This document shows, one piece after another, positions 1 to 44,454 of a stretch of DNA of 44,454 nt. Where the stretch lies: the IMG/VR virus record IMGVR_UViG_3300009149_002994, positions 1 through 44,454 of that record. One strand, 5' to 3'. The position numbers were made by a program, and so were the translations under genes. Source of the DNA: a virus. Position 1 is the first letter of the stretch. Every line of letters starts with the position of its first letter. The notes under the pieces are model-generated. The model was not told where the DNA came from, did not search any database, and saw nothing but the letters and a program-made list of their open reading frames with translations.

Positions 1-69
1 ATTGGTCTTGATACACCTGAATACCCCAGGAAGGACCCAAGCCTCTGTATAATAAGCACTTACAATCAT
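1..69 (-). CDS. partial unknown protein, runs off left edge
   Basis: An open frame of 23 codons begins with ATG at 69 and continues past position 1. Its start overlaps the stop of the preceding 16-codon frame as ATGA. The visible N-terminus begins MIVSAYYTEAWVLPG, which I do not recognise. It lies directly downstream of the radical SAM gene on the same strand, so it is probably co-transcribed with it and may be the partner or substrate-side gene of that operon. Only 69 nt are visible, so it could also be a chance frame. Confidence 0.4.
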   Translation of the reverse strand, partial: MIVSAYYTEAWVLPGVFRCIKTN

Positions 70-116
70 TTGGTTAGCTCTATTAGTTCATCTTTGTACT
101 TTTGTAGCTCACGCAT
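66..116 (-). CDS. very small ORF between radical SAM gene and partial gene
   Basis: A 16-codon frame (MRELQKYKDELIELTK) starts 5 nt after the radical SAM stop and ends in an ATGA overlap with the next frame. It is hydrophilic and helical in character. The tight spacing fits a translated coupling peptide, but there is no good Shine-Dalgarno and the length makes chance likely. Confidence 0.25.
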   Translation of the reverse strand: MRELQKYKDELIELTK

Positions 117-121
117 ACATT

Positions 122-1666
122 TTAGGGTTGTTTGGCTTGGTTTACGTACCCCAGCAAATTGATACCACATCTCTCAATGTCCTCAAGTTTCGGTACTGTC
201 CCCACTTCCATCCCCATGCCTTTGGAATACTGCATCAACACGTGCTCGCGCATCATGCCACTGGCTGGCGATATACGGCACAAGTGCCACATAAACTTAG
301 TGTAATAGTGTTTCAGCATATCATATACTTGATGCTGTTTGATTCCCGTATCCACGTTGTACCCTAACGATCCCGGCCTATCGTGTATCTGTGTGATGTG
401 ATACTTTGCGGGATTGCGGTATATTGGTGTCCCTTCATACAGGGCAAAAATGCTCTTGTGCACCATGTGGATTATGTCTTTGTTGCGGTACAAGAATTGC
501 AATGTCTCTCGGAACTCATCCTCTGTCTCAGAAGGAAATCCAGCTATAACAAACACATGATTCTTGATGCCTGCCGCAGCCGCCGCCTGCATTGTCTCCT
601 CTGCCCCTACTACGTCTATGCCTTTATCCATCAGATCAACTACCCTTTGGCAGCCAGATTCGAGGCCCCACATGATATATTGACATCCGGACTTTGCCGC
701 TTCTTTCAAGGCTTCCCGGCTGAACCCTGTTGTTGGCTTGGCCATAAGGTAGTATCTAACTTCAAGCCCACGCCGTTGGATTGCAAGAGCTAAATGCAAG
801 AGCCGCTTTGGGGATACCATCTCATCAACAATCCCAAACATTCGCACCCCCCTTTTAACCCGATATTCCATCTCGTCCACTACTCGATCCGCTGATGCCT
901 CCCGATACTCGCCGCCATAAATCTTATGATGCTCACAGAATGCACATCGCCGCCAACTACACCCTCTTGACCCCATAATCGGAACAAAGGGCAATGGTGT
1001 ATAATAGCTGCCCAAATCGAAGTCTGAGAAATCGGGATAGGGCATATCATCAAGATTGTGTGGGCCGATCCTTCCGCTGGCTAATGCCAGGAGCCCTTTT
1101 TCACCCTCGCCCCGAATAACATGATCCACAGACGGATTGCCCCACGGTTCGTCGGGGACCGAACTGCCGCCAAATACGGTCTGCGTACCTGGGCTCATGC
1201 CCTTGATTATCTTAGCCATCAAAATCGCATAGGGTAGTTGTGAGTTGAATATACAGGAAAAACCTACAATGTCGGGCTTGTTTTCCAGCACGCTCGCTGC
1301 TTGCCGCGCTAATACATTGCCGAAAAACGCCCCCCCCATATTCGGCATTGCCCTTGCAATGAACGCCACCCATGCGGCGATATGGCGGTTGTAAATCTTG
1401 CGATCATAAAAATCGGCAATATCACCGCTCCAGAGAAATTCTATCGCCTCCAAAATACTGTCTTTTGAATTACCCAGATTGATTTCCCCCAGTATTATTG
1501 CAACGATAGCTGTAATATAGCAATCAGCGTTTGCGTCGAAACATTTGACAGATACGCCGCTATTGGCCTCCATGTACGCTTTTAGCGATGCAATCCCAAT
1601 AGGCACGCGCGGCCTTGTGATTGGGGGATATACGAGGTTTATTTGCATTGGCACTGCTTTTCCCAT
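122..1666 (-). CDS. radical SAM protein with B12-binding-like N-terminal domain
   Basis: This 514-residue protein has the two-domain layout of B12-dependent radical SAM enzymes. Residues about 1-200 form a Rossmann-like cobalamin-binding-type domain (opening INLVYPP, later FGGSSV and RGEGE). A radical SAM barrel follows with the cluster motif C236-X4-C241-X2-C244, a spacing variant of the usual CX3CX2C. Family members catalyse methylations and C-C or ring-forming reactions in natural-product, lipid or RiPP pathways; the substrate cannot be read here. The start could be residue 7 (position 1648), since only about 8 nt separate the promoter start point from the first ATG. It has its own promoter and faces away from the integrase, as expected of phage cargo, though a host gene is not excluded. 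Confidence 0.85.
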   Translation of the reverse strand: MGKAVPMQINLVYPPITRPRVPIGIASLKAYMEANSGVSVKCFDANADCYITAIVAIILGEINLGNSKDSILEAIEFLWSGDIADFYDRKIYNRHIAAWVAFIARAMPNMGGAFFGNVLARQAASVLENKPDIVGFSCIFNSQLPYAILMAKIIKGMSPGTQTVFGGSSVPDEPWGNPSVDHVIRGEGEKGLLALASGRIGPHNLDDMPYPDFSDFDLGSYYTPLPFVPIMGSRGCSWRRCAFCEHHKIYGGEYREASADRVVDEMEYRVKRGVRMFGIVDEMVSPKRLLHLALAIQRRGLEVRYYLMAKPTTGFSREALKEAAKSGCQYIMWGLESGCQRVVDLMDKGIDVVGAEETMQAAAAAGIKNHVFVIAGFPSETEDEFRETLQFLYRNKDIIHMVHKSIFALYEGTPIYRNPAKYHITQIHDRPGSLGYNVDTGIKQHQVYDMLKHYYTKFMWHLCRISPASGMMREHVLMQYSKGMGMEVGTVPKLEDIERCGINLLGYVNQAKQP

Positions 1667-1680
1667 AACACCATCCGTAT

Positions 1681-1689
1681 ATTATACCA
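1681..1689 (-). promoter_or_regulatory. extended -10 promoter for the radical SAM operon
   Basis: On the minus strand the sequence TGGTATAAT gives a perfect TATAAT with the TG of an extended -10 element. No good -35 lies 17 nt upstream, which extended -10 promoters can tolerate. It sits 15 nt before the first ATG of the radical SAM gene. Confidence 0.6.
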
Positions 1690-1709
1690 TGAAAAAGAGG
1701 GATTTGCGC

Positions 1710-1962
1710 GGTATCGCTTTGGTCGCGGTCTGGGTGTTAATGAATGTTAATGAATGTTAAGAGATGTTCCGTTATTTTATGAAAAAATGCAGATTTAGTG
1801 CTTGACACCCCCTCCTCTTCGGATTAACTGTCCGAAGGTCGCACGTTCGAGTCGTGCCGGGCGTGATTTGTAAGCCTTGTATTCACAGGCACTTAACCGA
1901 TTTTAGCTTGACCCCCTTGGATTCTCAGGCATGTTTTGGTCTCGCTTTGGTATCGCTTTTTT
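1710..1962. repeat. direct repeats flanking the attachment core (candidate integrase arm sites)
   Basis: The motif GGTATCGCTTTGGT (1710-1723) recurs as GGTCTCGCTTTGGT (1938-1951) and overlaps a third copy GGTATCGCTTT (1949-1959). One copy is left and two are right of the tRNA core, all in the same orientation. Further repeats are TTAATGAATG twice in tandem (1737-1756) and ATTCWCAGGCA twice (1881-1891, 1921-1931). Lambda-type integrases bind arm-type direct repeats on both sides of the core. Assignment to this integrase is inference. Confidence 0.5.
1817..1865 (+). other. 3' half of a tRNA: attP core
   Basis: The stretch folds as a 3' tRNA half: a 7-bp stem with a 7-nt loop in the anticodon-arm position (1817-1837), a 4-5 nt variable loop, a 5-bp T arm GCACG/CGTGC closing the classical TTCGAGT loop (1841-1857), an acceptor 3' strand CGGGCGT (1858-1864) and a discriminator base. 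No matching 5' acceptor strand (ACGCCCG) or D arm lies upstream. Temperate phages with tyrosine integrases carry such a half so that integration rebuilds the host tRNA. The isotype is uncertain because the loop may belong to the phage side. The integrase gene begins about 620 bp downstream. Confidence 0.7.
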
Positions 1963-1975
1963 TTTATTTTTCCGC

Positions 1976-2003
1976 TTGACTCTGGCCAAATCTGTGGTAA
2001 AGT
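1976..2003 (+). promoter_or_regulatory. promoter of the integrase operon
   Basis: TTGACT (1976-1981), a 16-bp spacer and TAAAGT (1998-2003) form a sigma70-like promoter. Transcription would start just before the folded leader at 2012 and read into the small gene at 2120 and the integrase. Confidence 0.55.
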
Positions 2004-2011
2004 GTAAATAT

Positions 2012-2083
2012 GCTACGCACGACAAAACAATTCATTACGGTCTGCCCGGGGCACTTCTCTGTGCGTAGCAACCCGGGTGGACC
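2012..2083 (+). ncRNA. 5' leader predicted to form an H-type pseudoknot
   Basis: Two long helices interleave. P1 pairs GCTACGCAC (2012-2020) with GTGCGTAGC (2061-2069), nine perfect pairs. P2 pairs GGTCTGCCCGGG (2039-2050) with CCCGGGTGGACC (2072-2083), twelve pairs with two G-U wobbles. Connecting segments are 18, 10 and 2 nt. The two helices can coexist as a pseudoknot or, if P1 is displaced, give a single long P2 hairpin containing a small GCAC/GTGC hairpin. The element starts a few bases after the promoter and ends 36 nt before the first start codon, the place of a cis-acting leader such as a riboswitch or autoregulatory binding site. I recognise no known family. Confidence 0.6.
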
Positions 2084-2090
2084 TTATCTT

Positions 2091-2104
2091 TGCCCGTAAG
2101 GGCA
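2091..2104 (+). promoter_or_regulatory. GNRA-capped hairpin next to the ribosome binding site (copy 1)
   Basis: TGCCC-GTAA-GGGCA forms a 5-bp hairpin closed by a GUAA tetraloop, followed by the Shine-Dalgarno AGAGAGG and ATG at 2120. A near-identical unit (GCCCGCAAGGGCAGAA) precedes the integrase start. Confidence 0.55.
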
Positions 2105-2119
2105 GAAAGAGAGGACTGA

Positions 2120-2458
2120 ATGAAACTCAAAGACAAACTAAACCTGGTAAACATCCATCGCAGGCAGCTTACGGACAGTGAGCGCAAGACGCTGAGCAGT
2201 TACAAACAGATGATTCGCAACATCAAAGAGGAAAGTGGGCGCATCGGCGGTGAAACCCATGTATCCCCAAATGGACTCAAACATGCTGAGGCGTGGGCCG
2301 ACAATACGATTGCCATTTACAGTTTAGCCGATTCGCAAAAGGCGGTCGGATATGAGCTGGCCCAAGCTGTGCTGAATCAAGCTGGAGATGGCTTGGATAG
2401 AACAGACTTTATCCTGTCAAAAGCTACCGAATATATAGCCTTTGAAAACGAGAGCTAA
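2120..2458 (+). CDS. unknown small protein upstream of integrase
   Basis: This 112-residue protein is not recognised. It is charged and mostly helical; the first 40 residues are basic and lysine/arginine rich, the rest amphipathic and acidic at the end. The start is supported by AGAGAGG five bases upstream of ATG. It is the first gene of the integrase operon and its transcript begins with the pseudoknot leader. Position suggests an excisionase-like or integration-control role, but no winged-helix or helix-turn-helix signature is obvious, so this is inference only. Confidence 0.75.
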   Translation: MKLKDKLNLVNIHRRQLTDSERKTLSSYKQMIRNIKEESGRIGGETHVSPNGLKHAEAWADNTIAIYSLADSQKAVGYELAQAVLNQAGDGLDRTDFILSKATEYIAFENES

Positions 2459-2460
2459 CC

Positions 2461-2472
2461 GCCCGCAAGGGC
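2461..2472 (+). promoter_or_regulatory. GNRA-capped hairpin next to the ribosome binding site (copy 2)
   Basis: GCCC-GCAA-GGGC forms a 4-bp hairpin with a GCAA tetraloop, directly followed by AGAAGGA and the integrase ATG at 2482. It repeats the unit before the gene at 2120, differing mainly in the tetraloop's second base. Confidence 0.55.
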
Positions 2473-2481
2473 AGAAGGACA

Positions 2482-3519
2482 ATGCCCAAAAAAGTCCGAG
2501 TTTGGTATAGGCACACACGGAACCGCTGGTACGGCGAATACCATCAGGGCGGCAAGCGACATGCGCAATCGTTCAAATCAAAAGGCGACGCCTACCGCTG
2601 GAAGTCCTACATGCAGCACCGCCTGAATTACGAGCCGTGGCAGGGAGTCAAGCCCGAAATCTTTTCAGTGGCACGCGACCTGTACCTTGCATCGAAAGAG
2701 TCTGAGGGCATCGCCGCCAGTTCCCTCGCTGAAATTGAACGCAGTATCGAATATTTCGTGGCGATCATCGAGCCCACCAATTCCCTCGACATCACGACCG
2801 CCAATATCGAGGCATTCAGGACCAGGCGAAAGACCACCAGCAGCAGCCGCAAGAAGATTGTACCTGAGACAATCAACAAAGACCTGAGAAATTTGAGAGC
2901 CTTCCAGAATTGGCTTGTGGAGAACCACTTTGCCCATGACGGCACAAAGTTCAAAATGTTGCCCACTGTGAAGCGCCGATTCGTGCCGCCGGGAGAGAAC
3001 CAAATCCGCAGCCTGTTCGCCCTGGCAGAGTCCACGCCTCCGCTCCATGCCAGAATGACGCTGGCTATGCTGACCGGCCTGCGCCGCAGTGCAATCGAGA
3101 AACTGAGCCTGAACACAACAGATGATGAGTATATCGACATTGAACACAGCAGGATCATCACACTGGAACAAAAGACCCTCACACAGGAAATCAAATATCT
3201 CGGCCCGAACGCTATGCAGGTTATCATCAGGTACATCGAGACATTGCCTACAGGCGCCCGCAAACTGTTCGGCGAACCGTGGGACGGTAAGGTACGATTC
3301 ACATGGGAGAAGATACGCAAGCGGGCGGGACTGCCGAAACTGAAATTCCACAACCTCCGAAACCTCTCGCTCTCGATCCTGGCCGACAAGGGCGAATCAG
3401 CCGCAACGTTACAACGACACGCAGGCCACAGAAGTTACAAAACCACAGACGGGTATATCGGGGTTACTCCTGAGACTGAGATGCGCATTGCCCTGAAGAT
3501 TGACGGGTTTTTTGGGTAG
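2482..3519 (+). CDS. int: tyrosine recombinase integrase
   Basis: This 345-residue protein is a phage tyrosine recombinase that would catalyse attP x attB recombination. An N-terminal arm- or core-binding region (residues about 1-170, with a WYGEY motif near the start and a SAM-like helical core-binding domain) precedes the catalytic domain. The active-site set is visible: arginine in TGLRRSAIEKL near residue 200, a lysine in the following beta-hairpin, H290-x-x-R293, H313/H316 in HAGH and nucleophile Y325 in the DGYIG motif. The length is normal and the gene intact. It is preceded by AGAAGGA and lies beside the tRNA-half attP. It converges with the early operon ending at 3553. Confidence 0.95.
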   Translation: MPKKVRVWYRHTRNRWYGEYHQGGKRHAQSFKSKGDAYRWKSYMQHRLNYEPWQGVKPEIFSVARDLYLASKESEGIAASSLAEIERSIEYFVAIIEPTNSLDITTANIEAFRTRRKTTSSSRKKIVPETINKDLRNLRAFQNWLVENHFAHDGTKFKMLPTVKRRFVPPGENQIRSLFALAESTPPLHARMTLAMLTGLRRSAIEKLSLNTTDDEYIDIEHSRIITLEQKTLTQEIKYLGPNAMQVIIRYIETLPTGARKLFGEPWDGKVRFTWEKIRKRAGLPKLKFHNLRNLSLSILADKGESAATLQRHAGHRSYKTTDGYIGVTPETEMRIALKIDGFFG

Positions 3520-3552
3520 GCTCAAGTAGGGCGTAGTTGTCGCGTTCCTGAT

Positions 3553-4137
3553 TCACAATTCAATATCGCTTTCCACTTCGTTGCCCCACACATCCCAACC
3601 CTCGTATCCTTCGGCATCGAATAGCAAGTCGGGCTTGCGGGCAAATAACTCTATTCGTGGCAAGTCCCCCATGAGCCGCACTATTTCTTCACGGACTTTT
3701 CGCGGCTTTTGGGAATGCCGACTGATGGGTTCTTGTATCAACTGAAACACGCTCTTGCTTTGTCGTTTCGGCTTGCCCTTTGTCGCTATCAGGCAAGGCT
3801 CAGTATTTCCTCTTGTCCATCTGCCGAGTCCATAAAAAGGGGTCGTGGACTTCTTGTTAAGTTTCACCCACTGGAACGCAATGCTTTTATATTTGAATCC
3901 CCATGCCCTAATAATCATTAAGGCTTCTTCCAACATAGGATATGTAGCCCACAAGAACAGCACACAGTTTTCGTCTGCTATGTCCTTCACGCGCAATTGG
4001 CAAATATCGTCTATCGCCATAGTTTTATAATGTCGCTCACAGTTACCATTACAGCCCCGGTCATTATATTGCCACGGCGGGTCAGCATAGATTATCTGGT
4101 ATCTCTTTACGTTGCCACATATCACGGTGTCAATCAC
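3553..4137 (-). CDS. MT-A70 family DNA N6-adenine methyltransferase
   Basis: This 194-residue protein has the MT-A70 signature DPPW at residues 19-22 (context YADPPWQY), followed by the family's WGF and charged C-terminal features (RIELFARK, WDVWGNE). Such phage enzymes methylate adenine N6 in DNA from S-adenosylmethionine, often to protect phage DNA from restriction. The start is a GTG close behind AGAGAGG. It is the last gene of the early operon and follows an HTH gene and a Dam-type methylase, forming a modification cassette. Target sequence is unknown. Confidence 0.9.
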   Translation of the reverse strand: MIDTVICGNVKRYQIIYADPPWQYNDRGCNGNCERHYKTMAIDDICQLRVKDIADENCVLFLWATYPMLEEALMIIRAWGFKYKSIAFQWVKLNKKSTTPFYGLGRWTRGNTEPCLIATKGKPKRQSKSVFQLIQEPISRHSQKPRKVREEIVRLMGDLPRIELFARKPDLLFDAEGYEGWDVWGNEVESDIEL

Positions 4138-4146
4138 TACCTCTCT

Positions 4147-4383
4147 TTAATCTTTAATATCAAGCCACCTGCGGATACGAGACGCCTCCCATCGCGTTCC
4201 TTCAACGGCAGTCGCTTGCGGCGCCTTGCCTTCTTTGAGCCACCTGGACCACGTTACCGGCGTACAACCACACATTGCAGCCATCTCTTTCGCCGTAAAT
4301 ACCAGCCGGGGCAGGCCGCTTTTCGTGTAGAACGGTCTGTTGTTTTCATCGGTCAAAATGTCAATCCCGCCGTGTGGTTTCAT
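4147..4383 (-). CDS. MerR/AlpA-like helix-turn-helix protein
   Basis: This 78-residue protein carries a winged-helix excisionase/AlpA-type DNA-binding fold: FTAKEMAAMCGCTPVTWSRW is the helix-turn-helix, followed by the wing and RIRRWLD. Its ATG overlaps the stop of the upstream methylase gene as ATGA. In this family such proteins act as excisionases or local transcription regulators. Being between two methyltransferases and close to the integrase's 3' end, it is a reasonable excisionase or methylase regulator candidate. Confidence 0.7.
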   Translation of the reverse strand: MKPHGGIDILTDENNRPFYTKSGLPRLVFTAKEMAAMCGCTPVTWSRWLKEGKAPQATAVEGTRWEASRIRRWLDIKD

Positions 4384-5294
4384 GTCATCTCGAATAAAGG
4401 GTGTTTGTCGCGTTCGTCCGTATAGCTCGGTCCGTTGATTAGCAAAACCTCCGTTGCCCGCGATTTGCCCGCCCCGCGTTTATTGCCCTGGCTCATGGAC
4501 TTGGTCACTTCGATGCGTCTCTGCGTCCACCCAGAATACAGCCTGTCAACCTCGCTGTGTGCGTAATAGCTCACGATTATCCGAGTCTTTGTGAACCGCT
4601 TCACTGCGATTGCTAAGCGTTCGTGGTCGGCGGACTTGAAATCGTGCAGATATTTAGCATTTTTTTCAAAGTAAGGCGGATCGATATAGACCGCCGTGCC
4701 ATCCTTATCCTCGATCCGCTCCAATAACTCGAAGCCATCCCGATTAAGGATTGTTACATTCTGCATTCGCCGTCGCCAGGCGGGAATAGATTTGCATACC
4801 GACTGCCATCGTTTGGCGGCATGGCCACCGTTGCTCGTAAACTGCACGCAATAAGTGCCCTTGCGATTGGCCGGCTGCCCCGCAGTGCCTTTGCGCCCCT
4901 GCCACGAAGTTACGAAGTAATGATATGCCCTCAACACTGCATCCATCTCACCCAACGGCGCCTTTTCAAATCCCCGCATCAGCCGGTCACTCTCTGCAAA
5001 AATATCTTCGTGCATAAATGTCCGCCTCAGCATCCGATACAGTCGCGGTCCCTCCTGCGGATCCCGCACTATCCGAGCCAGGTTGATCAGGTCGGCGTGC
5101 AGGTCGTTGACCGTCTCCATCTTGCACGGCGCCTTACTCAGCAATACCGCCATCGACCCGCAAAACGGTTCCCAGAACACTCGATGTTTACCCAACTCCC
5201 GGACAATCAACGGGGCCAGATTCCGCTTTCCCCCAAACCACGGGGCCAACGATCGAACCTGCATCCTAACGTTGTATCTGCCGGGTTCGTCCAT
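4380..5294 (-). CDS. dam: DNA adenine methylase, Dam/D12 class
   Basis: This 304-residue protein is a D12-class N6-adenine methyltransferase. It shows the SAM-binding motif PWFGGKRN near residue 20, FCGSMAV near residue 45, and the catalytic DPPY (context YIDPPYFEK) near residue 200. It would methylate adenine in a short DNA site. GATGAGGAG provides a strong ribosome binding site and the ATG overlaps the previous stop as TAATG. Together with the downstream MT-A70 enzyme the phage carries two distinct adenine methylases, consistent with anti-restriction modification. It lacks a partner nuclease gene here. Confidence 0.92.
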   Translation of the reverse strand: MDEPGRYNVRMQVRSLAPWFGGKRNLAPLIVRELGKHRVFWEPFCGSMAVLLSKAPCKMETVNDLHADLINLARIVRDPQEGPRLYRMLRRTFMHEDIFAESDRLMRGFEKAPLGEMDAVLRAYHYFVTSWQGRKGTAGQPANRKGTYCVQFTSNGGHAAKRWQSVCKSIPAWRRRMQNVTILNRDGFELLERIEDKDGTAVYIDPPYFEKNAKYLHDFKSADHERLAIAVKRFTKTRIIVSYYAHSEVDRLYSGWTQRRIEVTKSMSQGNKRGAGKSRATEVLLINGPSYTDERDKHPLFEMT

Positions 5295-5413
5295 TATTTA
5301 GTCTCCTCATCTTCTATTGAAACTTGAGGCAAACCCAACCTTGCCAAATACTGAATTTCGGCTTCTGGGCTTGGGTTTTTTGCTTGTAATTCGTTCCATT
5401 CTTCTTGAGTCAT
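5294..5413 (-). CDS. 39-residue unknown protein
   Basis: A short frame (starting MTQEEWNELQAKNPSPEAE) lies exactly between two genes, with TAATG overlaps at both ends: its ATG overlaps the stop of the secreted-protein gene and its stop overlaps the methylase ATG. This perfect coupling supports translation. The product is acidic and helical; no function is recognised. Confidence 0.65.
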   Translation of the reverse strand: MTQEEWNELQAKNPSPEAEIQYLARLGLPQVSIEDEETK

Positions 5414-5871
5414 TACTCTGTCTCCATAAACAATAATCTCATAAGCGCGGCCATCGCTTCAAATTTAGTCATCCTCACAGGCGGCGGAGGCAATTTCCAT
5501 TTTAAGCCGCCTTGGTATGTAGATGCAAACCAACCGAATGATACAAAGTTAAGTTCTTTCAAAGTGAAACGGCAAACAACCTTGGCATCTTCTGGGTCAT
5601 CAACATCAACGCCGATAATCGACATCCTTTTTGGTGGCAGACTTACTTTTCTTGCCGTTCGCCATACCGTGATTTTTGGTTTCTTTAACCATTTTCTTGC
5701 AAGCAGATTAAAAAACCCATCTGAATACATAGCAGGTGAGTTTGGATCGATTGAAGACAGCCATGCCTTGACACCGGCAGAATAATCTGCATCATTCGGA
5801 TCGTTTGCGAAAACGACTCCACAGCTTAGAGAAAATGCCAGTACCATCCCAATCGCGTATTTCGCCATCAT
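5413..5871 (-). CDS. exported protein of unknown function
   Basis: About 152 residues with a Sec signal peptide: MMAKYAIGMVLAFSLSCGVVF, cleavage likely before the NDPND segment. The mature part has a beta-rich middle (KVVCRFTLKELNFVSFGW) and a proline stretch. I place the start at ATG 5871; an upstream TTG (5895) would add nine residues before the basic n-region and is less likely. GGGGGT lies upstream. Its 5' end overlaps the preceding 88-residue gene by 80 nt in another frame. The role is unknown; location with other envelope proteins suggests lysis or superinfection functions. Confidence 0.65.
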   Translation of the reverse strand: MMAKYAIGMVLAFSLSCGVVFANDPNDADYSAGVKAWLSSIDPNSPAMYSDGFFNLLARKWLKKPKITVWRTARKVSLPPKRMSIIGVDVDDPEDAKVVCRFTLKELNFVSFGWFASTYQGGLKWKLPPPPVRMTKFEAMAALMRLLFMETE

Positions 5872-6058
5872 CTTTTTTGTACCCCCGTTCTTCAAGAAAC
5901 TCTATCGTTTGAAACAACGTCGGAAATTTTATGTCGTATCTTCTTTTCCATTCATCCCATCTTTTAAGCAGTTCCGTTTGCTCGTCCGTATATTCTTCAG
6001 CAAACGCAGGTCTATATATCTCGCGATTCTTTTTTGGCTTTGGTCCTTGCGCTGCCAT
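5792..6058 (-). CDS. 88-residue unknown soluble protein
   Basis: A basic N-terminus (PKPKKNREIYRP) is followed by an amphipathic helical segment rich in Glu, Trp and Arg (LLKRWDEWKRRYDIKF). No known domain is visible. It starts 4 nt after the previous small gene. Its last 80 nt are shared with the signal-peptide region of the next gene in a different frame, an overlap longer than elsewhere in the operon, so either both are real or this gene's end is misjudged. Confidence 0.55.
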   Translation of the reverse strand: MAAQGPKPKKNREIYRPAFAEEYTDEQTELLKRWDEWKRRYDIKFPTLFQTIEFLEERGYKKDDGEIRDWDGTGIFSKLWSRFRKRSE

Positions 6059-6061
6059 GCT

Positions 6062-6160
6062 TCAAAACATCAATCCTTTTTTAATACGAGCAGGGGCTTT
6101 TTTGTATGGAGTCGGTATTCTCGCCGCAAAAAAGTTAATGCCCCCTGCTCGCTTGCTCAT
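6062..6160 (-). CDS. 32-residue basic peptide
   Basis: A short frame (beginning MSKRAGGINFFAARI) follows a strong AGGGAAGG ribosome binding site and fills the gap between neighbouring genes. The product is very basic (lysine and arginine throughout). No function is recognised. Confidence 0.5.
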   Translation of the reverse strand: MSKRAGGINFFAARIPTPYKKAPARIKKGLMF

Positions 6161-6178
6161 GTTTTTACCTTCCCTGTA

Positions 6179-6376
6179 TCATTCTTTGGTCGATTTTAGG
6201 TCGTCGTAGGCTCGCATCATAGCTACTACGTCATCATCAGATATTGACTTTTCGGCAGCCGCTATTGCTTGTTTTATCATAGCCGCGCCAAACGCTCCTG
6301 TTGGGATTTCCTCATACAATTTTAATATCTCTCGGTTACGCTTTAACTCTTTCACTAATCCTTCAATTAAGTTCAT
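6179..6376 (-). CDS. 65-residue helical unknown protein
   Basis: The product is a compact, all-helical acidic protein with heptad-like leucines near the N-terminus (LVKELKRNREILKLYEEI). It sits in the small-gene run of the early operon with AGAAAGGAAGG-like purines before its ATG. No function is recognised. Confidence 0.65.
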   Translation of the reverse strand: MNLIEGLVKELKRNREILKLYEEIPTGAFGAAMIKQAIAAAEKSISDDDVVAMMRAYDDLKSTKE

Positions 6377-6401
6377 GGCTTTACCTTCTTTCCGTTCTCG
6401 A

Positions 6402-6869
6402 TTACATCCCCCTCAGCTTGCTACACGCCCGCACGACATTATAGTAACCATTGGCCCTGAATTTGCCCCACCGTAGATATATCGCTCGTTTCCACCCTTT
6501 TATCTTCTTAGACTGATAGAGTACTTTACCGCCTGCCCCAAGTATCTTTAGCAGTCCGTCAGCATACAAGATTTGGTCCTCTAACATGTGTACCCGCAGC
6601 AGTTCGTCGGCATACTTGCGATACTTCTTTTCGAGCAGGCCCTCGCCGATTAGCTGGCACAGGGCGTCATGGAACAGGCTGGCCCGCATATTCGTCGGCG
6701 TGTCGAACGTAGGTCCGGATGGACCGTCCCAAGCATACCGTTCTTTTACTATTAAATATCCATCAGACAACGCAATGTATGCGCTTCTTGCCGTCCGTGG
6801 TATCTCGACACGGACTTGCATTTCTTCCAGCAGTTCATACTTCCAACCTTTTAGTTTTCTGTACTTCAT
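6402..6869 (-). CDS. DUF1353-like phage protein
   Basis: This 155-residue protein matches the pattern of the DUF1353 phage family: YAWDGPSGPTFDTPT followed by SLFHDALCQL, where the DG-S/T-P segment and the HDxL histidine-aspartate pair are the conserved core. The family occurs near lysis or tail genes in many phages and its activity is undefined; the HD pair hints at a metal site. AAAAGGAGAATG supplies a ribosome binding site. The C-terminal 50 residues are basic. Confidence 0.65.
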   Translation of the reverse strand: MKYRKLKGWKYELLEEMQVRVEIPRTARSAYIALSDGYLIVKERYAWDGPSGPTFDTPTNMRASLFHDALCQLIGEGLLEKKYRKYADELLRVHMLEDQILYADGLLKILGAGGKVLYQSKKIKGWKRAIYLRWGKFRANGYYNVVRACSKLRGM

Positions 6870-6895
6870 TTGTCATTCTCCTTTTACTTTTCAAA

Positions 6896-7099
6896 TCATA
6901 CAAGAATACACAGAGGTTCTCGGCCAACCGAAAATCCTGTGGTGTATTTGTGAACATCTGTCTTTCGCATCCAAAACTTAACTCCCTTGTAATAACGAAA
7001 GGTGTATTCCGACCCTCGAGACGCACCAAACTTCACCCACCGAATTGGAACTTCAGGCAGGTCTTTTGGTTTACGGGAATAATGACAAAGTCGTTTCAT
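6896..7099 (-). CDS. 67-residue unknown protein
   Basis: The frame begins MKRLCHYSRKPKDLPEVP and is basic and aromatic, with beta-strand character (EYTFRYYKGVKFWMRKTD). AAAGGAGA in the end of the upstream gene lies just before its ATG, which comes 3 nt after that gene's stop. An alternative frame at 6835-7029 lacks such a site. No function is recognised. Confidence 0.65.
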   Translation of the reverse strand: MKRLCHYSRKPKDLPEVPIRWVKFGASRGSEYTFRYYKGVKFWMRKTDVHKYTTGFSVGREPLCILV

Positions 7100-7102
7100 T
7101 AG

Positions 7103-7399
7103 TCATTCTCCTTTTAGGGTATCGGAAAAAACAAAGATCGTGTCGCCAACCCCATAATCGCTTTCGTCGTCAACGTCCTCCTCTGTTACTATTCGCGGCA
7201 CAATCAGCCCTAATTTTTTTGCCAACTCTTCTATGTCGAAGCCGTCAAGGTCAAATATTGACCGGCATTCTTGACGTATTACATGCCGAGCGAACTCCTG
7301 CAGCCGTCGGTTCTTCTTCTGCTCGGCGGCGAGTTTCATATGTAGTTGCCTGATTATTTCGTGGAGACTCTTAATTTCTTTTTGTTCGTCTGTCATCAC
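7103..7399 (-). CDS. 98-residue coiled-coil unknown protein
   Basis: The N-terminal half is a probable coiled coil (QKEIKSLHEIIRQLHMKLAA, continuing through residue 45). The C-terminal half is acidic and ends in strand-forming residues. Its ATG overlaps the preceding stop as ATGA. No function is recognised. Confidence 0.7.
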   Translation of the reverse strand: MMTDEQKEIKSLHEIIRQLHMKLAAEQKKNRRLQEFARHVIRQECRSIFDLDGFDIEELAKKLGLIVPRIVTEEDVDDESDYGVGDTIFVFSDTLKGE

Positions 7400-7617
7400 T
7401 TCACCTCCTCTTTTTTTTTCTCGTAAATAATAAGCGCCCGAGTACTGAACCCATCTCCGTAAATCTTAATGTCTGCAATCCTGCTGTAGTTGCCTGTTTC
7501 AATAAAGTGTTGGATGCCAAACGCAATTATATCGGCATAGTTTTTGGCAAACCTACCTTCCGGATTTTCTGCCGATACTATCTTGACTTTTAATGATTTC
7601 TTGCAATAGGTTATCAT
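7396..7617 (-). CDS. 73-residue unknown protein
   Basis: A small alpha/beta protein with alternating strands (LKVKIVSA, DIKIYGD, RALIIYEK) around one helix. Starts and ends in ATGA overlaps with its neighbours. A ferredoxin-like fold is conceivable, but nothing is recognised. Confidence 0.68.
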   Translation of the reverse strand: MITYCKKSLKVKIVSAENPEGRFAKNYADIIAFGIQHFIETGNYSRIADIKIYGDGFSTRALIIYEKKKEEVK

Positions 7618-7850
7618 CGCTCCACCCCCTTTCCGGCAATAAGCCTTTCAATAATTGCAATCAGCCTCGACGTGTCCGATTCGTAGCCGTCCAGAGTAAA
7701 CGAGCCGTCGTCGTATGAGACTGAACCTATCTGTTCCCAATCCAGGAACCTGTTCCGTTTGAGCGTGCTGCCGTCAGGCATAGTCACAATTGTCTGCGAA
7801 CAGCCGCCGACAAACAGCAGACAGAGTATAATTAGTAATAGCTTTTTCAT
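7614..7850 (-). CDS. small lipoprotein
   Basis: The 78-residue product begins MKKLLLIILCLLFVGGCSQT: a basic n-region, a hydrophobic core and a lipobox VGGC, so the cysteine would be lipidated and the protein anchored in the envelope. The mature part is about 60 residues. In phages such small lipoproteins act as outer-membrane spanins or superinfection-exclusion proteins; which applies is not evident. It is coupled by ATGA to a second lipoprotein-like gene upstream. Confidence 0.75.
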   Translation of the reverse strand: MKKLLLIILCLLFVGGCSQTIVTMPDGSTLKRNRFLDWEQIGSVSYDDGSFTLDGYESDTSRLIAIIERLIAGKGVER

Positions 7851-8479
7851 TTTGACTCCCTTTCAAGTATAATTTCTTCAGCGTACTTCTTAATATAATA
7901 ACCCGGATCACTATAATGCGGAGTAATGTAATGATCTTCCATGTCTCGTTTTCGCTCTACCCCCCACCGATCCAATAGCTCGCCAACTGTAACCGTTTGT
8001 TTTCGCAAATATTTCAATTTCTCTTGTCTCGTTTTGGCCTGCTGTATCTGGCTATCTATGTCTGCTAATTTAATTTGTTTATTCAACTCGGCCAGTGTTG
8101 GAGGTTTTGCGGCTGCATGGGCCTGGACGTCTGGGCTCTGCGAGAAATCACCAACAAACATCATCTTGCCTTTGGTTAGAACAAAAATGTCTTTGGCCTG
8201 TGTCTTTGTGAGAACAGAAACCAGACACACGTCCACTTTCGCAACCAGATTCCCCCCCGCGTCCCATTCTCGCTGGCTGTAGCGCTTGGCTGTGCAGCCG
8301 CCGGCAAAGACAATCAATAGCAACATGATAATTGTTCGTTTTGGTATCCATACCGCAAGCCACTGCCTACAGTTTGGGCATCGTTTTAAGTTATCCGGGT
8401 TGTATACCTTGATACGTTTGCCTCTTCGCATAGCCTTCGAGCAGTCATACTTCAAAAGGCCCCTAATAAAATGTTTCAT
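7847..8479 (-). CDS. CxxC head plus lipobox-containing envelope protein
   Basis: As read from ATG 8479 (strong AAGGAGAACAAGG site) the 210-residue product has a basic N-terminal 50 residues with C34-P-N-C37, then a hydrophobic stretch and lipobox AGGC (C62), then an exported-looking helical domain. An internal ATG at 8326 (residue 52) would give a plain lipoprotein, but with no charged n-region and no ribosome binding site. The long version is therefore an odd cytosolic head fused to a membrane segment. It is coupled by ATGA overlaps on both sides. Function unknown. Confidence 0.6.
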   Translation of the reverse strand: MKHFIRGLLKYDCSKAMRRGKRIKVYNPDNLKRCPNCRQWLAVWIPKRTIIMLLLIVFAGGCTAKRYSQREWDAGGNLVAKVDVCLVSVLTKTQAKDIFVLTKGKMMFVGDFSQSPDVQAHAAAKPPTLAELNKQIKLADIDSQIQQAKTRQEKLKYLRKQTVTVGELLDRWGVERKRDMEDHYITPHYSDPGYYIKKYAEEIILERESK

Positions 8480-8661
8480 TCCTTGTTCTCCTTAATTAGT
8501 TCGATTTCATCAAAGCTCCAAAAATCTCCTATGCGAATACCTCCATCTGGGTTTGGATATGTGACGAAGACATGCTTTGATTCCCAATCAATCTGTGATA
8601 CTTTCGCTGTTATTTTTTCGGTCTTATGATACGCACGGGGCGGTACAAGTTCATTGCTCAT
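8476..8661 (-). CDS. 61-residue unknown protein
   Basis: A small beta-rich protein; the ITAKVSQIDWESKHVFVTYP and DFWSFDEIELI segments look like a compact beta-barrel. It overlaps both neighbours by ATGA. No function is recognised. Confidence 0.68.
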   Translation of the reverse strand: MSNELVPPRAYHKTEKITAKVSQIDWESKHVFVTYPNPDGGIRIGDFWSFDEIELIKENKE

Positions 8662-9032
8662 TCTTTTGCTCCTTCCGCCGCCATAGCAGCGGCAATGAGA
8701 TAATGTTTAGGTTGAGCTTCATGTATAGCCCAATAACGAAAAGAGTGTTTAATGTAACTGCGACAATTTTCCCGCCAAACAGAATTCAGCGCAATGTCGA
8801 ATTCTCGATCATCGTATTTGCTCTGCTTATGTTTCGCCGCATTCCAGTCGTTGATGGGGTCGGGGACAGGTTCGCATTTTGTCTCGTGTTCCAATATCCG
8901 CAGCGCCCACACCAGCCCCCTGTCCGGCGTTAGCTCTGTAATGCGACGAAGTTTTATCGCATCTTCAACGGCGTCGCGCGCGCATTCGATATTTACTATT
9001 GCATTTTCATACAGCTCTTTTTCTGTGCTCAT
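8658..9032 (-). CDS. 124-residue helical unknown protein
   Basis: An all-helical protein with an acidic first half (IVNIECARDAVEDAIKLRRI) and a conserved-looking C-terminal histidine and tryptophan cluster (IKHSFRYWAIHEAQPKHY). It follows the DUF5131 gene by 3 nt. No function is recognised. Confidence 0.65.
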   Translation of the reverse strand: MSTEKELYENAIVNIECARDAVEDAIKLRRITELTPDRGLVWALRILEHETKCEPVPDPINDWNAAKHKQSKYDDREFDIALNSVWRENCRSYIKHSFRYWAIHEAQPKHYLIAAAMAAEGAKE

Positions 9033-9035
9033 CTG

Positions 9036-9953
9036 TCATACCTCCCTTACCTGAAACTCTTTCGGCCATTGCTCGATGTGTTTGTTGCACTTACCGTCGA
9101 GCGGTATTTGTTTGACGTGAACCAGGGCACCCGCGTTGTGGGCTTGCCGTATCATGTGCCTAATCGCATGAAGTTTACACAGCCTTGCTCTTGGGCCTGA
9201 TTCGCAGCCAAGAAAAATGTAATCTATGCCTTTCAAAGCCACATCAAACCCGTGTAACAACGGCTCAAACGATACGGACCTCTTTGCCGCTGGCGTCTTA
9301 ACCAACTCAGCTATCCGCCATACGTTATCCTGGTTCTCGACTGAGACGCCGAGGTGCAAGTTAGGAATAGGGTGCGGTACTGGCCCATCCAGTTTCCCGC
9401 GCTCGGATTGGTCGTAATGCGACTTCCAGTAGTCGTTTGCCCTTTGTACTTGCGCGTTGGTTATTACTCCATTGATCGCATGTAAAGCAAAAAACTCATA
9501 AGAAAACGATGTATGCTTCATTCCCTCGCGGATTAGCCAGCCGTCAGGAAACGCCGCAAAGAACTTATACATCCGTTGTGGGCGCTTCGTGAGGAAATAA
9601 TAGCTATGCCAAGGTGTCGCGATTATTATGCCAATTATTTTAAGCACCCACTCAAAGGGGACAGATTCATGAAACAAATCCGACATCGAGCATACGAATA
9701 TCTTGCGGGGCTTGCGCCAGTGCAGGGGCTTGGTCAAGGCAGATTCGACAAAGACTGTTTCGCCATTCCACTTGCCGCACACATCAAGAACCTCGCCGTA
9801 TCGGTCTGGCCCACCCCTTGTTATTTCCATGTGTGCTTGTCGATGTGCCATCTTCTCCGCGTAGCAATTCAAACACCCGGCGCTCACCTTGCTGCATCCG
9901 ACAATCGGATTCCACGTAGAGTCCGTCCATGAAATTGCGCTGTTATACGACAT
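9036..9953 (-). CDS. DUF5131 / phage Gp37-Gp68 family protein
   Basis: This 305-residue protein starts with the family signature SWTDSTWNPIVGC and cysteines C20-X6-C27-X2-C30, an iron-sulfur-like three-cysteine motif reminiscent of radical SAM enzymes, then W-R-K-P-R, FLTKRP and the SFEPLL and LGCESG blocks of a TIM-like barrel. The family is common in phages; its chemistry is unproven. AAAGGAATAGGC precedes the ATG. It lies between the helicase-loader gene and the run of small genes. It is intact and of usual length. Confidence 0.88.
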   Translation of the reverse strand: MSYNSAISWTDSTWNPIVGCSKVSAGCLNCYAEKMAHRQAHMEITRGGPDRYGEVLDVCGKWNGETVFVESALTKPLHWRKPRKIFVCSMSDLFHESVPFEWVLKIIGIIIATPWHSYYFLTKRPQRMYKFFAAFPDGWLIREGMKHTSFSYEFFALHAINGVITNAQVQRANDYWKSHYDQSERGKLDGPVPHPIPNLHLGVSVENQDNVWRIAELVKTPAAKRSVSFEPLLHGFDVALKGIDYIFLGCESGPRARLCKLHAIRHMIRQAHNAGALVHVKQIPLDGKCNKHIEQWPKEFQVREV

Positions 9954-9955
9954 GC

Positions 9956-10705
9956 CTATTCCTTTCGCCTATCCTTGCCCGTGAGTTCGATTAACTGATA
10001 AGTGCTCAAGCGACTGCCGATGCGGGCGTCAAAACTTTCGGCCAGATTTTTCAAGGTTTTATTACTCGTGATGAAGGTTGGTTTCATTTTTTCCAGCCGC
10101 CAGTCGACGAACAGGTACAGTGTTGTCAAACTAAAATCAGTCTCTTGCCCGTCTAAGCTCGTCGTTACGCCGACATCCTCGATGATCAACAAATCGACTA
10201 TCCTGTATTTTTGGATGACCTCAACGTCGGCCTGTTTCGCCCCGGTGTGATAACAGGCTCGTATCTCTTTGAGCAGATCGTCATACCGCACACGCGCGAT
10301 AGTGACTACCTGTGCAGTTATCATAAGTCGGCGTGCCAGGGCGCACACCATATAACTCTTGCCTGTCCCTGTCGGCCCGTAAACATAAATCCCCTGCTCA
10401 GGTCTTCGTTTAGCAAGTATCGCTCGCGTTTTTGCCGACAAGTTGCCGTAACGGGCATGTTTGAAAAGCACCGGAATCGCCGCCAGCCTGGACCGCCATT
10501 GCCCTCGCTTCAATGCGCGGTTGTGCCTGCGGTTTATTCGCACCTCGCGTTCAGTCGGCTCAGGCTTTTCATGCCGTGTTGTCGATAGAAACTCCGCCGT
10601 CGGAACCTTGACCGTTGTAGTCGCGGTTCTTTCGTGGCGGGCGCGATTGTCGGCCTGTTTGTATTGCACCGACGCATTCACTTTTTGTAGTTCCTTCTCG
10701 TTCAT
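9956..10705 (-). CDS. DnaC/IstB-like AAA+ helicase loader
   Basis: This 249-residue AAA+ ATPase has Walker A GPTGTGKS (residues 110-117), Walker B LLIIED (172-177), a sensor-1 TSN motif and an IGSRLS arginine-finger segment, the layout of DnaC and IstB. It would load the host replicative helicase at the phage origin together with the upstream replication protein. Its first 137 nt overlap the upstream gene in another frame and no good Shine-Dalgarno precedes the ATG, so translation is probably coupled. The first 70 residues form a basic extension. Confidence 0.88.
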   Translation of the reverse strand: MNEKELQKVNASVQYKQADNRARHERTATTTVKVPTAEFLSTTRHEKPEPTEREVRINRRHNRALKRGQWRSRLAAIPVLFKHARYGNLSAKTRAILAKRRPEQGIYVYGPTGTGKSYMVCALARRLMITAQVVTIARVRYDDLLKEIRACYHTGAKQADVEVIQKYRIVDLLIIEDVGVTTSLDGQETDFSLTTLYLFVDWRLEKMKPTFITSNKTLKNLAESFDARIGSRLSTYQLIELTGKDRRKE

Positions 10706-11357
10706 TCATTTGCATTTCTAATCGGTCAAAATGTTTTCGTAATTTTATGGTAGATAGGATGTTATTTTGCCAGAAGCTGTCAGTCTGAGACCATTGGATA
10801 ACCTCTCGGATTCGCTTCGGGTTTCGATTGTCCAGGCGGATCATCAAATCGATATGTTTCGCCCATGATTGCAGGTCTGGTTTCTTGTAATCAGGTTTTC
10901 TCTTGCGGATGAGTTCAAACAAGAGTGATGAAAGTTGAAACTCGATAGAGTTTTCTGTCTCTCTCTCTCTCTCTGTCTCTTTAGTATATGTCTCTCTCTC
11001 TCTCTCTGGTGCTAGCACTTTTGTAGAATCCTGTATCAATTCCGTATCATCCTGTATCATTTCCGTATCAATATAGATAAACCCTGCATCCACAAGGGGT
11101 TGCAGGTTTACCGTGCTTATGCCGAGGCGTTTTTTGAGCCATTTATCGCTCGGATAGGGGATATGCTTGTTATAGTTTGCCCGTAAACATGCCAAAAGGA
11201 TAAAAGTGAGCTTGGCCGAGTCCGGTAACTTGTGGAATTTCTTGGGTAAACCATCGTCATCAAACTCTTCAATTATTTCAATCAGCAGCTTAACCCATGT
11301 CGGCCTGCGGTCCTTGTAGTGCTGGAATTTTTCCCAGTTTTTGATGTCTATGTGCAT
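10569..11357 (-). CDS. phage replication initiator/replisome organiser-like protein
   Basis: The 262-residue protein has an N-terminal winged-helix-like region (residues 1-85), a charged linker about residues 115-140 made almost only of Arg, Glu and Thr, and a helical C-terminal domain (SWAKHIDLMIRLDNRNPKRI) like the DnaD/replication-O type. Such proteins bind the origin and recruit the loader encoded next. The linker is encoded by two CT microsatellites. GAGGAAACATT precedes the ATG. The last 45 codons overlap the loader gene, so a small indel may have shifted this frame near its end. Confidence 0.75.
   Translation of the reverse strand: MHIDIKNWEKFQHYKDRRPTWVKLLIEIIEEFDDDGLPKKFHKLPDSAKLTFILLACLRANYNKHIPYPSDKWLKKRLGISTVNLQPLVDAGFIYIDTEMIQDDTELIQDSTKVLAPERERETYTKETERERETENSIEFQLSSLLFELIRKRKPDYKKPDLQSWAKHIDLMIRLDNRNPKRIREVIQWSQTDSFWQNNILSTIKLRKHFDRLEMQMNEREGTTKSECVGAIQTGRQSRPPRKNRDYNGQGSDGGVSIDNTA
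10954..11007. repeat. paired CT/AG microsatellites inside the replication gene
   Basis: Two nearly pure CT tracts (10954-10980 and 10991-11007 on the plus strand) are separated by 10 bases. In the gene they encode the Arg-Glu linker. Dinucleotide tracts slip readily and any change not divisible by three would end the frame. Confidence 0.85.
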
Positions 11358-11366
11358 AATGTTTCC

Positions 11367-11531
11367 TCAATTCAAACAGCCAAGTACCGTCTTGCTGCCG
11401 GCGAATACCCAGTTTGTTTTCATCGCAACGGGCCTGGCATCGAGCTTGTCGGGCAGCTTCTGCATTTCAGGGGTGATCCGGAACGGAGGTTTGCGGGTTT
11501 TTGCTGTTCGCTTCCTTGCTTCTGTGTTCAT
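11367..11531 (-). CDS. 54-residue unknown protein
   Basis: A frame beginning MNTEARKRTAKTRKPPFRIT follows AAGGACGGACC and ends 9 nt before the replication gene's ATG. The N-terminal half is strongly basic, suggesting nucleic-acid contact. No function is recognised. Confidence 0.6.
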   Translation of the reverse strand: MNTEARKRTAKTRKPPFRITPEMQKLPDKLDARPVAMKTNWVFAGSKTVLGCLN

Positions 11532-11546
11532 GGTCCGTCCTTGTTC

Positions 11547-11966
11547 TCAAAATTTCTTGTGTTCTTCTTGTCCTTTGCCATTTAGCTCCTCATATTTATC
11601 CCTGTAAGTCCATTCCATTTGTCGCTTGTCGTGCTTGTTTTCTTCGTACCACTGGAATTGGCCGGGGCGTTCTTTTTTGAGCCATCGCAGGAAGTTCTCC
11701 GCCCCGTAGGAGTCTTGGTGTGTCGAAAAAGTAGGATCAAAGCTGTGACACCATACACATAAGCACACGCCATTAGACAGGTCGTGCCGAAACCGTAGCC
11801 GCGTTCTCGTAATAATATGATGAGCATTAAGTCGGTTAGAAAGAGAACCGCAACGCTCACACCTTCCAACCTTCTTAATCTCTTCCGCCCACGCATCATC
11901 TGCTTTCCCTTTCCAATACTTGCTATTGGGATTAGCCTTCTGTTTTGCAAGTCGGCTCTTACCCAT
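11547..11966 (-). CDS. HNH endonuclease-like protein
   Basis: From ATG 11966 (site GAGAGGGC) the product is 139 residues with an HNH beta-beta-alpha-metal fold: C36-x-x-C39, H49-H50, N65, and C70-x-x-C73-H74, all in order. Phage HNH proteins nick or cut DNA in packaging or recombination, or act as homing nucleases; NinG-type recombination proteins are also cysteine-rich and found in such operons. A longer reading to 12059 lacks a ribosome binding site. It overlaps the upstream gene by 8 nt. Confidence 0.8.
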   Translation of the reverse strand: MGKSRLAKQKANPNSKYWKGKADDAWAEEIKKVGRCERCGSLSNRLNAHHIITRTRLRFRHDLSNGVCLCVWCHSFDPTFSTHQDSYGAENFLRWLKKERPGQFQWYEENKHDKRQMEWTYRDKYEELNGKGQEEHKKF

Positions 11967-12444
11967 TTTTTGCCCTCTCTGCTGTGGCTGCGAGGCGGCG
12001 GAGGTTAAGGATGAACGTTGCCACTTTTGCTTTCTCGACATGAAAGAAATGTCTTCCATGGGGCGGGTCCAGATTTAGACCACCGCTACTGTCCTTTTTA
12101 ATTATTATGCCGCCAGCGTTAATTTCCTCCAGTGGCTTGGCGATTGCTCTGAGGTCGTCGAAGATGTTGCCGAGTTTGGTCATTGGCATAGATGTCTCAT
12201 AATTATAGCCGCCATCCTCGTACGAATTTAGTGCCCCATTCTCAAGGTGATTAAGAAGACAGCATTTTAACGATGGTACTTGCCCCCCACCCTTTTCTCT
12301 GCGCCCAGCATACCCATAATCCCCATGCCGCCGTTTCGGTTTTTCAGTTTCGGCAAGTTCAGCCCGCATTTCTTTTGTGTACTCAACAAACAAAGTCTGC
12401 GCCTTTTTTATTGCCTGCAATACATCGTGTCGTGTTGTGCTCAT
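11959..12444 (-). CDS. 161-residue unknown protein
   Basis: AGAAAGGAAAATAAC places the start at ATG 12444 (MSTTRHDVLQAIKK). The protein has helical ends and a glycine- and charge-rich middle (residues about 35-90); the C-terminus is a basic helix. No known domain. An upstream in-frame extension to 12555 would run through the hairpin at 12466-12507 and is less likely. Confidence 0.65.
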   Translation of the reverse strand: MSTTRHDVLQAIKKAQTLFVEYTKEMRAELAETEKPKRRHGDYGYAGRREKGGGQVPSLKCCLLNHLENGALNSYEDGGYNYETSMPMTKLGNIFDDLRAIAKPLEEINAGGIIIKKDSSGGLNLDPPHGRHFFHVEKAKVATFILNLRRLAATAERAKNG

Positions 12445-12465
12445 GTTATTTTCCTTTCTAAAATT

Positions 12466-12507
12466 GGGCCGAGCGGAGATGAACGCTCGCGACGTCCCGC
12501 CCGGCCC
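12466..12507 (-). other. GC-rich RNA hairpin inside the operon
   Basis: On the minus strand GGGCCGGGC (12499-12507) pairs with GCTCGGCCC (12466-12474), nine pairs with one wobble. It is followed by AATTTTAG rather than a clean U-run. It sits between two genes and could be a weak terminator, a processing site or an mRNA-stabilising hairpin. Confidence 0.45.
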
Positions 12508-12514
12508 AGCGTGT

Positions 12515-13048
12515 TCATTTCTTTGGTTTATTTCTCCAATTTTTGTCCGGGTCATCGATCACAACATACCCCGCAACCATATTAACAACCCTGTCGGTAA
12601 ACGACGCCGCCTGTTTGGTGTCCATGTCGTGGAGCGTTATCTCTTCGCCATCAGCATTGAGCGTTGGGGATATGCTGTAGAGTATATTTTTTATTTCTGC
12701 CGGGCCTGTTTTCTTGATCGCCTTCCTAAGAGCGACAATGACAGAGTCCGGATTTGCCGGGCAGTTTTTTGGTATGCTTTTGTCAAGCAGGTATTCGATA
12801 AACCCGTCGATGCCCTCAAAATCTACCTCGTTTACCTGGTAGACGATTTGGTCAATCACATTACCGAACAGGTTGCCGAGTTGCTTCTGGCTCCTTGGCG
12901 GGCGTTCGCGTAAAATCTTAAAGGCATATCGTCCCGGTGGGGCTTGCCGCTCAAACTCATCGTACTCGTCCTGTCGCTCGTACTGGAATGGTTCATCCAG
13001 CAGCTTTTGGGCGAAGAGGACTATTGAAGATTTTTTCCTGTTTGGCAT
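12515..13048 (-). CDS. 177-residue unknown protein
   Basis: A mixed alpha/beta protein. The segment RPPRSQKQLGNLFGNVIDQI (about residues 48-67) resembles the basic 'R-S-x-x-Q-x' patch in NinB-like recombination proteins, but the rest does not let me assign it. It overlaps the upstream YopX gene by 28 nt and lies among recombination and replication genes. Confidence 0.65.
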   Translation of the reverse strand: MPNRKKSSIVLFAQKLLDEPFQYERQDEYDEFERQAPPGRYAFKILRERPPRSQKQLGNLFGNVIDQIVYQVNEVDFEGIDGFIEYLLDKSIPKNCPANPDSVIVALRKAIKKTGPAEIKNILYSISPTLNADGEEITLHDMDTKQAASFTDRVVNMVAGYVVIDDPDKNWRNKPKK

Positions 13049-13443
13049 TCCGTTGCCTTCAGTAATTCAGGATTGTTGTGGATGTTACCGATGACTTTAC
13101 AATTATCGGCCCACGTATAAGCATAATACTTCATGCCATCAGGGGCCTTAGCCAAGAAACACCCCTTTTCGTATATAATTTCGTAGATTTTGTTTTCCTT
13201 CGTGTCATCGAATATCTTGTAGATGTCCCCCTCCCATATTTTCACCCCATTCTTGTCCGTAAGGCCGATGTATTGCTCAGGAATTAAATGCGAAAGAAAT
13301 GTACTTAGCTTTGTTGAAATTCCGGAAACGTTAATAAAACCACGGCCATCTGGAATTATAGTTAATTGGTCTATTCCCATTTCTTCAGCAGAATACATAC
13401 ATTTTTTCCGCATATCCCACGCCCTGAATAGTATCTCTCTCAT
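13021..13443 (-). CDS. YopX family protein
   Basis: From ATG 13443 the 140-residue product begins MREILFRAWDMRKK and contains the YopX core YIGLTDKNGVKIWEGDI and the terminal VIGNIHNNPELL block. YopX proteins are widespread in phages; their function is unknown. A frame extending to 13470 adds nine residues without a better start. Intact and of usual length. Confidence 0.9.
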   Translation of the reverse strand: MREILFRAWDMRKKCMYSAEEMGIDQLTIIPDGRGFINVSGISTKLSTFLSHLIPEQYIGLTDKNGVKIWEGDIYKIFDDTKENKIYEIIYEKGCFLAKAPDGMKYYAYTWADNCKVIGNIHNNPELLKATECQTGKNLQ

Positions 13444-13516
13444 TTTGCTATTCTCTAAAATCGTGGACATCGTTGGTTTCTAATACACTGATATACCCGT
13501 TTCTCGAAGATGTCTT

Positions 13517-13672
13517 TCAATACATAATCCGGGCCGTGTTTTTTTCTTGTGAAGACATACAATCGACCATAATTTTATGAAAGTCTTTAGTTTTTAGTGC
13601 CGGGTTGATTTTGCAGGGCGTATCATTGTTCGGCGCTCTTTTTAATGCCTCTTGTGCTTCTTTGACTGTCAT
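13517..13672 (-). CDS. 51-residue unknown protein
   Basis: A frame beginning MTVKEAQEALKRAPNNDTPC starts in an ATGA overlap with the end of the upstream gene. It contains two cysteines and a central proline turn. Coupling supports translation; no function recognised. Confidence 0.6.
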   Translation of the reverse strand: MTVKEAQEALKRAPNNDTPCKINPALKTKDFHKIMVDCMSSQEKNTARIMY

Positions 13673-14055
13673 ATTTGCCTCAACATCTTATCGAAACAAT
13701 CAGCCATGACAGCACCTATAGGCTTTTGCGATTGCCGCTTGCGGTCGGACGGTGCAACGATAGTCATATCCTGGCGTATCGAATCTATCATCCATTCGTA
13801 CCCACAAAAGCCAGCAGTTTTTCGTCTAATTCGGGCAGCTTCTTTTGCATCGACTTCTGTAACAGTTATCCCTGCACGCCAACCATCGCCAAAGTTATAA
13901 GTGAAATATCCTTTGTCGCGAATTTCAGTAGCTTTTGCAACCGCGCTCTTTGACCTGCCGAAATTGACAACTCTTGCATAGAACGTATTATCTCCTGTCC
14001 ACGTACCATTCAATGCGTTGTTGTTTGGCATTGATAATTTGAAAGCTAAAATCAT
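13669..14055 (-). CDS. conserved-looking phage protein of unknown function
   Basis: AAAGGAAATAAA places the start at ATG 14055 (MILAFKLSMPNNNA), giving 128 residues. The pattern (LSMP, N-x-W-x-G, FGDGWRAG, TEVDAKEA, KTAGFCGYEWM) is one I associate with a widespread small phage protein without known role. A reading from 14079 adds eight residues and no better site. Coupled by ATGA to the next gene. Confidence 0.72.
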   Translation of the reverse strand: MILAFKLSMPNNNALNGTWTGDNTFYARVVNFGRSKSAVAKATEIRDKGYFTYNFGDGWRAGITVTEVDAKEAARIRRKTAGFCGYEWMIDSIRQDMTIVAPSDRKRQSQKPIGAVMADCFDKMLRQI

Positions 14056-14082
14056 TTTATTTCCTTTGTCTCCGGCCATAAT

Positions 14083-14280
14083 TCACTTGATCTTGTAACC
14101 CCTGCGAACGAGCTCTCGCTGTACGTCCGCCTGAGAAGGCAAAATAAAAGCAGGCGCAGACAGATTGCCCGCACCTGCTTCGGAGGAGGGTGGATGAAAT
14201 GCCCTGACTATACACAGTGTTAATGAAAAAGCCGACATAGCCAAAATTAAAACGAGTAACTTGATTATAGGGTGTTTCAT
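14083..14280 (-). CDS. 65-residue membrane or exported protein
   Basis: The first 25 residues form a signal anchor or signal peptide (IIKLLVLILAMSAFSLTLCI). The rest is short and ends in a basic helix with the motif QRELVRRGYKIK. Its ATG overlaps the upstream stop as ATGA. A small inner-membrane or periplasmic peptide; function unknown. Confidence 0.62.
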   Translation of the reverse strand: MKHPIIKLLVLILAMSAFSLTLCIVRAFHPPSSEAGAGNLSAPAFILPSQADVQRELVRRGYKIK

Positions 14281-14756
14281 TTCCGTCTCCAGAGTACAAC
14301 GTGGGTGGCATCGAGGACTGTGGAATCGCCAGAAATAACTTCCTCCCTATACCCAGCACCAGAAATATAAACCGGGTAAGGCAGGACCATTCCGTCCTCA
14401 AACTTGAAGCCGATACAGTCGGGGTCTTTGAAAGCTTTGTGTAGGCCGATGAAGCCATTGCCGTCAGGAGAGGCATACATGAGTTGGCCGTTGCGGACCT
14501 CAATTTTGCACTCGATTATCTCCGGCCTTTCGTCGTAGCCGGAGCGGAGGCAGTAGGCAGTTTCATGAACAAAAAAAGATGTTGTTGTGCACCCATGCCA
14601 TGCCCCGCTGTAATAAAAAAATTCGGCTTTCCCTATCTCTAATGCCTTCACCTGCATAGCTTCGCCGAGTTCTTTTCCGTAACACTCAGGATCAGGCCAT
14701 ATGCCAAAGGGGTATCGGTTGTTTTTTAGCTTTTGTATTATGTTCGATTCATTCAT
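14277..14756 (-). CDS. 159-residue unknown protein
   Basis: AAAAGGAGAAATCAGA places the start at ATG 14756 (MNESNIIQKLKNNRYPFG). The protein is beta-rich with GCTTTSFFVHETAYC in the middle and aromatic strands at the end. A longer reading from 14837 would add a hydrophobic segment that lies across the terminator described next, and lacks a ribosome binding site. No function is recognised. Confidence 0.66.
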   Translation of the reverse strand: MNESNIIQKLKNNRYPFGIWPDPECYGKELGEAMQVKALEIGKAEFFYYSGAWHGCTTTSFFVHETAYCLRSGYDERPEIIECKIEVRNGQLMYASPDGNGFIGLHKAFKDPDCIGFKFEDGMVLPYPVYISGAGYREEVISGDSTVLDATHVVLWRRK

Positions 14757-14774
14757 TTCTGATTTCTCCTTTTC

Positions 14775-14886
14775 AAAAAAAACGCCGGGCATTAGTATCG
14801 AAACAGCAACTATATAGAGCAATATTTTCTGCAACATTCCCCGCGTTCAACGCGGATAAAAGTTAAAGTTGTGCCCGGCGCTTTTT
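14775..14886 (-). terminator. branched intrinsic terminator after the tRNA-like RNA
   Basis: On the minus strand TGCCCGGCG-type arms pair over a distance: the arm at 14872-14886 pairs with the arm at 14776-14791 (about 14 of 15 positions), enclosing about 80 nt that include a small CCGCG/CGCGG hairpin. The distal arm runs into eight T residues. It separates the tRNA-like RNA from the gene at 14756. Confidence 0.55.
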
Positions 14887-15130
14887 CACTTTTCAAAGGT
14901 GGGCAGGGCAGGATTCGATACCTGCATGAGCTAACTTAGGAGTCGTGGTCATCCTTAGCTCGGTGATGAAGCTTGGGTGAATACTTGGATTTTCGCTTGC
15001 ACGAAAGGGCCTTTGTGAGGCCCGACCAATCTGCAATAAAGTCTCGGCGTATTATCGCTATTTATTACAAAAGCCCGCCACGTTTACCGCGTCTCTATTC
15101 CGCCACCTGCCCATTATTCAATTTTCAAAG
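14882..15130. repeat. 17-bp direct repeats flanking the tRNA-like RNA
   Basis: TTTTTCACTTTTCAAAG (14882-14898) and TTATTCAATTTTCAAAG (15114-15130) match at 15 of 17 positions and bracket the tRNA-like element almost exactly. They may mark its insertion or be shared processing or promoter signals. Confidence 0.55.
14898..15112 (-). ncRNA. 215-nt tRNA-like RNA with long insertion
   Basis: The ends look like a tRNA: acceptor strands GGGCAGG (15106-15112) and CCTGCCC (14901-14907), then A and CC; a D-arm-like GCG/CGC with tRNA-Leu-like sequence; and a T arm GCAGG/CCTGC (14908-14925) with an 8-nt TATCGAAT loop. Between D and T arms lie about 160 nt with further helices, including GGGCC/GGCCC and GAGCTAA/TTAGCTC. 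No ordinary anticodon arm is evident. It has no G3-U70 pair and no clear ALAA-type tag frame, so a standard tmRNA is unlikely; group I intron core motifs were not seen. It could be an intron-bearing or decayed tRNA-Leu, or a new tRNA mimic. Confidence 0.55.
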
Positions 15131-15179
15131 ATGCCGGGGTTTAACGCCTCCCGTCGCGGGCGTTTTGGAGGGAGAAAAC

Positions 15180-16196
15180 TTAGGAATCTCCGAACGGCAC
15201 TTCGCCTGGCTCGACAGGTGGCCTGCGGTCAACAATATCTCTGCTCAAACATTCCGGTTCCGGGCAGACGCCTTTTAATTTGAACTTTTCAAAGTCCTTG
15301 TCGCAGGTTCTGCAGTAATAGCGCGGCTCAGTAGGTTCGTCCGGTTCTGGCAGGTCCGGCAAGCCGCCCACGTCGTTGTGCTCGGCGTTGTACTTCTCTG
15401 CGAACTCATCGAACTCATCTTTGGGTTCGTCGATGTAGAGTTCAGGCCGGTTCATATCGGACAGCCACTTGGCTACAGGATTTACCGCTCTCTTATCATG
15501 GGGGTATTCCTGTGTGTTTTCATAGCAAATAGCAGCTACTTTTTTCGGATCAACCCTCTTGCCGGGCTTCTGCGTCATTGCCTTACAGACCTCATTGATA
15601 AATCCCCATTCCTTTTCTGTCGGCGGACTGACTTGTGGGGCGGTTTTGCCCGGACCGTTGCCGTCGTCATCCCGTGTAGGAATGTTCCATATCATACATA
15701 GCAAATTTCTTCGACCGTAAGAAGCCGAAGACATTTTGCCGTGTATTTTGGTCATATTTGCGTTGCCCTTTAACCCCTTCCCATCCAACGGAACGTCAAG
15801 GTGGTAGGTTTCTTTGTGCCCCGCCTTGTGTAAAACATCTGCGCAAACCCGTATGTTTTCTGCGACACCCGTTTCGCCTTCGTAGTAAATAATAGAAAAC
15901 CCTTGTTCGGTGTATACAGGCTTCACCATTTCGATAACGCCATCAAGGCCAGCATACCAACTTTTTGTTTGCGGGTTGAATTTTGACTTTACAACAGACG
16001 CTATTTCTGATTGCACAACCGCAAAGTCAGAGGCAAAGACTTTCCTTGCTTCGTCAGCCTCGTGGCGAAAGTGCATTTCCAGCAGTTTCTCCATTCCAGC
16101 CGTGTCTATCTTGCCGTCGGACTGCTGTACCAATTTCCCAATCTGTATAATTGGCGATTCGGGCGGCTCTACTCTTTGTATTTCTTGCTTTGCCAT
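15180..16196 (-). CDS. erf: ERF family single-strand annealing recombinase
   Basis: This 338-residue protein carries the ERF domain in its N-terminal half: FASDFAVVQSEIASVVKSKF, the WYAGLDGVIEMVKPVYTEQG helix and the GNANMTKIHGKMSSASYGRR block. It would coat single-stranded DNA and anneal complementary strands in phage recombination, working with the exonuclease two genes upstream. The C-terminus adds a zinc ribbon (YYCRTCDKDF and CPEPEC, about residues 292-315). AAAGGAGTAATC precedes the ATG. Length is above the usual 200-250 because of the linker and zinc ribbon. Confidence 0.92.
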   Translation of the reverse strand: MAKQEIQRVEPPESPIIQIGKLVQQSDGKIDTAGMEKLLEMHFRHEADEARKVFASDFAVVQSEIASVVKSKFNPQTKSWYAGLDGVIEMVKPVYTEQGFSIIYYEGETGVAENIRVCADVLHKAGHKETYHLDVPLDGKGLKGNANMTKIHGKMSSASYGRRNLLCMIWNIPTRDDDGNGPGKTAPQVSPPTEKEWGFINEVCKAMTQKPGKRVDPKKVAAICYENTQEYPHDKRAVNPVAKWLSDMNRPELYIDEPKDEFDEFAEKYNAEHNDVGGLPDLPEPDEPTEPRYYCRTCDKDFEKFKLKGVCPEPECLSRDIVDRRPPVEPGEVPFGDS

Positions 16197-16198
16197 GA

Positions 16199-16426
16199 TT
16201 ACTCCTTTGGTATTGCAGTAAAATATCTGTTTCCTTTGTTGGACGGGCGGACAGTTGTACTATCAAATCCCATCTTTTCACCAAGACTTGCCCATGCCCG
16301 ATTAGCGTTTTCCTGTGGGCTACTTGGCGGTCGCCCCCCAACAATCATATAACGAACTGGCTTGGAAGCATCCAAAAGCACGTCAAGATTTTCTTGTGTC
16401 ATTTCGTAAGCCGTTCTCTTTGCCAT
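16199..16426 (-). CDS. small recombination-associated unknown protein
   Basis: The 75-residue product (MAKRTAYEMTQENLDVLLDA, then PPSSPQENANRAWASLGEKM) resembles a small phage protein often found beside single-strand annealing genes; the role is unknown. It ends 2 nt before the ERF gene and follows AGGAGAGAATC. Confidence 0.72.
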   Translation of the reverse strand: MAKRTAYEMTQENLDVLLDASKPVRYMIVGGRPPSSPQENANRAWASLGEKMGFDSTTVRPSNKGNRYFTAIPKE

Positions 16427-16435
16427 GATTCTCTC

Positions 16436-17077
16436 CTAAAATACGGGCTTCGTTAATTTTTCCAGCATCGCTTTCATTTCATCAACAAACATTACAATCT
16501 TGATGTGAAGTTCTTTGATATAGGCGTCGTCTCGGTCGAACCGGGCGTGCATACATGGCCTGCTTGGGTAGCGTGCATCGTAAAGAACGAAGTAGCAATA
16601 CTTTCGGCCCGTTACGAACAGCCCACCCTGCACCTGATCCCTGTACGTTTTTGAAAGGCTGCCGTAATCTATGCAATCCGCCTCTATGTAGTCCATGTAT
16701 GTTAAAAGCTCGGGGCACTTGATCTCAAGGGTAGCATCATCGCCCATCAAACCGTCGGGGCTAAAACCTATATCGTCATTGTATTCAATGAAACCTACTT
16801 GTTTAATTTCCTCCCTCATCAGGGCCGCGAAATAACATCGAGCTTCGTCCTCTGTCTCGGTTCCGTGGTCCATTGCACTATTGCCCTTGAACTTCCCAGG
16901 AAACGGGACCCCGTGGATTCTTTCATACACAAGTGCTTTCATATAATCTTTGCGAGTCTTACTGACGGCGGCGCCACGGCCACTTGAAACCGCCTTACTG
17001 AAATTGCTGGCGGTACACTTGCCCAGCCGGATGGCGTACCACTCATCGGAACCCTGTATGCAGTCGTGGATTATCAT
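16436..17077 (-). CDS. YqaJ-type viral recombinase / lambda-like exonuclease
   Basis: This 213-residue PD-(D/E)XK nuclease shows the YqaJ pattern: GSDEWYAIRLGKCTAS at the start, HGTETEDEAR (residues 71-80), the catalytic D108 in GFSPDG and E118-x-K120 in LEIK, and a QVQGGLFVTG helix. It would resect double-stranded DNA 5' to 3' and hand the strand to the ERF annealing protein, as lambda Exo does with Bet. GAGGACGCC precedes the ATG. Intact, of usual length. Confidence 0.93.
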   Translation of the reverse strand: MIIHDCIQGSDEWYAIRLGKCTASNFSKAVSSGRGAAVSKTRKDYMKALVYERIHGVPFPGKFKGNSAMDHGTETEDEARCYFAALMREEIKQVGFIEYNDDIGFSPDGLMGDDATLEIKCPELLTYMDYIEADCIDYGSLSKTYRDQVQGGLFVTGRKYCYFVLYDARYPSRPCMHARFDRDDAYIKELHIKIVMFVDEMKAMLEKLTKPVF

Positions 17078-17084
17078 GGCGTCC

Positions 17085-17831
17085 TCAGTAATTTATTATT
17101 ACGTGGGGGATAGAACCTTGGACGAGATCGAAAAGGACATTCTTGGAAACCTTGTGATCGCCAGTGCAACCATCAAGTGCATCAAGAACTTCTGCTTCGA
17201 CTTTTTTGCGGTGTTCCTCGTTCACAATCCGCTTGCGTTCAATCTCCGCCAGCCTGTCCTTTTCGGCCTGTACTGCTTCCGCCTCTTTGCGGACACGTTC
17301 TCTCTCGGCATCAATGGCATGTTGCTTTTCGTGTTCGGCCTCCCTAAGTGCTTTTTCGCGGGCTTCTTCGGCGATGCGCTTTTCGCGTGCGAAACGTTCA
17401 ACTTCCCGCTGCTCGGCTTCCTTTGCGGCAACTTCGGCCTCTCGCCGTTTCAGGTCCGCAAGATGGTCGGCGTAAGCCTTTTCTGTGGCGAGCCGCTCGG
17501 CCTCGACAATAGCTTCGGCGGCTGCACGTTTCGCGGCTTCGATGTCGTCCAGGGGCTTCATGCGGGCGTCGATTATCTTTTGGACACCTTCGGTCAATTC
17601 GTTTTTGATGGCGTCAACCTGCCGACCGAAAGTTACTGCCCCTTGCTTTGTGGTTTTGTGCAAATCAGCAATAGTGGTCTTGTGGCTCCGCAGTCGCCGG
17701 ACGTATGACCGGAGTTCTCTTTCGCCGTCCGCCGTCTTGTGGTCGAACACGAGCTTCGAGTCCTTTTCTTGCAACTCCGCTATTTGTGATTTGATCGGGT
17801 CAAATACTGTTAAACTCATTTCATCTGTCAT
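17085..17831 (-). CDS. long coiled-coil phage protein
   Basis: This 248-residue protein is mostly a coiled coil: residues about 75-215 are Ala-, Glu-, Arg- and Lys-rich heptads. N- and C-terminal globular parts flank it. Proteins of this type sit beside exonuclease and annealing genes in many phages and are sometimes labelled TolA-like only from composition. AAGGAGAATGAAC gives a strong ribosome binding site. A structural or bridging role in the recombination complex is inferred from position. Confidence 0.8.
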   Translation of the reverse strand: MTDEMSLTVFDPIKSQIAELQEKDSKLVFDHKTADGERELRSYVRRLRSHKTTIADLHKTTKQGAVTFGRQVDAIKNELTEGVQKIIDARMKPLDDIEAAKRAAAEAIVEAERLATEKAYADHLADLKRREAEVAAKEAEQREVERFAREKRIAEEAREKALREAEHEKQHAIDAERERVRKEAEAVQAEKDRLAEIERKRIVNEEHRKKVEAEVLDALDGCTGDHKVSKNVLFDLVQGSIPHVIINY

Positions 17832-17843
17832 TGTTCATTCTCC

Positions 17844-18077
17844 TTAAACAGGTTCCGGTTTACCAATATAAAACGCCTTTTCAATGTCAGCGCCGGAAAT
17901 GACCAGCGTAAACTTCACGCCGAGTACCCTTTCGCCACACTGCTGAATCGTGAAGGCAAGCCCATCCTCATCGATCCACTCTTTGCCGTCGAAATAGAAA
18001 CCCACACCGAGCGTATATTCAATCGCCTCGGCAGAGGCATGGCTGGCTTCTGCTAATTTGTTAAAATGCCAAGCCAT
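17844..18077 (-). CDS. 77-residue unknown protein
   Basis: AGAGAGGACAAA places the start at ATG 18077 (MAWHFNKLAEASHASAEAIE). The product is alpha/beta with a central GFYFDGKEWIDEDG turn. It is the first gene of the recombination block, downstream of the iteron-like repeats. No function is recognised. Confidence 0.65.
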   Translation of the reverse strand: MAWHFNKLAEASHASAEAIEYTLGVGFYFDGKEWIDEDGLAFTIQQCGERVLGVKFTLVISGADIEKAFYIGKPEPV

Positions 18078-18212
18078 TTTGTCCTCTCTTTTCGCCATTG
18101 CGGGCCGGGACATCCCTGTCCCTCCACTCCTCCCTGAGTTGCCCTAAGTTACGCGGCGCAAGCCGCAAACATTTTCGATCTTTCATAGCAAAGGTGGCTG
18201 GTAAGTGCTTGG

Positions 18213-18274
18213 TTAATCGGACTTCTCTTAATCGGGACTCGGATGTAATCACAATCGGATATTCGGATGTGACC
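18213..18274. repeat. tandem TCGG-containing direct repeats (operator or iteron-like)
   Basis: Two copies of about 23 bp begin AATCGG and share TCGGATGT eight bases later (about 18230-18252 and 18254-18274), preceded by a partial copy AATCGGACTTC (18215-18225). They lie in the 377-bp gap 18078-18454 between genes, about 140 bp upstream of the recombination block. The same gap holds a GCGGC-TTGC-GCCGC hairpin near 18160. Regulator-binding or origin function is inferred. Confidence 0.5.
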
Positions 18275-18306
18275 TGTAAATGGTTCTGCTATTCGGAGTT
18301 AGTTTT

Positions 18307-18449
18307 TTAGTGGTATCGAACCACAACATGATAATCAATCATATTCTCATCCAAGAGTTTGAAAGTTGCATTGACATTCCGAAACGTCTCCTGATTAGGG
18401 TTCAGGGCAGACCCTTTGCACTTCCGCCAGCCATATTTTCAAAGAGCAT
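18307..18449 (-). pseudogene. small frame interrupted by a -1 shift at AAAGGGT
   Basis: A frame from ATG 18449 (MLFENMAGGSAKG) meets TGA after 15 codons. The -1 frame is open from before that point to 18307 and reads like protein (QETFRNVNATFKLLDENM). The frames meet at A-AAG-GGT (18411-18417), which fits the X-XXY-YYZ rule for -1 slippage. Product after slippage would be about 47 residues. It may be a programmed shift, a broken gene or chance. ATG follows the preceding gene's stop by 5 nt. Confidence 0.35.
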
Positions 18450-18454
18450 CTTAA

Positions 18455-18775
18455 TCAGTCTTGCGTTTCCGGCGGGACATAATCTTCGTTGACGTCGCAC
18501 CCGTCAAATACTGATTCGACTTCCATTGTCCAGTTCGCTTGCTGAATAGCTGCATCGACGAGCCGGAGTCGTTTTGCAAGAAAATCATGTTCAGCCGTAA
18601 CCTGCCCAAGCGTCAGCCTGGGAACGAGGATAGTTGCTTCATCGATCCCATCAGCAGCAGATAACCGCTTAACATGGGTCTTAAACAATTTGTCCGAGGC
18701 CGACATAACCGGCGCGATATTATTGAGTCGCTGCTGTAACTCTTTGCGCCTGAGTAGTGCTTCTGCCAATTTCAT
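18455..18775 (-). CDS. DIP1984-like family protein
   Basis: The 106-residue product begins MKLAEALLRRKELQQRLNNI, the hallmark of DIP1984 family proteins, and continues as a long helical hairpin with a hydrophobic second helix (AEHDFLAKRLRLVDAAIQQA). The family is small, widely spread and of unknown function. AGGAGAACCAAA precedes the ATG. The acidic C-terminus is short. Confidence 0.75.
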   Translation of the reverse strand: MKLAEALLRRKELQQRLNNIAPVMSASDKLFKTHVKRLSAADGIDEATILVPRLTLGQVTAEHDFLAKRLRLVDAAIQQANWTMEVESVFDGCDVNEDYVPPETQD

Positions 18776-18828
18776 TTTGGTTCTCCTGATAAAAGTTAAA
18801 AGTTAAGTTTTTGTTGTCCCGCAAACGC

Positions 18829-18900
18829 TCAGACATTGCCGAGCTTCCAGATCAGGCCCCACAGCAGGACCGTCAGAATAATTGCTGCTATTAAGTTCAT
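18829..18900 (-). CDS. 23-residue single-pass membrane peptide
   Basis: The frame encodes MNLIAAIILTVLLWGLIWKL plus three residues, a single transmembrane helix. Its ATG overlaps the upstream stop as ATGA and AGGAGAATCAAA lies at the right spacing. It sits in the 121-nt gap between two larger genes. Its coupling makes translation likely despite the size. It could modulate a membrane protein or act in lysis timing; nothing more can be said. Confidence 0.6.
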   Translation of the reverse strand: MNLIAAIILTVLLWGLIWKLGNV

Positions 18901-19394
18901 TTTGATTCTCCTGATGACTCAGTCCATGTCAACAGCCGTCGGGCCGATTTATTAAGCTCCGGACTAACGGGCGGATGCGCTATGAGTACATGCCCTTTTG
19001 CTGCATTGACCATGTGTCGAACATGGTCCTTCGTCCTTTTGCAATCATCTTCTTTTGCATTGGGCAGGGTCGAGTCAATAGTAATTCTCGTAAGATGGTT
19101 GATTGCCCCATCTTTTAAGACTCCGATTTGTGGTTCTCCGTCCTCTTCCTTTGGTGATTCCAAATATGATATTGCTTTTGGAAACGCACTTTTGATTTTC
19201 TTACAGTGATACACAAAGGCTTTGCATTTTTCTGTATCAGTCCAATCTTCCAGTAAGAAATGAGCGATTTCTTCATAGATGTACCGTGACCCATACTTGC
19301 TATCTTCAATGCTGAAGGTTTTTTGCGCCAGAATAGCATCAGCGACTTTCTTGTACCATACAATCCGTTTCTTTTTACGCCGTCTTTTTGACAT
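18897..19394 (-). CDS. 165-residue unknown protein
   Basis: A protein with a strongly basic N-terminus (KRRRKKKRIVWYKK) and a helical body. Position next to the ParB-like gene (20-nt overlap) and the basic patch suggest a DNA- or RNA-binding partner, but no domain is recognised. AAGGAGAACAAAG precedes the ATG. Confidence 0.68.
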   Translation of the reverse strand: MSKRRRKKKRIVWYKKVADAILAQKTFSIEDSKYGSRYIYEEIAHFLLEDWTDTEKCKAFVYHCKKIKSAFPKAISYLESPKEEDGEPQIGVLKDGAINHLTRITIDSTLPNAKEDDCKRTKDHVRHMVNAAKGHVLIAHPPVSPELNKSARRLLTWTESSGESK

Positions 19395-20337
19395 CTTTGT
19401 TCTCCTTGATTTTCAAGTCATTGATTACTACCATCAATTTATCGCATTCCCGCATCAGCGCGTCGCGGGTATCCATATCTTCTATGTCGCTCAAGTTAGA
19501 CTTAATCCGTCCCAACCTGAGCCGTACATTTCGCAAATCATTGATTGTAATCTCAACATACTTATCCAGTGTCGGAGTTGGCTTCTTTGCTGCCAACCTA
19601 ACTTTCTTTCGTATCTTGGGTAGAGCGTGCTCTGCTACTACGTCTTCTATGCCCCTTCTCCCAACATCCTCTTTCGTTACTTGTTTAGCAATTTCTGTAT
19701 GTTTTGCTTTCGGGATTTTGTACTTGTTGACTGCTGCACGGAAATATCTAACGTGAGACATTGATTGTAATTGTTTGGCGGCATCAACAGAAATTCCATT
19801 TTCAGGCTCACTCAATATATTGAGCGCGGTTTTGACTTCGTTTTCGTTGTATAAGCCGCCGAGATAGTTCAAGATAGTAGTACGGCCTACGCCATGACCC
19901 TTAGTTTGCAAAAACTGGAACTCGTCAGTCCACAACATCTTGGTGTTTTCACCAAGATCTTCCCATGTGTTCTTCTCCAGAATATCTGCAAGCCTATCCC
20001 TGGCACTTTCCACATTCTGGATAATACCAACTGGAAGCATCCCCCATGTTTCATGGTTCTCCGCAAACATACGATGCAACATGTCATCATCAGAAAGGTC
20101 GTGCACCATACAATCTATTTCTTTGATACCCAATTCTTTAGCGGTTTGATGTCGATGGTGTCCGAACGCCATTTGATATTTGCCTTTTTTTGTTGGATGT
20201 TTGCGAACCAGAAGGCCACCCCAAAATCCATTTTCTTTGATAGATATTTTCAAATCTCTTATTTTTGTCCTGTCTAATGGATATTTAGTATAGTTTTTGA
20301 ATGGGTTCGCTTCCAAATCTTTGACTTTGATCTTCAT
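19375..20337 (-). CDS. ParB/Spo0J-type nuclease-domain protein
   Basis: The 320-residue protein has a ParB N-terminal domain (residues 1-100) with the GHHR motif at 59-62 (AFGHHRHQTAKELG), which in ParB binds CTP, followed by a helical DNA-binding-like region and a basic C-terminus. No ParA ATPase gene is in the window, so plasmid-type partition is unlikely to be complete. In phages such proteins act as transcription regulators, nucleases or methylation-linked factors. GGAAGGAAAAATAAC precedes the ATG. Confidence 0.85.
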   Translation of the reverse strand: MKIKVKDLEANPFKNYTKYPLDRTKIRDLKISIKENGFWGGLLVRKHPTKKGKYQMAFGHHRHQTAKELGIKEIDCMVHDLSDDDMLHRMFAENHETWGMLPVGIIQNVESARDRLADILEKNTWEDLGENTKMLWTDEFQFLQTKGHGVGRTTILNYLGGLYNENEVKTALNILSEPENGISVDAAKQLQSMSHVRYFRAAVNKYKIPKAKHTEIAKQVTKEDVGRRGIEDVVAEHALPKIRKKVRLAAKKPTPTLDKYVEITINDLRNVRLRLGRIKSNLSDIEDMDTRDALMRECDKLMVVINDLKIKENKDVKKTA

Positions 20338-20394
20338 GTTATTTTTCCTTCCGGCCTCTATGCAAACTACCCTGTCCCTTTTTTATTTCGCAAA

Positions 20395-20634
20395 CTACCC
20401 CTCTATGGGCCTTTTTTGAGATTCTGTGGCAATCTGATAGGGCCGGACTGCCCACAGTGGACACGATAAAGCCGGGCAATCCCGAACCGCCGACCGTTGC
20501 CAGTGGCAACAATCCAGACATCTGGCATTGACCGACGCCCGCAGGCTCTTGCCCTTGACGGCCCGGTCGTACACCTTTCGGAAAACTTGCGGGATTTGCT
20601 TGCGCTGGCGTATGATTTGTTCCTGTCGGTTCAT
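20395..20634 (-). CDS. small cysteine-rich phage protein
   Basis: AGGAGGCCACC places the start at ATG 20634, giving 79 residues: a basic N-terminus and a zinc-binding-like core (ARCLDCCHWQRSAVRDCPAL, then SCPLWAVRPYQ). This cysteine-tryptophan pattern recurs in small phage proteins of unknown role. It is the first gene of the early operon after the attenuator, so it may be the earliest product. An overlapping frame at 20339-20749 lacks a start site. Confidence 0.72.
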   Translation of the reverse strand: MNRQEQIIRQRKQIPQVFRKVYDRAVKGKSLRASVNARCLDCCHWQRSAVRDCPALSCPLWAVRPYQIATESQKRPIEG

Positions 20635-20755
20635 GGTGGCCTCCTTGCCAAAATAAGTGGCACGGCAATTCAAACTGCGCCGCTTGAACCACCGTGCCTG
20701 GAGGGAGAAAACTTTCTCTGTTTTTGCAATCCATTTGCAGAACATCCATGTACTT

Positions 20756-20802
20756 AAAAAAAAGGGCGGGTCGGCGACAATCGGTGGATTAGCCGCCGAC
20801 CC
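20756..20802 (-). terminator. intrinsic terminator in the early-operon leader
   Basis: On the minus strand GGGTCGGCG (20794-20802) pairs perfectly with CGCCGACCC (20768-20776). The 17-nt loop holds an inner AATC/GATT helix. The stem is followed by GCCC and eight T residues (20756-20763). It lies about 150 nt downstream of the minus-strand promoter and 120 nt before the first early gene, so the operon needs read-through or antitermination. Confidence 0.75.
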
Positions 20803-20919
20803 TAAACGATGCTCAAATCGTTTGGAAAACAATCTAACGTGTTGGTATTCTTCTTGGCGTGTGTTCTGAGCACCGTTTTTTATCCCTAAGAAACTTTTAT
20901 TTAGTTTCGTATTTTTTGC

Positions 20920-20948
20920 TTGACAGGGCCGAACTACTCTGTTACCAT
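20920..20948 (+). promoter_or_regulatory. rightward promoter in the control region
   Basis: TTGACA (20920-20925), a 17-bp spacer and TACCAT (20943-20948) form a sigma70-like promoter reading towards the gene at 21173. It faces and nearly meets the leftward promoter. Confidence 0.5.
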
Positions 20949-20957
20949 GATTTTCGC

Positions 20958-20986
20958 ATTTCAAACTCCACAGAAGGACCTGTCAA
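20958..20986 (-). promoter_or_regulatory. leftward early promoter
   Basis: On the minus strand TTGACA (20986-20981), a 17-bp spacer and TGAAAT (20963-20958) read towards the attenuator and the early operon. Both promoters share TTGACAGG, forming an inverted repeat across the region. Confidence 0.55.
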
Positions 20987-21126
20987 AAATCCTCAACACT
21001 CCAAGGCTCTTGCCAGCCCCTTCGTGTCAACCTTACCTGTAAATCTTACGCTACGTTTCCGTCGAAGTCAAACGTTTTCTGACGGATTTTTCGGTTCCGT
21101 AAGCAGTCCAACGGTTAAGTCTTTTA

Positions 21127-21153
21127 TTGACAAAGACTTGCAAAACGTAAATT
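21127..21153 (+). promoter_or_regulatory. proximal promoter before the gene at 21173
   Basis: TTGACA (21127-21132) and TAAATT (21148-21153) at a short 15-bp spacing lie just upstream of ATG 21173. A transcript from here would have a leader of about 15 nt with no Shine-Dalgarno. The stretch between 20990 and 21120 also holds repeated CCGTC/GACGG and CTTACG/CGTAAG half-sites that could be operators. Confidence 0.35.
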
Positions 21154-21172
21154 TTTTGTTTATTTTGGGATT

Positions 21173-21517
21173 ATGGTGAAAAGAGCAGATGAAAATTTGA
21201 GTAGGCCGGCAAAAGTGGCGTGCATGGAGATTCGACGGGCAACGGGAGTAGCCTATAAGCAGATTATCTCTGCTGGTATCTTGGCAATGCGTGATTTACC
21301 AAAAGAAGATTGGTTTGCCTATTTGGCCGCAGCCAATGATAAGGATGTTGCCCCTACGCCGGAGGAAGTATGTCGTTTATTTGTCTTACTCTCCGACGAC
21401 AAGAAGCCTGTGGCAATTGAGATGCTTCGGGGAACGGTCGTTGGAGATGATGCTGAAAAGACAGAAGCGCGCCAGCAACAAAAGCCGCGCTCGCGTCATC
21501 GCGCAAAAGGCGAGTAA
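21173..21517 (+). CDS. unknown protein in the control region (candidate regulator)
   Basis: The 114-residue product begins MVKRADENLSRPAK, with a helical central part (EIRRATGVAYKQIISAGILA), an acidic middle and a very basic glutamine-rich tail. It lies opposite the early operon, the place of a lysogeny or early regulator in lambda-like phages, but no clear helix-turn-helix can be claimed. There is no good Shine-Dalgarno. Its last 164 nt overlap a minus-strand frame with a strong ribosome binding site. Confidence 0.55.
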   Translation: MVKRADENLSRPAKVACMEIRRATGVAYKQIISAGILAMRDLPKEDWFAYLAAANDKDVAPTPEEVCRLFVLLSDDKKPVAIEMLRGTVVGDDAEKTEARQQQKPRSRHRAKGE

Positions 21518-21590
21518 TTGCTGCGATGTCTGATTCTTTTTGGAAATTATAGACATAGACGTCTTGAATTGCTCTGGCGGCGTCGCTCAT
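21354..21590 (-). CDS. unknown protein antisense to the control-region gene
   Basis: The 78-residue frame begins MSDAARAIQDVYVYNFQKE and has a GGGAGG site six bases before ATG 21590. The first 50 residues look like ordinary helical protein; the part overlapping the opposite gene is arginine- and proline-rich and less convincing. It may be real, or only its first half may be coding evolutionarily. Confidence 0.4.
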   Translation of the reverse strand: MSDAARAIQDVYVYNFQKESDIAAITRLLRDDASAAFVAGALLSFQHHLQRPFPEASQLPQASCRRRVRQINDILPPA

Positions 21591-21711
21591 TGTAACCTCC
21601 CGATCCGTAAGGAGTTACGGCGGCCCCGTGGTTTCGGCCATGCCTGTTGTCATAGCTTCGGCAGCACAAGGACCGCCATATAAAGCATTGTAGGGATATA
21701 TACCTATTTTT

Positions 21712-21743
21712 GCAACCGAAAAACCCCGTAGTTTTACGGTTGC
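21712..21743. promoter_or_regulatory. 13-bp inverted repeat overlapping a promoter
   Basis: GCAACCGAAAAAC (21712-21724) and GTTTTACGGTTGC (21731-21743) form an inverted repeat with one mismatch around a 6-base centre. No T-run follows on either strand, so it is not a terminator. It overlaps the -35 of the promoter at 21740 and is a good operator candidate. Confidence 0.55.
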
Positions 21744-21767
21744 GGATGTAAATCTTTGGGGTATAAG
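21740..21767 (+). promoter_or_regulatory. promoter of the zinc-ribbon membrane gene
   Basis: TTGCGG (21740-21745), a 16-bp spacer and TATAAG (21762-21767) form a promoter reading towards 21805 and 21836. Its -35 overlaps the inverted repeat. Confidence 0.45.
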
Positions 21768-21804
21768 AGATTAGGTAAAAACAATTTTTTTGGGAGGAAT
21801 CAAA

Positions 21805-21834
21805 ATGAAAAAGTTGATTGTTGGGAGGGCATGA
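21805..21834 (+). CDS. 9-residue leader peptide
   Basis: GGGAGGAATCAAA precedes an ATG encoding MKKLIVGRA and TGA; the next gene's ATG comes one base after that stop, and its ribosome binding site GGGAGGG lies inside the leader frame. Such minimal frames couple or attenuate translation of the next gene. Confidence 0.45.
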   Translation: MKKLIVGRA

Positions 21835-21835
21835 T

Positions 21836-22231
21836 ATGGACATCAAATGCCCCCATTGTCAGATAGTGCGGGAAGTCCCCGATGAGTGGGTGGGTAAAAA
21901 AGCCAAATGCCCAGCTTGCCAGACCTCGTTCAAGATTATACCGTATTTCCCGCCACAAAAGGTAAGCATCGAAGGGATGGTCGCGGGCGTGAAACAATAT
22001 TTCACTGCCCACAAATCACCGCCAAGAACTCTGTTGATCACGGTGTGGGAGATTTTCGGATGGGTATGGTTTACTTTTCCAATGATTGTGTCGCTATACA
22101 TAATAGCTACCCATCGCGCCATGGCCATTCCATACCTGCTCGTGTTCGCACCCTTGGCGTTCCTGCCAAGCATAGTAGCTTTTACAGCAGCAGAGGTTAT
22201 AAGATTACTCCTTGTTCAGTCGCGTAGATAA
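21836..22231 (+). CDS. zinc-ribbon membrane protein
   Basis: From ATG 21836 the 131-residue product starts with a zinc ribbon: CPHC near residue 5 and CPAC near residue 28, typical of MJ0042-like finger heads. Two transmembrane helices follow (VWEIFGWVWFTFPMIVSLYI and the PYLLVFAPLAFLPSIVAFTA segment) with a basic tail. Membrane proteins with such heads are often regulators or assembly factors; here no role is known. Start supported by GGGAGGG. It lies in the control region, in the direction opposite to the phage operons, so it may be expressed in the lysogen. Confidence 0.75.
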   Translation: MDIKCPHCQIVREVPDEWVGKKAKCPACQTSFKIIPYFPPQKVSIEGMVAGVKQYFTAHKSPPRTLLITVWEIFGWVWFTFPMIVSLYIIATHRAMAIPYLLVFAPLAFLPSIVAFTAAEVIRLLLVQSRR

Positions 22232-22269
22232 TTCGTTGCCGTTTATGGCAATTAACCGCCGCCGGACGC

Positions 22270-22298
22270 TTGACAAACACCGCGGGATAGTGTAAGCT
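22270..22298 (+). promoter_or_regulatory. promoter of the pseudopilin gene
   Basis: TTGACA (22270-22275), 17 bp and TAAGCT (22293-22298) with TG immediately upstream form a likely promoter 37 nt before ATG 22335. Confidence 0.5.
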
Positions 22299-22334
22299 GT
22301 CTATATCGTAAAGTTTGTTTTAAGGAGTAAAACC

Positions 22335-22829
22335 ATGAAAGCGTTTACGTTAGCCGAACTTTTGGTCGTAATGGCGGTGATGATTATCTTGATGAGCGTT
22401 GCCGTCCCTGTCTATCGCCATTGCGCAGACTTCACACTTGATGCCGTGCCGCAAGCCCTGCAATACACCAATACCGTCGCCAGGCAAAAAGGCTTTGCTG
22501 CAATGCTGATCCGGCAGGATGAGTTAGGAACGTGGGCGATCTGCATGGAAGCGTCTGGCATTCCGCTTACGGCCTCGATTGATTTGGATACGAAACGCTT
22601 GCAAATACCCGACTACAAGCCTGCTGTTGTTATCTATAATAATCGCGGGCATTTACGGACAGGCATGGATATTATCATCGACGGGCAAGTGTACACCAGC
22701 ACAAATCAATTAGTGCTGGACGGTGAAACGAAGTGGCTGCATCGATCTATGGGCGAAATTATTAAACAGCAACACGCGCCTGCGGGCCCGCCGGGACCCC
22801 CCGCCCCGATGCCCCGTTGGGGATGGTAA
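22335..22829 (+). CDS. type IV pseudopilin-like protein
   Basis: The 164-residue product begins MKAFTLAELLVVMAVMIILM: the prepilin signature with phenylalanine at +1, glutamate at +5 (E8) and a hydrophobic helix. The residue before the cut is Ala3 rather than the usual Gly. A GspH-like beta domain follows, and the end is a short collagen-like run (APAGPPGPPAP). Host prepilin peptidase would process it and it would join a type IV pilus or type II secretion pseudopilus. AAGGAG lies at ideal spacing and a separate promoter precedes it, as for lysogenic-conversion cargo. Confidence 0.88.
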   Translation: MKAFTLAELLVVMAVMIILMSVAVPVYRHCADFTLDAVPQALQYTNTVARQKGFAAMLIRQDELGTWAICMEASGIPLTASIDLDTKRLQIPDYKPAVVIYNNRGHLRTGMDIIIDGQVYTSTNQLVLDGETKWLHRSMGEIIKQQHAPAGPPGPPAPMPRWGW

Positions 22830-22843
22830 TTAAGACGCTAAAT

Positions 22844-23059
22844 TTATGCTGCCCATTTATCGCATGTTTTCTTTTTCGCCCGAACCTTCGGCTCGATAAA
22901 GCATTTACAGGCCCGGCAATACTTCGCCCCCCAAACGCTCTTGATACAAGCGCATCGACCACATATCATCCGGCGGCGCGGCGTGAACGGATACTGCTTG
23001 CCAATTGCTAAATTGGTATAGCCCTGAATTATCGCACCCGCGTTGCCGCAGCATCCCAT
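22844..23059 (-). CDS. cysteine-rich small phage protein
   Basis: From ATG 23059 the 71-residue product begins MGCCGNAGAIIQGYTNLAIG, then CGRCACIKSVWGAKYCRACK and ends basic. Eight or more cysteines in CxxC pairs suggest zinc binding. The GYTNLA and CKCFIP-like blocks are ones I associate with a small phage protein near tail genes; its role is unknown. It starts 4 nt after the tail propeller gene and is the last gene of the late operon, converging on the pseudopilin. Confidence 0.7.
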   Translation of the reverse strand: MGCCGNAGAIIQGYTNLAIGKQYPFTPRRRMICGRCACIKSVWGAKYCRACKCFIEPKVRAKKKTCDKWAA

Positions 23060-23063
23060 ATTT

Positions 23064-24356
23064 CTAATCCCAATAGTCAGCCCAGTGATTTCCCACACCG
23101 GGCTCGTCGTTGTCTTCGACCCAATCGGCATCGGCGTCCGGCGGGGTTGTATCATCGCCGTCTTTATTATTGTTTTCTAATATGTATACCAAATCGTTTA
23201 CATTTAACCAATAACAACGGTCGCCAACAGTCCAAACTTTCGCGTGCCATATTTCAGGGCCGCAAGAAATATGATTGGCTTTGCACTGATACACCGTACC
23301 CCCGTTGTCAACAAGGTCGCCCTCGATATAAGTGTTATTGCATCCCCACGGCAACGCCCCCGGCTTACTGCCAGCATGGATTGACAGCAGCGCCGCACGC
23401 ACAGAACTTGCAGTCCATATCGTATCGCCGGTGGACGGGTCGATAGAATATACATCGCCGCCAGGCGAATCTGTGAACAGATTCCCGTTGGCGTCCAGGG
23501 CTGCTGCTGCACCGCCGAGGCCGCCCCATACCCTACGGCCTTCACCAGAACCCACATCACCACATACTGTCAGTGCCATAACGCTCCCGGAACCCGTGCC
23601 AACACTCAGATAAACGTACACGCTATCCGTCACCACGTGGGTATATGTCAAAAGGTCGATACACGCCTCAACAACCTCTGTGCAGATATCCCACTGCCAG
23701 ACTTGGGCAGGGCTGCTGTCGATTTTGCGGCATCCGCCAAAGCCCACAGGGACAACGATGTAGACATTACCAAACGCATCCCAATCCACCGACACAGTGC
23801 TTGCAGGATTATCGGCGTCATGGAATGTCCATTGCTCTACTCCATCACTTGTCGCCAATACCCACAGGGTTTTATTGCCGCCGCCATTGTCGGCCCGGTC
23901 CCCAACAACTGCAACCTGCGATTCGTCAGCATTGAGCTTTATCTTGAGAGCGTTGCCTCCGGTATCGTAAGTCCACTGAGATACCCCGGCACTGTTGACC
24001 TTAGTCACCGAAACAGCCCCGGCGCGAAGGTGAGCGATGTAGATATTGCCACTTGAATCAACATCAATCCCATTACAGTTCAGTGTTGTGAGTGTGTCGA
24101 TATACCCGTTTGACAATGAAGCCCGTACAACCCCACTGTGCTGTGCCCTATAGATGGTTGTTGATGTCTTGACGACATCTCGCACAAAAGCAGACACGCT
24201 ACCTTGCCACCTTACAGTCCCTAATGCCGTCAGACCCGCCAGATTGCCACCGAATGCGTCGTCAGTCACAGCAATGAACGCATCGCAGCAATTATCACAC
24301 AGTTGCCCGTCGGTAAAAACCAACCCGCTGTTTTTATATCCAAGCTCAAAAGTCAT
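23064..24356 (-). CDS. beta-propeller tail protein, candidate receptor-binding protein
   Basis: The 430-residue protein contains repeating blades: VDSSGNIYIA, WDAFGNVYIV, LDANGNLFTD with partners SQWTYD, EQWTFH, VWQWD and TIWTA, the pattern of PQQ-like propellers (residues about 30-310). A C-terminal region (about 330-430) has two short aromatic modules, GDLVDNGGTVYQCKANH and WTVGDRCYW, like carbohydrate-binding type 5/12 (chitin-binding) domains. It is the last large tail gene, so recognition of a surface glycan is inferred. Starts in a TAATG overlap with the upstream gene. Confidence 0.7.
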   Translation of the reverse strand: MTFELGYKNSGLVFTDGQLCDNCCDAFIAVTDDAFGGNLAGLTALGTVRWQGSVSAFVRDVVKTSTTIYRAQHSGVVRASLSNGYIDTLTTLNCNGIDVDSSGNIYIAHLRAGAVSVTKVNSAGVSQWTYDTGGNALKIKLNADESQVAVVGDRADNGGGNKTLWVLATSDGVEQWTFHDADNPASTVSVDWDAFGNVYIVVPVGFGGCRKIDSSPAQVWQWDICTEVVEACIDLLTYTHVVTDSVYVYLSVGTGSGSVMALTVCGDVGSGEGRRVWGGLGGAAAALDANGNLFTDSPGGDVYSIDPSTGDTIWTASSVRAALLSIHAGSKPGALPWGCNNTYIEGDLVDNGGTVYQCKANHISCGPEIWHAKVWTVGDRCYWLNVNDLVYILENNNKDGDDTTPPDADADWVEDNDEPGVGNHWADYWD

Positions 24357-24721
24357 TAGCAGGGCCCCGCTTTTTCAAACGTAACACAAGTCCACCATGT
24401 CCCCGATGTATCCTGCCAGACAGCCACAGGTGTGCCGTCGTATAAACGCGGTGCAGCAAGACTAAGGACTGTAACTGTTGTGTTGTAAAGCGGATATACG
24501 GTGATCTCCTCGCCTGTATTGTCAGTATCGAGGTGACAGACAAAGGCGTCTGTGTTTGCCGCCGCCGCCGATTTTGAAAAAGCCTGGTGCACGTTCGTGC
24601 CTCTGGCTCCCCCTCTGTCCTTATGCCGCCGCCGCTGATACCGGATGTCGGTATTGCTATCGAACCAGCGGAGCATCGCCTGGACTCTTGCCGCGTCTCT
24701 GTCTGATAATATCTGCGCCAT
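24356..24721 (-). CDS. tail-tip associated unknown protein
   Basis: 121 residues, with a helical N-terminus (DRDAARVQAMLRWFDSNTDI) and a beta-rich C-terminal part ending in cysteine. Its start and stop both overlap neighbours as TAATG, so it belongs to the tail gene block. Function unknown; an adaptor or chaperone for the adjacent fibre genes is possible. Confidence 0.66.
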   Translation of the reverse strand: MAQILSDRDAARVQAMLRWFDSNTDIRYQRRRHKDRGGARGTNVHQAFSKSAAAANTDAFVCHLDTDNTGEEITVYPLYNTTVTVLSLAAPRLYDGTPVAVWQDTSGTWWTCVTFEKAGPC

Positions 24722-25950
24722 TATGCCGCCGATGCTGTAAGGGTTACTGGATTATCCGGAGCCATCCAGTTTGTGATCGTCAAGTTCGAGCCATGCTTGA
24801 GCGTGCCGCCCGGATTGAGTTTGAGATTTGTAACGGTTAAGACTGCCGGCAATTTCGTGAAGTCTGCAACTCCACCGTCGATAACTATGGTCGTAATCGT
24901 TCCTGTCGAGTTTATCGTCGATGCGCCTGCACCAGCCTTGTAGTTGATTGTCGTGATCGGCCCGTCTCCTTCGGCCTTGACCGTTCCACCGCCGGCGAGA
25001 TTTATCGTAGCAATAGTTTTCCCGGTCAACGTTTGCAACACTAAATCTCCGCCGTTCTTATTGATGGTTGCAATCGTCCAGCCCGGCTCAATGAACAGGT
25101 CAACGTCGCCCGCCTTGTTCGTCACATAATTCATTGTCGCAGTCGCCATTTGCGCATCGCCAGCACTGTTGTTGAACAATCCTACACTGCCTTTTCGTAT
25201 AACTAACGTGTCTCCGTCATCCTTGCATGTAATCCGGACCGCAGGCATAGTCCCGTTACTGCCTGCATTGTGAATGTTAATTACTGCATCAACAGTTTCG
25301 CCCACGTCAAGATTTATCGGAACAGCTTGCGTAACAGCCGACGGCCCATAGTGATAACCAATCTCCACTATCGGCGACCCGATAGCAAGATAAACAGGAC
25401 GCCATCCGGCAGCCGGATTTGTCCCGATTCTCGCGCCGGAGATATTCAAGCTGTCAAGCTCAACCGCAGACTGAGCTAATCCGTAGAGGATTGAAAACGC
25501 ACCCTCGATATAAACATTATCGTCGGCAACTGGGATTGCACCTAATGACCAATTGGCAACCGAAGTCCAATCGCAAGGCCCTGCGTTGGCAGTTGTTGCA
25601 ACCCTCGCAAATGTCTGATCGTCCGCTTCCCCGCCACCAGTCTCCGTTGTGGTTCCAACAACAGAAAATCCTACACCCGCAACATCGGCCGTCAGGATAA
25701 CCGTTACCGTGCCCGATGCCGTCACGCCCGTGCAGGCAGTGCTTGTACTTGCATTCCATAGAACCACAAGTGCTGCCGCAACGGTCCCGGCCTGATCATC
25801 GGTTGCGACAAAAGTTAGAATCTCGATTACACCGTCAGGCCCGGTAGCCGTTAATATGAATATATCGCCTATCTCAATCGTGCCGCCAGGTGTAAATGTA
25901 TCCACTTGAGCGACCGCAGCCGCCTCGCCTACAAATCTATTTGTTCCCAT
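24721..25950 (-). CDS. beta-rich tail fibre-like protein
   Basis: 409 residues, very rich in Thr, Val, Ala, Gly and Ile with repeated short strands (TIATINKNGGDL, KTIATINLAGGG, GPITTINYKAG), resembling a parallel beta-helix or beta-solenoid in the C-terminal two thirds. A long beta structure at the tail end fits a fibre or spike. No catalytic motif is visible. TAATG overlaps at both ends. Confidence 0.65.
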   Translation of the reverse strand: MGTNRFVGEAAAVAQVDTFTPGGTIEIGDIFILTATGPDGVIEILTFVATDDQAGTVAAALVVLWNASTSTACTGVTASGTVTVILTADVAGVGFSVVGTTTETGGGEADDQTFARVATTANAGPCDWTSVANWSLGAIPVADDNVYIEGAFSILYGLAQSAVELDSLNISGARIGTNPAAGWRPVYLAIGSPIVEIGYHYGPSAVTQAVPINLDVGETVDAVINIHNAGSNGTMPAVRITCKDDGDTLVIRKGSVGLFNNSAGDAQMATATMNYVTNKAGDVDLFIEPGWTIATINKNGGDLVLQTLTGKTIATINLAGGGTVKAEGDGPITTINYKAGAGASTINSTGTITTIVIDGGVADFTKLPAVLTVTNLKLNPGGTLKHGSNLTITNWMAPDNPVTLTASAA

Positions 25951-26807
25951 TATATAATCCTTGCAAATTCAGTTGTGAATGGTAATCGTGGTTTCGTCCA
26001 AAACCCCAATCGGACCACAGGCTCTCCTGCGGCCAATCTCTGGCCCAGCCCGTCGAGCAATACAGGTTCGCTTATTGGGTTGCCTTCGTCGTCTTTGATT
26101 GTGGTGTACTCCTGAACGCCGTCAGTAATCGCCCCCTTGACTCGGAATCCCTGATCAAGAGGCTTGCGTTCCCAGCCGCTTGCCCGGAAGTGAATCTCAA
26201 GAGAAATTTCGACATAATAATTGCCGGTTATCGCCCTTATCTCCCGGCCTGAATATACCTTGACCTTTGCCTGTTCGGGAGCGAAGCCTAAAAAGTAATC
26301 GCTGTTAATCGCGCCCTTGTAATTCATAGCGCCAATAGGATTGAATACGGCCAGGTTATATGTTGCTCGCATAATCAGATCGTCAAATTCCTCTGTCATC
26401 GGCGGGTCGAATGGTTCATCTGAACTCGTGAGGATCGGGTTGCCCTCCCAATCCGTATCAACAGGTTCGGTTGTCGCTGCCGAAAGCCACTCAATAATCG
26501 GAGCCTCGGCCAGTGGGTTGCGCACCTCTTGATAGTGAATCGTTACGTGGTACAAAAACGAACTCTCATCGTCAACGATTGCATCGCGGCTTAATACATA
26601 TATCCATGCATCATAAGGATGAGGATCACCTAACTGAGGTACGCGACTATCAGCTTTTGCAATGAACGCCCGATTAACCGAGGTGTCGTTTTCGTCAAAG
26701 TAAACATCAAAGAACCGCCGACTTCCACCGGCAATCGTGCCGTCTTCATTTACAAAATCGTTAGAACCGAGTCCGGTAAAGTTTTCTGTTACATCAATTA
26801 TCGACAT
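25950..26807 (-). CDS. tail protein downstream of tape measure
   Basis: 285 residues, acidic, beta-rich, without signal peptide. Segments such as YVEISLEIHFRASGWERKPLD and VVRLGFWTKPRLPF suggest a compact beta-sandwich. It occupies the place of a distal tail or baseplate hub gene directly after the tape measure. AGGTAAATACG precedes the ATG. No close family recognised. Confidence 0.62.
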   Translation of the reverse strand: MSIIDVTENFTGLGSNDFVNEDGTIAGGSRRFFDVYFDENDTSVNRAFIAKADSRVPQLGDPHPYDAWIYVLSRDAIVDDESSFLYHVTIHYQEVRNPLAEAPIIEWLSAATTEPVDTDWEGNPILTSSDEPFDPPMTEEFDDLIMRATYNLAVFNPIGAMNYKGAINSDYFLGFAPEQAKVKVYSGREIRAITGNYYVEISLEIHFRASGWERKPLDQGFRVKGAITDGVQEYTTIKDDEGNPISEPVLLDGLGQRLAAGEPVVRLGFWTKPRLPFTTEFARII

Positions 26808-26816
26808 CGTATTTAC

Positions 26817-28208
26817 CTAATTAAAGTTCGTGACAGTCCAAGGCATTAGTTTTTCCAAGAGTCGATTCGTCCCCTTTTGCGCTCGCAACTGTTTATCTCG
26901 TTGTTCCTTTGCGATCCGTGCTGCTTTTTTTGCCTCACGTACCGCCTCTTCTTGCGCGTTCCCTGTCTTCCTTCCGAACGTCATAAATCTCGATTCGTCT
27001 GCTGTGAGGTCCCCTCTTTTCCTCGCCGCTTTTTTTACAGCTTCGTCATCGTCGCCTGCCCCCGGCAGGAATGGTGCTCCCGGTCGCCTGAAGTCAGGAA
27101 TACCCGCCAGTCTTTCACCAATCTTCTGCCCCAATAGTTCCTGGCTCGCCAGCAGCGACGCCGCAATCTCTTTTTCTACATCCGTCATCACCCTCTTAGT
27201 GATAGCTGGGAATTTTTCTATTGTGTTCTCGAAAGTATCGAGAAACGGCGTCCATTCAAACTTCTGCCAGCCCTTAATGGCTATAAGAGCATTCCATATA
27301 TTTCTCGCTATACTTTCAAAAATACTGCTGAGAAAACTTTCCAGTGTTATCAGCATATCTGCCCAGTTCAAATAAAACCACTCAGACAATTGCGACATCC
27401 TTGATTTGAATGTATGCTCGAAATCCTCCAGGAATCCTACGGCCCTCAGTTGCATTTGTAGCCAAACAACGTCCCACGCAAGCCCAAGGTTTTCAGTTAC
27501 CGCAGTTGCAACCCGTATGCCTGTTATTAGCCCCTGTATTTCTGCGATCACTTGGCCCATATATTCTTTGAGTTCCCCGAACGCATTTTTGAGTTGCAAA
27601 ATGCTACCACCAAAACTATTGACCTGTGCCCTTGCCTGCCCTCCGAATTGATTAGTAAGTTCGGCAAGGATAATTTTCTGGGCAGCTATTAGGTCGTTCT
27701 GCTCAACGAAGTATTTTATTGCTTTTTTTTGGGTTTCGCTAAACTGAATACCGACGCGAGACAGTGCAGTCATGCCAAGTACAGGATCGTTCAGCGCCTT
27801 GCCAAGCCGAATAGCCCCACTCTCAAGTCCGCCGAACTGGACACTCATATCGGCAACAAGCTCGATAGATTCTTTGAATATATCACCCGATACGTTTCGG
27901 AACGTAGCCATGATGCCCATGACTCTTTTGAATACATCATCCTCAATCGTCGTTACTCGCTGCAATTCGTCTGCATACGCCTCTAATTCGTCAGTAGTAA
28001 AGCCCGCAGCTTCGCCGGTCGCCCGCAATGCCGCCGCCAAGGTAATTGACGACGCCTCGGCCTCGATAAATGCTCCAGTTACATCTTCCACCCCTCGCCG
28101 AAGAGCCCAGATCGACACGAACGCACCAGCTGCAAGCGCGACACGATTAAAGACCGCACTTGCTTGGTCTATTGCACGAATCCGAATTACTACATCACGT
28201 TCGGCCAT
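26817..28208 (-). CDS. tail tape measure protein (short)
   Basis: The 463-residue protein starts DVVIRIRAIDQASAVFNRVA, the typical N-terminal motif of tape measures, followed by long helices, a hydrophobic central span (residues about 250-310) and a basic coiled coil at the end. It sits directly after the G/GT chaperone pair. It sets tail length during assembly; at the usual 0.15 nm per residue it would give a tail near 70 nm. GGTGGAAC precedes the ATG, 19 nt inside the upstream frame. Confidence 0.85.
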   Translation of the reverse strand: MAERDVVIRIRAIDQASAVFNRVALAAGAFVSIWALRRGVEDVTGAFIEAEASSITLAAALRATGEAAGFTTDELEAYADELQRVTTIEDDVFKRVMGIMATFRNVSGDIFKESIELVADMSVQFGGLESGAIRLGKALNDPVLGMTALSRVGIQFSETQKKAIKYFVEQNDLIAAQKIILAELTNQFGGQARAQVNSFGGSILQLKNAFGELKEYMGQVIAEIQGLITGIRVATAVTENLGLAWDVVWLQMQLRAVGFLEDFEHTFKSRMSQLSEWFYLNWADMLITLESFLSSIFESIARNIWNALIAIKGWQKFEWTPFLDTFENTIEKFPAITKRVMTDVEKEIAASLLASQELLGQKIGERLAGIPDFRRPGAPFLPGAGDDDEAVKKAARKRGDLTADESRFMTFGRKTGNAQEEAVREAKKAARIAKEQRDKQLRAQKGTNRLLEKLMPWTVTNFN

Positions 28209-28836
28209 TGTTCCACCTTATACTGTTTTTCTTCTCGCCAGATAAACTCCGCCGCTGCAATAAACGCAACTGCCTGGTCAAGAGACCCGCCCGCTATCGG
28301 CGGCAATCCTTTTTCATATAGTCCCGCAAGGCTTATTGTCTGCCTGATGTCGCCGGTAATGTATGCCGCCGGACATTCCCGCAAAAACCAGTCGTCATAT
28401 CCTACACCGTCGAATCGCCATCCGGTGTACTCGGTGAACTTTCGTGTGCACTTGTCGCTTCCGAGACACTGTTTGCAGAGTTTTCCGTACTCAAGGGCGA
28501 TGGCGACTTGAATTTTTTTTTATCTGCAATACTTGGCGGCTGATATGCAATCAGCGCAAGCAATTCGATGCACTGGATGTAGGACACGGCATCCATCAAT
28601 CCGCCCTTGCTGTATTCGACCTCTATATTCTCCCATCCTAAAAGGTGGGACCCTACTTGAGCAAATAGCTCGTCGAAGTCCGCAAGGTCGCCCTTCCCCA
28701 TGCCCTCCTTAAATAACAGGATTTCCCTCTGCTGGCGACCGTTCAGGCATTCAAACAGAAACGTCGGCGGATCCTCTATCGCCTCGTGTTCTTTTAGTAT
28801 TGCCCTGTACTTTTCCTCTGTCGATATTGGTAGCAT
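28190..28836 (-). CDS. tail assembly chaperone, -1 frameshift product (GT-like)
   Basis: Joining the upstream frame to the -1 frame at the A9 run gives about 215 residues. The -1 frame, closed by a stop only at that run, is clearly protein-like: LEYGKLCKQCLGSDKC, then TGWRFDGVGYDDWFLRECPA and a helical end. In lambda-like phages G and GT are made by the same mechanism at the same place before the tape measure and help load it during tail assembly. The extension contains a CxxC-C cluster not usual for GT. The slip efficiency is unknown. Confidence 0.8.
28402..28836 (-). CDS. tail assembly chaperone, unshifted product (G-like)
   Basis: From ATG 28836 (GTGGAGAC upstream; a GTG five codons earlier is possible) the product is 144 residues, close to lambda G (140). 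It is helical with an acidic N-terminus and ends, after the A9 run, in a 37-residue Ser-, Pro- and Thr-rich tail with low complexity, as expected of a non-functional out-of-frame end. It acts with the longer form on the tape measure protein. Confidence 0.8.
   Translation of the reverse strand: MLPISTEEKYRAILKEHEAIEDPPTFLFECLNGRQQREILLFKEGMGKGDLADFDELFAQVGSHLLGWENIEVEYSKGGLMDAVSYIQCIELLALIAYQPPSIADKKKFKSPSPLSTENSANSVSEATSAHESSPSTPDGDSTV
28513..28521 (-). other. A9 slippery site for -1 frameshifting
   Basis: Nine A residues on the minus strand, read GAT-AAA-AAA-AAA in the zero frame. The -1 frame is blocked by TAA just upstream and is open for 107 codons afterwards. Confidence 0.8.
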
Positions 28837-28984
28837 CGTTTTTGTCTCCACTAATTTTTGCCATGTATTTTTTACGTTCTTCGTCTGTCAGGTTTCGCCA
28901 CAACTGCCTTATCTGTACGTCGGTGGGATTGCCCTGTAATACTCCACCGGCCAGCATCGCCTGTCTTGCTATTGGAACATTCAT
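28751..28984 (-). CDS. 77-residue protein upstream of chaperone
   Basis: The frame begins MNVPIARQAMLAGGVLQGNP; residues up to about 45 look like ordinary protein (IRQLWRNLTDEERKKYMAK). The last 28 codons overlap the chaperone gene and are rich in Gly, Asp, Arg and Lys. AAGGAT lies near the ATG. Either a real gene with a long overlap or one whose end has eroded. A tube-associated role is only suggested by place. Confidence 0.45.
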   Translation of the reverse strand: MNVPIARQAMLAGGVLQGNPTDVQIRQLWRNLTDEERKKYMAKISGDKNDATNIDRGKVQGNTKRTRGDRGSADVSV

Positions 28985-29001
28985 AATTAAATCCTTAACT
29001 T

Positions 29002-29913
29002 TTATGTATCCGCAGCTACTGTGAACTTAGCCATTGTCGGAACCGTCGCGTGCGTCTCAAGACACTGTACCTTTACTTCGTGGATTCGTATATTATCCCG
29101 AGCGCCTGCCGGGATTTCCATATACTGAATTTTGCCGCAGTCAAGTGTAACTTTGTCGGTCCCGTCGCCCACAGCCAAGGAAAGTGTGCCGGTAGATTCA
29201 CCCAGCCAATCGGCGTGTACATCGTCGGCAGCAACAAGAGCGGATTCCGGATCCCAGCTTGCCGTCGGCTTGGGATATGTCGTTTGGTAATGCAGTATGC
29301 CGCCCGCCCCGGTAACATCATATCTCGGAACAACGACATTGCCTGAGTCAAAGGTGAATCTACTTATCATGTGCGACTCGGTCAGGACTGTAAACGCACC
29401 GGAGCCAAACATCATCGTAGTGCCGGTCGGTACGTATGCCGGGACAGATTCATCGGACTCGGCCTTGTATAAGCCATCAAAATCAAAATTAAACAAGACC
29501 CGTTTGTTTGTTGCATAGTCAACAGTAAACTTGCCGGCTGCACCGTAGAGTACCTTGAGCACGCCGTCTTCCCAGACTTCAATAGTGATGGTCTTCTGTG
29601 TGGCAATCTTGGCTATTGTATAAACCTCTAATGTCTTGACGTAATTGCACGCCTGCAACAATATCGCAAGCCCGGCATCGAATGCGTTCGATCCGTCTGT
29701 TCGCATCTCGGTCGTGAAGGTGCATTTGCCATGCCGCCCGCCGATAACGCCCTTCATCTCAGGTCCATGAAATGCCCCCCGGCCAGGACGTTCGATAAAC
29801 TCGCCGGTCGGATTGATCGCAAGGTTTTCGACATATATCGGCTGGTCAGTAACCCCTTCTGTCCCCGAAGGAGATTCTAATATGACCATTATTGCTCCAA
29901 CTTCAGTAAGCAT
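29002..29913 (-). CDS. major tail tube-like protein
   Basis: 303 residues, beta-rich, soluble and neutral, lying between the tail terminator and the chaperones, the place of the tube protein (lambda V). Motifs include TGEFIERPGRGAF and KCTFTTEMRTDG, and regular strands to the end. No immunoglobulin-like extra domain is obvious. AAAGGATAAATC precedes the ATG. Assignment rests on order and composition rather than a definite family match. Confidence 0.68.
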   Translation of the reverse strand: MLTEVGAIMVILESPSGTEGVTDQPIYVENLAINPTGEFIERPGRGAFHGPEMKGVIGGRHGKCTFTTEMRTDGSNAFDAGLAILLQACNYVKTLEVYTIAKIATQKTITIEVWEDGVLKVLYGAAGKFTVDYATNKRVLFNFDFDGLYKAESDESVPAYVPTGTTMMFGSGAFTVLTESHMISRFTFDSGNVVVPRYDVTGAGGILHYQTTYPKPTASWDPESALVAADDVHADWLGESTGTLSLAVGDGTDKVTLDCGKIQYMEIPAGARDNIRIHEVKVQCLETHATVPTMAKFTVAADT

Positions 29914-29916
29914 GAT

Positions 29917-30384
29917 TTATCCTTTCGTGTAAGGGTCTGATTTCAAAACTCGATAATCAACTGTTATTTCCAACATGACGGCGCTAAGCGAGCCGTCATC
30001 TGCAATAGCAAAAGTAACCACCCCGATATCAGTCTGGTACGCATAGGCCCCTCGCGTGATGTCAACTTGCAGGGCCTTCGATATATCTTCTGCGATCTGA
30101 TTCAGCCGCGTATCTATGGTAACCGCAGAGCCGTCATCGTTCAGGGCAAAGACAACGATGTTGAATGATTGCCGCCAGGTATATCTGTTCATCGCACAGG
30201 TCAATAGTTCCCGGCTCGTTTGATATACCAGCCCTTCGAGGTCATCGCCCGCCGCTTCGGTCTCATAGTCAACCCGGCTCGGTCGCTTGACAACAATTGT
30301 CTGGTTGTAACCGTTACCTTCAGTTACGCTGTTGATTGTCGTCAACAGGTTTGCCGCAATAGATTCGATGACAGGTACACTCAT
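29917..30384 (-). CDS. tail terminator-like protein
   Basis: 155 residues with an alternating alpha/beta pattern (IESIAANLLTTINSVTEG, QTIVVKRPSR, FNIVVFALND, EITVDYRVLK) like gpU-type terminators, which cap the tail tube and join it to the head. It lies between the minor tail Z-like gene and the tube gene, as in lambda. It overlaps the former by ATGA. Confidence 0.68.
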   Translation of the reverse strand: MSVPVIESIAANLLTTINSVTEGNGYNQTIVVKRPSRVDYETEAAGDDLEGLVYQTSRELLTCAMNRYTWRQSFNIVVFALNDDGSAVTIDTRLNQIAEDISKALQVDITRGAYAYQTDIGVVTFAIADDGSLSAVMLEITVDYRVLKSDPYTKG

Positions 30385-31097
30385 TCGGGAACCCCCAGTT
30401 CTGGCAACTTAATAGGATGTCGCGGGATATGCAAAGAATGCCGCTCGTTTATCTTTTCAAGTTCGGCCATAAATCCATCATTAGCCTCTCGTATAATATC
30501 CCGCATCATGGCAGTATTTTCGTCGAGTATTTGGAAAAGAGACGGACCCCTCATTTCGATCAACTTCTCCCCGATCCTCCTAAAAATACCTTTACGGCCA
30601 AAACGCGCGGCTATCGGAAATGCCCCTGTCCCGGCCAGGCTCTTTGTTCGTCCGTTTACACGATATGTAATATTCTGGTATGACTTACGGGCTATATGAT
30701 ACGCAGTCGAGTACACGGCGGCGGCCCCATATTTGCGCTTAAATACATTGTAAAATAGCCATGCCGATTGTTTTGCGCTGGCAATTACAGTCGTTTCTGT
30801 TTTCTTCCCCAGCCGTGCATCCAATTTAGCCACCGGAACACGGGGGCCAAACATTAACACCTTGCCTTCCCATGTTGTTGGGCGCGCCTTTTCTGTTTTT
30901 GTCGCCGAGTGAATATCTTTTTTTGTCAGGCCGGGATTAGCGCCCGCCATCCGGTTCGCAATATATCGTCGCGTCCTTTCGGCCACCCGGTTAATCGCAG
31001 GTGGCACTTCTCTACTAAGCACGTTCGGGACATTATAGAATTCACGCTGAATCCCGCGTACTTGTCTCTTGTCGGTTGTAAGGAAAACCTGTAACAT
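30381..31097 (-). CDS. minor tail protein Z-like / tail completion protein
   Basis: From ATG 31097 (TGATG overlap, GGAGGTGGC upstream; GTG at 31100 also possible) the product is 238 residues: highly basic, with PPAINRVAERTRRYIANRM near the start and HIARKSYQNITYRVNG later, the pattern of lambda gpZ and related completion proteins. It follows the head-tail joining protein and precedes the terminator, as in lambda. It would help close the tail's head-proximal end. Confidence 0.75.
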   Translation of the reverse strand: MLQVFLTTDKRQVRGIQREFYNVPNVLSREVPPAINRVAERTRRYIANRMAGANPGLTKKDIHSATKTEKARPTTWEGKVLMFGPRVPVAKLDARLGKKTETTVIASAKQSAWLFYNVFKRKYGAAAVYSTAYHIARKSYQNITYRVNGRTKSLAGTGAFPIAARFGRKGIFRRIGEKLIEMRGPSLFQILDENTAMMRDIIREANDGFMAELEKINERHSLHIPRHPIKLPELGVPE

Positions 31098-31774
31098 CAC
31101 GCCACCTCCAAGTGCATCATGCCGTGATCATGCCAAGGAACAGCCCTGATACGGCTCTGAATCGCCGTCTCGCCGATACGTCCGGACAACTCAACCTTAT
31201 CACCGCCGGTATTTACCTCACTGCTGCTTATACCGTCAGCCGCTGCGTTCTTGACGATAAGCAGGAATCGCCGCGTATTGCCATGCGGTGATCCTGCCAA
31301 ACCGCTAACAGGGTTGCGGTCAACTATCGCAACGATGTCCCTGCTGCTGCCGCCCTTTGGATAATAAGTAACCGCCTCGCCGAAATTCGCAAGAAATACA
31401 TCCGCTTGATCGGCAAGCAATCCGTCGATGACGGAAGTTGTCGAAACCTGAATCAGTACATCAAGCGTTATCGACGGCCCGGAATTGCCGCCGGTCGCAT
31501 TATAGCTGTAGCCGACAAACGTATATCTGACACCGGCTGATAATCCAGCAACTGCAATATCGCCATCGCCACTGCGTTCGCCTCCGACTGTCCATGCTGA
31601 AGCGCCCGCCGCTTTGTAAAACAGATAATTTGTAGCACCTGTATCGCCGTCGAATGTTATGGTTGCGGTTGTACCTGACACGCTTGCCGATACTGTCGGC
31701 GCGGACGGGGCATCGGCTAACCCACCGGGATAGTCGCCCCAAAAACCGTCTGGAAAAAATACTTCGTTCGCCAT
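31097..31774 (-). CDS. fibronectin-III domain fused to head-tail joining protein
   Basis: From ATG 31774 (TAATG overlap) the 225-residue product has a fibronectin type III domain (about residues 20-100: APTVSASVSGTTATITFDG, then SYNATGGNSG). The C-terminal half (LADQADVFLANFGEAVTYYP, then DIVAIVDRNP) resembles FII-type head-tail connectors, whose small beta domain links portal ring and tail. The position just before the Z-like gene matches FII. The extra surface domain is unusual on a connector. Confidence 0.7.
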   Translation of the reverse strand: MANEVFFPDGFWGDYPGGLADAPSAPTVSASVSGTTATITFDGDTGATNYLFYKAAGASAWTVGGERSGDGDIAVAGLSAGVRYTFVGYSYNATGGNSGPSITLDVLIQVSTTSVIDGLLADQADVFLANFGEAVTYYPKGGSSRDIVAIVDRNPVSGLAGSPHGNTRRFLLIVKNAAADGISSSEVNTGGDKVELSGRIGETAIQSRIRAVPWHDHGMMHLEVA

Positions 31775-33402
31775 TACTCCACCCCATCCCACGTATCAAC
31801 AGAAGTACGCGCGCCGCTCGATACCGTTACAACTAATCGCTCGGTTACGCCATCTATCCCAACAAATGTCATTTCTCCAGCGGCAATGCTGCTCTTACCA
31901 GAAAGCACCGCCGCAAATACTTGCATAACTTCTGCATAAGTTTTTGAGTTCTCCATCGCCGCACCCCATATTGCAGCAGCATATTCGGCATCGCTATCAT
32001 AGGCGGCGGTATCAACAAGAATGTCGTCAACATCGCCCGACATATCATTTGCCGTCTGAGCCGTGCCGTTTACTTCCATAACATTTACTTTGAATCCGGT
32101 CGGGTCCGCAGCGCTTTGTGTTTCAAAGTTGTCAACTACATTAGCGGCGGTATGGGTTGAAAATCCCGTCGCTGTTATCCAAGCTACATCACCATAATCA
32201 ATAATGCCTTGTAATGAATCCTCAGTTCGGTCGTATGCAGCGACATCTGAAATCGCAAACAAGTAGCCAAGTGCTGAGTTATCATGCACCGCTGTATTCA
32301 GATCAGTCGTAACAGCCTCGGCCATAAGTTCGTCGAGCTTGAACGATTCAAGAGCGTCGATACATTCTCCTTCTACCGTCGCCGCTGTTATCATATCAGA
32401 ATTTGTCGTCGTGGTTGTTACCAGAGTAACTCCGGCTATCGTATCCCCTACAACAACATAATCATCCGCCAAAATAGTACGAAGCGCAAACTCGTCGTTC
32501 GTGGGAATGGCTTTGATTAAAGTGTCAAGGGTCGAACTCGTATCGGCAAGAATATCTTCTGCTGCTTGGCCGTAAGTGCCTTCACCGCCGTAAGAATCTG
32601 TGGTTGAATTCCAAACCATCTCAGTAATTGCAACTTCAGCATCAGCGTGAAAAGAAGCAGCTCTTATTGTCTCGTCGGCCAATCCCATTAAATCTCCAGC
32701 CTTAGCGGGTGCATATAATCCTTGTGCAGTTGCAAGCGTAACGCCATCCGAACCTGTAATGGTATCGAGATCGGCTTGAGCTGTCGATAATGCCGCTCCC
32801 GTTGCACCCGCTGTATCCGAGCCATACAATAATGTCCTCAGCTCAGTATTCGTGTCAATTTTCTCGGCGGCGGTTTTGGCGTCCGATGCGTAGCCTGATG
32901 CTGTGGATAGTGGCGTTGCAGCAGCAAGTGCCGCGCCCGCATCATCAAAAGCATGTATGTGTCCTGTAGTCTGCTGGACATCAGAGCCGTCAAGCTGTGT
33001 TACGTTGCTCGGTGGGGATAACAACACTTCAAGCGTTTCGGTCTTTGCGCCATCATCGCCATCAACAACCGTCAACTGCACCCTTTTGCCAACCCCGCCG
33101 TCAAAGGCAGCGTCCGGCCAGTCTATCCGGTACACCCCGTGGCCGATATGAATACACTCGCCATCGGTATGAGCATCCGTTACCGCGCCGTGAGCACCCA
33201 CAAAAGCATCAGCGGATTCAGCGGCCTGGTCCTCAATATAATACATCTCAAGATTGGCAATAGTAACCGTCGTGTCGCGGTCGCCCGTTGTCTGGTCAAC
33301 CAAGACGAAATATGTTATTACATCGTCGGCATGGTTTTCGACATCTATCGCTCCCCATGCACAAGCCGCTAACATTAAGAACAATACGATATACTGTCTC
33401 AT
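31774..33402 (-). CDS. exported large acidic protein
   Basis: The 542-residue protein begins MRQYIVLFLMLAACAWGAID, a clear Sec signal peptide. A beta domain (about 20-130) resembling carbohydrate- or head-associated modules follows, then a long acidic, Ala-, Thr- and Asp-rich region, then a C-terminal block (SSIAAGEMTFVGIDGVTERL) similar to short fibre-end motifs in other phages. It overlaps both neighbours. Being exported while lying between capsid and connector genes, it is unlikely to be a standard virion component. Confidence 0.7.
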   Translation of the reverse strand: MRQYIVLFLMLAACAWGAIDVENHADDVITYFVLVDQTTGDRDTTVTIANLEMYYIEDQAAESADAFVGAHGAVTDAHTDGECIHIGHGVYRIDWPDAAFDGGVGKRVQLTVVDGDDGAKTETLEVLLSPPSNVTQLDGSDVQQTTGHIHAFDDAGAALAAATPLSTASGYASDAKTAAEKIDTNTELRTLLYGSDTAGATGAALSTAQADLDTITGSDGVTLATAQGLYAPAKAGDLMGLADETIRAASFHADAEVAITEMVWNSTTDSYGGEGTYGQAAEDILADTSSTLDTLIKAIPTNDEFALRTILADDYVVVGDTIAGVTLVTTTTTNSDMITAATVEGECIDALESFKLDELMAEAVTTDLNTAVHDNSALGYLFAISDVAAYDRTEDSLQGIIDYGDVAWITATGFSTHTAANVVDNFETQSAADPTGFKVNVMEVNGTAQTANDMSGDVDDILVDTAAYDSDAEYAAAIWGAAMENSKTYAEVMQVFAAVLSGKSSIAAGEMTFVGIDGVTERLVVTVSSGARTSVDTWDGVE

Positions 33403-34898
33403 TGTTTGCCTCCGCTTTTATTTGTAGTACCGGCAGCAACGCCGCCGTCCGCTTGTGTTTGAGCTAACTGAGCCGCCCCCGGCGTACTGTAACCGTCCGC
33501 AGGCGTGCCCCCTTCGTCGCTCAATGTCGGCCTGCCGCCATCTATCATATCTGCGTCAACAACTGAAAAAACGTGATTTGCCGCATCGGTCCAGAGGTTC
33601 GTCTCTGTGTCCGACCAAAGCGTATTGCCTGAATTAGCCCCTGTCAGCATAGATGATCGTGTTGCGTCGGCGTTGGTGAAATTGTAATCTTCATAGAGCA
33701 TATAAATCACACCGGCAGTATTGAGGATCGGAAAATCAGCGTTGATGTCTGCAACCCAAAACAGATTATTAAAGGCAGAAAGCCCAGCCTCACGAATTGC
33801 CGACGCATCTATACAAGCGGTTGTTTGGTTATAAAAAGAACAGTTCCTTACACAAACAGCGCCTGTATTCTCGTTAAAATATATGCCGCTGGCCCCGCTT
33901 TCAATAATGCAGCCATCAAATGTTACTCCATGGGCAGTACCAACATTTATGCCCCGTGAACCAGCTGTTATAATATAACAATCCGTTATGGTTGTGGCAG
34001 AGCCAATATCCATACCATACTGCACGCTTCCTACGCTGGTACAATCTATGACATGTGAATAGCTGGCAACCTTGGACCCACCACTATAATTGATCCCAAT
34101 ATAGGCGTCCGTAGCTTTACAGTTAAAAAACGAGACGCAAGTTTTGGAAACTGTATTCGCTAATTGAAATCCATCCTCCCCAGCCGCAGCCGCATCGCCC
34201 GAAACAACTACATGGATATTCTCAAATGTAATATAGCTAAGGTCTACAATCTGTATGATAGGTCCCCCGGCAAGGTTGGCACTGTCGGCGGTGATAGTAG
34301 CATAAGTACCATCGGCCACGTAACTGGCATTGGTTCCGATGATTCTCTTGAGCATGCCCGATGCCCCGCCACCGGTATCAGCCACTATCGTTGCAGTTGC
34401 AGTATCAGAGCCCGTAACGTAAATATCAACATCGTTAGCAGCAGCAGAGCCGAGGTTATCATCTAACACCTCCTGCAATCCACAGGTTCCATCAACAATC
34501 GGAACGGCGCCGCCAACACTCCAACTGGTTACGTTCTCGTCGTCTACATATGCAAGCTCTATCTCAACATAACTATCATCGACTATATTAACCCTATATA
34601 TACCATCGGCGTGAGTATCGTCTGTAAAGTCAACTCGAATATAACTGCCAACGACTGTGTTACCAAACTGAAAGGCATCTGTTATTCTTACGTTCGCCCC
34701 ACCGCCCGACGTAACTGCTCCCCCGGCATTACTATTCAATGCCGCACCATTGGCTGCCGTGGCATCCGCGACCCCAATTACATCTGAATCAAACCAACCA
34801 GCGTTTGTATTCGCTGCACTTGACCCACCAACGAGACAGCCCATATTGCTTGCATAGACAAACCCGCACAATATCAGGAATATGCTAATCAATCTCAT
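33399..34898 (-). CDS. exported right-handed beta-helix protein
   Basis: From ATG 34898 (GGGGAGG upstream) the 499-residue product has a signal peptide (MRLISIFLILCGFVYASN). Residues about 150-420 show repeating turns with N, G and V/I ladders (ITDCYIITAGSRGINVGT, VTFDGCIIESGASGIYF), typical of a parallel beta-helix as in pectate lyases and phage spike depolymerases. No catalytic residues can be assigned. An exported polysaccharide-binding or -cleaving protein is likely. A reading from 34973 adds a non-signal N-terminus. Overlap of 14 nt with the upstream gene. Confidence 0.75.
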   Translation of the reverse strand: MRLISIFLILCGFVYASNMGCLVGGSSAANTNAGWFDSDVIGVADATAANGAALNSNAGGAVTSGGGANVRITDAFQFGNTVVGSYIRVDFTDDTHADGIYRVNIVDDSYVEIELAYVDDENVTSWSVGGAVPIVDGTCGLQEVLDDNLGSAAANDVDIYVTGSDTATATIVADTGGGASGMLKRIIGTNASYVADGTYATITADSANLAGGPIIQIVDLSYITFENIHVVVSGDAAAAGEDGFQLANTVSKTCVSFFNCKATDAYIGINYSGGSKVASYSHVIDCTSVGSVQYGMDIGSATTITDCYIITAGSRGINVGTAHGVTFDGCIIESGASGIYFNENTGAVCVRNCSFYNQTTACIDASAIREAGLSAFNNLFWVADINADFPILNTAGVIYMLYEDYNFTNADATRSSMLTGANSGNTLWSDTETNLWTDAANHVFSVVDADMIDGGRPTLSDEGGTPADGYSTPGAAQLAQTQADGGVAAGTTNKSGGKQ

Positions 34899-35316
34899 TG
34901 GGATCAACCTCCCCATAGAGCAGTGGCATGAACCGTCGTCCAAGTTCTTTGGCATAATCCGTATCCAAACCAACCGCGTCTGGATAAAGCGTCAAATGTT
35001 GCTGTAGCCACAGAACAACCCTTGCAACCGTCTGGCGCTCAACAGCATCGTTGTAAAGCATAATCTTTATACCCTTCCAATAGACGGCCAATTCTTTGAG
35101 CTTCGCAGTAGGTATTTTTGGATAGTTGGCAACGATGTAGTTGTATGCCTGCTGCTGTGTAAGGTTCTTCACCTGTGCAGGTGTAAGCTCCAAATCAGCG
35201 GCAATCGCTCTAATGTATATCACCGCTTGGCGCTGGCCAAGACCGGACGCTCTCTGTGTCGGCATCAAGATGGCTGCACAACACACTACTGTGAGTATGA
35301 GTATTGCTTTTTTCAT
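34885..35316 (-). CDS. exported small helical protein
   Basis: 143 residues with a signal peptide (MKKAILILTVVCCAAILMPT, cut near residue 24) and an all-helical mature part (VIYIRAIAADLELTPAQVKN). Its ATG overlaps the stop of the upstream gene as ATGA. With the next two genes it forms a run of exported products. No function recognised. Confidence 0.7.
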   Translation of the reverse strand: MKKAILILTVVCCAAILMPTQRASGLGQRQAVIYIRAIAADLELTPAQVKNLTQQQAYNYIVANYPKIPTAKLKELAVYWKGIKIMLYNDAVERQTVARVVLWLQQHLTLYPDAVGLDTDYAKELGRRFMPLLYGEVDPNEID

Positions 35317-35504
35317 TTACGTTCTCCAAGAAATTTCCGAAATCTGGCAACAAAATCCTCATCTTCCTCAAGCAACTCAAGAAACTCTGGTAGTGTCCGG
35401 TGATTGTAATCAGCCGACGCCAGGTGCATCATTGCTTTATGAATAACATCGAGATAATCTTCCGGGCTGTCATTCTCCACTGATGAGCTTGTCGAGTTTG
35501 CCAT
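35313..35504 (-). CDS. 63-residue acidic protein
   Basis: From ATG 35504 (GGAG seven bases upstream) the product begins MANSTSSSVENDSPEDY and ends basic. It lies inside the 3' end of the upstream membrane gene by 35 nt, in another frame. A longer reading to 35618 has no start site. Its role is unknown. Confidence 0.6.
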   Translation of the reverse strand: MANSTSSSVENDSPEDYLDVIHKAMMHLASADYNHRTLPEFLELLEEDEDFVARFRKFLGERK

Positions 35505-35721
35505 CAATTTTCTCCAGAGTCCTGTCCGTTTTTTCCGACGCCGCTTTCTGCTGCTCGCAGTACATCTGGAATACCTCTTTGTCCAATTTCTTTTCGACGT
35601 TACTCGAATTAGTAGCAACCTGATTTCGGACAGTGCCCCACGCCACAGCTATTGCTACAAGCGAGACAGCTAAGCCGACAAGAACCTTCGACCAGCCATT
35701 GAACGTGTTATTTTTAACCAT
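35470..35721 (-). CDS. single-pass membrane protein, candidate holin
   Basis: 83 residues: one transmembrane helix (KVLVGLAVSLVAIAVAWGTV) after a short basic N-terminus, then a charged coiled coil. This layout resembles XhlA- or class III holin-like proteins, but phage membrane adaptors look similar. It begins the exported-protein block downstream of the capsid gene. Holin is the most useful guess, not a finding. Confidence 0.55.
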   Translation of the reverse strand: MVKNNTFNGWSKVLVGLAVSLVAIAVAWGTVRNQVATNSSNVEKKLDKEVFQMYCEQQKAASEKTDRTLEKIDGKLDKLISGE

Positions 35722-35750
35722 AATCAGTCCCCGTAAAAGATGTCAATATA

Positions 35751-35777
35751 GGCCGGGACGAATCAATCGCCCCGGCC
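35751..35777 (-). other. strong hairpin after the capsid gene
   Basis: On the minus strand GGCCGGGGCGA pairs with TCGTCCCGGCC, eleven pairs with one wobble and a 5-base loop (35751-35777). The following T residues are spread out, so termination would be partial at best. It follows the capsid stop by 27 nt and may protect the mRNA end. Confidence 0.55.
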
Positions 35778-35803
35778 CAACTGTCAAGGAGAACCAAAAT
35801 GAC

Positions 35804-36778
35804 TTACGTATTTGTCAACTTATACGCCAGAATGTCGGTTGCCGCGGTGACAACCTCATTCGTCTGGAACCGACCACGGACAATATCCGAACGTGTCTGT
35901 TCCTCGCGATAAGTTTCGATGACCGGGAAGTCGGGGCTATCATCAGTCCACAGCATCGTTCGAGCCTGAGACGGCATACTGAGTCCGGCTTCCTGTTCAG
36001 CCAGCAATGCAATGTAAATCACGCCAGCCGTCCAGAATTGAGTGTTGCTCTCCGCATAGCCTTCCTCTTGCGCATCGTATGAACCCTGGGCGACAAGTAT
36101 TTCCTTACAGCCAAGGGCTGCGGCGACAACATTCGCTGGGACACTAACCGGGATTGTTCCGGTAGCGCTACCCGTCCAGATGTATTTCGTCAGGTTGACA
36201 ATCTCCGTGACCTTTTGCAATTCCTGCCAATCGGCTCGCGGGACAATGATTGACAAGTCAGAGGGCATGCAACCACATGCGTCGCCTATCGCGTTGAATC
36301 CTTTCTCGAAATCATTGATTGCCGTCGCGGTAATCGTACTCCATGCAGTCGTGACATTATGGTTCGTCAATCCTGCCCCGGAATACGCCGTCGCGGCCCT
36401 GGCCTCGTGGCCCATAAGAATCTGCTGCACGATTATCTGTGTTGCAGCGTCCTCAGCATCAAACAGGTCTGCGTACTGCTCAAGCATGACGTCATCGACG
36501 GGATACTCAAGGCCGTTCTCTGCACAGGCATAAGTCTGTACGCCGAACTGCCCGGTGATCCTGTTGTATGCCCCGCCAGGTGCTCGGCTCTGGCTGGTTG
36601 CGCGTTTTTTGAAACTTTCCCGGTTGAATATCGGATATTCACCGGTCCGCTTATTAGCGCGGAACAGTGGTGCGGCCCGCAGTCCGATGAACTTCAACAA
36701 TGCTTTTTGATTGTAGTATTCTTTTGCGAACTCCGTCAGTACAGGACGGGCCGCCGCACTCGTTGATTCAGGTCTCAT
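35804..36778 (-). CDS. major capsid protein (lambda gpE-like)
   Basis: The 324-residue protein is of HK97-like capsid size. It shows an N-terminal arm (TEFAKEYYNQKALLKFIGLR), a middle region with TYACAENGLEYPVDDVMLEQ and a spine-helix-like DAEDAATQIIVQQILMGHEA, close to gpE-type coat proteins. GAAAGGGTATTGAT gives a strong start. It follows the decoration protein and protease genes as in lambda. Confidence 0.85.
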   Translation of the reverse strand: MRPESTSAAARPVLTEFAKEYYNQKALLKFIGLRAAPLFRANKRTGEYPIFNRESFKKRATSQSRAPGGAYNRITGQFGVQTYACAENGLEYPVDDVMLEQYADLFDAEDAATQIIVQQILMGHEARAATAYSGAGLTNHNVTTAWSTITATAINDFEKGFNAIGDACGCMPSDLSIIVPRADWQELQKVTEIVNLTKYIWTGSATGTIPVSVPANVVAAALGCKEILVAQGSYDAQEEGYAESNTQFWTAGVIYIALLAEQEAGLSMPSQARTMLWTDDSPDFPVIETYREEQTRSDIVRGRFQTNEVVTAATDILAYKLTNT

Positions 36779-36842
36779 ATCAATACCCTTTCAGATTATA
36801 CTTAATTTTTGTTGTTTTTCGCTTTGTACTTAACACTGCTGC

Positions 36843-37892
36843 TTACCGCTCCATCTGTACGCGGACATAATCGACTTCCATCGATTCCTCGGCTGTACCA
36901 CCGTTCTTTACCGACATCACGATGTGCATCTCTTCGAGACCGGCGATAGTGAGATCGTGCGTTGTTCCCGCAACACCATCAACGTAAGGGGTGACCTTGG
37001 CGGTTACACCGTCGTTGTAGTCATACAGGAATCCGACGACATACGATGTTGCAGATGCGAACGTTGCCAACGTTGCATTCGTGACTTGTACTGCGGCGTT
37101 GGAAGTCTCAAACTGAATCTTCATCGTGCTGTCGATCTTGAAGATTAACGCTCCGTCGTATGACGCCGCCGGACCCGCCGTGCCATCCTGGATAAGATCG
37201 ACCGTTGCAAGATCAGCCAGGCCAACGGCCCAGTTCGCAACATTAGTGGCGGCCTCTGTGCAGATAAGTTTGCACTCGAAGTATAGTTTCTTGTTCGTCT
37301 GGAACTTCCAGTTTTCGTGGAGACTGGAAACCGTGGCCGCATCTTCCCCGTCGGCATCTGTGCCGATAGACAGGATGCCACCAGCTTGGTCCGCCACAAG
37401 AGTTGTCCCAACTTCCGCCCCAGCATCCTCCGCCAAGGCCCAGTCGCCGGTCGTCGCGGTGGGATCGTAGGAAAAGAAATCATCCTCGAAAGTGATAATG
37501 TTCTTCATGGGGGAACTAAAGACATCGTTCCCGCCACGCGGCCCCCAGACAATCGCAGCGGCCTTGCCGCCGCTGCCTGTGATTGCCTCAAGCAGAATAC
37601 CGATCTGCTTACCAACCGCCGCGTCGGATACCTTGCCATCGGTCGTAACATAAATTGCTGACCCGGCGGTAATCGCCTTTGAACCGGTAACTTTGTGAAT
37701 CCCGGCATCCAGGAATTCGTAAGCGCAAAGCGCGCCGCTCGCAACCGCTTCTTGCGTAATACCAATAGGTTCCTCTCCGCCATCCGCATACAAAAGCGTG
37801 CTGGATGAAATCAACACGAAGCGATCAGGAACTACTGCCTCGCCGGTCACCATTGTTCCCGGCCCTGCATTTTGAAATGCTAAACCTGCCAT
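36843..37892 (-). CDS. capsid decoration protein fused to a jelly-roll domain
   Basis: The 349-residue product has a DUF2190-like decoration domain at residues 1-120 (ending KAAAIVWGPRG) and a C-terminal jelly-roll of about 210 residues with laminin-G or carbohydrate-binding character (KLYFECKLICTEAATNVANW, then VVGFLYDYNDG). Displayed on the capsid, the second domain could bind glycans such as mucus or host surface. GAAAGGGTATTATT gives a strong start. A terminator precedes it. Confidence 0.78.
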   Translation of the reverse strand: MAGLAFQNAGPGTMVTGEAVVPDRFVLISSSTLLYADGGEEPIGITQEAVASGALCAYEFLDAGIHKVTGSKAITAGSAIYVTTDGKVSDAAVGKQIGILLEAITGSGGKAAAIVWGPRGGNDVFSSPMKNIITFEDDFFSYDPTATTGDWALAEDAGAEVGTTLVADQAGGILSIGTDADGEDAATVSSLHENWKFQTNKKLYFECKLICTEAATNVANWAVGLADLATVDLIQDGTAGPAASYDGALIFKIDSTMKIQFETSNAAVQVTNATLATFASATSYVVGFLYDYNDGVTAKVTPYVDGVAGTTHDLTIAGLEEMHIVMSVKNGGTAEESMEVDYVRVQMER

Positions 37893-37926
37893 AATAATAC
37901 CCTTTCAAATTAGTGGTTGTGGGCGC

Positions 37927-37971
37927 AAAAAAAGCGGGCCGTGTGAAAGTGTGGCTCCACACAGCCCGCTT
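37927..37971 (-). terminator. strong terminator-like hairpin before the decoration gene
   Basis: On the minus strand AAGCGGGCTGTGTG (37958-37971) pairs with CACACGGCCCGCTT (37932-37945), fourteen pairs with one wobble, a 12-nt loop and seven T residues at 37927-37933. It is 58 nt after the protease stop and 34 nt before the next ATG, too close to hold a full separate promoter. Confidence 0.75.
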
Positions 37972-38029
37972 ATATTTGCCTTGCCCCGGCGATTAGTAGC
38001 TAACCGCACGCCGGACCCGTATTCTGTTT

Positions 38030-38458
38030 TTAATGTTGTTGAGACCTCGCGAACAATTCGGGGTCTTCACGCTTGAGCTTGCGGATAGCTTTGTCAACAG
38101 AAATCTTCTCCTCCTTTGCCATCGCGCGAGCCTGCTCCATAAAGCCAGGAACGGTTCCCTCTCCGCCTTCGGAATGCTTAATGGGCGGCGCACCGTCCGC
38201 TTGCTTTTTCGGCTCCGGCTGTTTCTTTTTCGCATCCGCCAATCGTCCTTTTAGTACATCAGCGAACGCCGCCTTCGCTTCGATTAGCGTCGCGCCTTTC
38301 GTGAACTGCTCGACAGCAAACTCAATGTCGCCATCGAACTCAGCCTGCATCGCAACCAACCGCTCGCGGTCTTTGGTTACAGCTTCTTTTCCAGCCTCGG
38401 CCTTAATCTTCTCGATATCGACTTTGGGCTGCTCGATTTGCTTGTCTGCATTATCCAT
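38030..38458 (-). CDS. nested capsid scaffold protein (lambda Nu3-like)
   Basis: An internal in-frame ATG at 38458 preceded by GAAAGGGTCTGTC starts a 142-residue product (MDNADKQIEQPKVDIEKIKA) that is charged, helical and coiled-coil-like. This reproduces the lambda C/Nu3 arrangement, in which the scaffold is the C-terminal part of the protease. The ribosome binding site is as strong as those of the capsid and decoration genes, consistent with the need for many scaffold copies. Confidence 0.75.
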   Translation of the reverse strand: MDNADKQIEQPKVDIEKIKAEAGKEAVTKDRERLVAMQAEFDGDIEFAVEQFTKGATLIEAKAAFADVLKGRLADAKKKQPEPKKQADGAPPIKHSEGGEGTVPGFMEQARAMAKEEKISVDKAIRKLKREDPELFARSQQH

Positions 38459-39286
38459 GACAGACCCTTTCGTATTAGTAGTGTTATTGGATTTTGCTGC
38501 ACCGACTACACTGTCGATCAGCCCGTTTGCTTTTGCTGTTTTGGCAATCCAAGTTTCGCCGGTCGCCAGCCTGCGCACTTCATTTATTTTCATGCCGCGG
38601 CCTATCGAGATAGCCTTAACAAAATTGTCGGCCATGCCGTCAATAACCGCCTGTTGTGATGCAAGTTGTTCTTTCGTGATTTCAACGCCAGGATAACCCA
38701 TGCCTTTATAATCACCAGATCGGACAATATGAACCTTAATACCTTCTCCCTCGGCCGCTTTTGACGAATCGACGAAAAGGGCAAAGACGCCAATCGATCC
38801 GATCTCTGCGTTCGGGCTGGCCGTAATTGTCTTTGCTTGTGATGCAAGAAGATATGCGCCACTGCCACCTAAATAGCTAATGTGTGCCGATACTGGTTTG
38901 ATATTTCTGGCATTAAATATCGCATCCGCTGCCTCATACGATCCCTCAACTTTTCCACCCGGACTATTTATGGCTAAACGAATCTCGTCAACCTCATCGC
39001 TCTCGGCGGCAACATTAACCATCGATATAATATCACGATAAGATGTGGCCTGTATCTCGAAAAACGAAAACCATCTTGGAATGGCATTCATCAAAATTCC
39101 ATTGATAGGAATAACAGCAACACGTGCGATAATTGTAGATGCAACTGGCTTATTGTTTACCTCTTTGATACTTTCGGCAAATGCCTTATAATCTGCAAGC
39201 CCTGTCAAGAACGCCGTCAACCGCCTCGGCTCCATCGCCCATATTTCGCTTGTGAGTTCCGATATTGCAACTTGATTATTCGGCAT
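38030..39286 (-). CDS. S49-family capsid maturation protease
   Basis: From ATG 39286 (AAAGGAG upstream) the 418-residue product is an SppA/lambda gpC-like protease: ClpP-crotonase fold at residues about 60-270, INSPGGKVEGSYEA, the catalytic serine in LGGSGAYLLASQA, and lysine in RSGDYKGMGYPG. It would cleave scaffold and portal during head assembly. Its C-terminal 142 residues are also made separately as scaffold from an internal start. An upstream reading to 39304 has a poorer site. Confidence 0.9.
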   Translation of the reverse strand: MPNNQVAISELTSEIWAMEPRRLTAFLTGLADYKAFAESIKEVNNKPVASTIIARVAVIPINGILMNAIPRWFSFFEIQATSYRDIISMVNVAAESDEVDEIRLAINSPGGKVEGSYEAADAIFNARNIKPVSAHISYLGGSGAYLLASQAKTITASPNAEIGSIGVFALFVDSSKAAEGEGIKVHIVRSGDYKGMGYPGVEITKEQLASQQAVIDGMADNFVKAISIGRGMKINEVRRLATGETWIAKTAKANGLIDSVVGAAKSNNTTNTKGSVMDNADKQIEQPKVDIEKIKAEAGKEAVTKDRERLVAMQAEFDGDIEFAVEQFTKGATLIEAKAAFADVLKGRLADAKKKQPEPKKQADGAPPIKHSEGGEGTVPGFMEQARAMAKEEKISVDKAIRKLKREDPELFARSQQH

Positions 39287-40754
39287 CGTCGTCTCCTTTA
39301 TCATCGTCGGGTTTATCTGCCGGGGCCGGTGTGGGTGGCGCAGGTAGCGCAGACTTTACTTCCATACCGGCAAATATCTGCCACGGAATCTTCTCGCCGG
39401 TATCCTCGCTGATCTTCTTCGCCCTGTCGATTGCATCCCTGACCTCAAGTACGCGGGCGTCCATTTCGTCGGCCCGATCCTTGTTCAAACTCTTGAGCAC
39501 CCCGGCGTGAGTTGCAAAACCGCGGTCAACTCGCTCGCCGTATGCCTGAGCCTCTTTCAGTTGGTCAATCCAGGGGAATGTAGGGGCAATCCAGTTATGC
39601 TTCATGCCGTCTTTTACTCGTTCTTTTATTTCCCCATCAGCAACCCATCGCCCCATATCCCACTCGAATATCGGGGTCAGAAAATAATCGATAAGGCTGA
39701 TTTGCCAGTCGCTGAACATCTGATACGCCTGCTCAAGTACGGCCCGGCTTTGTGAATAATTGCTTTTCGTCCAGTCGAGAAGTGTAATCTCAAGTGGTAA
39801 ACCCAACGGCAAACCCAACAGCCGCAGGAACATTCTGATGCTCGCCGGGAAATCTTTGCCGGGCAGGTTGCGGTCGATACCCTGTATTGATTCGCCCGGA
39901 TTGCCGTGGAACATTAGAGCATAATCAAGCTCGGTCAGGCGAGTCGATAAGCTGCCATCTTTTTCACTTGTAGATTTGTTTGGGTCATCCTTCGACTCGC
40001 CATATCCAAGGCCGGGACCATCCTCGCGAATAATCGCTACGGCAAGCCGCGATAGTAATTGCCATGAGATCGCCTCTGAATCGCAAACATCATTAACCCT
40101 GTGCAGCATTGCAAACGCCGCTTGCGCGGGTGGTACGCTCCGCGTGCTGCTCGGTCGGTCCGGGTTGGTGATAAACAGGAAATTTTCCGGGTCAATACCA
40201 GACGCCGTTGAACGGTTCACCCTGCCGCTCCTATACCCGGCGACATAATACCTGACCGGCCTGCCAAAATCGTCTTTTTTTATGCCGTCCCTGTCAGGAG
40301 CTTTGCCCGCTATCTGTTCGGCCTCTATGAGTTGAATCTGTGACAAGTTTGTTTTGATCGCGCCGGTATCGCCGCAAAGCAGGAGTTCACGCGCGACCAT
40401 TTTTTCGACTTTTCGCCCGGATATCAGCCCGCGTACTTCCGGGCGCTTCCAATCTCGCCGCCATAATTCCTCGACCTTTTTATTGTAGGGGTTGCTGGAG
40501 GATGACATTTGCAGCGTAAAGCCGGCCCCGACAATGTATGCTACAGCACGGTCAATCATGCCGTGATATATCGCGTTGTTATTGTAAAAGTATCGGCTCT
40601 GGGCAAGCAATCTCTCCCGGTCGTATTCCATATTTCGATCGCCGGATGCAGACATTGGGGATAGTCCATCGACAGCAGACATCCGGGATGACTTATACCC
40701 AACCGAGGTGTACTTGCCGCGGATGCTGTCAATCTGTAATTCCCTTCTTTTCAC
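39276..40754 (-). CDS. portal protein, lambda family
   Basis: The 492-residue protein matches lambda-type portals: RERLLAQSRYFYNNNAIYHG early, DRAVAYIVGAGFTLQ, the LIEAEQIAGKAPDRDGIKKD hairpin and a PLEITLLDWTKSNYSQSRAV stem segment. It forms the dodecameric DNA channel at one head vertex. The GTG start overlaps the upstream stop as GTGA and GGAAGGG lies before it. Its end overlaps the protease start by 11 nt. Confidence 0.92.
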   Translation of the reverse strand: MKRRELQIDSIRGKYTSVGYKSSRMSAVDGLSPMSASGDRNMEYDRERLLAQSRYFYNNNAIYHGMIDRAVAYIVGAGFTLQMSSSSNPYNKKVEELWRRDWKRPEVRGLISGRKVEKMVARELLLCGDTGAIKTNLSQIQLIEAEQIAGKAPDRDGIKKDDFGRPVRYYVAGYRSGRVNRSTASGIDPENFLFITNPDRPSSTRSVPPAQAAFAMLHRVNDVCDSEAISWQLLSRLAVAIIREDGPGLGYGESKDDPNKSTSEKDGSLSTRLTELDYALMFHGNPGESIQGIDRNLPGKDFPASIRMFLRLLGLPLGLPLEITLLDWTKSNYSQSRAVLEQAYQMFSDWQISLIDYFLTPIFEWDMGRWVADGEIKERVKDGMKHNWIAPTFPWIDQLKEAQAYGERVDRGFATHAGVLKSLNKDRADEMDARVLEVRDAIDRAKKISEDTGEKIPWQIFAGMEVKSALPAPPTPAPADKPDDDKGDDDAE

Positions 40755-41020
40755 AGCAACGCCCTTCCCCGCACGAATCCGGCCCGGTTGACATTATCGC
40801 CGTGCTTCGCAACGTATGCCGCAACCTCGGCCTTCTGGGTCTCAAGTGCGTTGTAATTGATAGACCGCCCCTGAATGGTTGTACTCATAGGGCGGTTGAC
40901 GAGGAGCCAGCGAATGGATTCAAGGAAAAGAACAGCCTTGGACGCACTGCCTTCCCATGACAGATTGTCATTGTACTGGGCCAAAGCCGTCGCTAATGTC
41001 GAGCTACTTGTTAATGCCAT
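40751..41020 (-). CDS. gpW-position head-tail connector-like protein
   Basis: 89 residues, helical, placed between terminase and portal genes, where lambda has gpW. The middle (KAVLFLESIRWLLVNRPMST) is a hydrophobic helix and the end is basic. gpW-like proteins plug the portal. Assignment is from position and size, not sequence. Confidence 0.6.
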   Translation of the reverse strand: MALTSSSTLATALAQYNDNLSWEGSASKAVLFLESIRWLLVNRPMSTTIQGRSINYNALETQKAEVAAYVAKHGDNVNRAGFVRGRALL

Positions 41021-41051
41021 ACCTAAAAGATACGGCTCAAAACCCGGTATA

Positions 41052-41288
41052 TCAAGACTCTGTTTTACAATCTGTAAACAAAATCTTTTGTCCTATGATT
41101 TTGAAATTTTCCCGACAAATCGCCCTAATACAGTGCCGATATTGTATTTGCCCCTGTGTTGAAGTGGCCACTGTATCGTTTGCATTGCACCTCGGACACC
41201 GTATATCACGCGGGAAAGCGTACTGTTCGCCCGCTTTTTCCGGCGTAGATACTTTCTTTTTTGCCTTCTTTGTGGCTTTTTTTGCCAT
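41052..41288 (-). CDS. Com-like zinc-ribbon protein
   Basis: From ATG 41288 (AAAGGA eight bases upstream) the 78-residue product has a lysine-rich head (KKATKKAKKKVST) and a zinc ribbon IRCPRCNANDTV with later CIRAIC. The pattern recalls Mu Com-type translational regulators. RNA or DNA binding is likely. Confidence 0.6.
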   Translation of the reverse strand: MAKKATKKAKKKVSTPEKAGEQYAFPRDIRCPRCNANDTVATSTQGQIQYRHCIRAICRENFKIIGQKILFTDCKTES

Positions 41289-41317
41289 ATTAAGCATCCT
41301 TTCGTTTATATTCTGTG

Positions 41318-41629
41318 TTATTCTTTAGCTTCCCATTCGCTGCAATAATGGTCCTTGCGGGTTATCAAGTCGGCGCTGTACCCTTCCCCATCAATCACTG
41401 TCATCGGTTCATCTGGACAATCGACAAGCTCTATAGTGAACTTTGCCCGCCCGCAAAGTGCAAACCTTGAACCCATGTTTCCAGGTAAGCGACATTCCAG
41501 ATTTTCAGGAAAATGATCGACGCCCCACCATTTACAATTTTCACAGTACTTCTTCTCAAAAGGTATCTCCAGTTTTTCGATAGGAAGGCCGCAACATGTA
41601 CCCAAGTGTCCATGTTTACAACGTATCAT
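41318..41629 (-). CDS. cysteine-rich unknown protein
   Basis: 103 residues with nine cysteines including CEN-C (KKYCENCKWW), a paired CKHGHLGTCCG head and a C-terminal YCSEW. Probable zinc-binding fold with two sites. AGGAGAATTGAA precedes the ATG. Small cysteine-rich proteins near terminase are common in phages; no function known. Confidence 0.66.
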   Translation of the reverse strand: MIRCKHGHLGTCCGLPIEKLEIPFEKKYCENCKWWGVDHFPENLECRLPGNMGSRFALCGRAKFTIELVDCPDEPMTVIDGEGYSADLITRKDHYCSEWEAKE

Positions 41630-41654
41630 TTCAATTCTCCTTAATAGTTACGTC

Positions 41655-41843
41655 TCATTCTTCGCCCTTATACCACGGTACCGTTTCATCAAGTCGGCCT
41701 ACCTCGCGCATGCAATCCGGATGCCAATCGGCAGGAGGGCCGCCACCTCTTATATAACACACACAACAAAGATATTCTACCGTGTCATCACCCCATATCT
41801 CATGGTGAGCAAGATTTCCACACGCACACTTCCGTTTTGCCAT
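41655..41843 (-). CDS. small zinc-finger-like protein
   Basis: 62 residues: C-A-C-G near the start, CCVCY in the middle and a C-terminal HPDC, a likely single zinc site. AAAGAGAACCAAA precedes the ATG. It follows the terminase gene and its role is unknown. Confidence 0.64.
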   Translation of the reverse strand: MAKRKCACGNLAHHEIWGDDTVEYLCCVCYIRGGGPPADWHPDCMREVGRLDETVPWYKGEE

Positions 41844-41856
41844 TTTGGTTCTCTTT

Positions 41857-43830
41857 TCAATAATTCCGTCTCATTTTACGTTTACGATGGACAACCTGTC
41901 CCGCTTCTTGTTTCGTCTGCACCGGTGTACTCTCGGCAATCAACCGCACACCCAATATCTCAGCGGCAAGACAACAGCCCGCCATGCAGTCAAGCCAGTG
42001 ATTATGCGTATAACCCTTTACCTGCTCATATCGCATCTTCTCCGTATTGTACGCCTCGGCAACAATCTGCTCGGCAAAGGCCCGATGCTCAACCGGGTCA
42101 TCACCGAACAAAGACAGGCTGCCACCAGCATCAATATCGCCGATTACAAATCCATCTTGTACCCGCCGCTTCCATTTGTTCGTGTCATGGATTATCAACC
42201 ATATCTTTTTGTCCGCCAAGTACGAATGATGAAAGCCGCTGCCGATACCCCGGACCGTCTTGGATTTCTTCGGCGTCTTATATGATCCTGTCTTGCCCGA
42301 CCCGCCCTTTGCCGGACGCCATACCCCCCCGGCAATAGACCGGATAAAAGCATACACCGCTGCATCCTTGTACCCGGCGTCAACAAGCCCCAAGTCAATT
42401 GGCCATTGTGTTTTTTGCCGTAAGGCATCAAGTGCGTCGATAATCGCAAGCTCCGTCTGTTTCTTTTTCTCTTGTACTGTTACTGACCCGGCGATGGGGC
42501 TGTGAACTACATCGACGCCATAATCGACAACATAGCCGATGAACCCTTGACGCCAGGCAACCACAGACCAGTACAGCTTCGCATCGTGAACGTCAACAAA
42601 CATCGTCACCCGCTCAGTCCATTCCGGCAGGATGCCACGCTCGCAACCATTAACCTTATCGCTGATAAAGTGTGGTCTGATTTCAGATATACCTGTCAAC
42701 TCCTCTGGTGGATCGTTCTGACATTCGCAAAGGAAATACTCCATCCCCCGGTCGGCAAGGATGTTGAATACGTGCTGAATTGCAGAGATTTCCAGCGGCT
42801 TTTTGTCCTCGCCCGCCGACGTGATGAACCGCAGACGATTAGCTACCTTTGCCCCGGCGTCCATCTCTTTGCGATTCTTGCGATAGAACTTCTCGGCCTT
42901 GCGGCAGTCCGGGTCCCCGGCCCGCTGCTCCGTCTGCCGCGTGTGCATGTATGTTTCCCATAGCTGCCGATTCACCGGCTCGCTTATCAACATCCGCATT
43001 CGTTCACCCACCCACTGCGGATATATCTCGCGGTCGGTAAACTGGTCGGCGATACAGCCCTTGCGGATGATTGTGCACAACATACCTATGCCGATCTTTT
43101 TGCCCGGCCCACCTAATCCGCCAACAGCATTGACCAGATTCTTGCGAATTTTCTCGGTCATCGTCGGACTCTTAGCTGTTTCCTCAGTCTCAGTGTCGTT
43201 AATCGCCACAAAGTCTGGCCGCTTTCCTGCACGGACCAAGCCGCGGATCGGTGTCTCCGCTCCGAATACTTTGATAATACCACCAAGAGCTGGTGTGTTA
43301 TTCGGCGTCTCAATAGTAATCGTCGGGAAGATAATGCGGTCCGCCTCCCACTTCCACCCCCCCAGCCGTTTGCCTCTGTAAGTCATCGACTTAGCTCGCA
43401 TAGCCTGGCCTTCAAGTGCGGCAATCGGCGTACAGTATTCCGGGAAGTCCGCAGCAAATTCATCGCCCGGATACTCAAACATCAATTTGATATCTTCGAG
43501 TGATTCTTTTGCCATATCCGGATTCGACTCAATCCATGCTGCCCAGTGGATAAATGCGTAAAGCAGCCCCCATATCGTAAGGCCCTTCATGATCGAAGTC
43601 TTGCCCCCGCCACGCTCGGCTGCGATTGCCTTCATGCCGCCCTGTTTGATACGGATGACAATCTCTTTGATGTTGTGCTTCTGATTATCGCAGAAGGGCA
43701 TGTAGAATATGTTCGGGAAGTATATGCGCAAAAAGAACTGCGGATATCGCTTGCCCTTGTTGCGGCGCTTCATATCCTGCCGTGAGAAGTCAATCTCAAT
43801 GTCGCGCTCGGCAGCACGCTTGGCCGCCAT
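41857..43830 (-). CDS. terL: terminase large subunit, GpA family
   Basis: The 657-residue protein (from ATG 43830) has Walker A AERGGGKTS at residues 71-79, a Walker B-like FVAINDTETEE, and nuclease-domain acidic motifs MFVDVHDAKLYW, LGLVDAGYKD and HNHWLDCMAG, matching GpA-type terminases that cut and translocate DNA into the head. No ribosome binding site precedes ATG 43830. The frame stays open upstream to 43905 with natural-looking residues (KKKPGPKPREGRNENVEQRK), and GGAGAG lies seven bases before an ATA there, so the true start may be ATA. Confidence 0.92.
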   Translation of the reverse strand: MAAKRAAERDIEIDFSRQDMKRRNKGKRYPQFFLRIYFPNIFYMPFCDNQKHNIKEIVIRIKQGGMKAIAAERGGGKTSIMKGLTIWGLLYAFIHWAAWIESNPDMAKESLEDIKLMFEYPGDEFAADFPEYCTPIAALEGQAMRAKSMTYRGKRLGGWKWEADRIIFPTITIETPNNTPALGGIIKVFGAETPIRGLVRAGKRPDFVAINDTETEETAKSPTMTEKIRKNLVNAVGGLGGPGKKIGIGMLCTIIRKGCIADQFTDREIYPQWVGERMRMLISEPVNRQLWETYMHTRQTEQRAGDPDCRKAEKFYRKNRKEMDAGAKVANRLRFITSAGEDKKPLEISAIQHVFNILADRGMEYFLCECQNDPPEELTGISEIRPHFISDKVNGCERGILPEWTERVTMFVDVHDAKLYWSVVAWRQGFIGYVVDYGVDVVHSPIAGSVTVQEKKKQTELAIIDALDALRQKTQWPIDLGLVDAGYKDAAVYAFIRSIAGGVWRPAKGGSGKTGSYKTPKKSKTVRGIGSGFHHSYLADKKIWLIIHDTNKWKRRVQDGFVIGDIDAGGSLSLFGDDPVEHRAFAEQIVAEAYNTEKMRYEQVKGYTHNHWLDCMAGCCLAAEILGVRLIAESTPVQTKQEAGQVVHRKRKMRRNY

Positions 43831-43901
43831 GAGCTTGCGCTGCTCAACATTCTCATTGCGGCCCTCACGTGGCTTGGGTCCGGGTTTTTTCTTTTGTTTC
43901 G

Positions 43902-44123
43902 TTATCGTTTCTCTCCGGCCTCGCCAGTCAGCTTATCACCTGGCCGCAGTCGCCAGTTTTGACGATTGAGCACTCCTACCCGCCAGCCAAACGGTAACCG
44001 CAACCTCTTTTTGTAGCCATGTCTTTCACTGAACACCGGCTCCCACTTTGTGAAAAACAACCCAAACCCAAATATCCGAAACCATGTAACGTACCGGCCC
44101 TTGTACCCAGAAAATATCCTCAT
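43902..44123 (-). CDS. 73-residue basic unknown protein
   Basis: A very basic, aromatic protein (RYVTWFRIFGFGLFFTKWEP, then RRLRLPFGW-like segment). It overlaps the upstream gene by one base (TAATG) and its TAA overlaps the possible ATA start of the terminase. Beta-rich; possibly DNA-binding or a small subunit partner. No family recognised. Confidence 0.65.
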   Translation of the reverse strand: MRIFSGYKGRYVTWFRIFGFGLFFTKWEPVFSERHGYKKRLRLPFGWRVGVLNRQNWRLRPGDKLTGEAGEKR

Positions 44124-44401
44124 TACTTGCCCCCTTTCAGCTTACCCGTCAATCGCTCATAAACCACCCGCACCTGCTTATCCACCGTACACTCCCGGCA
44201 CGCCTCCCAGAGCAAAGACAACTCTATGCCCTTATGCAACAGCCGCCCGATCTGCTTGTTGGCGGAAGTAATGTCCGCTTCCATCAACTTACGATGAGCA
44301 GCCGTCTTATCCGTTGCCGCCTGCAAAAGCCGCTTGCGTTCCCGCACAGCTTTGTCATGCGACCTTGCCGTCTCAATCACCAAACCGAATAGCCGCATCA
44401 T
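44123..44401 (-). CDS. helical protein in terminase small-subunit position
   Basis: 92 residues, basic, all-helical with heptad-like spacing (ADITSANKQIGRLLHKGIEL) and two cysteines. It is the first gene of the late block in this window, where a terminase small subunit belongs, but no helix-turn-helix is obvious. AAAGGAGTT precedes ATGATG. Further late-operon genes may lie beyond the right edge. Confidence 0.6.
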   Translation of the reverse strand: MMRLFGLVIETARSHDKAVRERKRLLQAATDKTAAHRKLMEADITSANKQIGRLLHKGIELSLLWEACRECTVDKQVRVVYERLTGKLKGGK

Positions 44402-44454
44402 AACTCCTTTACAACATCTTAATAACTAACTAACAATGCAGGCAGTAAACGGGC

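Follow-up and report, generated by a model that had tools for sequence, protein, structure and literature searches.

Compact H-type pseudoknots with conserved loops are found in the 5′ leaders of preQ1 and SAM-II-like riboswitches, and type III toxin-antitoxin systems (ToxI-like) are organized as a promoter followed by a pseudoknot RNA and then a gene. Few structured RNAs are known to be linked to phage integration genes. STAXI is a pseudoknot motif located near integrase, SSB, topoisomerase, and antirestriction genes; it is found in Enterobacteriales as an array of two or three pseudoknots in tandem, frequently bearing UUCG loops (PMC2864571). The enterobacterial small RNA RydC depends on its pseudoknot for stability, and disruption of the knot is predicted to give a 5′ stem-loop and a freed terminator hairpin (PMC4337610). 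With respect to RNA decay, RNase E acts more slowly in vitro on transcripts whose 5′ end is base-paired (PMC3997798).

The leader described here lies in a linear virus record from IMG/VR, 44,454 bases long, which was analyzed over its full length and is referred to as the window. The window encodes a gene set of the tailed-phage type (terminase, portal, head protease, capsid, tape measure, and Erf). We favor, with moderate confidence, an assignment of positions 2011–2083 as an H-type pseudoknot module at the 5′ end of the ORF1–integrase transcript, belonging to a small, unnamed family that includes elements on two unrelated phage contigs, L066 and L016. The region is composed of the following features:

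1976–2003, plus strand: sigma-70-like promoter, TTGACT-16-TAAAGT, with TG ahead of the −10 box; 9 of 12 consensus matches
2011–2021, plus strand: 5′ strand of helix P1, TGCTACGCACG, at the expected transcription start
2022–2038, plus strand: loop L1, 17 nt, with ACAATT at 2027–2032, common to L066 and L016
2039–2050, plus strand: 5′ strand of helix P2, GGTCTGCCCGGG
2051–2060, plus strand: loop L2, GCACTTCTCT, 9 nt if 2060 is paired; the final T is a possible G–U partner of 2021
2060–2070, plus strand: 3′ strand of P1, TGTGCGTAGCA
2072–2083, plus strand: 3′ strand of P2, CCCGGGTGGACC, 1 nt (L3) past the P1 3′ strand
2084–2091, plus strand: U-rich tail behind P2, TTATCTTT, a weak terminator-like tract (nT 2.8)
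2092–2103, plus strand: GNRA-capped hairpin GCCC-GTAA-GGGC, just ahead of the ORF1 Shine-Dalgarno sequence
2108–2115, plus strand: Shine-Dalgarno sequence of ORF1, AGAGAGGA
2120–2458, plus strand: ORF1, 112 aa, predicted with low confidence to be all-helical
2461–2472, plus strand: second copy of the hairpin, GCCC-GCAA-GGGC, ahead of the integrase
2482–3519, plus strand: tyrosine integrase, 345 aa (Pfam Phage_integrase, 2e-10; phrog_1 integrase, 6e-33)

P1 begins 7 nt past the −10 box, which ends at 2003, and thus at the expected +1; the promoter call is a consensus match only, with 2 found versus 1.1 expected. The tail at 2084–2091 was not called by a terminator search that permits loops only up to 8. 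None of the collections searched contained a relative of ORF1, and for the integrase they yielded only distant matches (roughly 25–32% identity). Phage DNA was therefore screened by architecture instead.

Several features of the surrounding sequence were also cataloged. An attP-like region at 1700–1965 contains a tRNA T-arm-like stretch at ~1815–1870 (GCACG-TTCGAGT-CGTGC); ARAGORN found no tRNA in this region. Direct repeats are present as GGTATCGCTTTGGT at 1710, 1938, and 1949, as CCTTGnATTCnCAGGCA at 1875 and 1915, and as a tandem TGTTAATGAA at 1735. Such arm-type repeats on both sides suggest that the left end is phage rather than host DNA. Beside the attP-like region lies a gene for a Radical SAM/B12-binding protein (122–1666, minus strand), an unusual phage cargo. 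Farther along, a DUF5131/phrog_2045 protein (9036–9953, minus strand) is also encoded in 46 other IMG/VR contigs at ~28–50% identity. The head protease of the window is 100% identical to that of a 13,116-base IMG/VR contig (L007); by its coordinates, this contig should cover the window from ~31.3 kb rightward to its end.

P1 comprises 10 perfect Watson–Crick pairs (2011–2020 with 2061–2070) and G2021–U2060, for a total of 11 pairs, and P2 comprises 12 pairs (2039–2050 with 2072–2083), two of which are G–U. From 5′ to 3′, the leader runs through the first strand of P1, L1 (17 nt), the first strand of P2, L2 (9 nt), the second strand of P1, a single A (L3, 1 nt), and the second strand of P2. Duplex energies of −17.5 kcal/mol for P1 and −23.7 kcal/mol for P2 sum to −41.2 kcal/mol, the top-ranked interleaved helix pair on both strands of the 44,454-nt window. 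This sum was reached in 0 of 382 whole-window dinucleotide shuffles (nearest, −40.9 versus −41.2 kcal/mol) and in 0 of 20,000 local trials, in which the 81-nt leader was shuffled (best, −31.4 kcal/mol). The nested fold of 2012–2083 is the P2 hairpin, at −27.9 kcal/mol (z = −3.26). In stepwise folding, P1 is the best structure between nt 2070 and nt 2080, with the P2 hairpin ranking first from nt 2083. The helices have no nucleotides in common and are thus not mutually exclusive by sequence. A pseudoknot usually incurs a penalty of ~9–10 kcal/mol; with both helices counted and only helix energies and this penalty considered, the stability of the knot should equal or exceed that of the lone P2 hairpin (−28.1 kcal/mol). 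Given the lengths of L1 and L2, the full knot of 11 + 12 pairs is topologically demanding, and it may be that only the P2 hairpin, or first P1 and then P2 in alternation, forms. A coding alternative was rejected, as the frame opening at the ATG at 2010 spans 29 codons versus 7 in L066 and is not conserved.

The initial annotation had described helices of nine and 12 pairs, interleaved within a leader that directly follows a promoter and precedes the first gene, with two alternative folds (a pseudoknot or one long P2 hairpin). The placement holds, with P1 at the expected +1 and ORF1 starting at 2120. The interleaving is real and slightly stronger than described, exceeding both local and whole-window shuffles, and stepwise folding gives two alternative nested folds, an early P1 and a P2 hairpin from nt 2083. 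P2 retains its 12 pairs, and P1 is revised from nine to 11.

The architectural screen called for two interleaved helices, a short L3, and a promoter just upstream; loop letters were not used. Upon screening 1.49 Mb, the three strongest matches were the window, L066 (6995–7071), and L016 (2906–2989), with no shuffle below −31.6. Across 4.4 Mb of fetched, partly overlapping phage contigs, L066 and L016 were the only further members, which implies that the family is rare or that the descriptor is too strict. At a stem sum of −38 or lower in the 4.4 Mb, three of four matches had a promoter scoring at least 8 at the right distance, compared with 2.4% of random positions. All three promoters have a 16-nt spacer, P1 starts 5–7 nt past each −10 box, and both relatives reproduce the layout of the window (promoter-P1-L1-P2-L2-P1′-P2′). 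Extension to another 2.9 Mb of phage contigs, some of it overlapping loci already screened, yielded no new strong member, Blast searches of the L016 and L066 elements against named phages returned only noise, and a search of plasmids for the leader found none. Weaker look-alikes, all on the reverse strand and without ACAATT, were observed in L153 (11406–11472), L195 (9607–9672), and L196 (6740–6832); the latter two belong to one AT-rich contig and have clear U-run terminators without a sigma-70-like promoter. Simpler patterns gave chance matches: the P1 arm pattern retrieved four IMG/VR stretches that lack the architecture, and the P1′-P2′ strand pattern retrieved six, all of which were discarded.

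The L066 element is intergenic, with the start codon of an AAA/RecF-SMC-type ATPase 27 nt past P2. The L016 element is found amid small genes, its P2 runs into U8, and the nearest downstream gene begins at 3238, ~250 nt on; it resembles an independent small-RNA gene with U8 as its terminator. The U-run behind P2 is U8 in L016, only UUAUCUUU in the window (nT 2.8), and lacking in L066. An ATPase gene in one case and no near gene in the other indicate that the module is associated with the transcription start rather than with the integrase. A single role may not fit all three members, given that L066 lacks a U-run and L016 lacks a close downstream gene.

The loops provide the main evidence for common descent because they were unused in finding the matches. 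ACAATT is present in L1 of the window, L066, and L016, and any common 6-mer was recovered in 18 of 20,000 composition-preserving shuffles. L2 of the window, GCACTTCTCT, is identical to that of L016, GCACGTCTCT, at 9 of 10 letters (49 of 50,000 shuffles). L2 of L066, GATCCTCTT, has CTCT in common, a match without significance by itself (1,134 of 20,000). When the search was anchored on ACAATT, only the window, L066, and L016 fell below −35 kcal/mol; three control 6-mers gave none below −24. Within the helices, P1 of the window and L066 differ by four double changes, and P2 by four double and four one-sided changes, all with pairing kept. The letters of L016 differ from the window at most helix pairs, and G–U pairs are used in five of the six helices of the three members. 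Pairing was the search criterion for L066 and L016, so its retention among these three members, all metagenomic, is partly by construction, and homology rests on the promoter offset and loop motifs.

At the gathering threshold, the window, L014, L066, and L016 matched no Rfam family other than tRNA, and relaxed scans of the three elements gave only sub-threshold matches, those of the window leader being at chance level (E up to 10). PtaRNA1 was rejected as a candidate for L066, scoring 21.8 bits against a 47-bit threshold. The initial view that the leader fits no known family was therefore borne out. The pseudoknot reading has likewise gained support from two elements with the same layout, conserved loop motifs, and helix letters that change yet still pair. 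The proposals of a switch, of sensing a host or phage signal, and of binding to the ORF1 product stay hypothetical, and specificity to the integration genes is not supported: the element precedes an ATPase gene in L066 and is an apparent free-standing small RNA in L016.

The hairpin that separates the leader from ORF1 has a wider distribution. GCCC-GYAA-GGGC-AGAA lies directly 5′ of the Shine-Dalgarno sequence of both ORF1 and the integrase, and the pattern GCCCGNAAGGGCAGAANG is present in 60 IMG/VR stretches (loci L058–L117), compared with only 9 for an arm-swapped control. An ATG opening an ORF of at least 40 codons was found at the right distance for 44 of 61 hairpin occurrences versus 15% for AGAANG in the same loci, although these counts are not independent, as some contigs are mutually related. 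Many phage contigs that otherwise differ have the hairpin and Shine-Dalgarno sequence ahead of start codons; in L103, a slightly varied form precedes three consecutive genes. GCCC-GNAA-GGGC thus looks like a recurrent phage translation-start hairpin. No comparable pseudoknot was found in the 120 nt directly upstream of the hairpin in the 60 contigs; L066 is among them, with its pseudoknot element elsewhere on the contig.

Other explanations for the leader were considered. Chance would require that a strong P2 hairpin coincide with a fortuitous 10-bp repeat and that L066 and L016 be look-alikes drawn from a 4.4-Mb scan. Just two other members are known, and a few GC-rich coding stretches likewise yield strong interleaved helices; however, the pair surpasses every local and whole-window shuffle, the loop motif sharing has a frequency of ~1 in 1,000 per loop in two loops, and a promoter occurs at a matching offset in all three members, making chance hardly credible. 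An attP-like area that carries the direct repeats (1710/1938/1949 and 1875/1915) adjoins the region and raises the prospect of a DNA-level element, such as an inverted operator or integrase arm-type sites near attP that overlap the promoter. We regard this as highly unlikely, because no other copy of TGCTACGCAC is present near the att region with up to two mismatches allowed, the arms of L066 and L016 differ while complementarity is kept, and G–U pairs are mismatches in DNA. Arms that are not conserved, together with the use of G–U pairs, point to a constraint on RNA pairing and favor an RNA over a DNA operator.

Two further alternatives retain the RNA but assign it a different mode of action. 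A cis-acting switch (riboswitch or attenuator), in which an early P1 and a late P2 are alternative states and a ligand or protein shifts the balance, would accord with the co-transcriptional order of the helices, the conserved loops, the U-rich tract behind P2 in the window (U8 in L016), and the potential of CUUCUCU in L2 to pair with the Shine-Dalgarno sequence AGAGAGG at −8.5 kcal/mol. Variants in which P2 and UUAUCUUU constitute a weak terminator, or the UCUCU loop masks the Shine-Dalgarno sequence, are possible but not favored. The switch nevertheless appears somewhat unlikely: the sequence permits both helices, which have no nucleotides in common; the window has only a weak U tract and L066 has none; the Shine-Dalgarno pairing is unexceptional, being equaled by 11 of 63 leader 10-mers, with L066 ranking 34 of 65; and no Rfam riboswitch matched. 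The leader could instead be a trans-acting, RydC-like phage small RNA of ~80 nt that ends past P2, with occasional read-through into the genes. L016 fits this description, having a promoter, a pseudoknot, a U8 terminator, and no gene until 3238, and the pyrimidine-rich L2 could pair with Shine-Dalgarno sequences. This explanation is nevertheless unlikely, since the tail in the window is merely UUAUCUUU, L066 has no U-run, and a gene starts 27–36 nt past P2 in the window and L066.

Our preferred reading is a pseudoknot module at the 5′ end of the transcript, an RNA element that is probably real but unnamed and that most likely serves to protect the 5′ end or to bind a partner there. During synthesis, the RNA would fold P1 first and then P2, and the 5′ nucleotides held in P1 would shield the transcript from 5′-end-dependent decay. 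A paired 5′ end slows RNase E-type decay (PMC3997798), and the sequestered 5′ end of the leader should thus slow decay. Conservation of the loops points to a binding partner; ACAAUU in L1 and GCAC-UCUCU in L2 may form the binding surface for a protein, an RNA, or a small molecule, and such binding would set the output of ORF1 and the integrase. The module in the window would act in cis as a leader, and that of L016 would be released as an ~80-nt small RNA via its U8 terminator.

A broader and more tentative proposal is that the three elements represent a new phage RNA family, defined by a start-anchored pseudoknot with ACAAUU/UCUCU loops, that serves as an mRNA leader and as a free small RNA, and possibly as a ligand- or protein-responsive switch. 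If true, a novel family would be used in an integrase operon, a recombination ATPase leader, and a free small RNA. Post-transcriptional control of the integrase bears on the choice between lysis and lysogeny. A module fixed at the transcription start, in which the loops are conserved and the helices change freely, offers a concrete descriptor for locating more members, and screening by promoter offset, interleaved helices, and short L2 and L3 can expose pseudoknots missed by pseudoknot-free covariance models.

Among known systems, STAXI (RF01728) is the nearest motif by genomic association, as it also places a pseudoknot close to an integrase gene. The leader differs in being a single unit by tandem-repeat scan, in lacking UUCG, and in having no match to RF01728. 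The order of promoter, pseudoknot RNA, and gene resembles that of type III toxin-antitoxin systems, but the leader lacks tandem repeats and ORF1 has no toxin match (ToxN/CptN/TenpN-like). Riboswitches of the preQ1 and SAM-II type are likewise compact H-type pseudoknots in 5′ leaders with conserved loops; the stems of the leader are much longer, and no Rfam riboswitch model matched. As in 5′-terminal stem-loop stabilizers of the ompA and papA type, the 5′ nucleotides of the leader are paired from about +1, a property predicted from promoter position for all three members. Those stabilizers are simple hairpins without conserved loops, whereas the leader is an interleaved pair with conserved loop letters. 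RydC differs in its free 5′ seed, where the 5′ end of the leader is paired, and in not being an mRNA leader, and the Rfam RydC model was unmatched. It is nonetheless the closest working analogue, being a small pseudoknotted RNA with pyrimidine-bearing loops and the same two-fold alternative as the leader.
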